Under the pieces are notes generated by a model that was not told the DNA's origin, did no database searches, and saw only the letters and a list, made by a program, of their open reading frames with translations. Below, one piece after another: positions 1 through 64,000 of a stretch of DNA of 64,000 nucleotides. Location of the stretch: contig NZ_WLZW01000001.1 of assembly GCF_009707665.1 (NCBI RefSeq), positions 1,116,001 through 1,180,000 of the forward strand, written 5' to 3'. The DNA comes from Planomicrobium sp. YIM 101495. Lineage in GTDB: Bacteria; Bacillota; Bacilli; Bacillales_A; Planococcaceae. How positions within the stretch are numbered: position 1 is the first letter of the stretch; every line of letters starts with the position of its first letter. The position numbers were made by a program, and so were the translations under genes.

Positions 1-351
1 GATGCCACCGAGGTCGAACAGTTTATGTCCGTAGTGGATCACATCCATCTCATAGATGATCGACCAGATGACGAACGGGACGAGTATGTAGACGACGCGT
101 TTGCGGAAGTAATCGAACAACACTTTACCTGTCCACTCACGGTCTCTATAGTTATAGAAAAAGACGATTCCGACAAGCATGATGAACAGGCCGGCCTCGA
201 TACGGACGATATTATTGAAATAATGATACACTTCATGCTGAATTGTGAATGGCTGGAATAAGTGCGTATATGGCGCAGTGACGTGTACGAAAACAACCAT
301 CAGCATGGCGAAGATACGGATATAATAAATCGAGCGGATTTCTTTTTTCAC
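1..351 (-). CDS. Acyltransferase 3 family membrane protein (partial, N-terminal part)
   Basis: The first 117 residues of a minus-strand gene that runs off the left edge of the window. It opens with GTG (349-351), preceded at 7 nt by AGAGGTG on the minus strand. The translation begins KKEIRSIYYIRIFAMLMVV and continues with FVHVTAP. The pattern of a basic start, a first membrane helix carrying R-x-F/L-A and a conserved H, followed by further hydrophobic segments, is that of the acyltransferase 3 family (OatA/WecH-like integral membrane O-acyltransferases that modify wall or surface glycans). The His in FVH would be the catalytic family residue. The substrate cannot be told from this fragment. 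Confidence 0.75.
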   Translation of the reverse strand, partial: MKKEIRSIYYIRIFAMLMVVFVHVTAPYTHLFQPFTIQHEVYHYFNNIVRIEAGLFIMLVGIVFFYNYRDREWTGKVLFDYFRKRVVYILVPFVIWSIIYEMDVIHYGHKLFDLGGI

Positions 352-509
352 TTGGTCACACCTCTAATCTCATGAACCTGGCTCTCTTGTTAACCTACAG
401 ATTATGCTATCACATATCGCAAATTCTTGTTTAGTTGGCACTAGTGCTCTTGCCCTTTTTCCGTTACGATAGATGGAGATAGATTAAACAGATAGGCGGA
501 GTGATTTGA

Positions 510-1169
510 ATGCGCATAGCAATTTTCGATTTTGACGGTACTTTGTATTCGAAAGAAACATTCCAATTGATGATGGACCATTTAAAGGAGCACCCGGTGC
601 ACGGTTACCGCTACCGGATCTTCTTCAAGAAGATCATGCCTTCCTACCTTGGATCAAAAATCAAGGTCGTGCCTATGCATGTCATGCGCGCACGTTCTGT
701 AGAGGCTTACTTAGCAGCACTGAACACGCTGTCCCGCTCAGAAATGGAAGAGTACTTCTCCGACATCGCTGCGAAAATGACGGATGACTTCAACCAGTCG
801 GTCGTGGACAGATTGAAGAAGCATCACGAAGACGGCGATCACGTCATGGTCGTTTCGGGTGCGTTCACACCACTTCTCAATACGGTAACGGCCGGATTGC
901 CGATCGATACAATCATCGGCACCGACATCCCATATACGAATGATAAGTACGATGCGGCACAAAAAGTCGCGCACGTACAAGGCCGTATGAAAGTCGAGAA
1001 GATCACAGAATCCCTCGGCGAACAACCCATCGACTGGGACAACAGCTTTGCTTATGGCGACAGCCACTCGGATCTCCCCGTCCTTGAGCTCGTCGGACAG
1101 CCGGTTGCCGTCCAACCTGAGCAGAAGCTACGCACCATCGCAGATAAGCGCAGCTGGGAGATCCTATAA
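510..1169 (+). CDS. HAD superfamily IB phosphatase (phosphoserine phosphatase-like)
   Basis: A 219-residue cytosolic HAD hydrolase. Motif I is FDFDGTLYS near residue 7 (nucleophile Asp plus acid-base Asp), motif II is VVSGAF, and motif III/IV is YGDSHSDLPVLE near residue 185, the usual Mg-binding acidic pair. The cap lies between motifs I and II as expected for subfamily IB (SerB-like). Members dephosphorylate phosphoserine or other small phosphomonoesters; the true substrate is unknown. The start is supported by GGAGTG 6 nt upstream. It stands alone, divergent from the acyltransferase, and ends just before a bidirectional terminator. Confidence 0.85.
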   Translation: MRIAIFDFDGTLYSKETFQLMMDHLKEHPVHGYRYRIFFKKIMPSYLGSKIKVVPMHVMRARSVEAYLAALNTLSRSEMEEYFSDIAAKMTDDFNQSVVDRLKKHHEDGDHVMVVSGAFTPLLNTVTAGLPIDTIIGTDIPYTNDKYDAAQKVAHVQGRMKVEKITESLGEQPIDWDNSFAYGDSHSDLPVLELVGQPVAVQPEQKLRTIADKRSWEIL

Positions 1170-1181
1170 TACGGCTCCGAC

Positions 1182-1237
1182 AAAAAAGGAACTGTCCATC
1201 ACTGTCATATAGATGACAACTAGGATAGTTCCTTTTC
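1182..1237. terminator. Bidirectional terminator between convergent genes
   Basis: An interrupted stem pairs AAAAGGAACTGTCC with GGATAGTTCCTTTT, with a second small hairpin (TGTCAT/ATGACA) in the loop. Runs of T follow on both strands, so it can serve both the HAD gene on the plus strand and the oxidoreductase on the minus strand. Confidence 0.85.
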
Positions 1238-1244
1238 ATTTTCT

Positions 1245-2246
1245 TCACTCCATCATTTCGGCTAGTAGCTTGTAAGAATGGAGACGGTCTTCCTGATTGA
1301 AGACAGGTGTCGTGACGATCACTTCATTCGCTCGTGTATGATCGATGAATGCTTGAAGTTTCTCTTGCACGACTTCCGGCGTTCCGATGATGAAAGATTG
1401 TCCTTGCATCTTCTCTTTGAACTTCGCCACTTCGTACGATGGCCACGCATCCTCCCAGTCTTCCACCGGCGCTTGGAATTGTTCCGGCATGCCGCGCATC
1501 AAACTGTTCATCTGCAATTGACTCGACGTGGCAAGCATTTCCGCTCGTTCCTGCGTATCCGCTACGATGAGCGTCACACCGACCATTGCATACGGCTCAG
1601 CGAGCGCTTTCGATGGCTTGAAGTTTTGATGATACAGCTGAAGCGCCTGCAAGACAAAGTCCGGTGCGAAATGGCTCGCGAACGAAAAAGGCAACCCTTT
1701 AAGCGCAGCCAACTGTGCACTGAAGCCACTCGAACCAAGTAGCCAAAGCGGAACATCCGCGCCGGTACCCGGAAATGCCTTCACACGTCCAGATCCTTCA
1801 AAGTACGATTCCAGTTCCGCAACCAATTGCGGGAACTCATCGCCAGTCGTATGTAATGTCCGGCGAAGTGCGTACGCTGTCGCCTGGTCACTCCCTGGCG
1901 CTCTCCCAAGTCCTAGATCGATACGTCCCGGATACATCGCTTCGAGCGTACCGAACTGCTCCGCAATGACCAGTGGCGCATGGTTCGGCAGCATGATACC
2001 TCCTGAACCGACCCGGATTTTCTCAGTTGCGCCGGCGATGTGGCCGATCAATACAGACGTTGCTGAACTCGCAATGCCCGGCATACTATGATGTTCAGCT
2101 AGCCAAAAGCGGTGGAAGCCGAGCTTTTCGACCGTCTGCGCCAGCTCCACGCTACGGCTGATTGCTGCTGTCATGGTCGTTCCTTCGTTCACTGGTGTCA
2201 AATCCAATACTGAAACAGGGACTCCCCTGAAATGTTTTGTCTTCAT
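1245..2246 (-). CDS. LLM class flavin-dependent oxidoreductase (luciferase-like)
   Basis: A 333-residue single-domain luciferase-like protein (TIM-barrel, FMN-dependent). Family hallmarks are visible: VSVLDLTPV near the start, [11 protein letters not shown], a [12 protein letters not shown] segment, [13 protein letters not shown], and [12 protein letters not shown]. This set is typical of the MsnO8/YhbW-like branch found across Bacillales. The start at 2246 is chosen because AGGAGG lies 9 nt upstream on the minus strand; the open frame continues 16 codons further but without a ribosome site. The substrate is unknown; related proteins oxidise small organic molecules with FMNH2. It is monocistronic. 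Confidence 0.9.
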
Positions 2247-2320
2247 GTCCTCACTCCTCCTGTCCATTTTAGCGCGACGGATGCAGAAACACATGTTTCC
2301 TGCTCAACTTCGAGCCATCA

Positions 2321-2349
2321 GAAAGAGGACGGCACAATCCTCCGTCCTC
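2321..2349 (-). terminator. Terminator of the lipoprotein gene
   Basis: An 8-bp stem GAGGACGG/CCGTCCTC with a 9-nt loop follows the minus-strand lipoprotein stop. The T-tract is short (TTTC), so termination efficiency is uncertain. Confidence 0.55.
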
Positions 2350-2366
2350 ACGACTGGCACAATATG

Positions 2367-3068
2367 TTATTCAATCGATTCCAAAGCAGATGTGACGATG
2401 AAGTCCATCTCTCCTTCCTCCGTATCCATGATGAATTCACGTTTCACTTCACCATAGCCTTCCACGAAGTAATACCGGTTGATGGAACCTTCTTGCTCTT
2501 CAGATTCGAAGATTACCACTTCCTCGAATGTGCGGTAAGGAGTTTCCACCGTGCCATCCGTCTCCATGATTTCCCCTAAACTACTCGTCTGACCGACTTC
2601 AAGCGGGAACTTCAAGTAAGTGCCGATGACATCCAGTCCAGTAGGATCGTCTTCATACATTTCATAAAACTCCGGCTGCTCCAGAACAAGATCAATTTGC
2701 TGTTCTGAAATTCGGTAAATCCGCAACACGCGCGTTCCGCCGTTGTCTTCGTACATGGCAATATGTTTTTCATCCAAGTGTTCGACCTCGATGGTCAGCT
2801 CAGCATATTCATTTCCTTCTCCTTTGAAATTCTTCACTGCACCGTCTTCAGGTAAGTATGCCATCGGATCAGCTTCCGGTGTTTCCTGCGGCTCTTCCAC
2901 TTCTTGCTCATCCACTTCGGCCGGCTCTTCTTCTACTCCGTCAATTTCTTCTTCCATCACTTCCGGATCAAGCTCAGGAACTTCCACTTCAGGCTCTACC
3001 GGTTCATCGTTACAGCCCGTCAATAAAAAGAATAAAGCGAAACAAGCACCAACTAGCTTTGTATTCAT
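2367..3068 (-). CDS. Acidic lipoprotein of unknown function
   Basis: A 233-residue predicted lipoprotein. A type II signal peptide ends in the lipobox LLTGC, giving Cys19 as the lipidated residue. It is followed by a strongly acidic, Glu/Pro/Val-rich linker (about residues 20-68) that probably spans part of the wall. The remaining 160 residues look like a soluble beta-rich domain (repeated short hydrophobic strands such as YAELTIEVEHLDE and NRYYFVEGYGEVKREFI). The last part resembles small Bacillales lipoproteins often annotated as hypothetical. A GGGGAGGG ribosome site lies upstream. I cannot name a function. Intergenic space separates it from the response regulator upstream. Confidence 0.8.
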   Translation of the reverse strand: MNTKLVGACFALFFLLTGCNDEPVEPEVEVPELDPEVMEEEIDGVEEEPAEVDEQEVEEPQETPEADPMAYLPEDGAVKNFKGEGNEYAELTIEVEHLDEKHIAMYEDNGGTRVLRIYRISEQQIDLVLEQPEFYEMYEDDPTGLDVIGTYLKFPLEVGQTSSLGEIMETDGTVETPYRTFEEVVIFESEEQEGSINRYYFVEGYGEVKREFIMDTEEGEMDFIVTSALESIE

Positions 3069-3151
3069 CGTTCCGCCCTCCCCTTATTTTTCCTATTTCT
3101 TTTCTTTACCCGCCATTCTAAAGCGGAAAACAACAACTGGCGGTTTAGAAA

Positions 3152-3847
3152 TTAGCTCTTGACGAATTTATAACCAAAGCCCCTGACCGTCTGGATATAC
3201 TTCGGAGTCGCCGGGTCTTTTTCGATTTTCCTTCTTAAATTACTGACATGCACTTTCACGGTCTGAATATCGCCTTCCGCGTAATACCCCCAAATGCGAT
3301 CGTATAATTGCTCGGAAGTCCAGACGCGGTTCGGGTTCTCTGCCAGCAATAATAAGAGCTGAAATTCTTTGTGGAACAGCCGCACTTCCTTGTCGCCCAC
3401 ATACAATTCACACGCATCGACATGAATCGTCAAGTTATCGAACCGTAATACTTCCAACGGTTTTTCTTCACCGCTCACCCATCCAACTCTTCGCAGTGCA
3501 GACCGGATGCGCGCTTCCAGTTCACTGAAATCGAACGGCTTCGTAATGTAATCATCTCCTCCGACCTCAAGTCCTCGAACCTTGAACCTCGGTTCTTTCT
3601 TTCCACTGACAAAAAGAATCGGGACTTTTTTATGGAGGCGAATCTGCTTGCACAGTTCGAAGCCATCCATCTCCGGCATCTCGACATCCAGCAAAATGAG
3701 ATCCGGGTTATGATGGTTCAATTTGGAAAGTGCATCCATTCCATTCGTTGCTTCCATCACTTCATAACCTTTTTTCTGTAAAAATAACCGCGTCATCTCA
3801 CGGATTCCAGATTCATCTTCAACGATCATGACATTGGCAACTTTCAT
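3152..3847 (-). CDS. OmpR/PhoB-family response regulator
   Basis: A 231-residue two-component response regulator. The receiver domain (about 1-120) has the acidic pair in VMIVEDESG, the phosphoacceptor Asp in LILLDVEMPEMDG, and the conserved Lys in YITKPFDFSEL. The C-terminal winged-helix DNA-binding domain (about 130-231) ends with the typical VKVHVSNLRRKIE and YIQTVRGFGYKF signatures. The gene starts 18 bp downstream of the histidine kinase and is surely its partner. The strong ribosome site AAGGAGG precedes the ATG. Targets are not evident from the sequence. Confidence 0.93.
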   Translation of the reverse strand: MKVANVMIVEDESGIREMTRLFLQKKGYEVMEATNGMDALSKLNHHNPDLILLDVEMPEMDGFELCKQIRLHKKVPILFVSGKKEPRFKVRGLEVGGDDYITKPFDFSELEARIRSALRRVGWVSGEEKPLEVLRFDNLTIHVDACELYVGDKEVRLFHKEFQLLLLLAENPNRVWTSEQLYDRIWGYYAEGDIQTVKVHVSNLRRKIEKDPATPKYIQTVRGFGYKFVKS

Positions 3848-3865
3848 CTTTAGCTCCTCCTTGGA

Positions 3866-6529
3866 TCATACTTTCTTGACGAGCGGCAATGCAACATGGA
3901 ATACGCTTCCTTTATTCGGTTCACTTTCAGCCCAAATACGCCCCTTATGCGCTTCTACAATTTCTTTCGCAATCGCCAGTCCGAGTCCACTTCCCTTTTT
4001 TGCAGTATTTTTTTCGAATTTATAGAACCGGTCGAAGATGAACGGCAACACTTCCGGATCGATCCCGTCGCCTGCGTCTTCCACTTGGACGATGAGAAAG
4101 GCTTCAGTAGAACTTTCCTGCATGGAGTTCGAAAGGGAAATCGCCTGATCACCAGCTGGTGTATGCTTTACGGCGTTCAATAGGATATTTGAAAAAACTT
4201 GATCCAGCCTATCCGAATCTGCTATCAAGTCGTACCGTTGAAGTGGTTCCCAATTGATTTGAGTATTCAAAGCCGCCTTCCTTCCGCTTTTCTCTGCGTC
4301 CTGAAGAAGCGATTCGAGCAAGTATTGGAGCCACTGCGCCGCATCCAGCTGCTCGAACTTCAAGGTAATGTTACCAGATCTGTACTTCGCAAGATCTACA
4401 AGATCTTCAGTCAGCCTTTCAAGCAGCATCAATTTATTATGGATCATCGATAAATAGTGCGGATTCCTTTCTTCGATCAGATTTTCCTGAACAGCTTGAA
4501 TGTATTGGTGAATCAACGTAATCGGTGTGTTCAATTCATGGGAAATGACCGATAGCATCTCATTACGGATTTGTTCGATTTCCTTGATCTCGTCCGTCAG
4601 TGTCGTCAATGTATGGTTTGAAATCTCAAGGGCTTCCGCTTGTTCCTGTAAATTCTTCTCGAGGAACTGGTTCATATTTACGATTTCCGTCGTCAGTCCA
4701 CTCAGGCGCGATAAAATCGAGACCCTTAGCAGGAATTCCTCCTTCTCGCAAGGCGTGACAAGGTAATCATTCGCTCCCGCGGTGAACGCGGCTTTCTTCG
4801 ATTCCAAATCATCATTTGCCGAAAGGAGAAGAATCGGCAATTCCGTCATCGAATACTTCACACGGATCCATCTGCAAAGCTCCACTGTATCCAAGTCCGA
4901 CAATCCGGATTCGATAATCAGTAAAGCGACCTGCTGCTTAGCAAGCCTAATCGAAATTTCCGAGCTGTTTGAAGCCGCTCCTACCTTATAGGGCGCCGTA
5001 TCTAATTGTTCCATAAGTGCCTGACGGTTCAGTCCTTCCGCCCCCGCGACCAATAGATTCAGCGCCCCACGACCAGCCACCGAATCTTGCGGCAATATCG
5101 ACAGATTTAAATTCCGGATTAACGGCTCATCCGCTTTCATTGCATCAACACCCCCATCTTCCAGTGCCAGCGTCAACGGTTCACTGATTTCACCCGATGT
5201 CAACTCCAATAATTCGTCTTTTTGTCTGATGGCTTCCCTTAAGCTGACGAGCATCTTATCTTGTCGCCACTTCTCTTCTAAAATCCTCTCGCTTGTTTGC
5301 TGATTCTCCATATGTTCTTCAGACTGGAGGGCCAGCATAAATAAGATGAGTCCCGCTATCGCCAAAATAATGGCGCTAAACCGCAACATATTCAAGTAAG
5401 GTAAATAGCCTAATATAATCAGTGCATATCCTGCAGTTCCGCTGAATAACATCAGTTGAGCGGCTGTATGGAAATGAAGCCGCTTCCCTGTCTTCCTAGC
5501 GCTGTACAACGTCGCAGCAAGGGTACTGAAAGAAACTGACAGAAAAGACCACGGAAGTAGGTACCTGGCAACATCATAGTAAATCTGCGAATAAATAAGA
5601 AATAGAACTTGAATCGCGACAAGCCATCGGAACAATGTCGACACCCATGGAATCGTGTTCCAGAAGTTCAGCGCATGACTCGTATAGGCGAGTAGCAATA
5701 AACTTGAAACACCGATGAAGAACAAGACCGAGTAATTGTTCCAGACCGGAAATGGTCTCCATACATAAGCAAATGTAAGTCCTGACATAGACGCCAATGT
5801 AATGAGGATTGAAACATTCAGTCCAGCCAGATAAAGGTACTTCCGTTGTTTCAAATATAGTCCTCGGTACAACAAATACCCGACGAAAATCAAAGCCGCT
5901 CCCGTCAACAACCCGAGAATAGCGGTGACCCCTCTCGTCCTCTGTTCGAAAGCTTTTTCTTCCCACAGATGAAGTGGAATCTGAAGAGGCCCTTCTGTCG
6001 AAATACGAAGAAGTATTTCCGCGCCCTCTTCGTCAGGCAAATCTAGTGGGAGCACATAATTCCAATGGAAGTAGGGACGCTCTTCCATCGGTTGGATGTG
6101 CATCACTTTCGTTTCCTTGAATCCTCCTCCTGCAACCGGCTCGTATAAGACGACTTCATCCAGGATCGGTGCCGCCAATTCCAGCAGCCAATTGCGTGTT
6201 GCATCCGCATTTAGAAGATTCATCTTCACCCAATAAACGGAAGACGAATATCCGATGTTCGGTGCACCCACTTCGATGGGTAAAAAATCCCATGACCATG
6301 GAGGCGATGTGACGTCTTCAATTCCGAGCTTCCCTTCTTGATCTTCCAATATCTCTGATTGTGCTGATATTTTCAGATGATTGGAACGGGCCGACAATAC
6401 AATCGGTTCTCCACTACTTGGTTCAGAAGCTTGTTCGGAAACTGAACAGGCAACCAGCATACAAGTTAAACAAAGAAAAAGCAGTATCCCAACTGAATAT
6501 CTCAAGATATGGCTTCCCAAAAAGGACAC
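3866..6529 (-). CDS. 7TMR-DISM hybrid sensor histidine kinase with degenerate receiver
   Basis: An 887-residue membrane sensor kinase. In order: N-terminal signal/lipobox-like segment (LVACS near 28), an extracellular jelly-roll DISMED2-type domain (about 45-175) thought to bind carbohydrates, seven membrane helices (about 185-400), a coiled coil, a receiver-like domain (about 494-612), a coiled coil, HisKA with SHELNTPI (His664), and a HATPase with N-box (NILLNAVKHTP) and glycine boxes (DAGDGI, GSGLGLAI). The receiver lacks its phosphoacceptor (Glu540 instead of Asp), the acidic pair and the Lys. The GTG at 6529 has a close ribosome site; a TTG at 6520 has better spacing (AAGGTG, 6 nt) and may be the true start. 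It is co-transcribed with the response regulator. Confidence 0.9.
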   Translation of the reverse strand: MSFLGSHILRYSVGILLFLCLTCMLVACSVSEQASEPSSGEPIVLSARSNHLKISAQSEILEDQEGKLGIEDVTSPPWSWDFLPIEVGAPNIGYSSSVYWVKMNLLNADATRNWLLELAAPILDEVVLYEPVAGGGFKETKVMHIQPMEERPYFHWNYVLPLDLPDEEGAEILLRISTEGPLQIPLHLWEEKAFEQRTRGVTAILGLLTGAALIFVGYLLYRGLYLKQRKYLYLAGLNVSILITLASMSGLTFAYVWRPFPVWNNYSVLFFIGVSSLLLLAYTSHALNFWNTIPWVSTLFRWLVAIQVLFLIYSQIYYDVARYLLPWSFLSVSFSTLAATLYSARKTGKRLHFHTAAQLMLFSGTAGYALIILGYLPYLNMLRFSAIILAIAGLILFMLALQSEEHMENQQTSERILEEKWRQDKMLVSLREAIRQKDELLELTSGEISEPLTLALEDGGVDAMKADEPLIRNLNLSILPQDSVAGRGALNLLVAGAEGLNRQALMEQLDTAPYKVGAASNSSEISIRLAKQQVALLIIESGLSDLDTVELCRWIRVKYSMTELPILLLSANDDLESKKAAFTAGANDYLVTPCEKEEFLLRVSILSRLSGLTTEIVNMNQFLEKNLQEQAEALEISNHTLTTLTDEIKEIEQIRNEMLSVISHELNTPITLIHQYIQAVQENLIEERNPHYLSMIHNKLMLLERLTEDLVDLAKYRSGNITLKFEQLDAAQWLQYLLESLLQDAEKSGRKAALNTQINWEPLQRYDLIADSDRLDQVFSNILLNAVKHTPAGDQAISLSNSMQESSTEAFLIVQVEDAGDGIDPEVLPFIFDRFYKFEKNTAKKGSGLGLAIAKEIVEAHKGRIWAESEPNKGSVFHVALPLVKKV

Positions 6530-6710
6530 CTTCTTCCGAATATTCTGAATTTTGCATTTAGAGGAATCTCTTGTCTTTATAGGATAGAGCTTATGTCAGC
6601 TCATTTGTTCCAAATCTTAGGTTATACCGTGCCGTTTGGATCATTTTTAATCATACCATTTTAAGGAGAAAAGTAAAACCTTTTGAATTCTGAAAATTCA
6701 ACCAAAACTA

Positions 6711-6739
6711 TTGACCTATCTTTTTTTATAATATAGTAT
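6711..6739 (+). promoter_or_regulatory. Candidate sigma-A promoter of the LCP gene
   Basis: TTGACC (6711-6716) lies upstream of an AT-rich stretch offering TATAGT (15-nt spacer) or TAGTAT (17-nt spacer). It is about 70 bp upstream of the LCP start, in the divergent intergenic region. The -10 assignment is uncertain. Confidence 0.45.
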
Positions 6740-6808
6740 GGAGTTATAAACAATATAACTTTATGCCTACTCCATAGAAATGCAATTACTATTTTAAGGA
6801 GGATTCTC

Positions 6809-7735
6809 ATGCGAAGGTGGTCTCGTCCGTCTCTGTTGCTGAAGAAGAAATGGCTCATGGTGAAAATCGTATTGATAATTTTTGCAGTTGCGCTCACTTA
6901 TCCACTTCTCCTCGTCCCGAAAACCATTCAGACGTATGAAGCAGTCCATGAACCCCTTGTCAGAGAAACGGCACAAAAACGTTCCGAAACGGTTTATTTA
7001 GCGAAGCAGGATCCTGTCTCCTTTCTTCTGCTCGGCGTAGATCAGCGTGAGAATGACCGTGGCAGATCCGATACGATGATTGTCCTGACCATTAATCCCG
7101 GACTGGATTCAGCGTTAATGCTCAGCATCCCCCGGGATACGTATGCGGAAATCGTCGGCTACGGATTCAGCGATAAATTGAATCACGCTTATGCTTTTGG
7201 TGGTGTTACGACAGCTGTCAGCTCAGTGGAACAGCTGCTTGATATCCCGATCGATTATTTCGTCCAAGTGAACATGGAGGGGTTCAAGGATGTCGTCGAT
7301 CTGATCGGTCCGGTCGAAGTCGATAATCCATTCGCATTCGATGAGTTCCCGGAAGGTCCACAAACGCTGAACGGAAACCAAGCGCTTGAATTCGTCCGGA
7401 TGCGCTATGAAGATCCGGACGGTGATTTTGGCAGACAGGAACGCCAGAAGCAGGTCGTCAAGAATTTGATTTCCCGGGCTTCCGATTTATCTTCTGTGCC
7501 CCACTATTCCAGTTTGCTCCAATCACTCGGCAACAATGTCAAAACCAATCTTGACTATGAATCCATTCTTCCCTTGCAACGGCATTACCGGAGCGCTGCA
7601 GAGTCACTCGAGTCATTGAGATTCTACTCCGGATATGGAGAAATAATGGGTGGGGTCTGGTATTACCGCGTCGATCCGGAAGAACTCGATAAGATTTCGG
7701 CACAGCTGAAGAATCACCTAGAAATTTCGCCTTGA
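6809..7735 (+). CDS. LytR-CpsA-Psr (LCP) family protein
   Basis: A 308-residue membrane-anchored LCP protein, the family that transfers undecaprenyl-linked wall polymers (teichoic acids, capsules) to peptidoglycan outside the cell. One N-terminal helix (about 18-36) anchors it. The LCP domain shows LLLGVDQRENDRGRSDTMI, the pyrophosphate-lipid-binding SIPRDT and the C-terminal FVRMRYEDPDGDFGRQERQ block with the conserved Arg/Asp residues. An ideal ribosome site AAGGAGG lies 6 nt upstream of ATG. It is monocistronic. With the large glycan locus in the same window it is a candidate ligase for that polymer, but this is inference only. Confidence 0.93.
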   Translation: MRRWSRPSLLLKKKWLMVKIVLIIFAVALTYPLLLVPKTIQTYEAVHEPLVRETAQKRSETVYLAKQDPVSFLLLGVDQRENDRGRSDTMIVLTINPGLDSALMLSIPRDTYAEIVGYGFSDKLNHAYAFGGVTTAVSSVEQLLDIPIDYFVQVNMEGFKDVVDLIGPVEVDNPFAFDEFPEGPQTLNGNQALEFVRMRYEDPDGDFGRQERQKQVVKNLISRASDLSSVPHYSSLLQSLGNNVKTNLDYESILPLQRHYRSAAESLESLRFYSGYGEIMGGVWYYRVDPEELDKISAQLKNHLEISP

Positions 7736-7741
7736 AAAATA

Positions 7742-7774
7742 ACCCGTTAAGCCGGTGCTTCCAGCTTAACGGGT
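7742..7774. terminator. Bidirectional terminator
   Basis: A 10-bp perfect stem ACCCGTTAAG/CTTAACGGGT with a 13-nt loop sits between the convergent LCP and EAL-domain genes. The T-rich tail is best on the minus strand (TTATTTTTC). Confidence 0.85.
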
Positions 7775-7784
7775 CACAATAATT

Positions 7785-9794
7785 TCATGAATTCAACATC
7801 CTGCTTTTCGGTGCTTCCAAGTATTTCTCTTCGAACAAGTTCGGCAGCATCGGTTTGTCATAAAAGTATCCTTGGAACAGCGAGCATTGATGCTTTAGAA
7901 GGAAGTCTACTTCCACTTGCCGCTCCACCCCTTCTGCAAGCACGTCACATTCGATGCTCTTCGCCAAATTGATGATGGAAATCAGCAGTGCTTCCGCTTT
8001 TTTATCCTCCCCAATTTGACGCAGGAAGAACTTATCGATCTTGATTTTGTCAATCGGAAAGCTCGTCAAATAGGAGAGCATAGAAAATCCAGTTCCAAAG
8101 TCGTCGATTGCAACACAAATCCCTTTACTTTGGCACGCTTGCAGATTTTCCAGCACATGTTCCGAGTATGCAAGTTCGACTTGCTCCGTCACTTCCACTT
8201 CCAACAGTTTTGTCGGGATTTGATGCAGATCGATCAAGTCGAAGAAATTCCTGAAGAAAACCGGACTTTCAAGCAACGCCGGAGAGATATTGATCGCCAC
8301 TGTGAAATCCCAGGCATAGCGGCGTCTCCATTCGCTGATCTGCGTGAATAACCGATCCAATAAATGAAGAGTCAGCGGCGCAATGGTTCCGGAACGTTCT
8401 GAGATGGCAATGAACTCTTCCGGTGAAATGAATCCGATTTCCGGATGATTCCATCTTGCCAGCATCTCTACCCCTTTGACTTCATTTGTCGCACCATCGA
8501 TTTGCGGCTGCAGATGGTAATGAATTCCACTATCCTCCGATAAATCCCTCAAACCCGATTCGATGATCGAATGGCGGTTTTGGGACACACGCATTTGAGG
8601 TCGGAAGAAAGCATAGCTGAAGCCCGGTAACTTCTTCGCTTCCGTCATGGCATTTTCCGCAAACGACAGCAAATTATCTAAACTTGTCGTATCGTAAGGG
8701 AAACAACTGATCCCGACGCTCGCAGTGATGTGAACTGACTGGAAGTCATTGATCCACACTTGCTCTTCAAAGATTTTCTCGAGCTTCTCGGCAAAGAGAT
8801 GCAACTTATCGGAAGGTGCAGGCTGCAGTACAATCAGGAATTCATCTCCAACCAACCTGCCGACCTGTATTTTGTCCCCTTCGAGGAGACGAAGCTGTCC
8901 GCTAATATTTTTCAGTACTTCATCGCCTATTTTGTAATGATAGATGGAATTGATCGTTTTCATATTGTCCAGATTCAGGAAATACACTGTGAACTTCTTT
9001 TCCTTCGCGATGAGTTCTTGACACACCTCAAGCATCTTCTGCCTATTCGGCAGCCCTGTCAAGGAGTCGTAATAGGCGAGTTCCTTCAATTTCTTCTCGT
9101 TCTCGATCGATGCTGTAATATCCCGGAAATAAACAGCCAGTCCTCCTTCTGTGATAGGATAGACGCTCACATGGAACCAGCGTCCGAGCGGCTCATAATA
9201 TTCCTCGAAAAAACATTCTTCTTTCGAGGTTAAGGCGATTTTGTATTCGGCAAAAAACCTTGATTCTTCAAATCCTGGGAAAGCGTTCGTAACTTTTCTT
9301 CCGATGACATCCCGACGCTTGATTTCCAATATTTTTTCACCGTTCAGATTCATATAGACGAAGCGCAACTGGCTGTCCAATTGATAGAAGCCATCCCCCA
9401 TCGTCTCCAGCACGCTTTCCGCAGTGGACTGCTCGACCGTATCGAGTGTCACAGCATGAAGGTAAACAAGTGCCACCGCCCCTTCTCCTCCATCTAACTC
9501 AAGGCTCTTCACTTTCGCAGAAAACCATTGAACGTCGCCGTCAGGCAGTGTGAACGGATACACTTGTGAATATTCATGCATTTGTCTGAGCGCAACTTGA
9601 CGAATCGTTTCCATTTCCCGTATCCGGCCTCTGTCTCTGAATTGATTGAAGAAGTTTCCACCGACTACGTATAAATCAGGATCGATTTTGTGCTCTCTGC
9701 AAAAGATTTCCCACCTCTTATTCACTTGAAGGATACGGCCGGAACTATCCACGACAATCGCATTTTCTTCGATCATATTTATCCAACTCCGCAT
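7785..9794 (-). CDS. PAS-PAS-GGDEF(degenerate)-EAL c-di-GMP phosphodiesterase-type protein
   Basis: A 669-residue cytosolic signalling protein: two PAS domains (about 1-115 and 120-225), a GGDEF domain (about 235-395) and an EAL domain (about 410-655). The GGDEF motif reads LVGDEF and the upstream metal-binding position is NLDN instead of DLDN, so cyclase activity is doubtful. The EAL domain keeps EMLARW (EAL reads EML with the catalytic Glu), EVTE, DDFGTG, and AEGVE, all needed for c-di-GMP hydrolysis. The likely role is a PAS-regulated phosphodiesterase with the GGDEF as a GTP-sensing module. The start at 9794 is preferred over the ATG two codons earlier because AAGGGGAG then sits 6 nt upstream. 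Confidence 0.9.
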   Translation of the reverse strand: MRSWINMIEENAIVVDSSGRILQVNKRWEIFCREHKIDPDLYVVGGNFFNQFRDRGRIREMETIRQVALRQMHEYSQVYPFTLPDGDVQWFSAKVKSLELDGGEGAVALVYLHAVTLDTVEQSTAESVLETMGDGFYQLDSQLRFVYMNLNGEKILEIKRRDVIGRKVTNAFPGFEESRFFAEYKIALTSKEECFFEEYYEPLGRWFHVSVYPITEGGLAVYFRDITASIENEKKLKELAYYDSLTGLPNRQKMLEVCQELIAKEKKFTVYFLNLDNMKTINSIYHYKIGDEVLKNISGQLRLLEGDKIQVGRLVGDEFLIVLQPAPSDKLHLFAEKLEKIFEEQVWINDFQSVHITASVGISCFPYDTTSLDNLLSFAENAMTEAKKLPGFSYAFFRPQMRVSQNRHSIIESGLRDLSEDSGIHYHLQPQIDGATNEVKGVEMLARWNHPEIGFISPEEFIAISERSGTIAPLTLHLLDRLFTQISEWRRRYAWDFTVAINISPALLESPVFFRNFFDLIDLHQIPTKLLEVEVTEQVELAYSEHVLENLQACQSKGICVAIDDFGTGFSMLSYLTSFPIDKIKIDKFFLRQIGEDKKAEALLISIINLAKSIECDVLAEGVERQVEVDFLLKHQCSLFQGYFYDKPMLPNLFEEKYLEAPKSRMLNS

Positions 9795-9961
9795 CCCCAT
9801 CTCCCCTTTCGAATCTCCTGGTCTTTAGTTTATCATAACTGATCGGCTTTTGATTTTCCTCCCCATTTTCCATTCTCCTTGCACCACGCTTATCCAATCA
9901 AGTGACTTTCCTTCCCTCACAGCACGCATTCGCTATAATGGAAAACAAAGGGGGCATTACG

Positions 9962-10726
9962 ATGTGTTTGATCGCTTTTCGATTTCAGGATCACCCGAAA
10001 TATAAATTGATTCTAGCAGCCAACCGGGATGAGTTTTACGCACGTCCGACCGCGCCTGCCGATTTCTGGACAGACGAACCTACAATCTTGGCAGGACGTG
10101 ATTTACAGGGCCACGGAACATGGCTCGGCGTCTCGAAGGAAGGACGGATCGCTGCATTGACCAACTACCGGGCGCCCGCCCATATGGCCGCCGGGAAAAA
10201 GACGCGTGGCGCCATTGTGCGCGATTTCCTCATGAGCTCGGATTCACCCGCTGAATATATGGCCAAACTTGTGCCAGAAGATTATGCAGGCTTCAATTTC
10301 CTCTGCGGCAGTGCCGACGAGCTATTCTATTTCAACAACGTGGATGGGCATTCCGAAACGGTCAGCCCAGGAGTCCACGCCCTCAGCAACGCCTTCCTGA
10401 ATACACCGTGGCCGAAAGTCGAAAAGGCGAAAGTCTCAATGAAGACAATCACGGAACAGAACGGTCAGATTAATCCGGATGAACTGTTCGGCATCATGGC
10501 TGACGCAGACCAAGCACACGAAACCACATTACCTGATACCGGTGTCGGACTGGAGCTTGAACGTTCACTCTCTTCCTTATTCATACGCTTGCCTGATTAC
10601 GGCACGCGTTGCAGCACTGTTCTTCTCGTCGAAAACGATGGCACGCTTCATTTCGCGGAACGGCGATATGAGGAAGGCGAGAAGGTCGGAGAGAATCACT
10701 ATATGCTCCAAACACCATCCATTTAA
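9962..10726 (+). CDS. NRDE/TANGO2-family protein
   Basis: A 254-residue NRDE-domain protein, homologous to eukaryotic TANGO2. The family begins MCLI with Cys2, and has the defining motif AANRDEFYARPT near residue 20 plus WLGVSKEGRIAALTNYR. The fold is Ntn-hydrolase-like and Cys2 would be the nucleophile after Met removal. Its biochemical role is poorly known; links to haem or lipid handling come from eukaryotes. The start at 9962 is chosen because AGGGGG lies 7 nt upstream and because Cys must be residue 2; the open frame extends 20 codons further. It stands just upstream of uvsE and may be co-transcribed with it. Confidence 0.9.
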   Translation: MCLIAFRFQDHPKYKLILAANRDEFYARPTAPADFWTDEPTILAGRDLQGHGTWLGVSKEGRIAALTNYRAPAHMAAGKKTRGAIVRDFLMSSDSPAEYMAKLVPEDYAGFNFLCGSADELFYFNNVDGHSETVSPGVHALSNAFLNTPWPKVEKAKVSMKTITEQNGQINPDELFGIMADADQAHETTLPDTGVGLELERSLSSLFIRLPDYGTRCSTVLLVENDGTLHFAERRYEEGEKVGENHYMLQTPSI

Positions 10727-10809
10727 GCGAACCTGCTTATTCCGAGTGATCTTGTCCCTTCTCTATTCCCTTTTGAAGGAAAAACATTCATTGTAAAGGA
10801 GCGTATTTT

Positions 10810-11676
10810 ATGAGACTCGGCTATGCATGTATGAACACTGAATTAAAAACCGTCTTTCGCACAGCCCGGCTTGCGAAGATCGAAAACGAAGGCAATCAGA
10901 AAATCAAAGAATTGACCCTTCAAAACATGAGGACGACATACGAGATCCTTAAGTGGAATCTGCAACACGACATTTATTTCTACAGAGCTTCCAGTTCAAT
11001 CATTCCACTCGCTACACATCCGATAAATGACTGGATTTACTGGGAAGACCCGGACTTTTTGGCAATCGCTTCAACAATCCGTGCTTTTGTCGAAAAACAT
11101 CGGATGCGCATATCGGTTCATCCTGGACAATACACGGTATTGAACTCACCGAAAGCCGAAGTCGTCCGTAAATCCATTTTGGACTTAACGTACCATGACC
11201 GTCTCATCCGCTTGCTTGGTGGAAGGGATATCATCGTTCATACCGGAGGGGCTTACGGAGATAAGGAAGAAGCGAAGAAGCGGTTTGCTGCAACTTATTT
11301 GACGCTGCCAGAAAGCATCCGGGAAGGGCTCCGCCTTGAAAACGATGATAAAACCTTTACCGTTCGGGATGTACTTGATATACATGCACTTTGCGGTGTC
11401 CCGATCTGTTTCGACATTCACCACCACCGCTGTAACTCCGGTGGCGATGCAGTTGATATTTCAGAAGTACTAGCGACTTGGGACGGCTTCGGAATCCCTA
11501 AAATACACATCTCTTCTGGCAAGGAATTTTCGACCGATTTGCGTCACCATTCGCTGATCACAGAAGAGGATTTCGACGAATTGATCCAATTGTTGGCTGG
11601 TGAAGATGCGGATATTATGTTCGAAGCAAAATTAAAGGAGCAGTCTGTACTCCCGTTCCTCAACAGGATAAAATAA
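10810..11676 (+). CDS. uvsE: UV damage endonuclease UvsE
   Basis: A 288-residue UV DNA damage endonuclease, a TIM-barrel metal-dependent enzyme that nicks DNA 5' of cyclobutane dimers and 6-4 photoproducts as an alternative to UvrABC. Diagnostic segments are the N-terminal RLGYACMNTEL, ISVHPGQYTVLNS near 98, DIIVHTGGAYGDK, RLENDDKTF, and FDIHHHRCN, carrying the metal-binding His, Asp and Glu residues. The length is normal for the short bacterial form. AAAGGAG lies upstream of ATG. In spore formers the enzyme often serves spore UV resistance. A strong terminator follows. Confidence 0.95.
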   Translation: MRLGYACMNTELKTVFRTARLAKIENEGNQKIKELTLQNMRTTYEILKWNLQHDIYFYRASSSIIPLATHPINDWIYWEDPDFLAIASTIRAFVEKHRMRISVHPGQYTVLNSPKAEVVRKSILDLTYHDRLIRLLGGRDIIVHTGGAYGDKEEAKKRFAATYLTLPESIREGLRLENDDKTFTVRDVLDIHALCGVPICFDIHHHRCNSGGDAVDISEVLATWDGFGIPKIHISSGKEFSTDLRHHSLITEEDFDELIQLLAGEDADIMFEAKLKEQSVLPFLNRIK

Positions 11677-11696
11677 AATAACATCCCATTCCATTT

Positions 11697-11750
11697 AAAC
11701 AGACGGTCCGGCAAGTGCTATTCAATAGCTCTTGCCGGACCGCCTGTTTT
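11697..11750. terminator. Strong bidirectional terminator
   Basis: A long stem (core CGGTCCGGCAAG/CTTGCCGGACCG, extended by CAG/CTG and an inner ATAGC-type pairing) with TTTT on the plus side. It lies between uvsE and the convergent histidine kinase gene. Confidence 0.9.
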
Positions 11751-11762
11751 CACTTTATCCAG

Positions 11763-13028
11763 TTAATCATAAAAAGCCGGGAAGATGAGCCGGAAACACG
11801 TTCCTTTATTCAACTCGGACTCAATTTCGATCTCTCCGTCCATTTGGCGGATGATGCTATAAGTGACCATCATGCCAAGACCGGTCCCCTTGATTTTGTT
11901 GGAGAAATACGGTTCCCCTATCCGCTTCACTTGTTCTTTCGTCATGCCTACGCCTTCATCCTTCAGCTCGATCCTGATATTTCCTAAAACGAGCGCCGTG
12001 GTAATCCGGAACACACCACCTGAAGGCATCGCCTCAATTCCGTTGCGTAAAATATTGATGATCGCCTGGTGAAACTTTCTCGGATCGCCTTTGATGATCA
12101 ATTCCGTATGCGATTTATCCACATGGAAATCGACATTTTGCCAACTTGCAAATGGATTCATGACTTTCAATACTTGGTCGATTTCGGAATCGACATCGAT
12201 TTTCTCCACTTCGCCGTACGTCGGTTTTGCGAATAAGAGATAATCATCGATGAGCCGCTCTGCTGCCTCGACTTCCTCCAAGATAGTCTCATAGAATTCC
12301 AGTTGCTTCTCACGTGGATAATCTTTCGTCTCCAGCAACTGGACGAATCCTTTGATACTTTGCAGCGGATTACGCAATTCGTGTGACACAGATGCCGCAA
12401 AGTGGCTAACGGTCTCGAGCTTCTCGTGTTTCATGACAGTGTTCAACAACATTTCCTGCCTGCCGAAATGCTCGATCAAAAGGGCCGTCACAATGATCAG
12501 CACCCCTTGATTCAAGATGATCATCGTCCAGATCCCCATCATTTCATGAAGCTCATGACCAAAGAAAATATATCCGCTCAACATATTGAACAGTAAGGAA
12601 AAAATGGAAATGACAAATACTAGAACCGCCTTATTTAAGCGGTTAATCCGCATGTATAGCGGGCGAAGAAATGGTACGATCAATGCAATCAGGAATAGAT
12701 TGGCGATCGCGATATACATTCCATCCCCGCCAATGAGGATTCGGACCATTGCTGAAACAATGAACAAAGTGGCGCTGACCGCAAAGCCGCCGTATAGTGC
12801 ACCGACGATCATCGGCACTTGGCGCAAGTCGAATATATATTCCTCTGCAAGGATTTGATATGGAAACAATAGGCACAGAACGATGGAGATCGAAAACATG
12901 ATCGTCAGCTTGATGCGGTGACTGACGAAATAATTTCGGGTTCCTGCTGTCGAGAACACTTGATAGATAATGATCGGAAATATAATGAAGAAGATATTAT
13001 TGATCATTCCAGTAACCATCACTTGCAC
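11763..13028 (-). CDS. 5TM sensor histidine kinase (KinB/LytS-type sensor domain)
   Basis: A 421-residue membrane histidine kinase. The N-terminal 190 residues hold about six hydrophobic helices arranged like the 5TM-5TMR sensor of LytS and sporulation kinase KinB. HisKA follows with VSHELRNPLQSIKGF (phospho-His near 220) and then a HATPase with INILRNGIEAMPSGG, DEGVGM and GTGLGMMV. The ELRNPLQ plus NxxxNAxEA style is that of Bacillus KinA-E kinases and NtrB-like kinases. No response regulator is adjacent, which also fits an orphan phosphorelay kinase. The start at 13028 (GTG) has AGAAGGAG 8 nt upstream; an in-frame GTG 9 bases earlier overlaps the ribosome site. Confidence 0.88.
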   Translation of the reverse strand: MQVMVTGMINNIFFIIFPIIIYQVFSTAGTRNYFVSHRIKLTIMFSISIVLCLLFPYQILAEEYIFDLRQVPMIVGALYGGFAVSATLFIVSAMVRILIGGDGMYIAIANLFLIALIVPFLRPLYMRINRLNKAVLVFVISIFSLLFNMLSGYIFFGHELHEMMGIWTMIILNQGVLIIVTALLIEHFGRQEMLLNTVMKHEKLETVSHFAASVSHELRNPLQSIKGFVQLLETKDYPREKQLEFYETILEEVEAAERLIDDYLLFAKPTYGEVEKIDVDSEIDQVLKVMNPFASWQNVDFHVDKSHTELIIKGDPRKFHQAIINILRNGIEAMPSGGVFRITTALVLGNIRIELKDEGVGMTKEQVKRIGEPYFSNKIKGTGLGMMVTYSIIRQMDGEIEIESELNKGTCFRLIFPAFYD

Positions 13029-13070
13029 CCAGCTCACTCCTTCTATCCATTCATTTCCATTATACAGAAA

Positions 13071-13565
13071 TCATCTTGAACAACTAGAGTTATTTTCCAA
13101 TTCCTTTCTAATTTTGTTCAAAAGTCTTTCTCGCCGCTTTTTCATTCCAGCCAATGTCAAAGAACTTTCCTGTGCCAATTCTGCGACCGACACACCATCG
13201 ATAAAAAGCGACTCGAGCAAACTTTGTTCATGCTGACTCAACTGACACTCGTCGAGCCAATCCGGCAGATGATCCTCTACAGGTTCTTTCGCAGCGAACG
13301 CTTCCAACACATCATCCCCAACACCTACCATCTTTTCACTGACCTTCGCCTCTTTTTTCAAATCGTCGAGCATTGCGCCATACATGCTTCGATAAGCGAA
13401 TGGCGCGAATGACCCTCGCTCTTCCTCATAACGGAGCCATGCCTGCCAAAGAGCAATCGCCGCTGTCTGCCGGAAGCATGCAAAGTCACGGTAAATATGG
13501 AGCTTCCGGATGATCGCTGACGCCATCGGTTCATATTGCTTCCAAACTTGTTCAAACTGATCCAT
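13071..13565 (-). CDS. Sigma-70 family RNA polymerase sigma factor (short)
   Basis: A 164-residue protein with the layout of a small alternative sigma factor. Region 2-like sequence is at about 5-75 (WKQYEPMASAIIRKLHIYRD, then FRQTAAIALWQAWLRYEEERGSFAPFAYRSM, like the sigma region 2.1-2.3 helices). A region 4 helix-turn-helix lies near 115-155 (HEQSLLESLFIDGVSVAELAQESSL). No anti-sigma gene is adjacent. The start at 13565 has AAGGA 6 nt upstream; the frame is open 26 codons further without support. It lies 42 bp upstream of the 5TM kinase on the same strand, so they may be co-transcribed. The regulon is unknown. Confidence 0.75.
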   Translation of the reverse strand: MDQFEQVWKQYEPMASAIIRKLHIYRDFACFRQTAAIALWQAWLRYEEERGSFAPFAYRSMYGAMLDDLKKEAKVSEKMVGVGDDVLEAFAAKEPVEDHLPDWLDECQLSQHEQSLLESLFIDGVSVAELAQESSLTLAGMKKRRERLLNKIRKELENNSSCSR

Positions 13566-13915
13566 CGTTAGTCCTTCTGAACGTTCGTTGTATTCCCGGG
13601 TACAGCCATCATAGCGAGCCAGAAAAAATTTCTCAGAATCCATTTGAAGGACTTCCCATACAAATGCTGTAAGTTCAGACCTCCCATTTCATCAGCAAAC
13701 CCATATGCAGCAAAGTTTCGGCCATAATTCCAAGTACCGTCCCACCTGTCTTCAGGATGTAATCTTTCCACCTTTTTCTCGCTGATTCCATCGCCACGAA
13801 ACTGACACAAAATGTGAGCACCAACAAATTGACAACGTCGGGGCGAAAGACGTAAAGTAAGCTCGTGACCAAGTGTCCACTATTAATGACCGACCAGTTC
13901 GCAGGAGGAGGAAGA
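13566..13915. other. Divergent intergenic region
   Basis: About 350 bp between the sigma-like gene and the TetR gene. Apart from the doubtful small open frame on the minus strand I see no RNA gene, repeat or clear hairpin. Promoters for both flanking units should lie here but I could not assign them confidently. Confidence 0.5.
13675..13878 (-). CDS. Possible small membrane protein (doubtful)
   Basis: A minus-strand open frame upstream of the sigma-like gene. Its last 68 or so residues contain two plausible hydrophobic helices (LLYVFRPDVVNLLVLTFCVSFVAM and, after a basic ESARKRWKDY stretch, a second one around GGTVLGIMAETLLHMG), which is protein-like. I see no convincing ribosome site for any start, and the 5' end would lie close to the TetR gene. 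The coordinate given is a TTG near 13878 and is a guess. It could equally be non-coding spacer between the two divergent units. Confidence 0.25.
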   Translation of the reverse strand, partial: GHLVTSLLYVFRPDVVNLLVLTFCVSFVAMESARKRWKDYILKTGGTVLGIMAETLLHMGLLMKWEV

Positions 13916-14743
13916 ATGGACAAAAAGCAACAATTACTGTATGAAGCGATGCAACTGTTCTCTTCCAAAGGCTTTCACCAAACATCGGTTCAGGAAATCG
14001 CTGCAAGTGCCGGCATTTCGAAAGGTGCTTTCTATAAGCATTTCCAATCGAAAGAACAGCTATTCATCGAAATCCTGAAATTTTGCCAATCGGAGATTTC
14101 CCATATTCTCCTTCATCCGGAATTCATCGAAGGTTTCTCGAAAAAAGAGAACTTCGTGCACGTGCTGGAAATTCAAATCCGCAAAACGTTAGCAAATAAA
14201 GAATTTTTCATCATGGCTTTCATGGATCATCCGAAAGAGCTGTTGAAAGAAACCGAAGAATTGATGCACGACATGCGAGAGATGCAAAAGATCTTTTACA
14301 GGGAAAATTTAGAAGCGATCTACGGCCCGCGTATCCAGCCGTTTTTGGCAGATTTAGTCGTCTTGTTCGAAGGCATGCTGAACGGATACATTGGACATCT
14401 TATCTTAGAGGACTACAACCTGGAGCCGAAACGCCTGGCAACATCGCTCGTTGAATATATCGAAGCGGTCGTCGCAAGGCTCGATTCATTGGAGCCGTTA
14501 TTGCAGCCGATTACTAGTGAAGTCTCAAAATCCACGCAGTTGTTCGATTTACTCGAAATGAGATTGAGCCACGCCGGTTTTTCAGAGAACACGAAGCAAT
14601 CCATCAGCCTATTAAAAGAGGAAGCGGAGCAATCACAGCCGCGCATCTTTTTATTGGAAGCATTATTTACTTATTTGCACCAGGAGGACCGCCTCCAACC
14701 AGAACTCGGACAGCTAAAGAACATCATTTTAAAAGGAGTGTAA
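13916..14743 (+). CDS. TetR/AcrR-family regulator (YerO-like)
   Basis: A 275-residue TetR-type repressor, longer than the usual 190-220. The N-terminal helix-turn-helix is canonical: LLYEAMQLFSSKGFHQTSVQEIAASAGISKG then FYKHFQSKEQLF. The C-terminal half is a ligand/dimer domain with about 80 extra residues. A long TetR immediately upstream of an RND pump is the same arrangement as yerO-swrC in Bacillus subtilis, so it likely represses the pump until an amphipathic drug or lipopeptide binds. The start at 13916 has GGAGGAGG directly upstream. The stop is 3 bp from the pump start, so the two are translated together. Confidence 0.9.
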   Translation: MDKKQQLLYEAMQLFSSKGFHQTSVQEIAASAGISKGAFYKHFQSKEQLFIEILKFCQSEISHILLHPEFIEGFSKKENFVHVLEIQIRKTLANKEFFIMAFMDHPKELLKETEELMHDMREMQKIFYRENLEAIYGPRIQPFLADLVVLFEGMLNGYIGHLILEDYNLEPKRLATSLVEYIEAVVARLDSLEPLLQPITSEVSKSTQLFDLLEMRLSHAGFSENTKQSISLLKEEAEQSQPRIFLLEALFTYLHQEDRLQPELGQLKNIILKGV

Positions 14744-14746
14744 CCA

Positions 14747-17700
14747 GTGAAACAAATCATCAACTTTTCCTTGAACAATAAATTCGCAGTTTGGATATTG
14801 ACGTTCATGGTTGTCGTAGCAGGATTATTCTCAGGTTTGACGATGAAGCAAGAGTCGATCCCGAACATCACATTACCTGCATTGACAGTCATCACCGTTT
14901 ATCCAGGAGCCGCGCCTGAAGAAGTCGCGGATGAAGTGACGATTCCACAAGAAGCAAGATTACAGAACCTTGCCGGACTGGAGACGATCACCTCTTCTTC
15001 CATGGCGAATGCCTCCTCATTGCAGCTCCAATTCTCATTTGAAACGGATATGGATGAAGCAGCAAGTGAAGTGGAAGACGCACTCGGTGAAGTCGGCTTG
15101 CCTGATAGCGCACAAGAGCCGAGCGTCATGCGTATCAGCCTTGACGCACTTCCCGTCTTGACATTGAGCGCCAGCAGCGCGGGCAACTCGATCGAAGAAT
15201 TGACGGAAATCGTCGAAACTGAAGTATTGCCTGAATTCCAAAGCATCGATGGCATGCAGGACGTCCAGATCACTGGGCAACAAGTCCAAAGCGTGTCCAT
15301 GCAGTTGAACGAAGAGCAAATGGCCCAATACGGCCTAACGGAAGAAACGATCACTCAATTGATCCAAGCTTCCAATATCACGTTCCCTCTTGGCTTGACG
15401 AATTTCGACGGAGAACTGAAGAACCTCGTCATCGACGGGAACTTCGCAACAATCGATGACCTGCGCAACCTGCAGATCCCAGCTGTACCTGCTGGAGCAC
15501 CTGGAGCTGACGCTGGCGCACCGGGGGGACAATCACCTGGCGCTGGCATGGAAGCACCTGAAGGAACTCCGCCTGGCGGAGAACTCGCTGCTCCGGCACT
15601 GCCGACCGTTCCACTGAGCGACTTGGCAGAAATCGAAGTGGTCAGTGAAGCAGAGTCCATTTCACGAACAGACGGCGAACAATCGATCGGGATCCAGATC
15701 ATCAAAGCTCCCGATGCCAACACGGTTGAAGTCGTCAACAAAGTGAAAGATGCAGCAACACAGCTTGAAGAAGACTTCGGCATCACGCTCACATCAACAT
15801 TCGACCAGGCTGAACCAATCGAACAATCGGTTGAGACGATGCTGTCAAAAGCATTGTTCGGTATTTTGTTTGCGATCGTCATCATTCTCTTGTTCTTGAG
15901 AAGCTTTAAAACGACATTCATCGCAGCGATCTCGATCCCGTTGTCGCTTCTCATGGCGATTTTCCTGTTGGATCAGCTTGATATCACACTCAACATCATG
16001 ACGCTCGGCGCGTTGACGGTCGCGATCGGCCGGGTCATCGATGACTCGATCGTCGTCATTGAAAACATTTATCGCCGAATGTCATTGCCTGGCGAAAAAC
16101 TGCGCGGCAAAGAATTGGTTCGCGAATCAACACGCCAAATGTTCATCCCGATCTTCTCATCTACGATTGTCACGATCGCAGTATTCCTACCGCTAGCACT
16201 TGTCAGCGGACAGATCGGCGAATTGTTCCTGCCATTCGCACTTGCTGTTGTCTTTGCATTGTCCGCTTCCCTTCTTGTCGCGATCACGATCGTACCGCTT
16301 CTAGCGCATACGATGTTCGGCAAGAAATTGCAGGCACTTGATGAAAAAACACAGAAGAATGCTGAACACAAACCTGGCAAACTGGCTGCTTCATACGAAC
16401 GTATTCTTGAATGGGCGTTGAACCATAAGGTCATTACATTCGGTAGCGCAACAGTTCTTCTCGCAGCCAGCTTCTTCCTTCTTCCGGTGATCGGCGTTTC
16501 CTTCCTGCCTGAAGAAGAGCAAAAAGTCGTCATTGCGACGTACAGCCCGGATCCGGGTCAATTGCTTGAAGATGTAGAACAAACTGCTCTTGATGCAGAA
16601 ACGATGATTAGTGAACGCGAAGGCGTCACAAGCTATCAATACTCACTCGGCGGCGACAATCCGATGAGTGCAATGGGCGGCGGCGGAGACAATTCTGCAT
16701 TGTTCTTCATTGAATATGATAGTGAATACGAAAACTTCGATGGCGAAAGCAAGCGCCTGATTGAAGAATTGAACGCTTCAGCCGAAGCTGGCGAGTGGGG
16801 GTCACTCGATTTCACTTCGATGGGCGGCAACAACATGGAGCTCTTCGTATACGGCAACAACCTTGAAGATCTGCAAACAGCAATCGACCAGATCCAGCCG
16901 GTACTTGAACAGCACGAAGAACTTGAAAACATCGAATCCGGTTTGAACGAAGCCTACGATCAATACACGTTGGTTGCAAATCAAGAAGCACTTAGCCAAA
17001 ACGGACTAACGCCTGCCCAGATCGGCATGGCCCTCAGCAGTCAAAGTGAAGCGCCTGTCTTGACGACGGTCCGCAACGATAACAAAGACTTGGATGTTTA
17101 CATTGAAGTCGAAGAAGCGGAATATGCCAGCATCGACGAAGTAACGGATGTCCAAATTCCGACGGCTCTTGGTACAACTGTTTCCATCGGTGACGTCGTC
17201 GACATCGAAGAGGGGAAATCGCCAGACACGATTACACGTCGTGACGGCAAGATCTACACTTCCCTATCTGCTGAAATTCTTGGCAACGACCCGACGACTG
17301 TCACAAGCGAAATCGACAAAGAAATCCAAGAACTCGATCTCCCTAGCGGTGTCACTGTCGATTATGGCGGAATCACTGAACAGATCAACGAGTCCTTCAC
17401 TCAACTCGGACTTGCGATGCTCGCAGCGATTGCGATTGTCTACTTTGTCCTAGTGGTTACATTCGGCGGAGCACTTGCTCCATTCTCGATCCTGTTCTCC
17501 TTACCGTTCACGGTCATCGGGGTACTGGTCGCACTATGGATCACAGGTGAATCATTGAGTGTCAACGCATTGATCGGAGTATTGATGCTGATCGGTATCG
17601 TAGTCACGAACGCCATCGTACTGATCGACCGCGTCATCCACAAGGAAAAAGAAGGCATGACGACGCGCGCTGCTTTGATTGAAGCTGGCGGTACACGTCT

Positions 17701-17905
17701 ACGCCCGATCTTGATGACGGCTCTTGCAACAATCGGGGCATTGATCCCGCTTGCGATCGGAGCAGAAGGTGGCGGCGGTCTTATCTCGAAAGGCCTCGGC
17801 ATCACAGTTATCGGCGGTCTCATCAGCTCAACGTTGTTGACGTTGCTGATTGTGCCGATTGTCTATGAAGTCACTGCGAAGTTCCGCAAAAAAGAATTGA
17901 AATAA
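14747..17905 (+). CDS. swrC: RND multidrug efflux permease (SwrC/YerP-like)
   Basis: A 1052-residue resistance-nodulation-division transporter: two repeats of one helix, a large extracellular loop and five helices. The proton-relay acidic pair is in GRVIDDSIVVIENIYRRM on TM4, and the second half ends with LMLIGIVVTNAIVLIDRV. No membrane fusion protein or outer channel is encoded nearby, as for Gram-positive SwrC, which exports surfactin and acriflavine. The first large loop carries an unusual Gly/Ala/Pro-rich insert at about residues 245-285. A second Gly-rich patch (MGGGGDN) lies near 645. The GTG start has AAGGAG 8 nt upstream. A strong terminator follows. Confidence 0.92.
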   Translation: MKQIINFSLNNKFAVWILTFMVVVAGLFSGLTMKQESIPNITLPALTVITVYPGAAPEEVADEVTIPQEARLQNLAGLETITSSSMANASSLQLQFSFETDMDEAASEVEDALGEVGLPDSAQEPSVMRISLDALPVLTLSASSAGNSIEELTEIVETEVLPEFQSIDGMQDVQITGQQVQSVSMQLNEEQMAQYGLTEETITQLIQASNITFPLGLTNFDGELKNLVIDGNFATIDDLRNLQIPAVPAGAPGADAGAPGGQSPGAGMEAPEGTPPGGELAAPALPTVPLSDLAEIEVVSEAESISRTDGEQSIGIQIIKAPDANTVEVVNKVKDAATQLEEDFGITLTSTFDQAEPIEQSVETMLSKALFGILFAIVIILLFLRSFKTTFIAAISIPLSLLMAIFLLDQLDITLNIMTLGALTVAIGRVIDDSIVVIENIYRRMSLPGEKLRGKELVRESTRQMFIPIFSSTIVTIAVFLPLALVSGQIGELFLPFALAVVFALSASLLVAITIVPLLAHTMFGKKLQALDEKTQKNAEHKPGKLAASYERILEWALNHKVITFGSATVLLAASFFLLPVIGVSFLPEEEQKVVIATYSPDPGQLLEDVEQTALDAETMISEREGVTSYQYSLGGDNPMSAMGGGGDNSALFFIEYDSEYENFDGESKRLIEELNASAEAGEWGSLDFTSMGGNNMELFVYGNNLEDLQTAIDQIQPVLEQHEELENIESGLNEAYDQYTLVANQEALSQNGLTPAQIGMALSSQSEAPVLTTVRNDNKDLDVYIEVEEAEYASIDEVTDVQIPTALGTTVSIGDVVDIEEGKSPDTITRRDGKIYTSLSAEILGNDPTTVTSEIDKEIQELDLPSGVTVDYGGITEQINESFTQLGLAMLAAIAIVYFVLVVTFGGALAPFSILFSLPFTVIGVLVALWITGESLSVNALIGVLMLIGIVVTNAIVLIDRVIHKEKEGMTTRAALIEAGGTRLRPILMTALATIGALIPLAIGAEGGGGLISKGLGITVIGGLISSTLLTLLIVPIVYEVTAKFRKKELK

Positions 17906-17910
17906 AATCA

Positions 17911-17954
17911 AGCCGCCCAACAAGTCTACCTTGACTTGTTGGGCGGCTTTTTCT
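17911..17954 (+). terminator. Terminator of the TetR-RND operon
   Basis: A 16-bp perfect stem (AGCCGCCCAACAAGTC and its complement) with a 6-nt loop, followed by TTTTTCTTTT. A textbook intrinsic terminator. Confidence 0.95.
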
Positions 17955-17984
17955 TTTGGATTTTGTTTCTCGAAGGGATGGCGA

Positions 17985-18110
17985 AAATTGGAGTCCGGCT
18001 GACCTGCATTCCAGAGATCGCGAGCTAGAGGCGCGGTACCGAGCCTCCTCGGTATCGCTTTAACCCTCCAGCACGCTCACTCTTCCATTCCGGCTCAGCT
18101 CGTTCGATAA
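17985..18110. repeat. Probable intergenic repeat element with hairpin
   Basis: A GC-rich non-coding block containing the hairpin TACCGAG-CCTC-CTCGGTA (18037-18054), with outer GCG/CGC pairing, flanked by CATTCC motifs and CCGGCT. It does not fit any coding frame and has the look of a dispersed palindromic intergenic element. That it is dispersed cannot be shown from this single window. Confidence 0.45.
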
Positions 18111-18260
18111 AAGGAGTGATGTAGAATGCTGGTGATTTGGATAATCAAGCATAGTAGCCATCTTCACATTCTATTAGAAGGTGTTGGGTGGTAGTTGGGG
18201 ATTTCATTTTTAATGCGAATTCTGGATTTAGTCGCGACTCGCATTTTCTTCAAATCCTAA

Positions 18261-18740
18261 AAATAAGAAAAAGGCGGCCTACGCAGTCAGTCGCCCATAC
18301 ATTTAACTCAACACTAACAGTAGAAAGAATTGAAAATTGCATCTCGCCCCTACTTCTCCCACACCCACAGCGAAGGAGGTGGTTTGGACTGGGCGGAGGA
18401 AGAAGACAAGCGCCCTTCAGCTTGGATTCTTCCGGGAGCCCTGTCCGAAGCGACGAAGCGGACTCCCACGCGGCACCCGATCTTTCTCTTTCTCTCACTA
18501 AATTAAAACCACAGCGGCCCACGCAGTCAGCCGCCCGAACATTTAACTCAACACCAACAGTAGAAAGAAATGAAAGTTGGAACTCATCCCTACTTCACCC
18601 ACACCCAAAGCGGAAGGGATGGTTTGGACTGGGCGGAGGAGGAAGACGAGCGTTCCCCAGCTCGGCTTCTTCTGGGAGCCCTGTCCGAATCACCGAAGCG
18701 GATACTCACGCAACACCCGAACTCCCTCACTATGTCACCC
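18261..18740. repeat. Two-copy 240-bp tandem repeat, non-coding
   Basis: Two head-to-tail copies, 18261-18500 and 18501-18740, with an exact 240-bp period. Shared blocks include ATTTAACTCAACAC, GGTTTGGACTGGGCGGAGGA and GGGAGCCCTGTCCGAA, at matching positions, with scattered substitutions between copies. Because 240 is divisible by 3, frames stay open through both copies on several strands, which creates spurious open frames; none has a ribosome site or a recognisable protein. Base composition is purine/pyrimidine skewed and unlike neighbouring genes. It sits in the only long gene-free stretch of this region. Confidence 0.8.
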
Positions 18741-18742
18741 CT

Positions 18743-19087
18743 CTACCCAACCAGCACAAACGCCCCGCTCAAAATCAGCAACACACCGATGATTTTGCGC
18801 ATGCCGATCCGCTCCTTCAATAGCCAGAACGACAACAGCATCGTCCAAATATACGTAATCGCTGTCAGCGGGAAAACCGTCGTATACGGCAAATACTGCA
18901 GCGCAATAATATTCAAAATCGCGCCGAGCCCGTATAACCCCACACCAAGCAGAAGGCGGATAATCACCGCCCGCCGCTCTGTCTCGAAACTGAATTCGGA
19001 TACTTTTTTCAAGAAAAAGCCGCCAAGCGCCCCGAGCCACGTCATCGTAATCAGCAATAATACAAGTAACCCGTTAATTGCGATCAC
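18743..19087 (-). CDS. EamA/SMR-like small membrane transporter subunit (ArnF-like)
   Basis: A 114-residue protein with four predicted membrane helices, a half-size EamA/SMR-type transporter. The motif PLTAITYIWTMLLSFWLLKERIGMRKIIGVLLILSG is the typical EamA C-terminal pattern. It overlaps the preceding gene by 14 bp, and the two probably form a heterodimer, as ArnE/ArnF flippase subunits do. In this operon that fits flipping of a polyprenyl-phosphate sugar across the membrane. The GTG start at 19087 lies right against its GGAG ribosome site, so a slightly later non-ATG start is possible. Substrate is inferred from context only. Confidence 0.82.
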   Translation of the reverse strand: MIAINGLLVLLLITMTWLGALGGFFLKKVSEFSFETERRAVIIRLLLGVGLYGLGAILNIIALQYLPYTTVFPLTAITYIWTMLLSFWLLKERIGMRKIIGVLLILSGAFVLVG

Positions 19088-19412
19088 CTCCGATGATAAC
19101 GACGCCGATCAAAATCAAGAGCGTTCCGAGTGTAACATTCATCGTCATTGCTTCATTCAAAAAAGCAGCGCCATAAAAAACTGCGATGACATAACCGATA
19201 CTAAGTAACGGGTGTAACACAGACAGTTTGCCGAAACGGAAGGCGACCGTCATCAGGACCGCCCCCATGCCATATAGCATGAATCCGAGCCACAATTCCC
19301 AATCCCAGACCGAATCCGTTAGCTTCCAGAACAACTGGCCGGTTGCCGTAGATCCCGCGGCGGCAATCATCAAAATGATGCCGATCCAGGAAGTTCCTTG
19401 TTCCTGCTTCAT
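19074..19412 (-). CDS. EamA/SMR-like small membrane transporter subunit (ArnE-like)
   Basis: A 112-residue partner of the next gene, again with four helices and EamA-like sequence (STATGQLFWKLTD, LLSIGYVIAVFYGAAFLNE, LGTLLILIGVVIIG). Its start overlaps the stop of the GT-C-like gene by 4 bp and its end overlaps the second subunit gene. Such paired small transporters act as obligate heterodimers in SMR and ArnE/F systems. With a GT2 enzyme and a membrane glycosyltransferase upstream, a lipid-linked sugar flippase is the best inference; a small-molecule exporter is the alternative. Confidence 0.82.
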   Translation of the reverse strand: MKQEQGTSWIGIILMIAAAGSTATGQLFWKLTDSVWDWELWLGFMLYGMGAVLMTVAFRFGKLSVLHPLLSIGYVIAVFYGAAFLNEAMTMNVTLGTLLILIGVVIIGGDRN

Positions 19413-21151
19413 ACCGCATCCCTTCCTTTTTCCTGCCTGAATGACAGCAATGCAATGAAGATGGCGGCATAAAAGAATAAACTATTTCCGAATAGATAAC
19501 GGAAGTCTTGTGCCGGAATCGCCGCCATTACAGCAGCAGTATTCAGTGCAACTGGAAGCAGCAGGAGCCAAACACGCCAATTGTTACGTAAATAAGCAAC
19601 ATAGATCAGAAGAACTGCAAAAAATGTATACACGGCTGGACGCCAAATGTACTCCTCAGCCGGCGTATCCACTTGTAGATAGTCGAGTGAAAATTGTTTC
19701 AGATCCGGGGCGATGATCGTATTGACGAGACCGAATTCGTTGCCGAGATAAATATTTGTGACAAAGCGGTTCATTTTATAATCTTCCGGCATCGTCATTT
19801 GCCAGACGATCGATGTTTCGTCCAAGAATGCTTCAATGGCGAGTCCAGGATTTTGAACGACCAGTGAACCCCATGTTTTGAAATACAGCGGCCAATCATT
19901 ATAGATGACCCATCTGTCGTAATCACCCCATGAAAACTTGATCGGGTCGACAGCATATGGATTGTATTTCTCTTCCCATAATTCGAGTGCCATCAGATTG
20001 TCGACATACTTACGTTGGTCGTCCGTCATGTCCCCGTCACTCACCACGATATTCGCGATTTGCTGTGTCGGGATGCTGAGGGCTTCTTGCGGATCCGAAT
20101 CCACTATTTCGAGCGCTGTAAAAACAGGGCCCGTGACGACTTCATGTAAGATGATGACTGCCAAGAACAGTGGTAATAGCCGCTTCCACATATGCCGGTA
20201 CATGATCAGGACCGCAATCATCGAAATGACGAAGACTGGGAAGCCATTATGCCGGAAGAAAACGAGTACGAAGGAGCCCAGGAGGAACAACGCGACAAAC
20301 GTCCATTTCCGCATTTCTTCTCCGCCTGTCTTGACAATTACCACAAGGAGCAGCGTGAAGAACAGAAGCGAAATGCTGTAAATGACATCCTTCCAAATGA
20401 TGATTGCATACACGGCATTGACTGGCATGATGGCGAAGAAGATGAGCACGCCCCAGATGATTGCCTTGTGGACGCGGAAACGTTCCATTACATATCCCAT
20501 ATAGCCTATAACAAGTGCAAAGAGAAGCATCTGGAACAAGACGATGATGCCCGGGCTATCCCAAATCTGCGTCAGTCCCATGATCGTCCATGTGAACATG
20601 ACCGGATGCCAGTTCGTGAATTCCTGTGTCTTCGACTGCTCCCACTGCTGGAGCGAGTCGGGCGTCATGGCACCCGGGAAGAATGCGATGAACATCAACG
20701 TCGTCGTCATGACGATCGGTAAACTGTATAAGAGTATTTTCCAAGCGGAAGTTTTCCGTTCTCCCACTTTTGCAGGAACCATCAATAAAAGACGGATAAG
20801 AACGATCACAAGAAGCGCGATTGCAGCTGACATGCCGAGGAACACCCCCGCGATGACAAACCAGTGGTTATCCATCAGGAAATGCTGTTCCGACCGGATC
20901 GAAAAAGCTGTCAATACGGAAAACAGCGGTAAGAAAATGAACAAACTCACTTTCTTCCCTTTCGTCCAGTGTTTGATTTCATCCAGAAAAGGAAGAGCTG
21001 CATAAAACAAACCGAACAAAATCAACGCCACCAAAAAGATTACGGGGATTCCGGCATTCCGGACCGGATAAAAGAAGAAGATCACCGGTAAACTCAACAA
21101 GAGGGCTGCCACGATCAGCAGCCCCATTCTCAAAAATGTATTTTTCATCAT
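19409..21151 (-). CDS. Multi-membrane-span GT-C-type glycosyltransferase candidate
   Basis: A 580-residue integral membrane protein with roughly 12-13 helices and a C-terminal region containing an extracellular soluble part (about 365-500). The first large outer loop holds FPGAMTPDSLQQWEQSK and NWHPVMFTW, placing Asp and His in the position where GT-C enzymes have their catalytic acid. The layout (helices first, soluble outer segment between late helices) matches GT-C proteins such as YfhO. I recall similar proteins annotated as DUF6020 but cannot confirm it. It overlaps both neighbours by 4 bp. Inferred role: transfer of a sugar from polyprenyl phosphate to an outer wall polymer. Confidence 0.7.
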   Translation of the reverse strand: MMKNTFLRMGLLIVAALLLSLPVIFFFYPVRNAGIPVIFLVALILFGLFYAALPFLDEIKHWTKGKKVSLFIFLPLFSVLTAFSIRSEQHFLMDNHWFVIAGVFLGMSAAIALLVIVLIRLLLMVPAKVGERKTSAWKILLYSLPIVMTTTLMFIAFFPGAMTPDSLQQWEQSKTQEFTNWHPVMFTWTIMGLTQIWDSPGIIVLFQMLLFALVIGYMGYVMERFRVHKAIIWGVLIFFAIMPVNAVYAIIIWKDVIYSISLLFFTLLLVVIVKTGGEEMRKWTFVALFLLGSFVLVFFRHNGFPVFVISMIAVLIMYRHMWKRLLPLFLAVIILHEVVTGPVFTALEIVDSDPQEALSIPTQQIANIVVSDGDMTDDQRKYVDNLMALELWEEKYNPYAVDPIKFSWGDYDRWVIYNDWPLYFKTWGSLVVQNPGLAIEAFLDETSIVWQMTMPEDYKMNRFVTNIYLGNEFGLVNTIIAPDLKQFSLDYLQVDTPAEEYIWRPAVYTFFAVLLIYVAYLRNNWRVWLLLLPVALNTAAVMAAIPAQDFRYLFGNSLFFYAAIFIALLSFRQEKGRDAV

Positions 21152-22116
21152 AAGGTCTCCTGCTTTGCACGTGCTCCAGCAGATTTCTCATGATTGATGC
21201 GGTCCATGATGGCGTTCAGTTCCAATTCATAATGCTTGCGGTGCGTTCCGGCTACCGTATCAAGGATCAGGCCACTCGCGAAGGATAACATCGAGAGCAT
21301 AACGAGTCCGACCGCAAGAATCGCTGACGGAACTTTGGTGATGAAAGTCGATTGCACATACTCGACGATGACCGGGGTTCCAACTGCGAGACCGAGCACG
21401 AAGAAAATTGCGGCCCATGTCGTGAAGAACAGGAGTGGCTTATAATCTTTAAACAAAGTGAAGATCATCTTCAGTACTTTTATCCCGTCCTGGACTGTAT
21501 TCAGCTTTGATTCGCTGCCTTCCGGGCGGTCGCGGTAATCGATTGCGACTTCCTTGATCAAGAATTTGTGATCGAGCGCATGGATGCTCATTTCCGTCTC
21601 GATTTCGAAGCCCGGGCTCGTCACCGGCATCGACTTGACGAATAGGCGGTCGAACGCCCGGTAGCCTGTCATGATGTCGGTGATGTTGCTTTTATACAAC
21701 CTGTTGATCAAGTTTTTGACAAGTGTGTTGCCGAAACCGTGGAATTGGCGTTTGTTTTCGTTGAAATAGGTCCCATTGGATAAGCGATCACCAATGACGA
21801 GGTTGGCCTTCCCTTCCACCACAGGGCGAATGATCTCGTGGACGAACTCCGCAGGGTATGTATCGTCTCCATCAGCCATGACGTAGACGTCCGCATCAAT
21901 GTGACGGAACATCGAACGGACGACGTTCCCTTTCCCTTGTCTCGGTTCAAAGCGGACGATTGCGCCATGCTCCCGTGCCACTTCGGACGTCCGGTCACTC
22001 GAGTTATTGTCGTACACGTAAATATCGGCTGTCGGCAATTCGCGCCGAAAATCATTGATGACTTTGCCGATTGTTAATTCTTCATTATAGCAAGGCAGTA
22101 AAACTGCAATTTTCAT
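21148..22116 (-). CDS. GT2 polyprenyl-phosphate glycosyltransferase (DPM1/GtrB/CsbB-like)
   Basis: A 322-residue family 2 glycosyltransferase. The soluble GT-A domain has VLLPCYNEELTIGKVI at the start, NNSSDRT, and the metal-binding MADGDDTYP; the later DIMTGYRAF and EIETEMSIHALD blocks are typical of dolichol-phosphate-mannose-synthase-like enzymes. Two C-terminal helices (about 225-290) anchor it. The family loads one sugar from a nucleotide onto undecaprenyl phosphate on the cytosolic face. The start at 22116 has AAGGAG 8 nt upstream and makes the protein begin MKIAVLLPC; 13 further codons upstream are unsupported. It is the first gene of a four-gene overlapping operon. Confidence 0.9.
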   Translation of the reverse strand: MKIAVLLPCYNEELTIGKVINDFRRELPTADIYVYDNNSSDRTSEVAREHGAIVRFEPRQGKGNVVRSMFRHIDADVYVMADGDDTYPAEFVHEIIRPVVEGKANLVIGDRLSNGTYFNENKRQFHGFGNTLVKNLINRLYKSNITDIMTGYRAFDRLFVKSMPVTSPGFEIETEMSIHALDHKFLIKEVAIDYRDRPEGSESKLNTVQDGIKVLKMIFTLFKDYKPLLFFTTWAAIFFVLGLAVGTPVIVEYVQSTFITKVPSAILAVGLVMLSMLSFASGLILDTVAGTHRKHYELELNAIMDRINHEKSAGARAKQETL

Positions 22117-22158
22117 TCGTATGGCTCCTTCGATATAGAAATCTTTTCCTATCATAGC

Positions 22159-22187
22159 ATATTAAATCAGACGTGAACGCTTATCAA
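22159..22187 (-). promoter_or_regulatory. Sigma-A promoter of the four-gene glycosylation operon
   Basis: On the minus strand TTGATA (22187-22182), a 17-nt spacer and TAATAT (22164-22159), about 45 bp upstream of the GT2 start. No other promoter-like site is seen between the four genes, which overlap. Confidence 0.6.
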
Positions 22188-22210
22188 AAGGTTACATACA
22201 TAATATTTAC

Positions 22211-22242
22211 AAAAAAATACCTTACCAAACTTTCGGCAAGGC
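22211..22242 (-). terminator. Terminator of the M20 amidohydrolase gene
   Basis: On the minus strand CCTTGCC pairs with GGTAAGG (one G-T pair, 8-nt loop), followed by TATTTTTTT. It separates this gene from the glycosylation operon downstream. Confidence 0.85.
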
Positions 22243-22252
22243 AATTCAAGGT

Positions 22253-23386
22253 TCATTCCATATCCGTTTGTTCGAACGTCGCTTTGACAACACGCGTCAA
22301 AATTTCCACACCTGCCATCAAACTTTTTTGATCGAAAGACATTTTCGGGTGATGGAGCCCCGGTCCGAGATCGCAACCAAGCCCCAGCATGGTCGCTTTG
22401 ATGTGCGGTCGTTTCAGCGTGTAATAGTGGAAGTCTTCTCCGCCTGGTGTCACCGAGCGCGGTAAGATCCGCTCAGCTCCCAGCGTTTGTCCAATCGCTT
22501 CAGCCATCCGCTCGACTGCACCTTCATCCACTTGCGCAGCTGCAATTTCTGCAGTTAATGTTGTTTCGATTTCAACTTTGAAATAAGAAGCGACAGACTG
22601 GATCGCCCCTTGCACTTCTCCGTAAAGCCGGTCCATCACTCGATTCGTCTGCCCGCGCATATCCACTGAGAACACGCCAGTTCCGGGGATGATGTTCGCC
22701 GATTCCCCGCCCGCTTGGAACATCGTCACTTTCGCGGAATGTGGAATCATCGGATCAAGGTGAATCGAGTGGATTGCCTGGACGAGCATCGCCATCACTT
22801 CGATTGCATTTTGCCCTTGATGCGGCCGTGCGCCGTGTGCATCCGTACCTTTGATTTTCCCGTTCATCAGCTTGGCTGCCCCGTTCAGGATGGCTGGTGT
22901 CGCATAACCCGTGCGTGCTTCTTCTTGCGGGCGAAGATGAACGCCGTACAAATGATCGATGTCATCCACCACACCTTGATCGATGAAGGAAAGCGCGCCG
23001 CTCCCTTTTTCCTCGGCCGGCTGGTAAAGCACTTTCAGTGTTCCTTTTTTCGGGATCCCAAGTTCCTTCAGCATCAGCAAGGCGCCTGTCACCATCGCCA
23101 TATGTGCATCGTGTCCGCACGAATGGTTCGCTTGATACACACCGTCAACTTCCTGCCAAAGCGCATCGATGTCTGTACGCAAGCCAACACAAGGGCTGCC
23201 GCTTCCGACCGTCACAACGAGCCCTGTCGTATCCGGGAACGTCTCGACCATAAAACCTTCGTTCTCAAGAAATGCTTTCAAATAGGCGGTCGTCCCGATT
23301 TCCTTCCAACTGACTTCCGGGTGTGCATGAAGATACGCAAATAATCCCTCTACAACCGGCTGAACTTTTCCAACGATCGCTTCCAT
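22253..23386 (-). CDS. M20D family amidohydrolase (aminoacylase/carboxypeptidase-like)
   Basis: A 377-residue metal-dependent amidohydrolase of the M20D group (AmaA, IlvA-type IAA-amino acid hydrolases). Metal-binding motifs are HPEVSWKE, GLRTDIDAL, SCGHDAHMAM near 100 (Cys, His), YQPAEEKGSG (catalytic Glu pair), YGVHL, and near the end GGEDF and GLHHPKM. A dimerisation domain lies between about 180 and 290. The family removes acyl groups from N-acyl amino acids or cleaves short peptides. The start at 23386 uses GGAGGG 8 nt upstream; an ATG five codons earlier lacks one. The gene is monocistronic with its own terminator. Confidence 0.9.
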   Translation of the reverse strand: MEAIVGKVQPVVEGLFAYLHAHPEVSWKEIGTTAYLKAFLENEGFMVETFPDTTGLVVTVGSGSPCVGLRTDIDALWQEVDGVYQANHSCGHDAHMAMVTGALLMLKELGIPKKGTLKVLYQPAEEKGSGALSFIDQGVVDDIDHLYGVHLRPQEEARTGYATPAILNGAAKLMNGKIKGTDAHGARPHQGQNAIEVMAMLVQAIHSIHLDPMIPHSAKVTMFQAGGESANIIPGTGVFSVDMRGQTNRVMDRLYGEVQGAIQSVASYFKVEIETTLTAEIAAAQVDEGAVERMAEAIGQTLGAERILPRSVTPGGEDFHYYTLKRPHIKATMLGLGCDLGPGLHHPKMSFDQKSLMAGVEILTRVVKATFEQTDME

Positions 23387-23460
23387 GACATCGCCCTCCA
23401 TCTTCTATCTGTAGAATAATCCAATTATTCCGCTTTCCCGACAGTTTGGCAAGCTCGTGT

Positions 23461-23508
23461 AAAAAAAAAGACCTCCTGGAGAAGTCATCAACTTCCACAG
23501 TAGGTCCG
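23461..23508 (-). terminator. Terminator of the SGNH-like gene
   Basis: On the minus strand GACCT..CTG.GGAAGT pairs with ACTTC.CCAG..AGGTC across a 5-nt loop, with three mismatches, followed by nine T residues. It ends the SGNH-like gene just before the M20 gene. Confidence 0.85.
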
Positions 23509-23514
23509 TTTCAT

Positions 23515-24381
23515 TCACTGAAGGCCGAGTACGTCCGCCAACGCACGCCACATCACAGCATGTCCCTGTTCGGTCGGATTCGCATTTTCGGTATTCATCA
23601 ACTGTTCATAAGGGAGGCCCTGTTCAGCCAGTTCTTGATTGATTGCATCGAACTGGGAAAGGAATAAATAATCATTGTCCATCGCGATTTCCTTCAATAC
23701 CATATCCGCTTCCGCCATCGTGTAATTGTAATCATACAATTCCTGTGTGGATGGTGGCGGCGATACGAGGATCAACTGGTTTGTGCGCTCAGCGATCGAT
23801 GAAGTCAATTCACGCATCGTCACTTCGAACTCCTCGATCGAGCTGTTGATCCGGTCGTCAGTCCCGATCATCAAGATGACCACATCCTCCTGCTGATCGA
23901 TCAAATGCGGCAAATAGTTCAGCACCCAAGCAGCTGTCTTGTCGGTAATGCCAGCGTTGATCAGTTCAACTTCGCCGAATGCTGGATCACTGAGATAATC
24001 ACGGAGCTGATTCGCCCATGACGGTGACTCACGCCCTGCTTCCCGGTGCACTTCTCCGTAAGCATCGAATATGACGTCTCCCCCTTGTGTCGTGTAGCCA
24101 GGCAGCCCAGCGCCAGCTGTGATGTTATCACCGACCAGTTTGATGCGCGAGATTTCCTGGTTGCTCAAGCGCTGATAAAAATCGGTCATCTCGATATTCT
24201 CATCAGTCACTTCAGTGTCGGTGGACATCCCATCCTTCTGTTCTTTCGGTTGTGGCACAGTAGCCTCGCTATCTGCACGTGCGTGTTTTGCAATATTTTC
24301 ATTCCATGTTCCTCTCGCCATGATAAGGATGACCATGCCGGCGATCAAGATCATGACCATTACAATCCGCAATAATTTCAC
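23515..24381 (-). CDS. SGNH/GDSL-hydrolase-fold protein lacking catalytic residues
   Basis: A 288-residue membrane-anchored protein: one N-terminal helix (about 5-22), a polar Glu/Lys/Asp-rich linker to about 65, then an SGNH-like domain. Block I reads VGDNITAG, where the nucleophile Ser of GDSxT is Asn. Block II is NAGITDKTA, block III is MIGTDDR (GxND position), and block V is NANPTEQGH, where the usual DxxHP is ExxNP. So Ser, Asp and His of the triad are all changed. The protein probably binds rather than cleaves, or has another chemistry. The GTG start at 24381 has AGGAGG 8 nt upstream. Confidence 0.8.
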   Translation of the reverse strand: MKLLRIVMVMILIAGMVILIMARGTWNENIAKHARADSEATVPQPKEQKDGMSTDTEVTDENIEMTDFYQRLSNQEISRIKLVGDNITAGAGLPGYTTQGGDVIFDAYGEVHREAGRESPSWANQLRDYLSDPAFGEVELINAGITDKTAAWVLNYLPHLIDQQEDVVILMIGTDDRINSSIEEFEVTMRELTSSIAERTNQLILVSPPPSTQELYDYNYTMAEADMVLKEIAMDNDYLFLSQFDAINQELAEQGLPYEQLMNTENANPTEQGHAVMWRALADVLGLQ

Positions 24382-24456
24382 TACATTTGCCTCCTGAATA
24401 GGGTTATTTCTTCCATTTTACCTTATTTCAGAGTCTTTTGGTGTAAAAATCTCCAC

Positions 24457-25641
24457 TTAAATATAGGAAAGAAGCCATCCTCCGACTGCACCGATAACGA
24501 CGATCATCCACGGTGGCAACTTCCAGTAGACCAACAAGCTGAATAATACCGCTGCCAGCGCGAAGTCATGCACTTCGATGATGCTGCTCGTCCAGATTGG
24601 TGTGTAGAAAGCGGAAATCAAAATGCCGAGAACCGCAGCGTTAATCCCCATGATTGCGCCTTTCACTTTCCGGTTCATCCGGAGTGCGTTCCAAAATGGC
24701 AATGCCCCGAGAATCAGGAGCATCGCAGGCAAGAAAATTGAGGCAGTCGCGAACAAGCCGCCTTGCCAGCCTTCCATCACCGCTCCTAAGTAAGCCGCAA
24801 ACGTGAAGAGCGGTCCCGGCACCGCTTGTGTCGCACCGTATCCTGCAAGAAACGCCTCTTCCGTCAGCCAGCCTGTCGGAACGAATTCCTGTTCCAATAG
24901 TGGCAAGACGACATGTCCTCCACCAAACACAAGCGCACCTGCGCGGTAAAAGCTATCGAACATCGCGACCCAATTAGAGCCTGTCAACTCGCGAAGTAAT
25001 GGCAGTAATGCAAGAAGTCCGAAGAACAATGTCAGGCAGATTACCCCGAACCGCTTCGACACCGGAAACTCCATCCCGGCTTCCTGTGTATCCGCTTCGT
25101 TCCGGTACAATAAAAATCCAATGACCGCTGCGATTAAAATGACACCTGCATGGGTAAAAGGTGCTTGCCAAAAGAGTGTCAACGTCAGCGCGAATAATAC
25201 AATCGCTTTCCGCTTCAAATCCGGTGCCAAATTTTTCGCCATCCCTAAAATCGCATGTGCGACAACAGCTACAGCGACAATTTTCAATCCTTGGATCCAT
25301 CCAGCGTCCGCCACGTCGAATGTCTCGACGAACAGCGCAAAGATGATTAACGCAATAACTGATGGCAAAGTAAAACCAAGAAATGACACGATGCCCCCAG
25401 CGACGCCGCCTCTTAACGCGCCGATTCCGATGCCGACTTGGCTACTTGCAGGTCCCGGCAAGAATTGTGCAAGCGCGACGAGATCTGCGTAACTCTTTTC
25501 ATCGAGCCACTTCTTCCGTTTCACGTACTCTTCATGAAAATAGCCAAGATGCGCGACCGGTCCTCCGAATGAAGTCAAACCAAGACGCGTTGACACAATT
25601 AAGATTTCCAGTAATGTTTTGAAGCTACTTTTATTCTTCAT
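24457..25641 (-). CDS. chrA: Chromate efflux transporter ChrA
   Basis: A 394-residue full-length CHR-family transporter with two homologous halves. The first half has LGLTSFGGPVAHLGYF and FLPGPASSQVGIGIG; the second half repeats the pattern with ALVFGGGHVVLPLLEQEF and ATQAVPGPLFTFAAYLGA. These FGG-x-H and PGP signatures define the family, which exports chromate by proton antiport. The gene lies 17 bp downstream of a PadR regulator, so expression is probably under its control. Full-length (two-domain) organisation is usual in this family. Confidence 0.93.
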   Translation of the reverse strand: MKNKSSFKTLLEILIVSTRLGLTSFGGPVAHLGYFHEEYVKRKKWLDEKSYADLVALAQFLPGPASSQVGIGIGALRGGVAGGIVSFLGFTLPSVIALIIFALFVETFDVADAGWIQGLKIVAVAVVAHAILGMAKNLAPDLKRKAIVLFALTLTLFWQAPFTHAGVILIAAVIGFLLYRNEADTQEAGMEFPVSKRFGVICLTLFFGLLALLPLLRELTGSNWVAMFDSFYRAGALVFGGGHVVLPLLEQEFVPTGWLTEEAFLAGYGATQAVPGPLFTFAAYLGAVMEGWQGGLFATASIFLPAMLLILGALPFWNALRMNRKVKGAIMGINAAVLGILISAFYTPIWTSSIIEVHDFALAAVLFSLLVYWKLPPWMIVVIGAVGGWLLSYI

Positions 25642-25658
25642 GGAATGCCCCTTTAAAT

Positions 25659-25967
25659 TCAGTCTTTTATTTCCTTGAACAGTTCATATGCCTTATCACG
25701 TGCTTCCCGCAAAATGACTTCCCCTTTTTCGGTAGCACTATAATACTTCCGGATTTTCCCGTCCACATTCCGATCTTCCCTTACGAGGAGTCCATCGCTT
25801 TCCATCCCGTGCAAGATCGGATATAATGTGCCTGGCCCAATGGTATAGCCATGCTCGCGTAATTCTTCGAGCATCCATGCACCGAAGATAGCTTCTTCCT
25901 TCGCATGATGCAATATATGGATATGTATGAATCCTGAAAACAACTTGCGCAGCACTTTATCGTCCAT
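25659..25967 (-). CDS. PadR-family transcriptional regulator
   Basis: A 102-residue PadR regulator with a single winged helix. The pattern HIHILHHAKEEAIFGAWMLEELREHGY followed by GPGTLYPILHGMESDGLLVRED is the canonical PadR DNA-binding region, and KIRKYYSATEKG is the wing. A short C-terminal helix completes a minimal (s1-type) PadR. It is followed after 17 bp by chrA; PadR-chrA pairs are common in Bacillales and the regulator is expected to derepress the transporter under chromate or related stress. Confidence 0.92.
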   Translation of the reverse strand: MDDKVLRKLFSGFIHIHILHHAKEEAIFGAWMLEELREHGYTIGPGTLYPILHGMESDGLLVREDRNVDGKIRKYYSATEKGEVILREARDKAYELFKEIKD

Positions 25968-26080
25968 CCAGCTTCTCCTTTCATTTTTGATATTGGAAAT
26001 CGATATCGACTTCCGTTATGAACAGTCTACCATAATGATTCTCATGAATCCCCCACTTTACACACTCTTTACAAACATGT

Positions 26081-26120
26081 AAAAAACCTTCCGCTCCTTT
26101 TTGTAAGGCAAAACGGAAGG
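26081..26120 (-). terminator. Terminator of the ugd-sugar transferase unit
   Basis: On the minus strand CCTTCCG (26120-26114) pairs with CGGAAGG (26093-26087), with a small inner CCTT/AAGG pairing, followed by TTTTTT. Confidence 0.8.
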
Positions 26121-26128
26121 CTTCCTAA

Positions 26129-26836
26129 TCAATATGCATTTTTCGACCCAAACAAGACCAACACCGTTCTTAAAATTAATGATACATCGAGCCAAAACGT
26201 ACGGTCCCGAATATAGCTCAAGTCCATTTCGACCCATTCGGCGAAACTGACCATCCCTCTTCCACTTACTTGCCAATAGCACGTCAACCCTGGGACAACA
26301 AAGATGCGTTGCCGTTCATAAAGCGTGTATTGCGCCACTTCATCCGGAAGTGCAGGTCTCGGCCCGACAAGGCTCATCTGGCCCTTCAGCACGTTGATGA
26401 GTTGTGGAAATTCGTCAATGCTCGTCCGCCTGATAAAGCTTCCGACTCTTGTCACACGTGGATCATGGCGCATTTTGAACACTGGTCCTGACGCTTCATT
26501 TTTCTGTATTAAACAAGCTTTCAACTCTTCTGCATTACACACCATGGAACGGAACTTGAACATGTCGAACCGTTCACCATCCTTCCCGACACGTTGCTGC
26601 TGGAAAAAGACACTGCCTTTTGGGTCTTCCAATTTGATGCAGATACCGACGATAAGGAAGATCGGCATCAAAACGATCAATCCGATCAATGCACTGACAA
26701 TATCCAACGTTCGTTTCGCAGCTAAATAGCGCCGTGTTGAATTCGGATCGACGATGCTTTTGACTGGATATTTCACTTCTTGAGTCAAAATTTGTTCCTC
26801 TTTCTTTGGAGCAGAGATTGTCAAGAGAATCACCAC
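26129..26836 (-). CDS. Undecaprenyl-phosphate sugar-1-phosphate transferase (initiating enzyme, TuaA/EpsL-like)
   Basis: A bacterial sugar transferase of about 235 residues that starts a polysaccharide repeat by moving a sugar-1-phosphate onto undecaprenyl phosphate. One N-terminal re-entrant helix (RTLDIVSALIGLIVLMPIF) precedes the cytosolic catalytic domain: VFFQQQRVGKDG, FDMFKFRSM, VTRVGSFIRRTSIDEFPQLINVLKGQMSLVGPRP, and the closing VPGLTCYWQVSGRG. These are family-wide signatures (TuaA, EpsL, WbaP C-terminus). The start is uncertain: a GTG at 26836 and a TTG at 26824 (with GTGGTG 6 nt upstream) are both plausible; longer frames overlap ugd. It follows ugd in one unit. Confidence 0.88.
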   Translation of the reverse strand: MVILLTISAPKKEEQILTQEVKYPVKSIVDPNSTRRYLAAKRTLDIVSALIGLIVLMPIFLIVGICIKLEDPKGSVFFQQQRVGKDGERFDMFKFRSMVCNAEELKACLIQKNEASGPVFKMRHDPRVTRVGSFIRRTSIDEFPQLINVLKGQMSLVGPRPALPDEVAQYTLYERQRIFVVPGLTCYWQVSGRGMVSFAEWVEMDLSYIRDRTFWLDVSLILRTVLVLFGSKNAY

Positions 26837-26858
26837 TTTCTTACCAGTATTTGAATGA

Positions 26859-28181
26859 TCATAGCGGAATTGTTTCAGCTGCCACCAAGGCAGTTCTTCC
26901 AATCGAATGATACGTAATACCGTGTCCTTGCATTACTGCTGGTTCATAACAATTCCGGCCATCGATGACAAGCGGCCGTTTCATGCTTAGGAAAACATCT
27001 GGTTTCAACTGCCGGATTTCCGGCCACTCCGTCAAGATCAAGACTGCATCGGATGCAACGATTGCTTCTTCGGCATTTCGTGCATAAGTGATGGATGAAT
27101 CCAATAGAATCCGTGCATTCCCCATCGCAATCGGATCATACGCCACGACTCGCGCGCCTCTACTCACTAGCTCGTTCGTCACGAGGATGGAAGCCGCTTC
27201 GCGCATATCATCAGTTCCTGGCTTGAATGCAAGGCCAAGCACCGCGATTCGTTTATGTGCAAGTGACGGGAAACAGGCGTTCAGTTTTTTCAAGAGAATG
27301 CCTTGTTGTTGCTGGTTCACACTGATGACACCTTTCAGTAGACGGAAATCGTACGCAACATTCCCTGCGATCTGAATCAGCGCTTTTGTATCTTTCGGAA
27401 AGCAGGAACCCCCATAGCCGATACCAGCCTTCAAGAAATCAGCGCCGATCCGCTTGTCCATTCCCATGCCGACTGCGACATTCTCGACGTCCGCTCCGAG
27501 CAGCTCACAAATATTCGAAATTTCATTGATGAAACTGATTTTTGTCGCCAGAAAGGCGTTCGATGCGTATTTGATCATTTCTGCACTTTTTCGGTCCGTC
27601 TTATAAACCGGCAGGCCGAATGGTTGATTGATCCGTTCCACTATACGTGCGGCACGTTCATTCTCTGCGCCGATGATGATCCTGTCTCCATTGAAGGAAT
27701 CCTTGATGGCGTCTCCCTCCTTTAAAAACTCAGGGTTCGAGACCACATCGACTGTGAATTGCCCGGCCGTGTTCTCCCTGATGATTTTCTCCACTCGTTC
27801 ATTCGTTCCGACCGGCACGGTGCTCTTCATTACCACTACCGTATCGCAATCGACGTTCTTTGCAATTTCAAAGGCTGCACTGTCCACATACGTCAAATCC
27901 GCCGAACCGTCATGCCGCTCCGGTGTACCGACAGCGATGTACGTCACCGAACTGCGGTGTAAAGCTTCAGCCGGATCGCTTGTGAAGAAAAGCCGACCAC
28001 GCTTCATATTATCCTTCATCATTTCTTCGAGGCCAGGCTCATAAATCGGTGATTTCCCGGTCTTCAGCATTTCGACCTTGAGCGGATCGATGTCCAGACA
28101 AATCACTTTATGGCCAATTTCCGCCAAACAAACGCCCGTTACAAGTCCAACATATCCAACTCCTATGATTGAAATCTTCAA
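26859..28181 (-). CDS. tuaD: UDP-glucose 6-dehydrogenase (TuaD/Ugd)
   Basis: A 440-residue UDP-glucose/GDP-mannose dehydrogenase. The N-terminal NAD fold has IIGVGYVGLVTGVCLAEIGH; VGTP and KSTVPVGT follow; the catalytic Cys lies in GIGYGGSCFPKDTKAL near residue 260; the C-terminal domain has AFKPGTDDMREA. It oxidises UDP-glucose to UDP-glucuronate, the precursor of acidic polymers such as teichuronic acid. The TTG start at 28181 is supported by AGGAGG 7 nt upstream. It opens a short unit with the sugar transferase and has its own promoter with PhoP-like repeats, separate from the large glycan operon upstream. Confidence 0.93.
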   Translation of the reverse strand: MKISIIGVGYVGLVTGVCLAEIGHKVICLDIDPLKVEMLKTGKSPIYEPGLEEMMKDNMKRGRLFFTSDPAEALHRSSVTYIAVGTPERHDGSADLTYVDSAAFEIAKNVDCDTVVVMKSTVPVGTNERVEKIIRENTAGQFTVDVVSNPEFLKEGDAIKDSFNGDRIIIGAENERAARIVERINQPFGLPVYKTDRKSAEMIKYASNAFLATKISFINEISNICELLGADVENVAVGMGMDKRIGADFLKAGIGYGGSCFPKDTKALIQIAGNVAYDFRLLKGVISVNQQQQGILLKKLNACFPSLAHKRIAVLGLAFKPGTDDMREAASILVTNELVSRGARVVAYDPIAMGNARILLDSSITYARNAEEAIVASDAVLILTEWPEIRQLKPDVFLSMKRPLVIDGRNCYEPAVMQGHGITYHSIGRTALVAAETIPL

Positions 28182-28316
28182 CTGGATCCCTCCTGCTAAA
28201 TGACCTTTTCTCTTCCCAACAAAACTAATGCATAAAACAAATACTTTGTACCCAGATTTAATGGGTATTATTCAAAATTCAATAAAAAAACTATACAATT
28301 ACATGACTTTAAAACC

Positions 28317-28348
28317 ATTATATTTTCCTTAGGTTAAAGTAAAGTTAA
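28317..28348 (-). promoter_or_regulatory. tuaD promoter with PhoP-box-like direct repeats
   Basis: On the minus strand TTAACT, 5 nt, TTAACC (28348-28332) is followed 9 nt later by a perfect -10 TATAAT (28322-28317). There is no recognisable -35. The repeats have an 11-bp period, one helical turn. A weaker third unit (TTACTA, 28359-28354) lies in phase upstream. This geometry matches the PhoP boxes described for phosphate-starvation promoters of Bacillus subtilis such as tuaA. PhoP binding here is inference. The same 20-bp block recurs before galE. Confidence 0.65.
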
Positions 28349-28404
28349 ATTATTAGTAAATTCTATCTATTTAGAAGAAACATCCCCGGGATAAAAGCGC
28401 GTAA

Positions 28405-28437
28405 ATAAAAAAGCCACCTTTTTTAGCAAGGAGGCTT
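28405..28437 (-). terminator. Terminator of the 13-gene polysaccharide operon
   Basis: On the minus strand AGCCTCCTT pairs with AAGGTGGCT (one mismatch), followed by TTTTTTATTT. The hairpin starts at the stop codon of the TagA-like gene. It separates the long operon from the tuaD promoter. Confidence 0.85.
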
Positions 28438-29198
28438 CATAGCGGCAAGTCTTTTTTGCCGATTCCAATATTCGAATTGAATTTATACTTCGCAATGTGC
28501 TTGAAGAAGACGATGTTTCCCCACAAGTAACGCTTCCACATCCGCTTCGGCTCTACCAGCAGTCGAAATATCCACTCCGCTCGCGCTTTCCGGAAAAGCA
28601 TTGGTGCACGCGGAACTTTTCCCGCAGTAAAATCCAGGAACGCGCCGACAGCCATGACCGTCTGGACGTCCAGCCTGTCGAGGTAATCCGTGATCCACTT
28701 CTCCTGAAGCGGCACGCCGAGCCCGACAATGAGCAAGTTTGATTTACTACTATTAATCCGGTCGACCAACTCCTTGTCATCCGAGAAAAACCCATCGCTT
28801 ACGCCCGTCACTTGAATTCCTGGATAGGTGCCCTCGATGTTCTTGCCAGCAGTTTGCGCAATGCCAGGTTCTCCGCCAAGTAAATACACACGGCCTCCCA
28901 GCTTCGCTAACGACTTCAACACTTCCGGTGTAAAATCCGTGCCGTTCAAATTCTCTTCCAGCGGGACGCCGAGTATTTTCGCTCCGATCTCCACCCCGAC
29001 CCCGTCATTCAAGACCAATTCCGCATGCTGCAAACTACGCGCATAGACCGCATCTTTTTGTGCCGTATTGAAGCAGTGGGCATTCAAAAAGAATATCCGC
29101 GTCTTCTCCCCCCTCACAGCACGTTCAGCGAGCTTCTTCAACACTCGTTCTTTTGCAATTCCATGAAGAGGTACATTGCCGAACATCCGATTCTGCAT
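28437..29198 (-). CDS. WecB/TagA/CpsF-family glycosyltransferase
   Basis: A 253-residue GT26-family enzyme. Key blocks are FFLNAHCFNTAQKD, VLNDGVGVEIGAKILG (conserved Asp taken as the catalytic base), LNGTDFTPEVLKSL, YLLGGEPGIAQ, and VGLGVPLQEKWI. TagA uses UDP-ManNAc to add the second sugar of wall teichoic acid linkage units; other members act in capsule assembly. Position at the end of a polysaccharide operon supports a similar role in building the repeat unit. The C-terminal appendage (about 200-253, basic and aromatic) matches the membrane-targeting tail of TagA. It follows the GT4 gene by 14 bp. Confidence 0.9.
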   Translation of the reverse strand: MQNRMFGNVPLHGIAKERVLKKLAERAVRGEKTRIFFLNAHCFNTAQKDAVYARSLQHAELVLNDGVGVEIGAKILGVPLEENLNGTDFTPEVLKSLAKLGGRVYLLGGEPGIAQTAGKNIEGTYPGIQVTGVSDGFFSDDKELVDRINSSKSNLLIVGLGVPLQEKWITDYLDRLDVQTVMAVGAFLDFTAGKVPRAPMLFRKARAEWIFRLLVEPKRMWKRYLWGNIVFFKHIAKYKFNSNIGIGKKDLPL

Positions 29199-29212
29199 GT
29201 TTCAGCCCTCCT

Positions 29213-30286
29213 TTACTTTGCGCGGTACATTGCTTCCACTTTCTCGAAATACAATTGCTCATCGAATTTCTGTTTTGCCAGTTCTCTAGAAACCGCTCCC
29301 ATTTTCTCGAGATTCGATTCATCGAGACAACTCACCAATGATTCCGTAAGTGCTTCCCGGTCACCTGGTTGGATCAAGTAGCCATTTACGCCATCGATGA
29401 CCGCTTCATCCACACTCCCCACATCTGTCGAGATGATCGGAATGCCGAAGCTCATCGCCTCAAGTATGGATAGCGGCAGCCCTTCGTTATAAGACGGCAA
29501 GACGAACAAGTCAGCCTGTCTCAACAATTCTTCCTTCTTCTCTGGGCCAATCCATCCGTGGAACGCAAATTTCTCTCCGATCCCTAACGTTTCAGTTAAC
29601 CGCTTCGCTTGCTCCATCAGTTCTCCGTCTCCCGCAATATTGAACTGAACCTCTTTTCCGGCACGTTCCGCTTCTGGCAAGAATTCCACTGCTGCTTCAA
29701 TCAAATCTAAAATCCCCTTGCGCTCGATCAACACTGCTAGAAAAAGAATCGATAGGACAGCTTTATCCGTTACATTCCTCAGATGAACCGGTATCGGGAC
29801 AGCGTTCATCAAGATCTCAGTATTGGTAGCAGGTTCGATTTCCTGCAAAATGCGTTCCCAGCTTTCGCCTAGGACAATGACGCGATCAGCTTCTTTCAAC
29901 AATCGAAGGATCTGCTTTTTCCTATTTAACGACGCTTCCAAATAATATTGCTTAAACTCAGCGCCATGCGTATGCACGACGACCTGGCTATCTGCGCTCT
30001 TCCCAAGATGGAATAAAATATATTTTCGGATGAAGCTTCCCCGTTCGGACATATGGAGATGAACGTATGCCGGCTGTCTCAAAACAAGGTGCGCTGCCAC
30101 CGCAAATAATTTCACCCCGAAATAGAATGAGTTGAACACTTTTCCTTTTTCCGTGTGCGTCGGGATGTAAGTCAGCCGGATTGCACTGTTGAATTCATGT
30201 CGGAGGAATGATTCGACGACAGTAGTAATCCCCCCCTTGACCGAAGTTCTCGATCCACACATCAACACTTCGATTGGTCGCTCCAC
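29213..30286 (-). CDS. Glycosyltransferase family 4
   Basis: A GT-B fold glycosyltransferase of about 357 residues. The N-terminal domain has SRTSVKGGITTVVESFL, the glycine-rich acceptor loop. The C-terminal domain holds LFLAVLIERKGILDLIEA, IAGDGELMEQAKRL, FHGWIG, and the donor-binding EX7E motif in LPSYNEGLPLSILEAMSFGIPIISTDVG. It resembles TuaC/TuaH-type enzymes. The start is put at a GTG (30286) that has GAGGTG 6 nt upstream; a GTG three codons earlier is too close to that site. It is translated from the same message as galU, almost without spacing. Confidence 0.9.
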   Translation of the reverse strand: MERPIEVLMCGSRTSVKGGITTVVESFLRHEFNSAIRLTYIPTHTEKGKVFNSFYFGVKLFAVAAHLVLRQPAYVHLHMSERGSFIRKYILFHLGKSADSQVVVHTHGAEFKQYYLEASLNRKKQILRLLKEADRVIVLGESWERILQEIEPATNTEILMNAVPIPVHLRNVTDKAVLSILFLAVLIERKGILDLIEAAVEFLPEAERAGKEVQFNIAGDGELMEQAKRLTETLGIGEKFAFHGWIGPEKKEELLRQADLFVLPSYNEGLPLSILEAMSFGIPIISTDVGSVDEAVIDGVNGYLIQPGDREALTESLVSCLDESNLEKMGAVSRELAKQKFDEQLYFEKVEAMYRAK

Positions 30287-30296
30287 TTTGTCCACC

Positions 30297-31187
30297 TCAC
30301 TTCATCAATGAATGTTTTTCGTATTCCGGAAACAATTCCCAAATGATTTCTTTTACCTGTTCTCCGTAAATCGGGCTGTTGACCGCAAAGTCGATTGTCG
30401 TCCGGATGAATCCGAGCATCTCTCCGACGTCGTAACGCTTCCCGACAAAATCATAGGCAAAGACAGATTGGATTTCATTCAACTTCTGGATTGCATCCGT
30501 CAGTTGGATTTCCCCGCCCGCTCCTACTTCATGCTCGCCAAGGAAGCCGAATATTTCAGGTGTCAAAATGTAGCGTCCCATGATCGCCAAATTGGAAGGA
30601 GCCGTTCCAAGTGACGGCTTCTCGATGAAATCACCGACTTTGTAAAGCCTCCCATCTTGTTGAATAGGATCAATAATGCCATAGCGAGGGGTCTCTTCGT
30701 CCGGAACGGATTGGACACCGATGACTGAATTCCCGGTTTCCTCATATTGCTTGATCAACTGCCGTAACGAAGGTTCTGGCGACTGTACAATATCGTCGCC
30801 GAGCAGGACAGCGAACGGTTCATTTCCGATGAATTTGCGTGCGCTCCAAACGGCGTGGCCAAGCCCACGTGGCTCTTTTTGACGGATGTAATGGATTTCG
30901 ACTTTCGAGCAGCTTTGCACTTTTTTCAGCAGCTCGTACTTCTCCTTCTTGATTAAGTTCTCTTCCAGCTCGAAATTCGTATCGAAATGATCTTCGATTG
31001 CCCGCTTTCCTTTCCCGGTTACGATGATCAAATCTTCTATCCCTGACTCGATCGCTTCCTCGACAATATATTGGATCGTCGGCTTATCCAATATCGGCAG
31101 CATCTCCTTCGGCATCGCTTTTGTCACTGGCAAAAAACGGGTTCCAAGGCCAGCCGCCGGAATGATTGCTTTCGTCACTCTTTTCAT
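30297..31187 (-). CDS. galU: UTP-glucose-1-phosphate uridylyltransferase
   Basis: A 296-residue GalU/GtaB enzyme that makes UDP-glucose. The N-terminal signature [26 protein letters not shown] binds the nucleotide, and the rest is family-typical ([63 protein letters not shown]). Length is normal. It supplies UDP-glucose to the UDP-glucose dehydrogenase and GalE encoded in the same window, so precursor supply and assembly are encoded together. Confidence 0.95.
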
Positions 31188-31221
31188 TCAAATCTCGTCC
31201 TTTCCATCTCAGATTCTTGTT

Positions 31222-31929
31222 TCAGCGCATCTGCTTTTTATAAGATTCGAAATAGGATTTGTTCTGCTGCTGCATTAATTTGTTCATGACCACCCCAAGA
31301 AGCGAACAGCCTGACAATAAAATCATTTCTTTCGCTTTGATCGCATCATCTCTTACGGTTCTGCCGGAATGGACAACAAGCAATGCATTTTTGCATTTGT
31401 TTCCGATGATCTGGGCATCTGAAAAGGAAAGGATCGGCGGCGCATCAACGATGACAAGATCGTAGCCGACTGTCAATTCTTCGATTAATCGGTCCATAAC
31501 CGGTTGTGTCAGCAATTCTGCCGGATTCGGTGGAATCGGACCAGCAGGAAGGAGGTCCAAATTCGGAATAGCGGTTCCTTTAATCGTATTCTTCAAGGCC
31601 GAATGTCCACTTAGTATAGTCGAGAGCCCTAAATTATTTCTGACCGGAAAGATATAGTGCATCGTCGGCTTCCGCATATCTGAATCGATGAGCAATACCT
31701 TTTTCCCTTCCTGCGCATAAATTGAAGCCAGATTGGATGCCACGGTCGACTTTCCTTCTGCTGGTCCTGCCGATGTAATCATAATGGTCGACAATTCTCC
31801 TTCTATGGCCGAGAAACTGAGATTGGTCCGCAATGCACGAAATTGTTCTGCTGCAAATGATTGAGGCTGATCGATATTGATGACCATCCGCTTGGTGCCA
31901 CTCGGTTTTTGTTTACGGAATTGCGTCAT
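31222..31929 (-). CDS. Capsular polysaccharide tyrosine kinase (CpsD/CapB/EpsB-type)
   Basis: A 235-residue BY-kinase. Walker A is TSAGPAEGKSTVASNLA near 55, Walker A' is VLLIDSDMRKP near 80, and Walker B is LVIVDAPP near 155. The C-terminal end carries tyrosines (SYFESYKK) as autophosphorylation sites, although the cluster is short. It overlaps the Wzz-like gene by 4 bp (ATGA) and needs that membrane protein's cytosolic tail as activator. BY-kinases control polymer length and export. No partner tyrosine phosphatase gene is present in this operon. Confidence 0.93.
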   Translation of the reverse strand: MTQFRKQKPSGTKRMVINIDQPQSFAAEQFRALRTNLSFSAIEGELSTIMITSAGPAEGKSTVASNLASIYAQEGKKVLLIDSDMRKPTMHYIFPVRNNLGLSTILSGHSALKNTIKGTAIPNLDLLPAGPIPPNPAELLTQPVMDRLIEELTVGYDLVIVDAPPILSFSDAQIIGNKCKNALLVVHSGRTVRDDAIKAKEMILLSGCSLLGVVMNKLMQQQNKSYFESYKKQMR

Positions 31930-32657
31930 TGCGCTTCCCTCCTCTTCAACGCAGGATGTACGACTTGCCCAGCCTCTTTTTCCATAACAAATGGAGAAAT
32001 GACCCCAAGCACAGGAACGCCGAGCGCCAGTTCCACATCTTCTTCACTCTTCAACGATTGATCCAGGAACTCCATCAAGAATGCGATGATTGTGCCGAAT
32101 ATGAAGGAGACGAACCCGGCAAGGGCGATATTTAAAATTGGATTCACATTGATCGGTTCCAAGTCACTCCTCACAACAGCTGGAGACAGAATATTGACGT
32201 TATTTGTATTCATCAGCGTTTGGATCTCCTCCTGGAACGTTTCTGTGATTGTATTCGCGATTTCTACAGCCCGTGACTGATTCTCATCGACGATGAAAAT
32301 ATTCACCACCTGGGAGTTATCGTTCGTGCGAATCGTGACTTTATCGAAAAGCGCTTCAGGCGTCATGTTCAAGTTTTCCTTGTCGATCACTTTTTCCAGG
32401 ATTACAGTGCTTTTGATGATGTCCCGATACGTATCGATCAAACCTAGATCCAGCTGAATATCCCTCTCTTCCCGGTCGCCGGGGATTGTGCGCTCTTGAT
32501 TGACCAGGATCTGGGTAGACACTTCGTAGACCGGTACAATCGCATAAGAAGAAATGATCGCAGCTGTAATGACCGCTAAAAATACAAAGCTGATTACGAA
32601 ACTGATTCTTTTCCTAAATATTTTGAACATTTTCTTCAGTTTTTTAGAATCCTCCAC
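31926..32657 (-). CDS. Wzz/CapA-type polysaccharide chain-length regulator and kinase modulator
   Basis: A membrane protein of about 243 residues with two helices (about 20-45 and 175-195) enclosing an extracellular domain; the Wzz motif is present around the second helix (EPINVNPILNIALAGFVSF). The short cytosolic tail after the second helix (LDQSLKSEEDVELALGVPVLGVI) is the region that activates CpsD-type kinases. The start at 32657 (GTG) is preferred since AAAGGAG is then 8 nt away; ATG at 32663 and GTG at 32666 are too close. It overlaps both neighbouring genes. Confidence 0.9.
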   Translation of the reverse strand: MEDSKKLKKMFKIFRKRISFVISFVFLAVITAAIISSYAIVPVYEVSTQILVNQERTIPGDREERDIQLDLGLIDTYRDIIKSTVILEKVIDKENLNMTPEALFDKVTIRTNDNSQVVNIFIVDENQSRAVEIANTITETFQEEIQTLMNTNNVNILSPAVVRSDLEPINVNPILNIALAGFVSFIFGTIIAFLMEFLDQSLKSEEDVELALGVPVLGVISPFVMEKEAGQVVHPALKRREAQ

Positions 32658-33999
32658 GTCCATCACTCCTTTCGTCTGGTTGTCTGTAAATCGAAGCCAT
32701 CGCTGATAAATATAAGCAGAATGGAACGATGAAATGAATTGTCGATAACGTATTGTCTACAAACGAATAAACAAATACACCTGCGATCAATGCGAAATGG
32801 TAATAGCGTAAAGCACCCGGTATACTCCTCCCAATTCTTGAAAATACTAGGATCAATGCTAGGAAGAACAGAAGCGCCCCGACGACCCCCGTGTCGAAAT
32901 AGAAACGGATGTATTCATTATGGGGTACGGTAAATCCTGAGAATAAAGAACCATCATTGACGACAAGTGAAGCTCCTAGCCCTTGACCGAACACTTCAGA
33001 CCCATCTGCTTCTGTCAAGAAAAATCCCCAAGCTACTTCCCTGCCTGATAGATTCACTCCAAGTTCACTGCTTGCATGTTCGTTGAATGTCCGTTCCAAG
33101 ATGTTTTCCCACTGGCTCACCATGACAGCAGTCCCGACAGACAGGAGCAGGACGAGCGGCACAATCGCCAAAATACGCCCTTTCAAATAATCCTTCAAAT
33201 AATCCAGGACGAACAAGACAATCAGAAAGAGACAAGAAATCAATGCTCCGCGGGTACCGGTAGCGAACATGACAGTAAAATTGATGCCCGCCAGCATAAG
33301 AAAGAAAATCCGCATCTCCGGTCGTCTTTTCATTTCAATCAGACTCACGGCAAATCCCATGAAGGCAAGCATCGCCAAGTGCGCCCCCATATTAGCACCC
33401 TGCAGCCGGTTGGCGCCCAAATACTCTTGGTGGAAAATGGTATGCATCCCTAGCAACTCCAATAAAAAGCCGGTACCGATACTGACAAGTGACAGAAGTG
33501 GGATAAGCAGCAGAAAAAGGTTGGCGATTTTTGCGTCCCATTTGACTGTGAGCAGGAGGAATGGTGCACCGACTCCGAGCAAGACGACCAGTGGGCTGAT
33601 ACTGCTCAAGTTCGGGTGGAAATCGGATAGTGTATAACTGATCACCATCGCTCCCCCCAACACGATGAGTGGTTCAATGTTTATCAGTGTATAGCCATAC
33701 AGCCGAATGGAAAGTGCCACCGTCAACAAGATGCCGATTTTATAAAAGGTGACTGCATCAAAACCGGCGACCGTAAAGTTGATCACGACATCCAATGAAA
33801 TGGCCGATAACAATAAAAGGACGAGCGGCACCATTTCAGGCTTCAGCAACAAAGCTCCTCCAAACAGCAGCACGCCGCACAATAATAAAACCAGCGCCGA
33901 TTCGTAGCTTACTACAGCTCCGATTGCAACAGCGCCTATGATGACCGGCAAGGCACCCCACCTCAAGTGTTTCCTTTCCAAGCTTTGTAATTCATTCAT
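32644..33999 (-). CDS. O-antigen ligase/polymerase family membrane protein (TuaE/Wzy-like)
   Basis: A 451-residue integral membrane protein with about 11-12 helices. The O-antigen ligase (Wzy_C) domain is indicated by the long periplasm-side loop with LERTFNEHASSELGVNLSGREVAWGFF, the GQGLGAS and VPHNEYIRFYFDTGVVGALLFF segments; the conserved H-N-x-Y/R and Arg residues are those of polymerases and ligases. It is the only such gene in the operon and is therefore the likely repeat-unit polymerase, as TuaE is in teichuronic acid synthesis. The start at 33999 has AGAAGGTG 6 nt upstream. Confidence 0.88.
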   Translation of the reverse strand: MNELQSLERKHLRWGALPVIIGAVAIGAVVSYESALVLLLCGVLLFGGALLLKPEMVPLVLLLLSAISLDVVINFTVAGFDAVTFYKIGILLTVALSIRLYGYTLINIEPLIVLGGAMVISYTLSDFHPNLSSISPLVVLLGVGAPFLLLTVKWDAKIANLFLLLIPLLSLVSIGTGFLLELLGMHTIFHQEYLGANRLQGANMGAHLAMLAFMGFAVSLIEMKRRPEMRIFFLMLAGINFTVMFATGTRGALISCLFLIVLFVLDYLKDYLKGRILAIVPLVLLLSVGTAVMVSQWENILERTFNEHASSELGVNLSGREVAWGFFLTEADGSEVFGQGLGASLVVNDGSLFSGFTVPHNEYIRFYFDTGVVGALLFFLALILVFSRIGRSIPGALRYYHFALIAGVFVYSFVDNTLSTIHFIVPFCLYLSAMASIYRQPDERSDGRGGF

Positions 34000-34039
34000 C
34001 CGCCACACCTTCTTTTCAGTCGATGTCTATCTACCCTCT

Positions 34040-35047
34040 TCAGGAAGCTGAGCCAAAGAATTGGAGCATCCCTTTCGCCCGTTTCTTACTGAATACGTAC
34101 AGCATGTTCAATAAGGCAAGATGAACGAACGTGGAACCGTAAAGCAATAGATGTTTCGGAGAGTAGCCACCAGTCACCAACGCTTCTTTCAGCACTTCCC
34201 GCGATAGTTTAACGGTTTTTTTATCGCGGCTGATCATGCCATTTTTCAGTAGGATTTTCCCGACGGTCAAATTGAATTTCCCGAAGACATACTTTCCACG
34301 CTCTCGTGCGAGTTGCTTATGCTTATCGTACATTAATAAGTGTCCTCTGATGACAGCCGAGTTGTTGGTCGTAATCCGTTCTCCTGGGTGCTGTTGGAAA
34401 AGGACGAGCGGCTCTTTCACGAAATCGATCCGTGTTCGTCCCGCGAGCCGAATGTAGAGATCCCAATCTTGACAGCTCGGCAAGCTCTCATCGAACCCCT
34501 CGATCTCACAAAGCAGTTCCTTCTTTACAATGATGGAAGATGTCGTATCGATACAGTTATACGCCATTAACCGATCGATCAATTGCCCGCGATGAACCGG
34601 AATAGATTTCCATAGAAGAAGATCTCCATTCATTGCATTGAATCCGGCATAGACCGCGCCGATTCCAGAATCTCTGGAAAATACTTGAAGCTGCTTCTCA
34701 AGTTTCTCAGGGCACCACTGATCATCGGAGTCCAAAAAGGCGATGAATTCACCTGTAGCTGCGCAAATCCCTGTATTACGCGCGCTTGCACCACCACTAT
34801 TCTTATCGTGACGGATATAAAGAAGTCGGGAATCCGCGATTTCTTCTATTACTGATTTCGTATCATCTTCCGAGCAATCGTCCACTACAATGATTTCGAA
34901 ATCTTGGATTGTCTGCATCTGCAAGCTTTTCAAGGCTTCTCTGACCATCGCTGCCCGATTATATGTTGGAATGACAATACTCACACGGTAACCTCTGGTT
35001 GCGGCAAAGCCCACATTGAGCCCGTTGTTTGTTCGTGAGTCCATCAT
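34040..35047 (-). CDS. Glycosyltransferase family 2 (TuaG-like)
   Basis: A 335-residue GT-A glycosyltransferase. Signatures are VSIVIPTYNRAAMVREALKSLQMQT, VVDDCSEDDT, ASARNTGI, and the DxD-like metal site in FIAFLDSDDQWCPEKLEKQL; QDWDLYIRLAG is the later catalytic ED-type block. The last 100 residues are a poorly conserved extension with a hydrophobic stretch. GGAGGAGG precedes tandem ATG codons. The start overlaps the flippase stop by 4 bp. The donor sugar is unknown. Confidence 0.92.
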   Translation of the reverse strand: MMDSRTNNGLNVGFAATRGYRVSIVIPTYNRAAMVREALKSLQMQTIQDFEIIVVDDCSEDDTKSVIEEIADSRLLYIRHDKNSGGASARNTGICAATGEFIAFLDSDDQWCPEKLEKQLQVFSRDSGIGAVYAGFNAMNGDLLLWKSIPVHRGQLIDRLMAYNCIDTTSSIIVKKELLCEIEGFDESLPSCQDWDLYIRLAGRTRIDFVKEPLVLFQQHPGERITTNNSAVIRGHLLMYDKHKQLARERGKYVFGKFNLTVGKILLKNGMISRDKKTVKLSREVLKEALVTGGYSPKHLLLYGSTFVHLALLNMLYVFSKKRAKGMLQFFGSAS

Positions 35048-36534
35048 CTGATTCCTCCTCCCGCTTGCTGGTCAACCGTTTTCTTTCTGACCAGCCCTTT
35101 TATATCCCCCACCAGATCTTTTTCGAAGAATAGGAGCAAGACGCTATAAATCACTGCGCCGCTCACGATGGTGATCAATAACAACTGTATATTTCCTGTC
35201 TCCGGCATCAACCAAAGCATGCCGGAGAGCGAGATCGCCATGATACATGCATGCAGTAATGGCATTGCGATTGTTCGCGACAGTTCCCCTAAGCAATCCC
35301 CGATGATCAAGCGGATCCGGATCGCATAATTGAGATAGAACAGGAAAATCCGCAATGCGGCCATTGCGACTGCTACGACCGCGATATCACCTGTCAACGC
35401 TGATACGTAGACAACTGCAGGGACGACGACCAACAACGACAGTTGCCAATAGAAGCTCCAACGAACTTTTCCCACCGCGATGAACAAGCTTCCACTTGGA
35501 TTGCCGAGCGAACGGAATAGCGCGTAAATGCAGAGGATCTGTACAAGCCCGATGATACTCGTCCACTCTTCTCCCAATAACAGCGGGACAGCAAATGGCG
35601 CAAGAAGCGCAAGCCCTGCATATAACGGCGCATTCAAGACCATCAGCAGATGGATGACGAACAAATACCATTTCTTCAACCGTTTTTTATCATTTTGGAT
35701 TTGGGAAAAAATCGGTAACGATAATTTGGTGATGACAGGGTTCAACTTTTGGACCGGCTGCATGACCAAGTTGATTGCCATGCTGTAAAATGCCAGCAAT
35801 TGCGGTCCCAGCATCACACCGATGACAATTTGGTCGATTTTCGTGTTGACCGTATTTGCAGCTGTCGCGCCGAGACGATACATCCCGAACGACACGAGTT
35901 CTTTTATTGCACTCCAGGAGAATTCAATATCCGGCTTCGATTCTATATCCCGGAAGCCGATGATGATCCATGGAATTGTCTTGGTCACCACCATCGCCAA
36001 GTATCCCCAGACGACCGCCCACACCCCGATGTGGAAAAAGATGACGAGTGACAGCGTGACAACCGTGCCACATACAGCCGCAAAGACTTCAACTTTCGTC
36101 AAGTCCTTGAATTCCATCCTTTTGACGGCAAGCGTCTGAAATTGGAGTCCGAATGGGATGATGATAAAGCTGATGCCCACGACCTGGATCATCATCGTCA
36201 GTTCCGGCGCCCGAAAAGCACCAGCGATGAACGGCGCAGCCGCCAGCAATAAGCAAAATAGGACGACCCCCGCTACGATCGAAAACCAGTACAGGCTCGA
36301 TAAAGAAGTACGGCTGATCTTTTTCTTGTGGACGATCGCATCCGTGATGCCCATGTCCATAAGCAACTGGGAAAACTGGATGACGATTTGAATCAATGCA
36401 ATCAAACCGAATATTTCCGGTCCGAGCAGTCGGCCAAGAACAATCAACTGGATTATCTGCAAAAGACTGACTGATGCAACTGATAATGAAGTGAACTTCA
36501 CTCCCGCTGATGCTTTTGTTTTTAATTCAGACAT
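35044..36534 (-). CDS. Polysaccharide flippase, MOP superfamily (TuaB/WzxC-like)
   Basis: A 496-residue membrane protein with about 14 helices, a lipid-linked oligosaccharide flippase. Typical are SVSLLQIIQLIVLGRLLGPEIFGLIALI near the start and FLQ/RMEFKDLTKVE cytosolic loops between helices, characteristic of the WzxC/TuaB branch. It exports undecaprenyl-linked repeat units for polymerisation outside. It is one of two flippase genes of the operon. It starts about 20 bp after the stop of the multidomain protein gene. Confidence 0.9.
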   Translation of the reverse strand: MSELKTKASAGVKFTSLSVASVSLLQIIQLIVLGRLLGPEIFGLIALIQIVIQFSQLLMDMGITDAIVHKKKISRTSLSSLYWFSIVAGVVLFCLLLAAAPFIAGAFRAPELTMMIQVVGISFIIIPFGLQFQTLAVKRMEFKDLTKVEVFAAVCGTVVTLSLVIFFHIGVWAVVWGYLAMVVTKTIPWIIIGFRDIESKPDIEFSWSAIKELVSFGMYRLGATAANTVNTKIDQIVIGVMLGPQLLAFYSMAINLVMQPVQKLNPVITKLSLPIFSQIQNDKKRLKKWYLFVIHLLMVLNAPLYAGLALLAPFAVPLLLGEEWTSIIGLVQILCIYALFRSLGNPSGSLFIAVGKVRWSFYWQLSLLVVVPAVVYVSALTGDIAVVAVAMAALRIFLFYLNYAIRIRLIIGDCLGELSRTIAMPLLHACIMAISLSGMLWLMPETGNIQLLLITIVSGAVIYSVLLLFFEKDLVGDIKGLVRKKTVDQQAGGGIR

Positions 36535-36554
36535 GGCGCACCCTCATCACGAAG

Positions 36555-38663
36555 TTAGTATAGGATTTTCCTCCACATTTTTACTCGCTGCCTTCCTTCG
36601 ATTCCAAATGGCCGATCTTCCGGGAAGTCTTCCGGAAACCCAAGAAGGTCGAACGATTCGCTGCTGTTTTCAGGAAGCTGTTCATATTGGTAAAGAAATT
36701 CGAAGTCGATCACTTTCAGTCCTTCATCCGTAAGAAGCAAGTTACCCGGGTGAAAATCGATGAGCGCATAGCCCCGCTCATAAAAGAATTCCGTGATTGC
36801 GAGCACATCCTTCTTAAACCGCAGTTTCAGTGCCAACTTCTTCAGCTTTTCCACCTTCGTCCATCTCCGTGTTTCGTAGTATGGAGTGATGATGTAATTC
36901 GCACCTTCATCAAGAAGAGGCGGAATGTAAGGACTCTCCCCGCCCAGTTCGCCGTATACAAGCTTCTCGCGCATCAGAAAACGTTCATTTCCTGCTTTGT
37001 ACGTTTTCTTCACTGCCTTGATGCCGTCAAAGTCGATCAGTTCGACTTTCGCCCTTCGGCGGAGTTCGGACAAGTCCCCCAGTACCGTTTCTTCCGTTTC
37101 ATAGTCTTGGTCCCACTGCATGATTTTGGTTATTATTTGCGGCATCAGTTCTGGTGCGACAGCATCAATGTATTCAAGTGCTTCTGTTTCGTCGTCCGAA
37201 CTGTGGATTGCATTCGCCCGCTGCTCTGGTGCAAATTGATGATTGATTTCATCGCGTAATCCGAACTTCAAAAAGTAATTGGCATTCGTCACATACGGAT
37301 GTTCCATCCTTCGCTTCGCCACGTGTTTCTGCGGATGATAATCATACAAGACGAGTAAAACCGCAGGTTCTCCGCCGCTCACTTTCCACGGACCACTTCC
37401 CCAGTTTCCCCCGCGGATGTTTTGCTTCGCTTCCTTACGCTGTCGCTCATCCAGATGAACAGCTTCCACAAGCTTCAGTCCCGCCTTGTCCAGCCAGTCC
37501 ATGATGAACTCTTCTTTTCCGTTTTGCACAGCCCAGTCCCGGATGACAAACGTCATCAGCTCCCCACTTTTTACGAACTGACGTGTCTGCTCAGGCTCGA
37601 GCGTTTTCAACCACGTGTTCCGGACACTTAGTTTTCGAATCGTATCCGTCGCTGGCGCCCACCCTTCCGCTTTTAAGAAGCGGTGCAAATAAGGCAGATT
37701 CAGCTGCTCGAACTCCATACTATTCATGATCGACAGCTCATACAACAACGTCGGATAATCATGGTCCGCCTTCTCGATCGACGGCTTGTCCCGTTCTGTC
37801 AGCGGAAAGCCTGATTTGAGCCCCTTATGATAAACCGCATGGTACAGCAAACTCAGGAAATAGTTCCTTAAATCCGGAATCGGAAATGCACTTTTCCACT
37901 GCACAGGATTCTCCAGAATCTTCTCAGCCAAATGCGGTGGATAGTAAGCCATCTGTTCGTAGCCACTTCCTTCCATGCCGCTGACGCTGTAAAGGTCGAA
38001 TGGTACGATTCCGACTTTTTCATCCAACGCATTCCGGATCGCTTCCAAATCACAGTCAGCCACAAGCAGATCGATATCTTCATCTAAGCTAGTGAATGGA
38101 ATCTCTTCATGCCAGCGCAGGACTACAAAGGAAAGCTCAGCATCCAACAGTTCTGCCAGGAAAGGCTTCACCGGGACGAACGGAGACAAATAAGAGCGTG
38201 GCGCTTTTTGCACCTCATGCTCCCTTATCAAGACGATGAAATTCTGTGAACGACCTTCGTGTACAAGGTTTCTATATTGAAATCCCCAGTTTTTCCTCCG
38301 CCCCCTTTTATACGCCACCAAGCCTAGGAAATTCACGTAATCAAATGGCAAGGTCGGATGAAAAAGAATGAACGTTGCTCCCGAATTCATCGCTTGTCGC
38401 ACTTCCTCGATTCGCGCGTTCTCTAGTACAATCACTTCGGCATTGTTCGCGCGAATGACTCCTGAATCTTCCGTATGGTAAAACTTATCGGACCGCTCCG
38501 TTTCGATCTCTTCCGTTACTGTCCCCAAGTAGTTTTGATTCCCTTTCTGCTCCAACTCATCGCACAACCGATCAGAAACAGCACCAACGTGTAAGACTCT
38601 TGGCGACTTCCGTTCCACATAAAGCCCTTCGATAAAAGCCGCAACCGTTGCCCCCTGTCCCAT
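36555..38663 (-). CDS. Multidomain protein: nucleotidyltransferase-like, NDK-like and kinase-like regions, unknown function
   Basis: A 702-residue soluble protein that I do not recognise as a named family. Four parts can be seen. About 15-165: weak Rossmann/methyltransferase-like pattern (RVLHVGAVSDRLCDEL; ATFILFHPTLP). About 170-330: nucleotidyltransferase-like, with LDEDIDLLV (Asp196, Asp198). About 365-510: nucleoside-diphosphate-kinase-like, with FVIRDWAVQ, AGLKLVEAVHL, GGEPAVLLVLYD and NAIHSSDDETEA (His487 at the catalytic NDK His). About 530-700: protein/LPS-kinase-like, with AVKKTY, LIDFHPGNLLL (Asp636, Asn641) and VIDFEF (Asp653). The start at 38663 has GGGAG 8 nt upstream. It lies between rfbB and a flippase gene in the glycan operon, so modification of a sugar or lipid-linked glycan is the best guess. 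Confidence 0.75.
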   Translation of the reverse strand: MGQGATVAAFIEGLYVERKSPRVLHVGAVSDRLCDELEQKGNQNYLGTVTEEIETERSDKFYHTEDSGVIRANNAEVIVLENARIEEVRQAMNSGATFILFHPTLPFDYVNFLGLVAYKRGRRKNWGFQYRNLVHEGRSQNFIVLIREHEVQKAPRSYLSPFVPVKPFLAELLDAELSFVVLRWHEEIPFTSLDEDIDLLVADCDLEAIRNALDEKVGIVPFDLYSVSGMEGSGYEQMAYYPPHLAEKILENPVQWKSAFPIPDLRNYFLSLLYHAVYHKGLKSGFPLTERDKPSIEKADHDYPTLLYELSIMNSMEFEQLNLPYLHRFLKAEGWAPATDTIRKLSVRNTWLKTLEPEQTRQFVKSGELMTFVIRDWAVQNGKEEFIMDWLDKAGLKLVEAVHLDERQRKEAKQNIRGGNWGSGPWKVSGGEPAVLLVLYDYHPQKHVAKRRMEHPYVTNANYFLKFGLRDEINHQFAPEQRANAIHSSDDETEALEYIDAVAPELMPQIITKIMQWDQDYETEETVLGDLSELRRRAKVELIDFDGIKAVKKTYKAGNERFLMREKLVYGELGGESPYIPPLLDEGANYIITPYYETRRWTKVEKLKKLALKLRFKKDVLAITEFFYERGYALIDFHPGNLLLTDEGLKVIDFEFLYQYEQLPENSSESFDLLGFPEDFPEDRPFGIEGRQRVKMWRKILY

Positions 38664-38680
38664 CGTTCCCGCTCCCTTCT

Positions 38681-39709
38681 TCAACTATACGATGACTCAA
38701 GTCCGAACCGATCGCCAGGTAACAGCGCGTCATCTTGCGTCAGCACATTCCGCCACCAATCTTCGTTCTCCTGATACCATTCCACCGTCTGCTTCAGCCC
38801 TTCCTCGAAAGCGTAGCGTGGTTTCCAGCCAAGTGCTTCGATTTTGGTCGGATCAATCGCATACCGCTGATCATGTCCCGGTCGGTCCTTGACGAATTCA
38901 ATCATCTCCTGCACATTCCCGAGCAATGCCAAGACCGAATTGACTACTTCCAGATTGGAACGTTCATTTCGGCCACCAATATTGTAGACTTCACCAGCCT
39001 CACCCTTTCGCAGTACTAAATCCAATGCAGCACAATGATCGAATACATGAAGCCAGTCACGGATGTTGCGTCCGTCACCGTAGACCGGAATCTTCTCCGC
39101 ATGTACAGCCTTTGAAATAGTGAGCGGAATCAATTTCTCCGGAAAATGATACGGACCATAATTATTTGAGCAGCGCGTGATGCACACAGGCATCCCGTAC
39201 GTCTCATAATAAGATCGCGTCAACAGATCGGAAGCGGCCTTGCTCGCGCTGTACGGACTATTCGGATTGATGGGCGTTTGTTCCGTAAACAGCTCATCAC
39301 CTTCAAGCGACAACTCCCCATATACTTCATCTGTCGACACATGAACAAATTTCGCCACGCCGTTGATTCTCGAAGCTTCTAATAACACTTGCGTCCCGAC
39401 TACGTTCGTACGTACAAACGATTGCGGGTCAGCGATCGAGCGGTCTACATGGCTTTCTGCCGCAAAATGAACGACCGCATCGAACGATTCCCGCGCAAAC
39501 AACGCTTCGATCTCATAACGATCTGCGATATCCCTCTGAAAAAACCGGTAACGCCTGTCGCCTGCCAAATGTGCATGCTTCGTGAGATCCCCCGCATATG
39601 TCAGCAAATCCAGATTACACACTTGGACATCCGGATCATTCGCCAAAAGATGATGGATGAAGTTCCCTCCGATGAAACCCGCTCCGCCTGTGACAAGAAT
39701 CTTTTTCAT
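38681..39709 (-). CDS. rfbB: dTDP-glucose 4,6-dehydratase
   Basis: A 342-residue short-chain dehydrogenase/reductase. The NAD site is ILVTGGAGFIGGNF; catalytic residues appear as FVHVSTDEVYGE (Thr-Asp-Glu) and YSASKAASD (Tyr-x3-Lys); NYGPYHFPEKLIPL is diagnostic for RmlB. It converts dTDP-glucose to dTDP-4-keto-6-deoxyglucose. rfbC and rfbD, needed for rhamnose, are absent from the window, while a sugar aminotransferase gene is present, pointing to an amino sugar product. It lies 12 bp after rfbA. Confidence 0.94.
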   Translation of the reverse strand: MKKILVTGGAGFIGGNFIHHLLANDPDVQVCNLDLLTYAGDLTKHAHLAGDRRYRFFQRDIADRYEIEALFARESFDAVVHFAAESHVDRSIADPQSFVRTNVVGTQVLLEASRINGVAKFVHVSTDEVYGELSLEGDELFTEQTPINPNSPYSASKAASDLLTRSYYETYGMPVCITRCSNNYGPYHFPEKLIPLTISKAVHAEKIPVYGDGRNIRDWLHVFDHCAALDLVLRKGEAGEVYNIGGRNERSNLEVVNSVLALLGNVQEMIEFVKDRPGHDQRYAIDPTKIEALGWKPRYAFEEGLKQTVEWYQENEDWWRNVLTQDDALLPGDRFGLESSYS

Positions 39710-39721
39710 AATCTCGCTCCT

Positions 39722-40618
39722 CTATATTTGCATTTGCAGTCCAACGATACTTCGGTCAACGGCGATCTCGACCAAGTACTGTCCGTACCCCGTTTTCTTC
39801 AATGGTGCCGCCAGTTGGAGCAACTCATGTTTCCCAATGTAGCCACGCCTGTAGGCGATCTCTTCTATACAAGCCACATACAGACCTTGCCGCTTTTGGA
39901 TCGCCTCCACAAAATTAGATGCTTCAAGCAGCGCTTCGTGCGTTCCCGTATCGAGCCACGCCAAGCCTCTCCCCATGATGTTAACCTTCAGCTCCCCTCG
40001 CTTCCGGTACACTTCGATTACATCTGTAATCTCCTTCTCACCACGTGCGGAAGGTTCGATCGAACGCGCAATCTCTACAACATCCGGTCCAAAGAAATAC
40101 AAACCTGGAACGGCATAGGACGATTTTGGATCCTTCGGTTTTTCTTCGATGGACACGATGTTCATATCTTCATCCACTTCGACCACTCCATAGGCACGCG
40201 GATCTGCGACATGGCAACCGAAAATGATTCCGCCTTCTTTCAATTCCGCCGACTCCTTCAAGCGGTTCCCGAAATCCGAGCCGTAAAAGATATTATCTCC
40301 AAGCACAAGTGCCACAGGTGAATCCCCGATGAATTGCTCCCCGATGGTAAAAGCTTCTGCCAGTCCATCCGGCTTTTCCTGAATGGCGTATTCCAACTTG
40401 ATCCCGAGCTGCTGTCCGTTGCCGAGCAATTCGAGAAAACCGGCAATATCCCGCGGAGTCGAGATGATCAGGATTTCTTTGATTCCTGCCAGCATTAGCA
40501 CCGAAAGTGGATAATAAATCATCGGCTTATCGTACACTGGAAGCATTTGCTTCGAGATCGACTTAGTTAATGGATACAGACGCGTACCGGAACCACCAGC
40601 CAAAATGATGCCTTTCAT
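39722..40618 (-). CDS. rfbA: Glucose-1-phosphate thymidylyltransferase
   Basis: A 298-residue RmlA enzyme that makes dTDP-glucose from dTTP and glucose-1-phosphate. The nucleotide loop is [33 protein letters not shown] split over the first 35 residues, followed by [30 protein letters not shown] and [20 protein letters not shown], and the C-terminal [16 protein letters not shown]. All are hallmark RmlA segments. It forms a cassette with rfbB and the aminotransferase gene. Confidence 0.95.
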
Positions 40619-40631
40619 TTTTTACTCCTCC

Positions 40632-41774
40632 TCATTGTGCAATCAACGCCTGCGCATTTAGTTGTTTCAAGAAAGAACAAATCCGCTCGACCTCCCACTC
40701 GCCCAGCGCTCCGTAAAAGGGAAGTGCAAGCGTCCGGTCGACTGCCATATGGGCGTTCGGCAAATGTTCCGGTCTGCTGGACTGCAATCCGGAATACCAC
40801 TCGAAACCGCTGCACAGCGGATAAAAGTATTTGCGGGCACTGACATTTCTTTTCAGCAGCTTATCGTGGACGTCATTACGCGAACAGCCGAAACCTGCTT
40901 CATCTATTTCGATGACGAAATATTGATAGCTGCTTTCCTCACCCTCCAGATTTGTGATAATCCGGAGACCAGGCACCCCGGTCAACTCCCGCTCATAAAG
41001 CTCTTTCAGCCGTTGTCTTTTCTTCCGTTCTCTTTCGACTAGTGGCAGCACTTCAAGTCCGACTGCCGCCTGAAGCTCATTCATCTTGCCATTCAATCCC
41101 GACAGCGCTACTTGATCCGGTCCAGTGATACCGAAGTTCCTTAGCATTCGCAGTACTTCCGTGATCCGCTCATCCTTGAAGGCCAGCGCTCCGCCTTCCA
41201 CCGTATGGAAAAGCTTTGTCGCATGAAAACTGAACATCGTCATATCCCCGTAATTAGCTACCGGTACTCCGCCCGATTTGGTGCCGAAGACATGCGCACC
41301 GTCATAGATGACTTTCAAGTTGTATTTGTCGGCGATTTCCTGGATCCGCTCCACATCGCATAAATTCCCGAACACATGAACTCCGAGAATCGCTGTCGTC
41401 TTCTCCGTGATCAATGCTTCGATTTTTTTCGGGTCGATATTGAGCGTATCCGGCCGGATATCACAGAAGACCGGGGTCAGTCCATTCCAGTCAAGTGCCT
41501 GTACAGTCGCTGGAAACGTGAAAGGAGTCGTAATCACTTCACCTGACAGGCCAAGCGCTTTCAACCCAAGCAATAGTGCTATCGTTCCGTTATTGAACAA
41601 TTCAAGACGGTCAATTCCTAAAAACAGCTTCAATTCCTTCTGCAGCAACTCATGCTGTCCACCTTGATTGGTCATTTGACCACTTTCCCAAATATCTTCG
41701 AGACGCTGGACTATCCCGTCCAACGCTGGAAGCAAAGGCTTCGTCACATATACAGGCTTCGTCAATCCTTCCAT
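40632..41774 (-). CDS. DegT/DnrJ/EryC1/StrS sugar aminotransferase
   Basis: A 380-residue PLP-dependent aminotransferase. It has GGQHELLQKELKLFLG, TTPFTFPATVQAL, LGVHVFGNLCDV, IYDGAHVFGTK (PLP-binding Asp), and FSFHATKLFHTVEGGAL with the Schiff-base Lys187. The close similarity of this last block to VioA/DesI/WecE-type enzymes and the adjacent rfbA-rfbB suggest it aminates dTDP-4-keto-6-deoxyglucose at C4 (or C3 after isomerisation). The start at 41774 has AGGAGG directly upstream; 35 codons of open frame before it overlap the flippase gene and are not used. Confidence 0.92.
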   Translation of the reverse strand: MEGLTKPVYVTKPLLPALDGIVQRLEDIWESGQMTNQGGQHELLQKELKLFLGIDRLELFNNGTIALLLGLKALGLSGEVITTPFTFPATVQALDWNGLTPVFCDIRPDTLNIDPKKIEALITEKTTAILGVHVFGNLCDVERIQEIADKYNLKVIYDGAHVFGTKSGGVPVANYGDMTMFSFHATKLFHTVEGGALAFKDERITEVLRMLRNFGITGPDQVALSGLNGKMNELQAAVGLEVLPLVERERKKRQRLKELYERELTGVPGLRIITNLEGEESSYQYFVIEIDEAGFGCSRNDVHDKLLKRNVSARKYFYPLCSGFEWYSGLQSSRPEHLPNAHMAVDRTLALPFYGALGEWEVERICSFLKQLNAQALIAQ

Positions 41775-41794
41775 TTGCCATCCTCCTGAAGAAG

Positions 41795-43273
41795 TCAGCC
41801 CAAACGAGCCAGCCTCCATTTTTTCATGATCGGGAGTAATAATTTCCATAAGATGTGGAACTCCTCTCTTTTCGCCCATTTAGCCATTCCACTGTAACAA
41901 GCGATACCCACAACCACTTGGATGATCAATGTCAATGAATCCGCCGAATCGAGCAAGTGGCCGACTATATACGTAAGTGTCCCCATTCCCACAGCCAGCA
42001 GGAATGACGGGAAGAGATCCTCCAGCTGGCGGCGTACGGTATAGTTGATTTCCTTTCCTGAAAAATACATATTCAACAGTAATGCACTGTAGGAATCAAC
42101 AACGATCAATGCAACCAAACCGATCATCCCGAGGTCCAACCAAATTGCGAGGAACACGAGTCCAAGCGTCATCGAAAACTTTCCGACCTCCAAATACAGA
42201 AATATATCGGACCGCCCTTTCACTTGAAGGATATTTAAGTTCAATGCATGAATCGGATAGAGCATGCCGGCGATACAAAGCAACTGAAAATAAATGGTCA
42301 TTGGTTCCCATTGGCTGCCGAAGACAATCCGCACCATCGGCTCTGCAATCGCTGCAAGGCCGAGCATCATCGGGAAGATGAGAAAAGCGGATAACTTAAC
42401 GAGTGTCCGGTAATTATTCTTCAGCCGTTCATCTTCATCCTGGATTCTGCTGAGAACAGGATATGTCACGCGCTGGATTGCAGCTGTCAGACTCTGTGTC
42501 ACCACGTCACTGAACTTCGAAGCATTCATATAATAGCCAAGCTGCCCGGCCGAGTAATTTCTACCAATCAAGACGGCGAATAGATTCTGCCCAAGCGTAT
42601 CGATCAATCCCGACACAAGGAGCTTCCAGCCGAAATGATACAGTCGGCGGAAGGAGCGAAAACTGAATGTCCATGAAGGGAGCCACTTCTTCATGACAAA
42701 GAACAAAATCGATTGACTGGCATTCATCACTAACAAGCGAACGATCAAGCTCCAAATTCCGAATCCGCTGAATGCCATGAAAATCGCGATCAAACCTGAA
42801 AAGAGACTAGCAATCACATTGACTGTCGCTTGCGTCTTGAAATCGATTTCCTTCGATAAAATCGCGCGCGGCACAAGCTCGAATGACTTGATGATGATTG
42901 AAATCGCCATCACCCGGATGAGCATCGTCAATTGTTCTTCACCGAAGAAAGCGCCGATTGCCGGAGCCGTTAAATAAATGCACCCATACAATACGAGTGA
43001 CATGGCCAGATTGAAGTGGAATACAGTAGAATAATCGACTTGCGTCGGTTTCCTTTCCCGGATTAGCGCTTGTGTAAAGCCACTGTCAACGAGTGAATTC
43101 GATAACGCTACAAAAATCAGGACGATTCCGATCAAGCCAAAATGTTCCGGTAGGAGCAGTCGCGCCAAAATGATCTGGATGAGGAATTGCACCCCTTGAT
43201 TCCCTGCGAGGTCCCCAAAACTCCAAAGTAACCCGTTGATTGTCTTTCCCTTTAATCCTCTTTTCTTTTGCAT
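41795..43273 (-). CDS. Polysaccharide flippase, MOP superfamily (second copy)
   Basis: A 492-residue membrane flippase with about 14 helices, distinct from the one at 35-36.5 kb. WzxC-like features: TINGLLWSFGDLAGNQGVQF, LIQIILARLLLPEHFGLIGI, the VPRAILSKEIDFKTQA cytosolic loop, and SAGQLGYYMNASKFSDVV. The start at 43273 has AGGAG 7 nt upstream; 21 upstream codons are unsupported. It is the first gene of the 13-gene operon. Two flippases may mean two different lipid-linked products. Confidence 0.88.
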   Translation of the reverse strand: MQKKRGLKGKTINGLLWSFGDLAGNQGVQFLIQIILARLLLPEHFGLIGIVLIFVALSNSLVDSGFTQALIRERKPTQVDYSTVFHFNLAMSLVLYGCIYLTAPAIGAFFGEEQLTMLIRVMAISIIIKSFELVPRAILSKEIDFKTQATVNVIASLFSGLIAIFMAFSGFGIWSLIVRLLVMNASQSILFFVMKKWLPSWTFSFRSFRRLYHFGWKLLVSGLIDTLGQNLFAVLIGRNYSAGQLGYYMNASKFSDVVTQSLTAAIQRVTYPVLSRIQDEDERLKNNYRTLVKLSAFLIFPMMLGLAAIAEPMVRIVFGSQWEPMTIYFQLLCIAGMLYPIHALNLNILQVKGRSDIFLYLEVGKFSMTLGLVFLAIWLDLGMIGLVALIVVDSYSALLLNMYFSGKEINYTVRRQLEDLFPSFLLAVGMGTLTYIVGHLLDSADSLTLIIQVVVGIACYSGMAKWAKREEFHILWKLLLPIMKKWRLARLG

Positions 43274-43573
43274 CTCCTGACTCCTCAATGTCCTTTGATG
43301 AACTTCTTGTAATCTACGTTTTATTATCAAACCCAAGAAATCAAGAATTATAGACTAAAGTCACTTTCCATTTAAATTAACCCATCATACAACACCACCT
43401 TTTTTACTACTATGAATATTTAGTCTGTACTTTTTTGATAGTATAGCATACAATATACCTATTAGACAGATTTTTTAGAAAACTTTTATTTTTTATTTAC
43501 CTATTCTTATTTGAAAACACTTTTTATCGACTAAAAAATAGAGGTATTTATACCCATTAGGAGGAAACTCGAT
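43274..43573. other. AT-rich divergent promoter region of the glycan operon
   Basis: About 300 bp, very AT-rich, between the divergent flippase and FemAB-like genes. On the minus strand a TATAAT (43352-43347) with a poor -35 TTAAAT 17 nt upstream is a candidate operon promoter. On the plus strand TTGATA (43435-43440) lies in an A/T-rich stretch with several possible -10 sites. The motif TTAGTCT occurs on both strands here (43420-43426 plus; 43357-43351 minus). I see no coding potential or RNA gene. Confidence 0.5.
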
Positions 43574-44554
43574 ATGACAGACGTCTTCTTTTCCCCGCAT
43601 TATGGTAAATTGTATGAAGAAATTGAAAATGGCACATGCGAACAATTCGAGTTTCGCCATCCCTTTGGGAAAATTCGGCATGTATTCATTAAACGGCCGC
43701 TCCCATTCCGGACAAACGGTCAAATTTTCTATGAAATTCTCACTCCTTATGGCTATGGAGGTCCCGTGATCGAAAAAGTCGTCCAAGGGCGAGAAAAAGA
43801 CTTGGTCCGTTTGTATGACGCAGCGTTCAGTGACTACTGTGAAAAGCATGCAATCATCCGTGAGTTCATCCGTTTCCATCCATTGGTAGGCAATGCAGAC
43901 CATTTTAAAGATGTGTATAACATACAGTTCAGACGGATGACCATCGGGACCGATTTGACCAAGTCAGCGGATCCTTTCCAAACAGAGTTCTCCAAGTCAG
44001 CACGGCGCAACGTACGGAATGCGTTAAAGCAAGGTGTGACGTTCCGCGTAATCGTCAATCCGTCTTCGCTTGGCGCATTTCCTTCTATATATTATCAAAC
44101 AATGAAACGCAACCAAGCCTCATCCCTTTATTACTTTGATGATCGATATTTTGCTGAATGTTTAACCTCTCTCGGGAAAGCAATTGTTTTCGTAGAAGTG
44201 TTATACGAAGGAAAAGTGATCGGAGCGGGAATTAATTTTTCTTCCAACGAATGGATCCACACACATTTGTCAGGTACGCTTGCAGAGTTTCATCATCTTT
44301 CACCCGCATACATTCTGCAGTATGCACTTGTGCTTTGGGGCAAAGAAAATAATAAAGAACTCATCCACGATGGTGGGGGACGGACTGCCGATGAAGATGA
44401 CCTTCTTTATTTGTTCAAAAAGCAATTCAGCAAGAATACGGACTTCCGCTACGAAATTGGTTACAAGGTCCGAAATGCTGAAGTGAATGCGAAAGCACTC
44501 CAGCAGGACGAAACGGAAGACGCGTTGTTCCGCATGTTCAGTGCGACTTCGTAG
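43574..44554 (+). CDS. GNAT/FemAB-like acyltransferase
   Basis: A 326-residue protein with a double-GNAT (FemAB-like, acetyltransferase 6) layout. The central part has FSKSARRNVRNALKQGVTFRVI followed by FPSIYYQTMKRNQASSLYYF, typical of this group; the second GNAT half has AIVFVEVLYEGKVIGAGINF and LSPAYILQYALVLWGKENNKELIHDGGG. Members found in polysaccharide loci attach acyl or aminoacyl groups to amino sugars. Divergent from a dTDP-amino-sugar operon, it may acylate that amino group; this is inference. AGGAGG lies 8 nt upstream of ATG. Confidence 0.82.
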   Translation: MTDVFFSPHYGKLYEEIENGTCEQFEFRHPFGKIRHVFIKRPLPFRTNGQIFYEILTPYGYGGPVIEKVVQGREKDLVRLYDAAFSDYCEKHAIIREFIRFHPLVGNADHFKDVYNIQFRRMTIGTDLTKSADPFQTEFSKSARRNVRNALKQGVTFRVIVNPSSLGAFPSIYYQTMKRNQASSLYYFDDRYFAECLTSLGKAIVFVEVLYEGKVIGAGINFSSNEWIHTHLSGTLAEFHHLSPAYILQYALVLWGKENNKELIHDGGGRTADEDDLLYLFKKQFSKNTDFRYEIGYKVRNAEVNAKALQQDETEDALFRMFSATS

Positions 44555-44569
44555 CCAAAAGACGGACCC

Positions 44570-44622
44570 AATTCGAAAAGGTGAAGGAGAGATCTTCAAT
44601 CTCTCCTTCACCTTTTCGAATT
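44570..44622. terminator. Perfect 24-bp hairpin, bidirectional terminator
   Basis: An uninterrupted inverted repeat of 24 bp per arm (44570-44593 and 44599-44622) around a 5-nt loop CTTCA. The arm core is GGTGAAGGAGAGAT. It lies between the convergent FemAB-like gene and the 54-residue gene. T-rich ends come from the AAAA/TTTT within the arms. Confidence 0.85.
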
Positions 44623-44636
44623 ATTCTTGGAGACAT

Positions 44637-44801
44637 TTACTCCTCTGTCTCCTGTGCCGTTTCTTCGGCTTCTTCTTTTTTCCTGGCCAAAAGCTCTTCC
44701 CTATGAGCTTCAGCTTCGCTTTCGGCTCTCGAAGAAGCCTTTGCCAACGCTAGGAATACACCCGTTACAGCGAGTATGCCCCCGGAAATGATCATCCACA
44801 T
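44637..44801 (-). CDS. Small single-span membrane protein (54 residues)
   Basis: A short minus-strand gene: ATG at 44801, stop TAA at 44637, with AAGGGG 6 nt upstream. The product has an N-terminal hydrophobic helix (MWMIISGGILAVTGVFLALA) and a highly charged cytosolic tail rich in Glu, Ala, Lys and Arg (about residues 22-54), likely a helix or coiled coil ending in TEE. I do not recognise a family. It sits convergent to the FemAB-like gene and upstream of a 390-bp gap before the SLH protein gene. Confidence 0.7.
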   Translation of the reverse strand: MWMIISGGILAVTGVFLALAKASSRAESEAEAHREELLARKKEEAEETAQETEE

Positions 44802-45112
44802 AAGATTCCCCTTTTTCCTTTTTCATGTGTCACTTTGTTTGAATCGATCTCAAGTTGATCTCATCATACCACATGCTTGGGGCACGGAAATGCATCTTCA
44901 CGCTCGAGAAACCCCAGCAATTCCCCTCTAATCGACGGCAAAAAAGAAGACGGGACTTTTTATGCGGACGAACTGCAAATATTTTTCAACTAAAAGGCCT
45001 TTAGTCGCAAGAACACATTCTTCCGACTGTGGATTGGTCTTCAATTCCTTCAAAAAATCGTTCATTACGCGTTCTTCTCCTTGTTACCTTCCAACCCTTT
45101 TTGTTAATTATA
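44802..45112. other. Gene-free stretch upstream of the SLH protein gene
   Basis: About 310 bp between the small membrane protein gene and the promoter of the SLH protein gene. No protein-like frame, RNA gene or obvious riboswitch fold was found. A short palindromic AAAGGCCTTT occurs near 44993. Confidence 0.5.
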
Positions 45113-45141
45113 TTGCAAAAATTTTTATTCATTTGTACACT
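45113..45141 (+). promoter_or_regulatory. Candidate sigma-A promoter of the SLH protein gene
   Basis: TTGCAA (45113-45118), a 17-nt AT-rich spacer and TACACT (45136-45141), 52 bp upstream of the ATG. Each hexamer matches four of six consensus positions. Confidence 0.5.
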
Positions 45142-45192
45142 AATCCATGTAACTGATCATCAAACCATACACACCGGAGGGAATTTATTTTT

Positions 45193-46797
45193 ATGCTCAA
45201 ACAGTTTACAACACTCATTAAGAAACCCGCATTGGCGGTAACTGCTACTGTTCTGGCTGCAAGTGTCTTTCTCTATGATTTCTCGCATGCCGAAGCAGCT
45301 TCGGATGTCCGTTATGCTCATCTTCAGCCGTTCAGCCCAGAGTCCATCTGGAACACGGCAATGGGCAGCGGAGCGAAGTTCGACCCAGCTGACAGTTCAC
45401 GGATGAAAAACTTCTTCAATGAAAGTGCTTATATCAATTCAAATAACGGATATGGCATTGCACTCAATATTGCAGAGCCGAGTGATCCCGTACGTTCTGT
45501 AACATTCCAAGGAAAAACGTATACACACCGGATTCCGGCAGAAGCAACAGTCATCTCAGGAACCGATGGAAACTTGAATGTAATCGACGGTCAATACGTT
45601 TATGAATACTGGCAAGTGAAAAAGAAGTCTGATGGGAATTACACAGCGGGATACGGCGTGAAAACCGACTTGCTCGATTCTGGCATCGAAGGCGGAATTC
45701 GCGCTGGCCAATTCAGTACGAACGGCGGCTTGATCCGCAAGCATGAATTGGAGAACTTGCATATGCCGCACGCACTTGTCATGGCTTTGTCTGCACAGCA
45801 GCTGAAGTCCGGATGGGTTTTCCCTGCAATCTCTGAAGATGGTGGGAACAACGGCTATTCTGGTACAATCCCGATGGGCAGCCTATTTGCGATTCCACCT
45901 GAAGTGGATATCGACAAACTCGGACTGAGCCCGGAAGGTCATATGCTCGCTGAAGCAATGCAGGATTATGGAGTGTATGTAGGAGATCGCGCTTCACAAA
46001 TCACACTTTATGCGTCAAACGATGTCGAACGAGAACTTCCCGATGCGTTCAAACGGATGGTGAAAGATTTTCAATCCATCCTGAAAAACGAGCTGCGCTA
46101 TGTCACGAATAGCTCAAAGAACTCGATCGGTGGCGGCGGTGAGCCACGTCAGCCGAAGCAAGCGGAAGTTGTCATTGCAGACAACCCGAATAAAATCGAA
46201 AATCCTGCAAATGTTGCAGGAAAACCGAATGAAGGGGAAAAAGAGCGTGTCGAAGAGCCAACCCCGAAGCCTAAAGGGGTATTCACGGACGTTCCAAACA
46301 ACCACCGATTCTCAAAAGAAATCAAATCGATGGTGGAGCAAGGATTGATTCACGGTTATACCGATAGAAGCTATCGTCCCGATGCTTCCATCGAACGCCG
46401 TCATGTCGCGGAAATCATCTCACGCTCCAATGCAGACTTGACGCCTGTCCGTCCCGGTAAAGATTTCCAGGATGTCCCAAAAAGCCATCCGAACTACGAT
46501 GGCATCCAAAAATTATACCGTGCAAAGATCATCGATGGATCGAACGGCAACTTCCATCCGTCCGCTCGATTGACACGTGCGGAGTCTGCGAAAATATTCG
46601 TCCAGACTTTTAACTTGAAGGAAAAACCCGGTGCTGCCAATATATTCTCGGATGTGTCCGGATCTTATTGGGCAGCTGACTATATCCGCGTGCTTTCATC
46701 GCATGGTGTCACACTCGGATCAAATGGTGCATATATGCCGCACCAAAGCTTGACGCGCGGTCAATATGCAGCATTCCTCTCCAGACTCTTGGATTGA
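45193..46797 (+). CDS. Secreted SLH-domain surface protein with unknown N-terminal domain
   Basis: A 534-residue exported protein. The signal peptide ends near residue 35 (SHAEAAS). The N-terminal domain (about 36-300) contains PFSPESIWNTAMGSGAKF, IPMGSLFAIPPEVDI, and MLAEAMQDYGVYVGDRA, a set I associate with secreted, mostly actinobacterial proteins of unknown function. A Pro/Lys/Glu-rich linker (about 305-365) follows, then three S-layer homology domains (about 366-534; GYTDRSYRPDASIERRHVAEI and repeats) that would bind a pyruvylated wall polymer. GGAGGG lies upstream of ATG. A strong terminator follows. Confidence 0.88.
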   Translation: MLKQFTTLIKKPALAVTATVLAASVFLYDFSHAEAASDVRYAHLQPFSPESIWNTAMGSGAKFDPADSSRMKNFFNESAYINSNNGYGIALNIAEPSDPVRSVTFQGKTYTHRIPAEATVISGTDGNLNVIDGQYVYEYWQVKKKSDGNYTAGYGVKTDLLDSGIEGGIRAGQFSTNGGLIRKHELENLHMPHALVMALSAQQLKSGWVFPAISEDGGNNGYSGTIPMGSLFAIPPEVDIDKLGLSPEGHMLAEAMQDYGVYVGDRASQITLYASNDVERELPDAFKRMVKDFQSILKNELRYVTNSSKNSIGGGGEPRQPKQAEVVIADNPNKIENPANVAGKPNEGEKERVEEPTPKPKGVFTDVPNNHRFSKEIKSMVEQGLIHGYTDRSYRPDASIERRHVAEIISRSNADLTPVRPGKDFQDVPKSHPNYDGIQKLYRAKIIDGSNGNFHPSARLTRAESAKIFVQTFNLKEKPGAANIFSDVSGSYWAADYIRVLSSHGVTLGSNGAYMPHQSLTRGQYAAFLSRLLD

Positions 46798-46815
46798 GTG
46801 AATGGACACATACAG

Positions 46816-46857
46816 ACAGGAAGAGAAAATGATCCAATTTTCTCTTCCTGTTTTTTT
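46816..46857 (+). terminator. Terminator of the SLH protein gene
   Basis: A 15-bp perfect stem ACAGGAAGAGAAAAT and its complement around GATCCA, followed by seven T residues. Confidence 0.93.
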
Positions 46858-46876
46858 ACTTGTCCAAATCCTGGAA

Positions 46877-47938
46877 TCACTCCATCACCTGTGCCAATTC
46901 CACCACACGCGGCTGCAAGGCCGGGATAGGGACTCCATATCCTCCAGGGTTGCGGGTTTGCCAATTCCAGGAGTCCCGGCAAATGTCGATTAGCCCTCTT
47001 CGCACTTCCCAACCAAGGACCGCTCTTGCTTTCGTCGAGTCTGCACAATAGATGGCCACATCACCTGCTCTTCTTGGAACGATCTCGTATGAAATGTTTT
47101 TTCGTGTGACAAGACTGAATGCGTGCAGGATTTCGAGGACGCTGTAGCCTCTTCCTGTCCCGAGGTTGAAAATCTCCACGCCTTGCTGGAATGGTAAATG
47201 ATTCAACGCTTTAATATGACCATCCGCTAGATCCATGACGTGCACATAATCGCGGACTCCTGTTCCATCAACCGTGTCGTAATCCGCTCCGAACACAGAT
47301 AGCGACTCCCTTCTTCCGATTGCCACTTGTGTAATATAAGGCATCAAATTATCCGGGATTCCTTCAGGATCTTCACCGATCCGTCCACTTTCATGCGCTC
47401 CTGCAGGATTGAAATACCTGAGAATCGAAATTCTCCATGACGGATCGGAGGCATGGACGTCCTCCAGCACTTGTTCCACCATACTTTTAGTCCGGCCATA
47501 GGGGTTGCAGGCGTTCCGCACACACGTCTCGGAAATCGGTACTTGTTCTGTCTCTCCGTAAACAGTCGCAGAAGAGCTGAATACAAGGTTTTTGACGTGA
47601 TGCCTCTTCATGATCTCGCACAAGTAAAGCGTTGCAGAAATATTATTGCGGTAATACAGCAACGGGTTGTCACTCGACTCCCCCACTGCCTTCAGCCCGG
47701 CAAAATGCATGACCGCTTCGATTTCATGATTTTTGAACACCTCGTCCAAAGACTTCTGATCCAGCAAATTGATTTGGTAGAAAGGAAAGTCTTTGCCTGT
47801 TAGCTCGTTGATCCGAAAAATCACTTCCAATCGACTATTGCAGAGATTGTCGATGATGACGATATCCCGCCCTTGCTGAAGCAAGGCAACCGCCACATGA
47901 CTGCCAATAAACCCTGCTCCTCCAGTAACAAGAATCAT
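46877..47938 (-). CDS. galE: UDP-glucose 4-epimerase
   Basis: A 353-residue GalE. NAD site ILVTGGAGFIGSHVAVAL, then VMHFAGLKAVGES, catalytic FSSSATVYGE and YGRTKSMVEQ (Tyr-x3-Lys), RYFNPAGAH, GTGVRDYVHVMDLADGH, and FNLGTGRGYSVLE. It interconverts UDP-glucose and UDP-galactose (or their N-acetyl forms), feeding the nearby polysaccharide locus. It is monocistronic, and its promoter region carries the same paired GGTTAA repeats as tuaD, suggesting shared control. Confidence 0.95.
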   Translation of the reverse strand: MILVTGGAGFIGSHVAVALLQQGRDIVIIDNLCNSRLEVIFRINELTGKDFPFYQINLLDQKSLDEVFKNHEIEAVMHFAGLKAVGESSDNPLLYYRNNISATLYLCEIMKRHHVKNLVFSSSATVYGETEQVPISETCVRNACNPYGRTKSMVEQVLEDVHASDPSWRISILRYFNPAGAHESGRIGEDPEGIPDNLMPYITQVAIGRRESLSVFGADYDTVDGTGVRDYVHVMDLADGHIKALNHLPFQQGVEIFNLGTGRGYSVLEILHAFSLVTRKNISYEIVPRRAGDVAIYCADSTKARAVLGWEVRRGLIDICRDSWNWQTRNPGGYGVPIPALQPRVVELAQVME

Positions 47939-47974
47939 TTGAACTACCTCCCGCTTTCTTTAGGTGGCTTTTAG

Positions 47975-48004
47975 ACTATATGTCTAAGGTTAAAGTTAGG
48001 TTAA
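47975..48004 (-). promoter_or_regulatory. galE promoter with PhoP-box-like direct repeats
   Basis: On the minus strand TTAACC, 5 nt, TTAACC (48004-47988; perfect direct repeat, 11-bp period) is followed 7 nt later by TATAGT (47980-47975), a -10 candidate. The -10 is embedded in a palindrome TTAGAC-TATAT-GTCTAA (47971-47987). The 20-bp block 47987-48006 matches the tuaD block 28331-28350 at 18 of 20 positions. Regulation by PhoP is inference. Confidence 0.6.
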
Positions 48005-48043
48005 ATATCTAAATATATCGAAAATTTAATTTTATGTTTTGAT

Positions 48044-48090
48044 TAAAAATGGAGTATTCCCTCTAACGACCAGGAAATACTCCATTTTTT
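48044..48090. terminator. Terminator overlapping the vanZ-like stop codon
   Basis: AAAATGGAGTATT (48046-48058) pairs with AATACTCCATTTT (48076-48088); A/T runs on both sides. The stop codon of the VanZ-like gene lies in the loop and its last codons form one arm of the stem. Confidence 0.85.
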
Positions 48091-48551
48091 ATATTATTTC
48101 TTTCGCTTAAAAGCTTAACTAGAAGCGCATACAATAAAAGCCCCGCAGCCGCTCCCGCACTATCAATCGCGACATCGCGCACTTCTCCGCTACGCCCTTC
48201 GATAAACAACTGGTGGATTTCATCCGACATCGCGTACACCACTGAGCCCATAAAAGCTAAAGCGAAACTCTGCCAGCCTGTCACACCACTCCTGCGAAGT
48301 GCATTCGTCAGCAAGATCCCAAGCAGCAAGTATGCGAAGAAATGGGCATTCTTCCGGACGATCGTGTGAAATTGCTCGACGCCCCCGCCGGAGTCCGGTA
48401 CGATCGTCTCGATTGCTTGGATGATCACCTCCGTTACGCTCGAACTTAACTGGCTCGACTGCGAACCGGGCTGATGGGACAGCATGAAAATGACAGCCAT
48501 CCAGAGGATAGCTGCCCCCCAAGCAATCTTTGCTCCATTCTTCATGAACAT
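48063..48551 (-). CDS. VanZ-like family membrane protein
   Basis: A 162-residue protein with four or five helices. VanZ-like signatures are LSHQPGSQSSQLSS after helix 1, the IVRKNAHFFAYLLLGILL helix with the conserved Lys-x-x-His-x3-Tyr, and YAMSDEIHQLFIEGRSGEVRDVAIDSAGAAAG (Asp-Glu-His-Gln and Asp-x4-Asp-x2-Gly). VanZ confers low-level teicoplanin resistance in one Tn1546 context, but the wider family role is unknown. It begins directly at the stop of the deoxyribosyltransferase gene; ATG at 48551 or the ATG two codons on may be used. Confidence 0.9.
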   Translation of the reverse strand: MFMKNGAKIAWGAAILWMAVIFMLSHQPGSQSSQLSSSVTEVIIQAIETIVPDSGGGVEQFHTIVRKNAHFFAYLLLGILLTNALRRSGVTGWQSFALAFMGSVVYAMSDEIHQLFIEGRSGEVRDVAIDSAGAAAGLLLYALLVKLLSERNNIKNGVFPGR

Positions 48552-48989
48552 CTATTCCTTTATCTGCGTTTTTTCACTTTCCATCCGGTCGCTCAAACGT
48601 TTCGCATGCTCGATCACTTCATTGATCGTATAAGCGATAGCATCAGCCGATTTGACGAGAAACAAATTGGTCGCTTCTTGATGCGGATCGAAGATGATGA
48701 CAGGTTTCCCTGCTTTAGACATCCAGCCGATTTCCACATACGTGCCTGGGTCATCGTTCAATAATACGGCGATCAACATGGACGTCTCTTCAAGAAGCCG
48801 GACATCGTTATCGAAAATTTCCTGGCGCTGTTCGTCGGTCTCATTCCCTGTGAACAAACCATTCTCCTGAATCGGTCTCCTGGACACGAAACCTTCCTGA
48901 TTAAGCCGGTCGTGCAATTCGTCAATCCACTTGGTGTCGATATGTGGAAAGTCAGGTCCTGCTAGATACACTTGAATTTTTCCTTTCAC
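48552..48989 (-). CDS. Nucleoside 2-deoxyribosyltransferase family protein
   Basis: A 145-residue protein of the nucleoside deoxyribosyltransferase fold. The start GTG at 48989 has AAGGAG 9 nt upstream and begins the domain at VYLAGPDFPH. The family motif is visible: FDNDVRLLEETSMLIAVLLNDDPGTYVEIGWMSKAGKPVI, where Glu in YVEIGW is the nucleophile position and the Asp pair precedes it. Such enzymes transfer 2-deoxyribose between bases for nucleotide salvage. A 65-codon open extension upstream has no start signal. It is co-transcribed with the VanZ-like gene. Confidence 0.87.
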   Translation of the reverse strand: MKGKIQVYLAGPDFPHIDTKWIDELHDRLNQEGFVSRRPIQENGLFTGNETDEQRQEIFDNDVRLLEETSMLIAVLLNDDPGTYVEIGWMSKAGKPVIIFDPHQEATNLFLVKSADAIAYTINEVIEHAKRLSDRMESEKTQIKE

Positions 48990-49218
48990 AAACAATCTCT
49001 CCTTTACGTTCGATTGCTCACGTTCAGCTTGATTCCATTTTACCTTACTGGAAATTAATTGCATAGTCCTGCAACAATTCGGGAATAGAAAAGAAAATTC
49101 GAATAAGATGATAAGTCTCTCAAAAATAGATAGAATATATAATAGAGAGAAAGAATGAATGGACCGCATTATGGCATCTGACATGGACGCATCATATACC
49201 TAGAAAGGAAGATAGCCA

Positions 49219-50883
49219 GTGCAGAGTCGAGAAGATCTTCCTTTACAGACAATTTTAATGCATACAATTAAAGACATGGTCTTCGTGGTCCGCTCAGATG
49301 ATGCAGACTTCCGCTATGCCTTTATCAACGAAGCGGTAGTTGCCAATACAGGACTAGACCAATCTGTTATCGGTAAAACGTTGGAAGAGACGCTACCCGA
49401 TGCCCAAGCCCGCTTCTTCAAGAGCATGTACAGCAAAACGAAACTATTGAAGCAGAAAGTCACGTATGAAGATTCCTACTTAACTACAACAGGCGAATGG
49501 CATTACGCCAAAAGCGAAATGAATCCGCTGTTCGATGATGCGGGGAACTGCAATTTCATCGTCTGCGTGACCAAAGATTTGACGACCGAAAAGCTCGCAC
49601 TGCTTGAGAAGAAAACAACCGCCAGACATCTTCAAGAAAAACAAGCACATTATCATTCCTTGTTTGAAAATAATACGGATGCCGTCTTCACGCTCGATCT
49701 CGACGGCTTAATCCAGGAAGGAAATATGACTGTCACGAATTTGAGCGGCTACCCGATCGATGCGATTATCGGCAAGCACCTGTCGTATTTCATCGATATA
49801 GACGCTGAAGAACTACTGGAATTTCTTCATCAATCCGCAAACCATATTTACACGAGCGACAAGCGCGTGATGTTCCTCCACCGCTTAGGAATGAAATTCG
49901 GCGTGTTATTGAAAGTCATCCCGATCAAGGTCGAGTCTCGCCTCGTCGGACTGTTTGCGGTATTGAAGGATATGCGCGAATTGGATAAGCTCGCAAGCTT
50001 GCTTATCGATACCGAAGAGAAGTTCCGGCTCATCGCGGAGTATCTCAACGATACGATCTTGCTCACGGATGAAACCGGAAAAGTTTCCTACGTAGCCCCG
50101 TCGGTAGAGAAGACATTCGGATATAAACCAGAGGAAATCGTTGGAAAGTCAGCCATTCCGATCATCCCTCAAGACGTTCTTCCGATCGTCTTCAATGAGT
50201 TCGAACGGGCTTCGGTGGACAGGACAACCACGACATTCCAAGTACCGCTTTATCATCAAAAAGGGCATCTCGTTTGGTCCGAAGTCAGCATTACGCCAGT
50301 ATTCGATAAGCAGAATCATACACTGATCATCGCAAGAGACTTCACATTGCAGAAAGACCGGGAAACACAGCTGCATCATTTTGCATACAACGATTATTTG
50401 ACCGGCATCCCGAACAGACGCCTATTTACGGAGCGTCTGACGCAACGGATCCTTCAGCACGACGAACGGCAATCCCCTTTTGCCATCGCGCTTTTTGATG
50501 TCGATCATTTCAAAAATATCAATGACGAGTTCGGACATGAAGTCGGGGATTATGTCATCACTGAACTTGCCGACCGGCTGCAAAGTCAGATCGGCGATGA
50601 CAATCTCGTGGCGCGCCTAGGCGGGGACGAGTTCGTCATCATGCTGGAAGCGGTCGATGATGCCGATCAAGTACTGGCGATGTATGAAAAAATAAAAGTT
50701 GCATTGAAAGAACCATGGATCTTCAACGACCAACTGCTTACAGTCTCTGTAAGTGCCGGCTTCACCTTGATCGGCGAAGGGAAAAAACCGACTGTCTCGG
50801 AAGCGCTACACGACGCAGACAGAGCGATGTACCGCGCGAAGAAAATTGGGCAGGACGGCATGACCATCAGGCACTATAAATGA
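49219..50883 (+). CDS. PAS-PAS-PAS-GGDEF diguanylate cyclase
   Basis: A 554-residue cytosolic protein with three PAS domains (about 8-130, 145-260, 268-385) and a C-terminal GGDEF domain (about 390-550). The GGDEF site is intact (LVARLGGDEFVIMLE) with the metal ligands in LFDVDHFKNINDEFGHEVGD, so it should make c-di-GMP. The inhibitory RxxD I-site upstream of GGDEF is not present (GDDN in that place). The GTG start has AGGAAG upstream. Together with the EAL protein at 7.8-9.8 kb the window encodes both synthesis and breakdown of c-di-GMP. Confidence 0.93.
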   Translation: MQSREDLPLQTILMHTIKDMVFVVRSDDADFRYAFINEAVVANTGLDQSVIGKTLEETLPDAQARFFKSMYSKTKLLKQKVTYEDSYLTTTGEWHYAKSEMNPLFDDAGNCNFIVCVTKDLTTEKLALLEKKTTARHLQEKQAHYHSLFENNTDAVFTLDLDGLIQEGNMTVTNLSGYPIDAIIGKHLSYFIDIDAEELLEFLHQSANHIYTSDKRVMFLHRLGMKFGVLLKVIPIKVESRLVGLFAVLKDMRELDKLASLLIDTEEKFRLIAEYLNDTILLTDETGKVSYVAPSVEKTFGYKPEEIVGKSAIPIIPQDVLPIVFNEFERASVDRTTTTFQVPLYHQKGHLVWSEVSITPVFDKQNHTLIIARDFTLQKDRETQLHHFAYNDYLTGIPNRRLFTERLTQRILQHDERQSPFAIALFDVDHFKNINDEFGHEVGDYVITELADRLQSQIGDDNLVARLGGDEFVIMLEAVDDADQVLAMYEKIKVALKEPWIFNDQLLTVSVSAGFTLIGEGKKPTVSEALHDADRAMYRAKKIGQDGMTIRHYK

Positions 50884-50924
50884 AAAAAGTGGCGGAAATC
50901 ACTATTGATTTCCGCCACTTTTTT
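50883..50924. terminator. Strong bidirectional terminator
   Basis: An 18-bp perfect stem (AAAAAAGTGGCGGAAATC and its complement) around a 6-nt loop, with T-tracts on both strands, between the convergent cyclase and dioxygenase genes. Confidence 0.95.
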
Positions 50925-50931
50925 ATTGTTT

Positions 50932-51915
50932 TTACAAATACTCTTTCTCGATCGTTTTCGTGCTGCGTACAGTATCAATCGGTCGTACCATGCTTTCGAT
51001 CGATTCGCGTTTCGGCTCCAAGAATGGCGGCAGCGATAGTTTTTCACCAACCGTCTCATATGGCTCGTCACCCATGAAACCAGGACCATCAGTCGCCCAC
51101 TCGAAGAGGATCCCTGGTGCAACGCGTGCGTACAATGACTCGAAGAAGAAACGGTCGACGTAACCGGACGTACCGAATCCGAAGCTTTGCATCCGGTCGA
51201 TCCACTCATGCAAGACTTCCGTATCAGCTACGCGGAATGCTGCGTGGTGAACGGTACCGAACCCTTGTCGTCCATCCGGCATCAACGTATTGTGCTCGAC
51301 AATTACTGACGCACCGTTCCCGCCTTCCCCCACTTCGAATAAGTGCAGTGAGCCTTCCTTCGCAACTTCACGCATGATCATTACTTTTTCTAGCATTTCT
51401 TTAAAGTAGTCGAATTCTTTGATGCGGATGTGGATCGGCCCGAGTCCTGTGATTGCGAACTCCAATGGTACTGGACCGTTTTGCCAAGGCCTACCGGATG
51501 CAACGCCTTCGTTTCCTTCATCTGAAATCAGCATGTACTGCTGATCATCGAAATCAGTGAATGAAATCGTATTTTTTCCGAACAATGACTTGATGCCCGA
51601 ATGCTTCACATCGTATTTATCGAAACGTTTCACCCAATAGTCTAGTGCAGCATTGTCCGGTACGCGGAATGCTGTTTTGTAGATTTCATTTGTCCCGTGT
51701 GTTCCTTTAGGGATGTTCGGGAAGTCGAAAAACGTCATGTCTGTTCCTGCAGACCCTTTGTCGTCTGCGAAAAACAGGTGATAAGTTTGAATATCATCTT
51801 GGTTGACCGTTTTCTTGACGAGTCGCATCCCGAGGACATATGTGAAAAACTCATAGTTTTTTTCTGCACTGCTTGTGATTGCCGTTACGTGATGAATCCC
51901 TTTTAGTTCATTCAT
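50932..51915 (-). CDS. VOC-family ring-cleaving dioxygenase (MhqO/MhqA-like)
   Basis: A 327-residue two-module vicinal-oxygen-chelate protein. Metal-ligand contexts are GIHHVTAI near the start (His), GTVHHAAFRV in the middle (His pair), and GILFEWATDGPG (Glu). The paired glyoxalase/dioxygenase arrangement matches the ring-cleaving dioxygenases MhqA, MhqE and MhqO that Bacillus uses to detoxify hydroquinones and quinones. The start at 51915 has GGAGG 8 nt upstream and overlaps the 3' end of the mhqR-like gene, so the two are translationally coupled. Confidence 0.9.
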   Translation of the reverse strand: MNELKGIHHVTAITSSAEKNYEFFTYVLGMRLVKKTVNQDDIQTYHLFFADDKGSAGTDMTFFDFPNIPKGTHGTNEIYKTAFRVPDNAALDYWVKRFDKYDVKHSGIKSLFGKNTISFTDFDDQQYMLISDEGNEGVASGRPWQNGPVPLEFAITGLGPIHIRIKEFDYFKEMLEKVMIMREVAKEGSLHLFEVGEGGNGASVIVEHNTLMPDGRQGFGTVHHAAFRVADTEVLHEWIDRMQSFGFGTSGYVDRFFFESLYARVAPGILFEWATDGPGFMGDEPYETVGEKLSLPPFLEPKRESIESMVRPIDTVRSTKTIEKEYL

Positions 51916-52408
51916 GATCGATTCCTCCATTTTTCTCTTTTGGTTTCGGACAGTTCTTTGAAAGGTCCTTCGCCCGGTACCCGATTTTTTTCATCAGCTC
52001 TTGCACTGTTAGTTGTTCTTCCTCCGACAACTCCTCAAAAACTTCCTGGATTAACGCTTCATGCGGCGGAAAAATCCGCTCCATCAATTCCTGCCCTGTT
52101 TCGGTCAATGCGGCGTAAATGACGCGGCGATCTTCCGGTGAAGCGGTCCGCTTCAAATACTTTTTATCTTCTAACTTGTCTACCACATAAGTCGTGCTGC
52201 CACTTGAAATGAGCGTCTTTTTCCCAATCGTCTGGATCGGCTGTTCCCCGCGGTGATAAAGAAGCTCCAATACCGAGAATTCAGTAGGATTCAGCCCATA
52301 ACACGCGACATCTCGACGAATGATATCTTGAATGGCTTGGGAAGCACGTAAGATGATGGTCCATGTCTTCAATTCCCTGCTAAGCTCTTCCACTCGGTTC
52401 TCCTCCAA
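51908..52408 (-). CDS. mhqR: MarR-family quinone-responsive repressor (MhqR-like)
   Basis: A 166-residue MarR regulator. The region DVACYGLNPTEFSVLELLYHRGEQPIQTIG then SSGSTTYVVDKLEDKKYLKRTASPEDRRVIYAALTETG closely follows what I recall of Bacillus subtilis MhqR. The C-terminus carries one Cys (KNCPKPK). MhqR represses dioxygenase, nitroreductase and azoreductase genes until hydroquinones inactivate it. The gene is directly upstream of a dioxygenase and its promoter is flanked by two palindromes resembling the published MhqR operator. GGAGG precedes the start. Confidence 0.85.
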   Translation of the reverse strand: MEENRVEELSRELKTWTIILRASQAIQDIIRRDVACYGLNPTEFSVLELLYHRGEQPIQTIGKKTLISSGSTTYVVDKLEDKKYLKRTASPEDRRVIYAALTETGQELMERIFPPHEALIQEVFEELSEEEQLTVQELMKKIGYRAKDLSKNCPKPKEKNGGIDHE

Positions 52409-52429
52409 ACTTTTACTTCAAAACTATTA

Positions 52430-52445
52430 ATCTTTAATTCAAGAT
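52430..52445 (-). promoter_or_regulatory. Operator candidate 1 (MhqR-like palindrome)
   Basis: The inverted repeat ATCTTTAATTCAAGAT, 14 of 16 positions symmetric, lies just downstream of the -10 of the mhqR promoter, where a bound repressor would block initiation. It resembles the ATCT-cga-tcg-AGAT pattern I recall for MhqR sites. Confidence 0.5.
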
Positions 52446-52446
52446 A

Positions 52447-52475
52447 ATAATAACACAGATAAATATTCGCGTCAA
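52447..52475 (-). promoter_or_regulatory. Sigma-A promoter of the mhqR-dioxygenase operon
   Basis: On the minus strand TTGACG (52475-52470), 17-nt spacer, TATTAT (52452-52447), about 40 bp upstream of the mhqR start. Five of six -35 and five of six -10 positions match consensus. Confidence 0.75.
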
Positions 52476-52481
52476 AAGATA

Positions 52482-52499
52482 AACTTTGAATTCGAGATA
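52482..52499 (-). promoter_or_regulatory. Operator candidate 2 (MhqR-like half-conserved palindrome)
   Basis: The half TTCGAGATA (52491-52499) is a full match to the recalled MhqR half-site; the other half (52482-52490) matches five of nine positions. It lies just upstream of the -35. Confidence 0.45.
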
Positions 52500-52509
52500 T
52501 AATAGATAA

Positions 52510-52540
52510 AAGAAAACCGCCCATAATGGACGGTCTTTTT
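52510..52540. terminator. Small bidirectional terminator
   Basis: ACCGCCC pairs with GGACGGT (one mismatch) around a short AT loop. T-runs follow on both strands (TTTTCTTTT on the minus). It ends the 105-residue gene. Confidence 0.7.
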
Positions 52541-52550
52541 AGAAATCGTT

Positions 52551-52868
52551 TTAAGCAAGAGAATCAGAAAATGGTTTCGTGACATCCATCGCATAGATGG
52601 CGATGCGGTTCATGAGTAAATCTCCTAGCGCATAGATTGGACGCTCTGCTTGTTGCACTTGTGCGATACGATCATTCATTGCTGCCAGAACGGAATCCGC
52701 TGAGAATTCCCCGCCTGCTGCTTGCGTTTTAAACGTTTCTTTAAAGAATAGGTTGGTGACTTCAAGTGCCTTCACCTTGTCCCCGTCCTTTTGCACCGCA
52801 AGCACTTCATAATAATTGCCGTACTCGTCGTGCAGGATATCCTGTTCTTTGATCTGTTGCATACTCAA
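52551..52868 (-). CDS. Small conserved-looking protein of unknown function
   Basis: A protein of about 105 residues with no recognised family. The N-terminal half looks like a small beta-barrel (IKEQDILHDEYGNYYEVLAVQKDGDKVKALEVTN), the C-terminal half is helical (LAAMNDRIAQVQQAERPIYALGDLLMNRIA). It is rich in charged residues and has no membrane segment, so it should be cytosolic. A TTG at 52868 has GAGAGG 7 nt upstream and is the chosen start; the ATG at 52862 is the alternative. It is monocistronic and has its own terminator. Confidence 0.65.
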   Translation of the reverse strand: MSMQQIKEQDILHDEYGNYYEVLAVQKDGDKVKALEVTNLFFKETFKTQAAGGEFSADSVLAAMNDRIAQVQQAERPIYALGDLLMNRIAIYAMDVTKPFSDSLA

Positions 52869-52934
52869 AATCAATCCTCTCCTCTCTCTTAATCCTTTCT
52901 GCAAATATCAGAAAGTTCCTGCTAAACAATTGTG

Positions 52935-52964
52935 TTGAACCCTTCCACATGGCGGTGCTATAAT
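52935..52964 (+). promoter_or_regulatory. Strong sigma-A promoter of the amino acid ABC operon
   Basis: TTGAAC (52935-52940), an 18-nt spacer, then a perfect TATAAT (52959-52964). It lies about 220 bp upstream of the first gene, leaving a 5' leader of roughly 210 nt. Confidence 0.8.
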
Positions 52965-53150
52965 GGTGCAGCTTGCTTCATTTCATTCAAACGGGAGCGC
53001 TTTACGTTAAAACCGAGTAAACAACCCTGATTTGTTTTGTTTGTTTCAATTTTCATGAATAGGGTATTTTATATCGATTGCATAACGGGCTTTCCGGCAG
53101 CACATGAACACGGAAGTAAAGACAAAAATATATAGACAGAAGGGAAGTGT

Positions 53151-53176
53151 GAGTCGGCATCATTCCATGCCGATTC
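53151..53176 (+). promoter_or_regulatory. Leader hairpin between ribosome site and start codon
   Basis: GAGTCGGCAT pairs with ATGCCGATTC (10 bp, one G-U) around CATTCC. The AGAAGGGAAG ribosome site ends just 5' of the stem and the ATG of the binding protein gene is 7 nt 3' of it. No other ribosome site is present near the ATG. Confidence 0.6.
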
Positions 53177-53183
53177 GAAAAAC

Positions 53184-54005
53184 ATGAAAAAACTACATTT
53201 ATTCCTATTATTGATGATCGGGGCGCTCATTTTGGCAGCGTGTACCGGCTCACCCGAAGAAGATCCGACAACGGACGACGCAGTGGAAGATAGCGGTGAA
53301 CAAGATCTTCTTGCAAAAGTAAAAGATGAAGGAACATTGGTTGTCGGAACTGAAGGAACTTACCCTCCATTCACGTTCCATGATGAAACTGGCACATTAA
53401 CTGGCTTTGACGTAGAAATCGCGCGCGAAGTCGGCGAACGTCTCGGCGTTGAAGTCGAATTCCTTGAAACACAGTGGGATGCCATTTTCGCAGGTCTTGA
53501 TGCCAGCCGTTTCGATATGGTCGCAAACCAAGTCGGGATCAACCCTGAACGTGAAGAAAGCTACGACTTCTCGGATCCGTACATTACTTCTACAGCAGTT
53601 CTTGTCGTAGGTGCTGACGAGACGGAAATCGCTTCATTCGACGATCTTGAAGGAAAGCTTTCCGCACAATCTTTGACAAGTAACTACGGCGAGATTGCGC
53701 GTTCATACGGCGCTGAGCTTGAAGGCGTCGAAGGCTTCAACCAAGCAATCGAGCTTTTGAACTCTGGCCGCGTCGATGCGACGATCAACGATAACTTGAC
53801 GGTTCTCGACTTCTTGAAGCAACGCCCTGACGCAAACATCGAAATCGTCGATGAGTCTTCAGACGCAGCGCAAAGTGCGCTCTTGTTCCGTAAAGGCAGC
53901 GGCGCAATCGTCGAAGAAGCAAACAAAGCACTTGCCGACATGATTGAAGACGGCACGTACGATGAAATTTCCGAAAGATGGTTCGGAGAAAATGTACTTG
54001 AATAG
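53184..54005 (+). CDS. Polar amino acid ABC transporter substrate-binding lipoprotein
   Basis: A 273-residue lipoprotein: signal peptide with lipobox LAAC (Cys20), an acidic linker, then a family 3 solute-binding domain (about 45-270). Typical segments are [68 protein letters not shown] and DLEGKLSAQ. The overall pattern is closest to cystine/polar amino acid binding proteins (TcyA-like), but the ligand cannot be decided. The ATG lacks a nearby ribosome site; a hairpin lies between it and the upstream AGAAGGGAAG. The permease gene overlaps its end by 14 bp. Confidence 0.92.
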
Positions 54006-54693
54006 TATTTTCACCGATCCGGTCCAACAGGAGCGCCTCTGGAATATTTCACAGACTTCCTGGATGCCTTTATTGGAAGGTTTGATCCAATTCACGATCC
54101 CGTTATCGATCATTTCGTTCATCATCGGACTCGTGCTTGCCGTCTTGACGGCACTTGCACGCATCTCGACGATCAAGCCGCTGCAGATCATCGCACGGGT
54201 TTATGTTTCGATCATTCGCGGTACGCCGCTGCTCGTCCAGCTGTTCATCCTGTTCTACGGACTTCCGGCATTAGATATCGTCATTGATCCATTCCCAGCT
54301 GCTATCGTTGGATTTTCATTGAACGTCGGAGCTTACGCATCCGAAGTCATCCGTGCATCGATCCTGTCGATTCCGAAAGGCCAGTGGGAAGCTGCAGATA
54401 CAATCGGAATGACGTATGCGCAGTCGTTGCGGCGCGTCATTTTGCCGCAGGCTGCCCGCGTATCGGTCCCACCCCTTTCGAACACGTTCATCAGCTTGGT
54501 GAAGGATACGTCCCTCGCCTCCATGATTCTCGTGACGGAAATGTTCCGGATCGCTCAGCAGATCGCCGCGACGAACTATGAATTCCTGCTGCTGTATACG
54601 CAAGCTGCACTAATTTATTGGGTCGTCTGCTTCCTGCTATCGATCGGACAAGGACGGCTTGAACACCGCTTCGACCGCTATGTCTCACGATGA
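53992..54693 (+). CDS. Polar amino acid ABC transporter permease
   Basis: A 233-residue inner-membrane permease (HisM/TcyB type) with about five helices. The EAA loop is [25 protein letters not shown], which docks the ATPase. The N-terminal conserved [21 protein letters not shown] and [17 protein letters not shown] are family-wide. The start at 53992 has CGGAG close upstream and overlaps the binding protein gene; an ATG 48 bases earlier in the same frame lies within that gene. A single permease gene implies a homodimer. Confidence 0.92.
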
Positions 54694-54728
54694 TTCGGAC
54701 TATCGACCAATTGGAGGAATACGAAACG

Positions 54729-55478
54729 ATGATTTCAATCAAAAATTTGCATAAACGCTTTGGTGACTTGGAAGTGCTGAAAGGCATCGATCTTGATGTG
54801 CAAAAAGGACAGGCGATTGTCGTGATCGGTCCATCCGGTTCCGGTAAGACGACGTTCCTGCGGTGCATCAACATTCTCGAAACACCTTCAGCAGGTACGG
54901 TGACGATCGACGGCCAAACAGCAGACTTCTCGAAGCCGATGCCAAAAAAACAAATCACATCATTCCGGAAGCAATCCGCGATGGTGTTCCAGCATTACAA
55001 TCTGTTCCCTCACATGACAGCACTCGAAAACGTCATGGAAGGACCTATCACTGTCCAAGGACGAAAAAAGGATGTCGCGAAAAAGCAGGCGCTTGAGCTC
55101 TTGGCAAAAGTTGGCCTCGCAGAAAAAGCGGACGAATATCCTTTCCAGCTGTCAGGCGGTCAGCAGCAGCGTGTCGGCATTGCCCGTGCACTTGCACTTG
55201 AACCGAAAGTGATGCTGTTCGATGAGCCGACTTCGGCACTCGACCCAGAATTGGTCGGAGAAGTACTGCAAGTCATGAAAGATTTGGCTGCAGAAGGTAT
55301 GACAATGGTCGTCGTGACGCATGAAATGCGCTTTGCAAAAGGTGTCGCAGACGAAGTATTGTTCATGGACGGCGGCGTCATCGTCGAACGCGGTACACCG
55401 GAAGAAGTGTTCAACTCACCAAAAGAAGCACGTACGCAGCGTTTCTTGAACTTGATTTCGGAAAAAGAAGAAATTTAA
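54729..55478 (+). CDS. Polar amino acid ABC transporter ATP-binding protein
   Basis: A 249-residue ATPase of the GlnQ/TcyC class. Walker A is [18 protein letters not shown], the Q-loop is [18 protein letters not shown], the signature is [16 protein letters not shown], Walker B is [16 protein letters not shown], and the switch His is in [10 protein letters not shown]. The start at 54729 (begins [12 protein letters not shown]) is chosen because GGAGG lies about 11 nt upstream and it matches the family N-terminus. It completes the three-gene operon, which ends at a strong terminator. Confidence 0.93.
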
Positions 55479-55483
55479 ATAGA

Positions 55484-55532
55484 AACAGGCCATCTACCCG
55501 CATATTCATGCGAATGGATGGCCTGTTTTTTT
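55484..55532 (+). terminator. Terminator of the ABC transporter operon
   Basis: AAACAGGCCATC pairs with GATGGCCTGTTT, with an inner CGCAT/ATGCG pairing in the loop, followed by TTTTT. Confidence 0.93.
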
Positions 55533-55551
55533 ATGCGTTCATCGCGAGTGG

Positions 55552-57396
55552 CTATTGGGCTGCCGACTCAGTTTCTTTCACGAAGTATTGATCGTACCAA
55601 AGAAGGAACATATACATCGTCCAAATTTTCCGGGCGTTGTTCACTTTCCCGCTCCGGTGCTCTTCTAGAAGACGACACATTTCTTCTGTCTCAAAAAACT
55701 GTGCAGCCATGTCACTTTTGAACATCGCCAAGATTTCATTGAAGTATCCATCTTCTCTTATCCAGTTGCGGATCGGGACCGGGAAACCGATTTTCTTCCG
55801 GTTCGCGGAAACTTCCGGCAATGCTTTTCGTGAAGCAAGGCGGAACGCATATTTCGTCGCTTTCGGATTGACCCGGTAGCGGACAGGTACTTTCGCTGCG
55901 ACTTCCATGACTTTTTTATCGAGGAACGGCACGCGCAGTTCGATGGAATGGCTCATGCTCATCTTGTCAGCCTTCAATAAAATATCGTCCGTGAGCCAAA
56001 GCTGCAAGTCGAGCAATTGCATCCGGTTGAGTGGATCTTGCCCTTTCGTCTTCTTATAAAATGGCGCCACGACTGTCGCAATACCTGGGCCGCCTCTGTA
56101 AGGCTTCCGCACAAGTGCACGCGCGTCTCGCTCTTCGAAAATTTTTGCCTGTCCGATAAACCATTCATCGACCGGCAAGCCACCTTTGATCATCAGTTGG
56201 CGCCCGCGCATATCTGGAAGCTTGAGTGCTGCACGGCCAAGTGGTTTCCGAATGAACGATGGTAGCTTGCGGTATTTCTGAAGTGCCGGTGACGCTGTGT
56301 ATTCATCGTAGCCGCCGAACAGCTCGTCCGCCCCTTCTCCTGACAGGACGACTGTCACTTGTTCACTCGCCAGTCTCGATAGGAAATAGAGCGGAACGAT
56401 CGACGGATTCGAATGCGGCTCATCCATCATGTATTGGATTTTCCCAAGCTCACGGAAGCATTCCACGGAGTCGAGCACTTCGCTGACATTCTCAATTCCA
56501 AGCTCGTTCGAAAGAATCTGGGCATGATCGATTTCCGAGAAATTCGCGTCTGAGAAGCCGACTGTAAATGTTTGGTGCGGCTTCAGGACCGAGGCGACAT
56601 AGCTTGAATCGACGCCGCTCGAGAGAAATGAGCCGACCTTCACATCACTGATTCGGTGCGCATGGATCGACTCCTTCACCACTTCATCGATTTCCTCAAC
56701 GAGCTGGGTAAGCGGTGCATCCGTTTCATTGAATTCTGGTGTCCAATAGCGAGTAGTTGTCAGCCGACCCTTGTCATATTCCATATAATGCGCTGCCGGC
56801 AATTTGAAGACACCTTTGAAGAACGTTTCATTCGAAACCGGATATTGGAACGTCAAATACGGCAATAAAGCATGTTCATTCAATTCCTTCTTGAAAGCCG
56901 GATGCGGGAGGAAGCTCTTGATTTCCGAACCGAACAACAAAGTCCCATCCATTCCTGCATAATAAAATGGCTTGATGCCGAATGGATCCCGCGCTGCAAA
57001 CATCTTACGCGCCGTCCGGTCATAGATGACGAATGCGAACATGCCGCGGAGGCGATGGACGATGTCTTTGCCATATTCTTCAAATCCGTGAAGGATCACT
57101 TCACTGTCCGTTGCAGTTTTGAAGAGATGCCCTTTTTCAACTAGTTCTTCTCGCAACTCTTGAAAGTTATAGATTTCCCCGTTAAAAATCAGTACGAGCC
57201 CTTCGTCTTCATTGAACATTGGCTGAGTTCCTGCCTCGAGGTCGATAATGCTCAAACGCCGAAAGCCAAGCGCTGCACCGTGTTCAACGAATTGCCCCTC
57301 GGAATCCGGTCCGCGGTGGACGATCCGGTCCATCATCTCTTCAAGTACTTGCGCTGCATTTTCTGTTTCCCCGATAAATCCTGTAAATCCACACAT
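55552..57396 (-). CDS. asnB: Asparagine synthetase (glutamine-hydrolysing)
   Basis: A 614-residue class B asparagine synthetase. The N-terminal glutaminase starts MCGFTGFIG with nucleophile Cys2 and has VHRGPDSEG and FNGEIYNF; the C-terminal synthetase has the ATP pyrophosphatase loop SFLSSGVDSSYVASVL, VVLSGEGADELFGGYDEY, and DDILLKADKMSMSHSIELRVPFLD. It makes asparagine from aspartate, glutamine and ATP. The length is that of AsnO rather than AsnB of Bacillus subtilis, a paralogue tied to sporulation, so the exact orthologue is uncertain. It is monocistronic. No T-box leader was found in the 240 bp upstream. Confidence 0.93.
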   Translation of the reverse strand: MCGFTGFIGETENAAQVLEEMMDRIVHRGPDSEGQFVEHGAALGFRRLSIIDLEAGTQPMFNEDEGLVLIFNGEIYNFQELREELVEKGHLFKTATDSEVILHGFEEYGKDIVHRLRGMFAFVIYDRTARKMFAARDPFGIKPFYYAGMDGTLLFGSEIKSFLPHPAFKKELNEHALLPYLTFQYPVSNETFFKGVFKLPAAHYMEYDKGRLTTTRYWTPEFNETDAPLTQLVEEIDEVVKESIHAHRISDVKVGSFLSSGVDSSYVASVLKPHQTFTVGFSDANFSEIDHAQILSNELGIENVSEVLDSVECFRELGKIQYMMDEPHSNPSIVPLYFLSRLASEQVTVVLSGEGADELFGGYDEYTASPALQKYRKLPSFIRKPLGRAALKLPDMRGRQLMIKGGLPVDEWFIGQAKIFEERDARALVRKPYRGGPGIATVVAPFYKKTKGQDPLNRMQLLDLQLWLTDDILLKADKMSMSHSIELRVPFLDKKVMEVAAKVPVRYRVNPKATKYAFRLASRKALPEVSANRKKIGFPVPIRNWIREDGYFNEILAMFKSDMAAQFFETEEMCRLLEEHRSGKVNNARKIWTMYMFLLWYDQYFVKETESAAQ

Positions 57397-57638
57397 TCAT
57401 TTATTCCCCCATGTTTTGATGAACTTCTTCTCTTTTCAAGTTCCAGCAGCCTTATTGTTTTTACTTCATGAAGGAATTACTTTGGGACTTTAGACATGAG
57501 CCTTTGTCTTCGACATTTCCTTGTACCAATTAGACGTACGTTTCTCCAAAAAGTGCCCGGTTTGAAAAAAAAATTTAAAAAAGAATTCTCTCCTACAACG
57601 CAAAAGAAAGTCCTATGTGTTGTTATGAATGCGTGTAA

Positions 57639-58012
57639 TTACTTGATCGCATGCGGTGAAGTTTCATTGAGGAACGACTCTAACAGTGGATCTGCTGCAG
57701 CCATTGCGAGCAATTGCTCTCCTTCATCGAATGCTTCAAGTTGCGACAGCATGTCCCGCGCAGCAAGGTGATTGCCGAAAACCATCTCTGCACGCGCCAT
57801 TTCGTAATAGGCTGGTGCATAGCCCGGTTCTTCCTGCAGAAGGACCGCCAGCGATTCACGGGCAGCTAAGCCTTCGCCAATACCGGTATGCATCATGCCG
57901 ATCGATAGCCGAACGAGCGGCATGTCTGCAATTTCCTGTGGTAAGGAAGCAGCCGTCTTACGCGCTTGATCCGGTAGATGCTCCACCATTTGGAGAAGAC
58001 GTACATAGGCCG
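57639..58012 (-). pseudogene. C-terminal part of the TPR/C39 protein, out of frame after a frameshift
   Basis: The last 124 codons continue the neighbouring giant gene in another frame. The minus-strand reading gives AYVRLLQMVEHLPDQARKTA, LPQEIADMPLVRLSIGMMHTG, and YAPAYYEMARAEMVFGNHLAARDMLSQLEAF, i.e. further TPR-like helices ending at a TAA. Removing one G from GACGGCC at 58008-58012 joins the two frames as ...LSEDAYVRLLQM. It has no ribosome site of its own and is not an independent gene. The break is either real or a sequencing error. Confidence 0.75.
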
Positions 58013-61000
58013 TCCTCACTAAGCGGCGCACACGCAATCGCCTGTTCATACCGCTCCACTGCCCCGTCAAACTGGCTGAGTGCTGCCTGTGCATCCCCAC
58101 TGATGAGTAGAAGCTGAATATCACCCGGTTCTTCTTTTAGCAACTTCTCTGCCAGTTCTGCTGCAACTTCATACCATTTCTCGTCACCCGTTTGACTCGC
58201 CTGAAATAGCTGGATTTGCAAGAGCATTTTCCCGGCATCCTGGCTGCCCGTTCGTTCGACGAACGGTTCCAGCTCTTTTAGTGCATCCTTTGCAAGCTCC
58301 CGGTTCATGTAGAAATCGGCAAGGCGCATCGGCGGCATTTCGCTCTCCGGCATGCGACGCGCCGCATGTTCATAGAGAGCGATGATTCCTGCAGTTGCAA
58401 AGAAACGTGAAGACCCGGAACGGATTTTGCGAAAGAACGACTGTTGTTCTTGTTCTTCATTCTCAGTGATCAGCTCCAGCCACGCGTCTGCGCAATACAG
58501 CATTGCCATTCCGAGCTCTTCCCCAGCCATCATTTTCTTCAAGCGCTTATGCACTTCGATCGGTTTCTTCTGATCTATGAGAAGCTGCATGAAGTGTGGA
58601 TACAAATCCTGTTCACCAGGTTGTTCTACAATTAGCTCTTCCAACAAACGGAGAGCGCGCTTAAAATCTCCACGCCGGCGCCAATAGTGGACGAACTGAT
58701 AGCGAGACGGGAATGCCCCGTTTTCCTCGCCAGCCCGGACAAACAAACTTTCTGCAGCACGGAAATCTCCGCGAGCTTCCGCGATTCGTGCTTGCACCAC
58801 GTATAACCACTCAACTGGGACATGTTCCGATACCGCTTCGACACGCCGCTCAATTTCCCGTAATTGTTGTTCCGCATCGATCAGCCCGAACACTTCGTCG
58901 AGTTGGATTGTCAGTGGCTCCAGCTCCAACAAGTGCATTGCAGCAGTGAAAGCTGCTTCATTCTCTCCAAGTTCTTTATACGTTACGTAGAGACTTGCGA
59001 ATGCATCCGCATGTCCTGGATCGAGTGCAGCACAGTTGCTGAAGCAATGCGCTGCCTCCTCGTACTGCTCCTTCTCCTCTGCCAAAATCCCGAGTCGATA
59101 CCAAGCTCCAGGTAGCTGTTTCATTTCGAGTGCTTTCGTATAAAGCTGCGTGGCAAAGGCTTGGTTCATTTCCTGTTCATAAAGCATTCCTTCCAGGACA
59201 AGCAACTCTGCTTCCGGCTCATACTCCCGTAAAGTGCGGAACAATTTCATGACACGTCCTCTGTAATTGATTTCTTCTCCGAAATCAGCATACCGATCGC
59301 ACGCATCATAAAAGCCTTCTTCTGTACGTTTGTTGATTCTTTCTTCCAGAAGTTTTAGCGCTAGTTCCTTCTCAGCCGCCGTATCCCCTTCATCCCACAG
59401 CATCGATGCCGTCCGGATGAAGAATGACGCATCGTCAGCGTCTTCATATCCGCTGATGACCGCTTCCGCTTCCTTCATTTTTCCTTGCTTGATAAGCGAA
59501 TGTGCGATTTGTGTGACGGTGTACAAGTCGGCTGGATCTGTCGCGAGTGCTAAGCGATACGCCTGCTCCGCCTCTTCGTATCGATCTTGAGCGGTCATAA
59601 TGTGTCCGTTGTAAAGATGCAGGACATCCTTCTGATCTGAAACGGTTAGTCCTTCAGTGATGATTGCTTCCGCTTCCTCCCATGACTCTTCCGCCATTTT
59701 CCGGTCTGCCAGTCTTAAGTATGCGTAAGGCTGTTTCGGATTCAGCTCGATTGTCCGGCGGAATACTCCTTCCGCTTCAGCAAACCGGCCGAGTACGTCA
59801 AGACAGCGTCCGATTTCATAATGGAAGTATGGATCTTCCGGCTCACTGTCCGAAAGCTTCTGGAACCGCTCCAATGCACTGGCGATCGCTCCGCTCTCAA
59901 ATTGGATCAAACCGTGCGTAATCTGGACAAAATGATCCGTTGGCAGCTGGGAAAGTGCCACAGAAGACCATTTGAACGCTTGTGTCTCACGTCCCATCTC
60001 CTGATAACACTTCGCCAAATAGCTGTAGGCGACGGGCTGGTAATGGTCGAGTTCAATCGATTGCTTGAGCAGTGGCACCGCTTCTTCCATGCGTCCCGTG
60101 TTCTGCAGCGAGACGGCTTTCAAGAACAAGGCATACGGCGTTTTCAGATTCGCTTCTTTCAGACAAGCAAGCACTTTTTCATGTTCATCTTTATGGTAAT
60201 GTGTGTGGGCAGCGAGCAGCGCCAGGTTCGAATCATCTTTCCCGAGGTCCTCTTCGAGCTGCGCGATCCACTGGCCATGAAGCTCTTTCGCCCCGTCTGT
60301 GAACATCGAAAACAGACCGATAATCGCTGCATAGCGCTCATGCACGTTCGCTTGTAAAAATGCAAGGAATGCTTCATTCTCTTCCTGCTGCTCCTCGGTG
60401 CGTTCCAGGAATTCGAAAAATTGGTGAAAAAATTTGTGCTGCGTGGAATCGAGCAACTCCAATAATTCATGCCGTTGTTCATCAATGAACACCATGCTGA
60501 GATTGTCACTCATCTTATATGCGTTCTCTACTTCTGCATACGGCAGCATGAACGGACCGAGGTCGTTCGGATCATGGATGAGCAGCACTTGAAGACGGTC
60601 GTCATAGCCGACAACGACTTGAACGTGTGCATTGTTCTCAATCAGCATCGATAACAGGATCGGAACATCCGCATCAAGCAGCTGTTTATACGTGTCCACC
60701 GTTCCTTTGAAATAACGCGCTGTTAAACCGAGCGACTCCATGTATTCCATTGTCGTCTTCAATTTCGAGCCGGTGACGTCGAATACGTGAGTTGCGATTT
60801 CGTCTTGTCCGATTCTCTTCCCGAATGCCTGCACTATTAAAGAGAGTGACGCCGGGACGCAGTAATTGAGCTTCTGCACATCTGGTTTCATCTCAAGCCG
60901 TTTGCATTTTGCAGTCGGCTGAAGTTCTACTTTACCGAAAATGGTTTCCCCAAGCTCTTTTTTGTTAGCCGCTAGCCAAGCCTGCAGCTCTCCCCATCGT

Positions 61001-61800
61001 TCCAGCCGGTAGTAGCAATCGGCGATGACGTAAATGAACATGTCCTTGTTCGCATGGAACGGGTTCGTCTCGACGACTTCTTGCGCCTTGGCAATCGCGT
61101 CTTCATACCGGCCAAGATAGAACAGTCGCTTCACTTGTTCCGACTGGAAAGCGCGATAGCCAGAGCGTGCATCACCCGCTAGCAGAGCTTCGAGTGACTG
61201 CTCGTGGCGGCCATCGAGCTCTAAAATGTCTGCATAGATAAGCTGTGCGTAATCAAGACGATCTGACGTCCCTTCCGCAATCGTTCCTTCCAGCAGGCGT
61301 TCAGCTTGCTCCCGCTCCCCTGCAGACAGGAGGTAGTAGGCCTCCAAATCCGGTTGTACGTGCCCTTTCGCTTCTTCAATCCGGTTCAACTGCTTCTTCG
61401 CTTCGTCGATTCGGTTGAGCTGGCAAAACACTTTCAACAAAAGTGCATGTGCAGCAGCTAAATCATCCGGACTGTGTGTACCGCCTACTTGTTTCAGTCG
61501 GCTTGACATCCGCTCCTCTGCTTCGAGGCTGCGTCCCGTTTCAAGCAAACGCGTACAGTGCCAGGAAAATGTCCGCAATGTGCCGAACCGTTTATACGCC
61601 TGTGTAGAAAGTAGATTGCTGTAACTATACAATTCCGCTTCATCCGCTAGACGGATCAGGCGGTAAAATTCCGTTTCCGTTTGAATGGTTTGCAGCCATT
61701 TTTGCAGGTTCTTCACCGAACGTCCTTGCCATAATTCTTCTATAAGATCAATCAACTGTTGTGTTGTTTGAATTGCTGTTGGTGCCATCATGTGCGTCAT
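57958..61800 (-). CDS. Giant TPR protein with C39-like peptidase domain (frameshifted near its end)
   Basis: A 1280-residue protein as read. An N-terminal helical/TPR region (about 1-270) precedes a papain-like C39 domain (about 305-435) with LNYCVPASLSLIVQAFG (Cys314), NAHVQVVVGYDD (His) and LIHDPND (Asp), an intact-looking triad. About 800 residues of TPR repeats follow (for example YFHYEIGRCLDVLGRFAEAE, YRLGILAEEKEQYEEAAHCF). There is no signal peptide, so it is cytosolic. The final 17 residues (SEDGLCTSSPNGGASTGSSA) are an artefact of a frameshift near 58010. The start at 61800 has GGGGAG very near; the ATG at 61791 is the alternative. Function unknown. Confidence 0.85.
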   Translation of the reverse strand: MTHMMAPTAIQTTQQLIDLIEELWQGRSVKNLQKWLQTIQTETEFYRLIRLADEAELYSYSNLLSTQAYKRFGTLRTFSWHCTRLLETGRSLEAEERMSSRLKQVGGTHSPDDLAAAHALLLKVFCQLNRIDEAKKQLNRIEEAKGHVQPDLEAYYLLSAGEREQAERLLEGTIAEGTSDRLDYAQLIYADILELDGRHEQSLEALLAGDARSGYRAFQSEQVKRLFYLGRYEDAIAKAQEVVETNPFHANKDMFIYVIADCYYRLERWGELQAWLAANKKELGETIFGKVELQPTAKCKRLEMKPDVQKLNYCVPASLSLIVQAFGKRIGQDEIATHVFDVTGSKLKTTMEYMESLGLTARYFKGTVDTYKQLLDADVPILLSMLIENNAHVQVVVGYDDRLQVLLIHDPNDLGPFMLPYAEVENAYKMSDNLSMVFIDEQRHELLELLDSTQHKFFHQFFEFLERTEEQQEENEAFLAFLQANVHERYAAIIGLFSMFTDGAKELHGQWIAQLEEDLGKDDSNLALLAAHTHYHKDEHEKVLACLKEANLKTPYALFLKAVSLQNTGRMEEAVPLLKQSIELDHYQPVAYSYLAKCYQEMGRETQAFKWSSVALSQLPTDHFVQITHGLIQFESGAIASALERFQKLSDSEPEDPYFHYEIGRCLDVLGRFAEAEGVFRRTIELNPKQPYAYLRLADRKMAEESWEEAEAIITEGLTVSDQKDVLHLYNGHIMTAQDRYEEAEQAYRLALATDPADLYTVTQIAHSLIKQGKMKEAEAVISGYEDADDASFFIRTASMLWDEGDTAAEKELALKLLEERINKRTEEGFYDACDRYADFGEEINYRGRVMKLFRTLREYEPEAELLVLEGMLYEQEMNQAFATQLYTKALEMKQLPGAWYRLGILAEEKEQYEEAAHCFSNCAALDPGHADAFASLYVTYKELGENEAAFTAAMHLLELEPLTIQLDEVFGLIDAEQQLREIERRVEAVSEHVPVEWLYVVQARIAEARGDFRAAESLFVRAGEENGAFPSRYQFVHYWRRRGDFKRALRLLEELIVEQPGEQDLYPHFMQLLIDQKKPIEVHKRLKKMMAGEELGMAMLYCADAWLELITENEEQEQQSFFRKIRSGSSRFFATAGIIALYEHAARRMPESEMPPMRLADFYMNRELAKDALKELEPFVERTGSQDAGKMLLQIQLFQASQTGDEKWYEVAAELAEKLLKEEPGDIQLLLISGDAQAALSQFDGAVERYEQAIACAPLSEDGLCTSSPNGGASTGSSA

Positions 61801-61920
61801 TTCTCCCCTTTCCGCATTTGCGGTTGATTCATTATATAGCGGAAGAATTTTAGGAGCAATAAGAATTTTTGCAAATGAAATCGCTTTTTTTCTATTTATG
61901 AGCCGCTGAAATATTTCCAT

Positions 61921-61951
61921 AAAAAAACAGCGAGGAAATTCTTCCCCGCTG
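61921..61951 (-). terminator. Terminator of the SLH-nucleotidase gene
   Basis: On the minus strand CAGCGGGGAA pairs with TTCCTCGCTG (one mismatch) around GAAT, followed by TTTTTTT. It lies between this gene and the giant TPR gene downstream. Confidence 0.9.
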
Positions 61952-61974
61952 GCTCATCGTTTTTGAAGCTGAAT

Positions 61975-63978
61975 TTATTCCGTTACTGTGATTCGACCTT
62001 CTTCTTCGATGTCGATGACACCAAGTTCTCTAACATAGTTAATCAATAATTCCACGTCTGTGATGGCATTGTCTTCAGAGACAAGCAACTCATCATTGGC
62101 GAACATCGTGAAGCCGTCTCCTCCATTGAAGAGGAAGTTCGGCATGACGACTGTATAAATCTGTGCGTCATCAAGCGGCTCTCCTGCAATTTTGATGTCA
62201 CTGACTCGATCGCCCACTGGTTTGCCCAGCGAGTAAGAGTATGCCATTCCCGACACGTGCAAGAACGCGTTGTAGTTTGGCTGCGAAACACCGTTCTCGA
62301 GCGCTGCACGGATATTCTCACCCTTTACGTTGGCAAGAATCGGCTTGTTGCCGAATGGCAAGATTGCGTAAGCACTCTTCATCGTGAAGTCTCCCGCTTT
62401 CGCTTCTTCACGAATGCCTCCGCCGTTCATGAACGCAATGTCCGCTTCGTAGTGAGCCCGGTAGCTGTCGGTGATCAAGTTCCCGATTGCTTGTTCATGC
62501 GACAAGCGATTGTCGCGGCTCAAGTCATTCGGCAAATCAGCAATCTTCTCCCCGAGCCGTTCTTCAAGCTCTACTTCATAACTTTCTGCTAGCTTCTGAA
62601 GCTCTGGGTTGCTCTCGACATCTTCACCTAACTTGATCACGGAAGTATTCAATTCTACTTCTCCAGCGATTTTCTTCACATCAAGGCGGATAACAGAACC
62701 AATATTCCCTTCAGGCTTCGCGATGAAGCGACCTTCGTTGTTGTAAATCGTCGAGTTGTCTTCATATTCTTCTTCCGAGAAGATGTAGCCAATTTCCGGA
62801 ACATCCATCAGAAGCTTTTTGTCTTTATCAAGTGACTGCTGTGTCAGTGCAACGAACAGATCTACTTTTCCTTCAGCTGCAAGAGCTTCTGCAACGATCG
62901 CTTTCGCCGACTCCGTAATGTCATTCTGCGTCACTTCATCCGTCGCAGATGTCGTCACCATTTGATCCGTCAATCCAAGGAAAACGATTTTTAGTCCATC
63001 TTTTTCTTCCACCGAATATGTCGGTAGATTCGCGAATGCTGAACCATCTGGTCCTTTTAGATTCGAAGTAAGCCACTGGAACTCTGATGCTTCGACAAGT
63101 GCGCGTGTATTGTCAGGTCCATGGTCGAAATCATGCTGACCGAAATTCGCATAGTCAATGCCGATTTTGTTGAAGGCTTCGACTTGAGGGAATCCTTTGA
63201 ACACCGCTTCGAAAATCGAACCGCCTCCCAAGTCCCCACCGAATGTCACAATCGTATTTTCTTGATTCGTTCTCACCTCGTCAACGACTGTCGCCAATCT
63301 TGCCACACCCCCACGAGGCTTGACCGGGCTGACATTGTGAGCATCATTGAAGTAAAGAATCGATGCATCCGCTTCGCTTGTATTAGGCTCCGTGGTCATG
63401 ATGCGCGTCACAAACCCCGCAAGCTGTCCACGCGTAACCGCGTCATTTGGCCGGAATGTACCGTCTAGGTGATTTTGGACGATTCCACGTGCAATCAAAT
63501 TCTGGATGAATGGATAGGCGCTCATCCCTTCATGAATGTCGCTCGCTGTCGCGGTAGATGCCGCTTCTTCTGGGAAAGCTTTTGCTAGCATGATTGCCAT
63601 CTGGTCACGTGTCACGTGTTCAGCAGGACGGAACTTGCCATCTTTATGTCCAGAAAGAATTCCAATTTGTGTGGCTGCTGCAATGTAAGGCGCAGCTGCA
63701 CTATCATTCGCAACGTCCTCAAATACTGAGTCCGCCTCAGCCACTTCGAGTCCAAGCGCATTAACGAGCATAATCGCCGTTTCTCCGCGTGTTACCGGTG
63801 CATCCGGGCGGAATGATCCATCCTTATAACCATTGACGATTCCTTCCCCGCTTACAAATGCGATATCTTCTGCAAAGCGATGACTATCAGGTACATCGCT
63901 GAATCCTGCTGCGGCTGCTTGCAGTCCAGCAGATAAGAATACGAGACAAACCACTATCAAGCCGATCCATTTTTTCAT
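61975..63978 (-). CDS. SLH-anchored 5'-nucleotidase/metallophosphatase-like protein
   Basis: A 667-residue exported protein. The signal peptide ends in LQAAAAG near 25. Three SLH domains (about 25-200) come first, then a metallophosphatase domain (about 205-440) and a 5'-nucleotidase C-terminal domain (about 480-640) with FMNGGGIREEA, ILPFGNKP, FLHVSGMAYSYS and LFNGGDGFTMF. The phosphatase part keeps FNDAHN (Asp212, His214) but reads GQHDFD for GNHEFD, TQQS for the SHxG His motif, and has no GHxH at the expected place (IFSEEEYED), so catalysis is uncertain. The start at 63978 has GGAGG about 10 nt upstream. Confidence 0.88.
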   Translation of the reverse strand: MKKWIGLIVVCLVFLSAGLQAAAAGFSDVPDSHRFAEDIAFVSGEGIVNGYKDGSFRPDAPVTRGETAIMLVNALGLEVAEADSVFEDVANDSAAAPYIAAATQIGILSGHKDGKFRPAEHVTRDQMAIMLAKAFPEEAASTATASDIHEGMSAYPFIQNLIARGIVQNHLDGTFRPNDAVTRGQLAGFVTRIMTTEPNTSEADASILYFNDAHNVSPVKPRGGVARLATVVDEVRTNQENTIVTFGGDLGGGSIFEAVFKGFPQVEAFNKIGIDYANFGQHDFDHGPDNTRALVEASEFQWLTSNLKGPDGSAFANLPTYSVEEKDGLKIVFLGLTDQMVTTSATDEVTQNDITESAKAIVAEALAAEGKVDLFVALTQQSLDKDKKLLMDVPEIGYIFSEEEYEDNSTIYNNEGRFIAKPEGNIGSVIRLDVKKIAGEVELNTSVIKLGEDVESNPELQKLAESYEVELEERLGEKIADLPNDLSRDNRLSHEQAIGNLITDSYRAHYEADIAFMNGGGIREEAKAGDFTMKSAYAILPFGNKPILANVKGENIRAALENGVSQPNYNAFLHVSGMAYSYSLGKPVGDRVSDIKIAGEPLDDAQIYTVVMPNFLFNGGDGFTMFANDELLVSEDNAITDVELLINYVRELGVIDIEEEGRITVTE

Positions 63979-64000
63979 CGTATGTATTCCTCCATTCATT

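Follow-up and report, generated by a model that had tools for sequence, protein, structure and literature searches.

Two described systems come closest to the protein analysed here. In WbdD of E. coli O9a, an ePK-like kinase and a domain of methyltransferase type share one chain; the protein phosphorylates the terminal O-antigen sugar, methylates the phosphate and caps the O9a chain, which is exported by an ABC transporter, and the abstract of its description names neither a nucleotidyltransferase (NTase) nor a nucleoside-diphosphate kinase (NDK) domain (PMC3482155). In the biosynthesis of the lasso peptide pseudomycoidin by PsmK and PsmN, a serine is reported to be phosphorylated and hexoses are then put on the phosphate (PMC8498205, PMC9266682). 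An alternative left open in PMC9266682 is nucleotidylation followed by the action of a host glycosyltransferase; the role of PsmN may be indirect, or that of a glycosyltransferase in its own right, which counts against it as a precedent.

The window, a stretch of 64,000 nucleotides (G000:C1:1116001-1180000) from the 2.9-Mb genome of Planomicrobium sp. YIM 101495, encodes a 702-residue protein (Table 1) that resembles WbdD in pairing a plausibly methyltransferase-type domain with a kinase within a polysaccharide pathway. It differs in possessing both an NTase and an NDK-fold domain, in a Rossmann-like part that lacks the GxG loop, in the C-terminal position of its kinase and in an operon with Wzx/Wzy-type genes in place of the ABC exporter. 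With PsmK/PsmN it would share the sequential action of a kinase and a nucleotidyltransferase-type enzyme on one hydroxyl, whereas those enzymes are separate proteins with a peptide substrate and no NDK domain is mentioned in the passages on PsmK/PsmN. A search of the open-access literature found no paper joining nucleoside-diphosphate kinase with polysaccharide, and the statement in the preliminary description of the locus that no described protein has this combination of domains agrees with the libraries and with the part of the literature, open-access papers, that was searched.

Table 1. The 702-residue protein, its domains and the neighbouring genes (positions in the window)
Feature	Position	Strand	Basis or remark
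Whole gene, 702-residue four-module protein	36555..38663	-	ATG start at 38663
Residues 1-152, Rossmann/class I methyltransferase-like, no GxG loop (plausible)	38208..38663	-	Strand/helix order of model
Residues 153-365, Pol-beta-type NTase; Asp196, Asp198, Asp223 and helical tail with His275, His279	37569..38207	-	hhalign, conservation, models
Residues 366-512, NDK fold; His487 at catalytic-His position; Arg470, Asn484, Asp490 kept	37128..37568	-	Profiles, structure matches
Residues 513-702, RIO/APH/protein-kinase-like; Lys553, Glu566, Asp636, Asn641, Asp653	36558..37127	-	Profiles, conservation, model
MOP/Wzx-type flippase, directly downstream, 20-base gap	35044..36534	-	NF007773 over cut-off; TuaB below
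rfbB, dTDP-glucose 4,6-dehydratase, directly upstream	38681..39709	-	TIGR01181 481.7 bits, cut-off 365.1
rfbA, glucose-1-phosphate thymidylyltransferase	39722..40618	-	TIGR01207 451.8 bits, cut-off 360.65
DegT-family sugar aminotransferase	40632..41879	-	Best NCBIfam match DesI, under cut-off (40632-41810 scanned)
Second Wzx-type flippase, start of conserved block	41795..43336	-	Profile scan, gene order

This domain architecture is genuine and conserved, and none of the libraries searched has a name for it. Library scans place the protein under every Pfam and NCBIfam cut-off, and neither collection has a name for its family; the closest named relatives found by sequence search are from Planococcus and Planomicrobium. 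A PDB sequence search with the single protein gave no credible match, and profile searches of the PDB reached kinases and, weakly, NDKs (best E 0.042). The predicted structure is a confident fold (pLDDT 88.9, pTM 0.79) in which a Rossmann/methyltransferase-like N-terminus is followed by a Pol-beta-type NTase, an NDK fold and a RIO/protein-kinase-like kinase. Since the PDB structure matches to the full model consisted of kinases and kinase-bearing complexes, residues 150-520 were also modelled on their own. Three phosphate-handling enzyme folds and a fourth, N-terminal domain in one chain are well supported. The preliminary description had proposed such a four-part protein from the letters of the DNA, reading LDEDIDLLV as nucleotidyltransferase-like, His487 as the counterpart of the NDK catalytic histidine and Asp636, Asn641 and Asp653 as kinase elements, and had called for structure prediction; profiles, conservation and the predicted structure support these readings. 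A plus-strand frame of 190 residues within the gene (36687-37259) was taken as a shadow frame.

Conservation was assessed in an alignment of 33 rows, of which 32 contain the NTase, all 33 the NDK-fold domain and 27 the kinase. Rough dN/dS values from four Planococcus pairs (dS exceeded 1 in several cells) are ∼0.01-0.05 for the NTase, NDK and kinase parts and 0.04-0.18 for the N-terminus. The NDK fold is the most constant part of the family, and the NTase is fused to it in 32 of the 33 aligned relatives.

The NTase acids Asp196, Asp198 and Asp223 and the tail histidines His275 and His279 are kept in all 32 NTase-bearing relatives, and in the predicted structure two neighbouring strands, 197-201 and 220-226, contain or adjoin the acids. 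An hhalign comparison with three proteins of PF14907 (NTP_transf_5) gave a P-value of 4.8 × 10−5 (probability 68%, 58 columns) against 0.2-0.8 for controls. Similarity to NTP_transf_5 lies in the DxD strand and its spacing; the differences are the LRW that starts the core, the long helical tail with its invariant histidines and the fusion to an NDK fold. The gathering score of PF14907 is missed: the family is not listed for the 702-residue protein even at E 10, and a threshold of E 1 brought it up in four of the 16 relatives scanned, with 0.015 as the best value. No solved NTase structure appears in the match lists for residues 150-520; as NDK entries fill these lists, the absence says nothing about the NTase fold. 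No paper on PF14907 was found among open-access papers. A Foldseek search of BFVD with a model of 37104-38216 picked up 'glycosyltransferases' of the giant viruses Yasminevirus and Catovirus, at weak E-values of 0.013 and 0.016.

The NDK fold is familiar chiefly from a housekeeping enzyme. All 50 of the VIA matches listed for the model of residues 150-520 have this fold, and His487 aligns with the catalytic histidine of the NxxHGSD block and is kept in 33/33 relatives, with the glycine that follows it changed to serine in 32 of them. The 33 family rows were compared with 29 NDKs from Bacilli, using the residue numbers of the human enzyme (Lys12, Tyr52, Arg88, Thr94, Arg105, Asn115, His118, Asp121 and Glu129). 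The positions of His118, Arg105, Asn115 and Asp121 are retained, Thr94 is Ser or Thr in 28 of 33 relatives, and Arg375 of the 702-residue protein is kept in 32. In contrast, Lys12, Tyr52, Arg88 and Glu129, invariant in all 29 NDKs, are replaced: Lys12 by Arg (32/33), Tyr52 by Asn, Gln, Ser or Arg, Arg88 by Lys (22/33; other residues in the rest) and Glu129 by Tyr (31/33). The domain also scores 16.3 bits against the PF00334 gathering score of 27. Because the pocket is altered at these four positions, residues 366-512 are, as judged from sequence, an NDK-fold domain and not a plain NDK, and a plain NDP-kinase reading was rejected on the pocket residues. Fold, catalytic histidine with its flanking Asn and Asp, and the Arg105 and Thr/Ser94 positions are those of an NDK, so that a phosphorylatable histidine is present, whereas the phosphate grip and the partner of the histidine differ, as does the placement between an NTase and a kinase. 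The altered pocket could equally mean lost activity.

In the kinase domain, Lys553, Glu566, Asp636, Asn641 and Asp653 are kept in all 27 kinase-bearing rows of the 33, and structure matches to the full model identify a RIO/protein-kinase-like fold. The fold and this Lys-Glu-Asp-Asn-Asp set are shared with RIO1/RIO2, PRPK and the protein and APH kinases, from which the domain differs in having DFE for DFG, in its fusion to an NTase-NDK core and in reaching no family cut-off (for APH, 14.4 against 23.2 bits in Pfam). The last helix of the model spans residues 692-701, and a WbdD-type C-terminal coiled coil beyond the kinase is absent from it. The 702-residue protein is thus a member of none of its parent families; it is kept out of the NDK family because, in spite of the fold, its pocket residues are not those of NDKs and its score lies under the cut-off.

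Residues 1-152 are, by column counts and dN/dS, the least conserved part and are missing in several relatives, L009 and L010 among them. A Rossmann/methyltransferase-like fold, of which a weak Rossmann-like pattern had been noted earlier, is plausible from the strand and helix order of the model; sequence profiles do not settle the fold. Methyltransferase motif I has no GxG, with Asn at position 27 in 17 of the 23 rows that contain it, and although hhalign against methyltransferases gave a P-value of 0.017, the test is non-specific since the NDK block scored 0.007 against the same set.

Within the operon, the DegT, rfbA, rfbB, 702-residue protein and downstream flippase genes lie on the same strand with gaps of 12-20 bases. 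The gene row begins with the second flippase and continues past these five genes with a GT2 and a Wzy-like gene, followed by Wzz, an AAA_31 (BY-kinase-type) ATPase, an NTP_transferase that is presumably GalU-type, GT4, WecG/TagA and a UDP-glucose/GDP-mannose dehydrogenase. Matches of the flippase and GT2 proteins include, under cut-off, the teichuronic acid proteins TuaB and TuaG. The order Wzx-DegT-RfbA-RfbB-702-residue protein-Wzx is kept in six of six Planococcus loci (L001-L006), with GT2 further on, and from the gene order here and in these relatives co-transcription with rfbAB, the aminotransferase and the flippase, as first proposed, is likely. In 12 further loci that were read, no match to the RfbA or DegT protein of the window was found beside the relative. 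In 10 of those 12, at least one glycan gene is nearby or fused, identified by Pfam in L007, L008, L009, L010, L077 and L080 and by similarity to a window gene in L076, L078, L079 and L081; none of the glycan genes tested was found near L074 and L075. Two Wzx-type flippases flank the DegT-RfbA-RfbB-702-residue block in the window and in all six relatives, and perhaps serve two lipid-linked products. A carbamoyltransferase gene (L010:12785-14458) lies two genes from the Bacteroidetes relative, and a 906-residue glutamine-amidotransferase/asparagine-synthase and GT2 protein (L008:3313-6033) is encoded directly after the Pleurocapsa relative.

The genome searches took in 1,636 genomes. Within the genus, 22 of 46 genomes carry the family, its own included: 18 have the full form at 19 loci and four (G003, G005, G007 and G025) a short NTase-NDK form of ∼422 residues. 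G036 has two diverged full-length copies, L028 and L036, on separate contigs. None of 14 genomes from other genera of the family Planococcaceae has a relative, and three genomes of the class beyond it (G060, G069 and G072) match over the kinase part only. In the phylum sample 28 of 398 genomes match at E 0.001, all except its own with a single module. At a threshold of E 1e-15, and with the centre genome counted in, relatives were found in 3/339 genomes of the phylum of Waterburya (4/148 of its order, three of these being the same genomes), 5/345 of that of the Bacteroidetes MAG and 2/191 of that of the Bdellovibrionia MAG. A scan of genome contigs recovered 10 relatives (six from Planococcus/Planomicrobium and one each from Waterburya, Pleurocapsa, Bdellovibrionia and Bacteroidetes); plasmid and phage records and viral contigs contained none. 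The family is thus rare and patchy, occurring rarely in cyanobacteria, Bacteroidetes and Bdellovibrionia and mostly beside glycan genes, a spread that would be expected of genes moving with polysaccharide clusters.

The modules also occur apart. NTase and NDK are found without the kinase in L029-L032, L068 and L079, and in L072, a copy with stops; L084, cut by a contig end, is outside the module counts. NDK and kinase occur without the NTase in L069 (1492-2535), where the NDK part keeps His487 and is changed at Arg375, Arg470, Asn484 and Asp490, changes that may hint that the NDK and NTase parts need each other. A protein of ∼1,945 residues (L077:7501-13338) comprises TPR, GT41 and FkbM methyltransferase parts with the NTase-NDK-kinase set as its C-terminal part; a neighbouring gene product resembles a flagellar cap protein, so that flagellin glycosylation is a possible role of this locus.

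Of the four kinase-less types of locus with readable surroundings, two have an APH-type kinase gene of their own nearby. It lies a few genes off in 4/4 short-form genomes of the genus, with the L080 kinase (the query) 99, 62 and 60% identical to those of L122, L081 and L123. With 7-10 APH matches in each of these genomes, the number expected by position for 5.5 kb to each side is ∼0.03 per locus; the four loci count as one event because they come from sister species. In L078 an APH kinase adjoins a broken NTase-NDK gene in a genome with five APH matches. The short protein of L078 shares 52% identity with that of Planococcus over 381 residues, which leaves these cases short of full independence, although no likeness between their APH kinases can be recognised (18.8%, E 0.5). 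In G000, G011, G019, G022 and G041 the fused form has no APH match for 11 kb around it, and that of G100 has a weak one ∼6 kb away; nor is there a match near the kinase-less loci L074 (G495) and L079 (G1104). A kinase is thus encoded with an NTase, as for PsmK/PsmN, by fusion here and by an APH gene nearby in the short-form genomes and L078, and such a kinase is unseen in L074 and L079. PsmK itself is an HPr-kinase-type enzyme. The separate APH kinases of loci that lack the kinase module, the separation and rejoining of modules and the changes in L069 amount to hints, and not proof, of joint action. L074 and L079 both have a gene for a ParB-like protein, and the two are related (30% identity over 118 residues, E 3e-7). 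Such proteins (L074:8941-9813; L079:8354-9241 and 16910-17833; motifs GGAHRSAAL and EGNHRVSAL) adjoin the kinase-less NTase-NDK genes, match nothing in Pfam at thresholds up to E 10 and are possibly a substitute kinase of ParB/Srx fold. A further gene of L079 encodes a weakly dNK-like P-loop protein.

That the protein decorates a glycan is plausible. The preferred reading, a tentative one, is a multi-module phosphotransferase making a phosphate-linked decoration in Wzx/Wzy-type polysaccharide assembly, which is consistent with catalytic sets kept wherever the respective domain is present. The C-terminal kinase would carry out a WbdD-like, ATP-dependent phosphorylation of a hydroxyl on a glycan intermediate or small substituent, and the NTase would join this phosphate to a second group in the manner of PsmK/PsmN, giving a phosphodiester or a nucleotide-activated product. 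His487 of the NDK-fold domain would carry the phosphoryl group between kinase and NTase, or charge or discharge the nucleotide of the NTase. Since relatives do without it, the degenerate N-terminal domain may be a docking or acceptor-binding part, and the adjacent Wzx would flip the decorated product. It is rather doubtful that kinase, phospho-histidine carrier (His487) and Pol-beta NTase pass phosphate or nucleotide along the chain to form a phosphodiester-linked glycan decoration, an arrangement in which the NDK fold would relay phosphoryl groups in place of NDP/NTP exchange.

Only the kinase might act, phosphorylating a sugar to cap or time the chain as WbdD does, with the remaining parts worn-out glycan or nucleotide binders. 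The domain pairing of WbdD and an N-terminus that is methyltransferase-like yet lacks the GxG loop point this way; the invariance of the NTase acids and of His487 does not, and several relatives retain NTase and NDK with no kinase fused to them, which argues that the two are no mere kinase accessories, which makes this reading unlikely. More improbable still is nucleotide supply, in which the NDK part would regenerate dTTP or UTP from pathway NDPs and channel them to RfbA and the glycosyltransferases. The fold, its catalytic histidine and the nearby rfbA would fit, but the Lys12, Tyr52, Arg88 and Glu129 positions are changed, an ordinary ndk is encoded at another place in the genome (C1:643218-643619) and no RfbA match came from L080 and L081, Planococcus stretches with the short form; the earlier suggestion that the protein supplies phosphates, if read as NDP-kinase action, has therefore become less likely.

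Little probability attaches to a regulatory role, in which a nucleotide-sensing kinase would phosphorylate Wzx, Wzz, Wzy or itself and set polysaccharide output. While the RIO/protein-kinase-like fold and the presence of Wzz and the AAA_31 ATPase in the operon are compatible with it, some relatives lack the kinase, and in two types of these its place is taken by a gene for an APH kinase, whose family has mostly small molecules as substrates; the GT41 and FkbM domains of the L077 fusion suggest biosynthesis. Tailoring of an amino sugar, with the protein activating a carboxylate or other group and loading it on the RfbA-RfbB-DegT product, would account for the fixed position after RfbB in 6/6 Planococcus loci, the DesI match of the aminotransferase, albeit under cut-off, and the lack of an acyltransferase among the 10 operon proteins scanned (part of the operon); it is very unlikely given that RfbA and DegT matches are missing beside the relatives in the 12 further loci.

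The family is spread over the phyla of Planococcus, Waterburya, the Bacteroidetes MAG and the Bdellovibrionia MAG, mostly in glycan loci. A phosphoryl relay, if true, would be of a new kind; otherwise the protein would be a variant of glycan-modifying phosphotransferases. If its parts work together, the family would point to an undescribed phosphate-based glycan decoration and would open a way into the uncharacterised enzymes that resemble NTP_transf_5.
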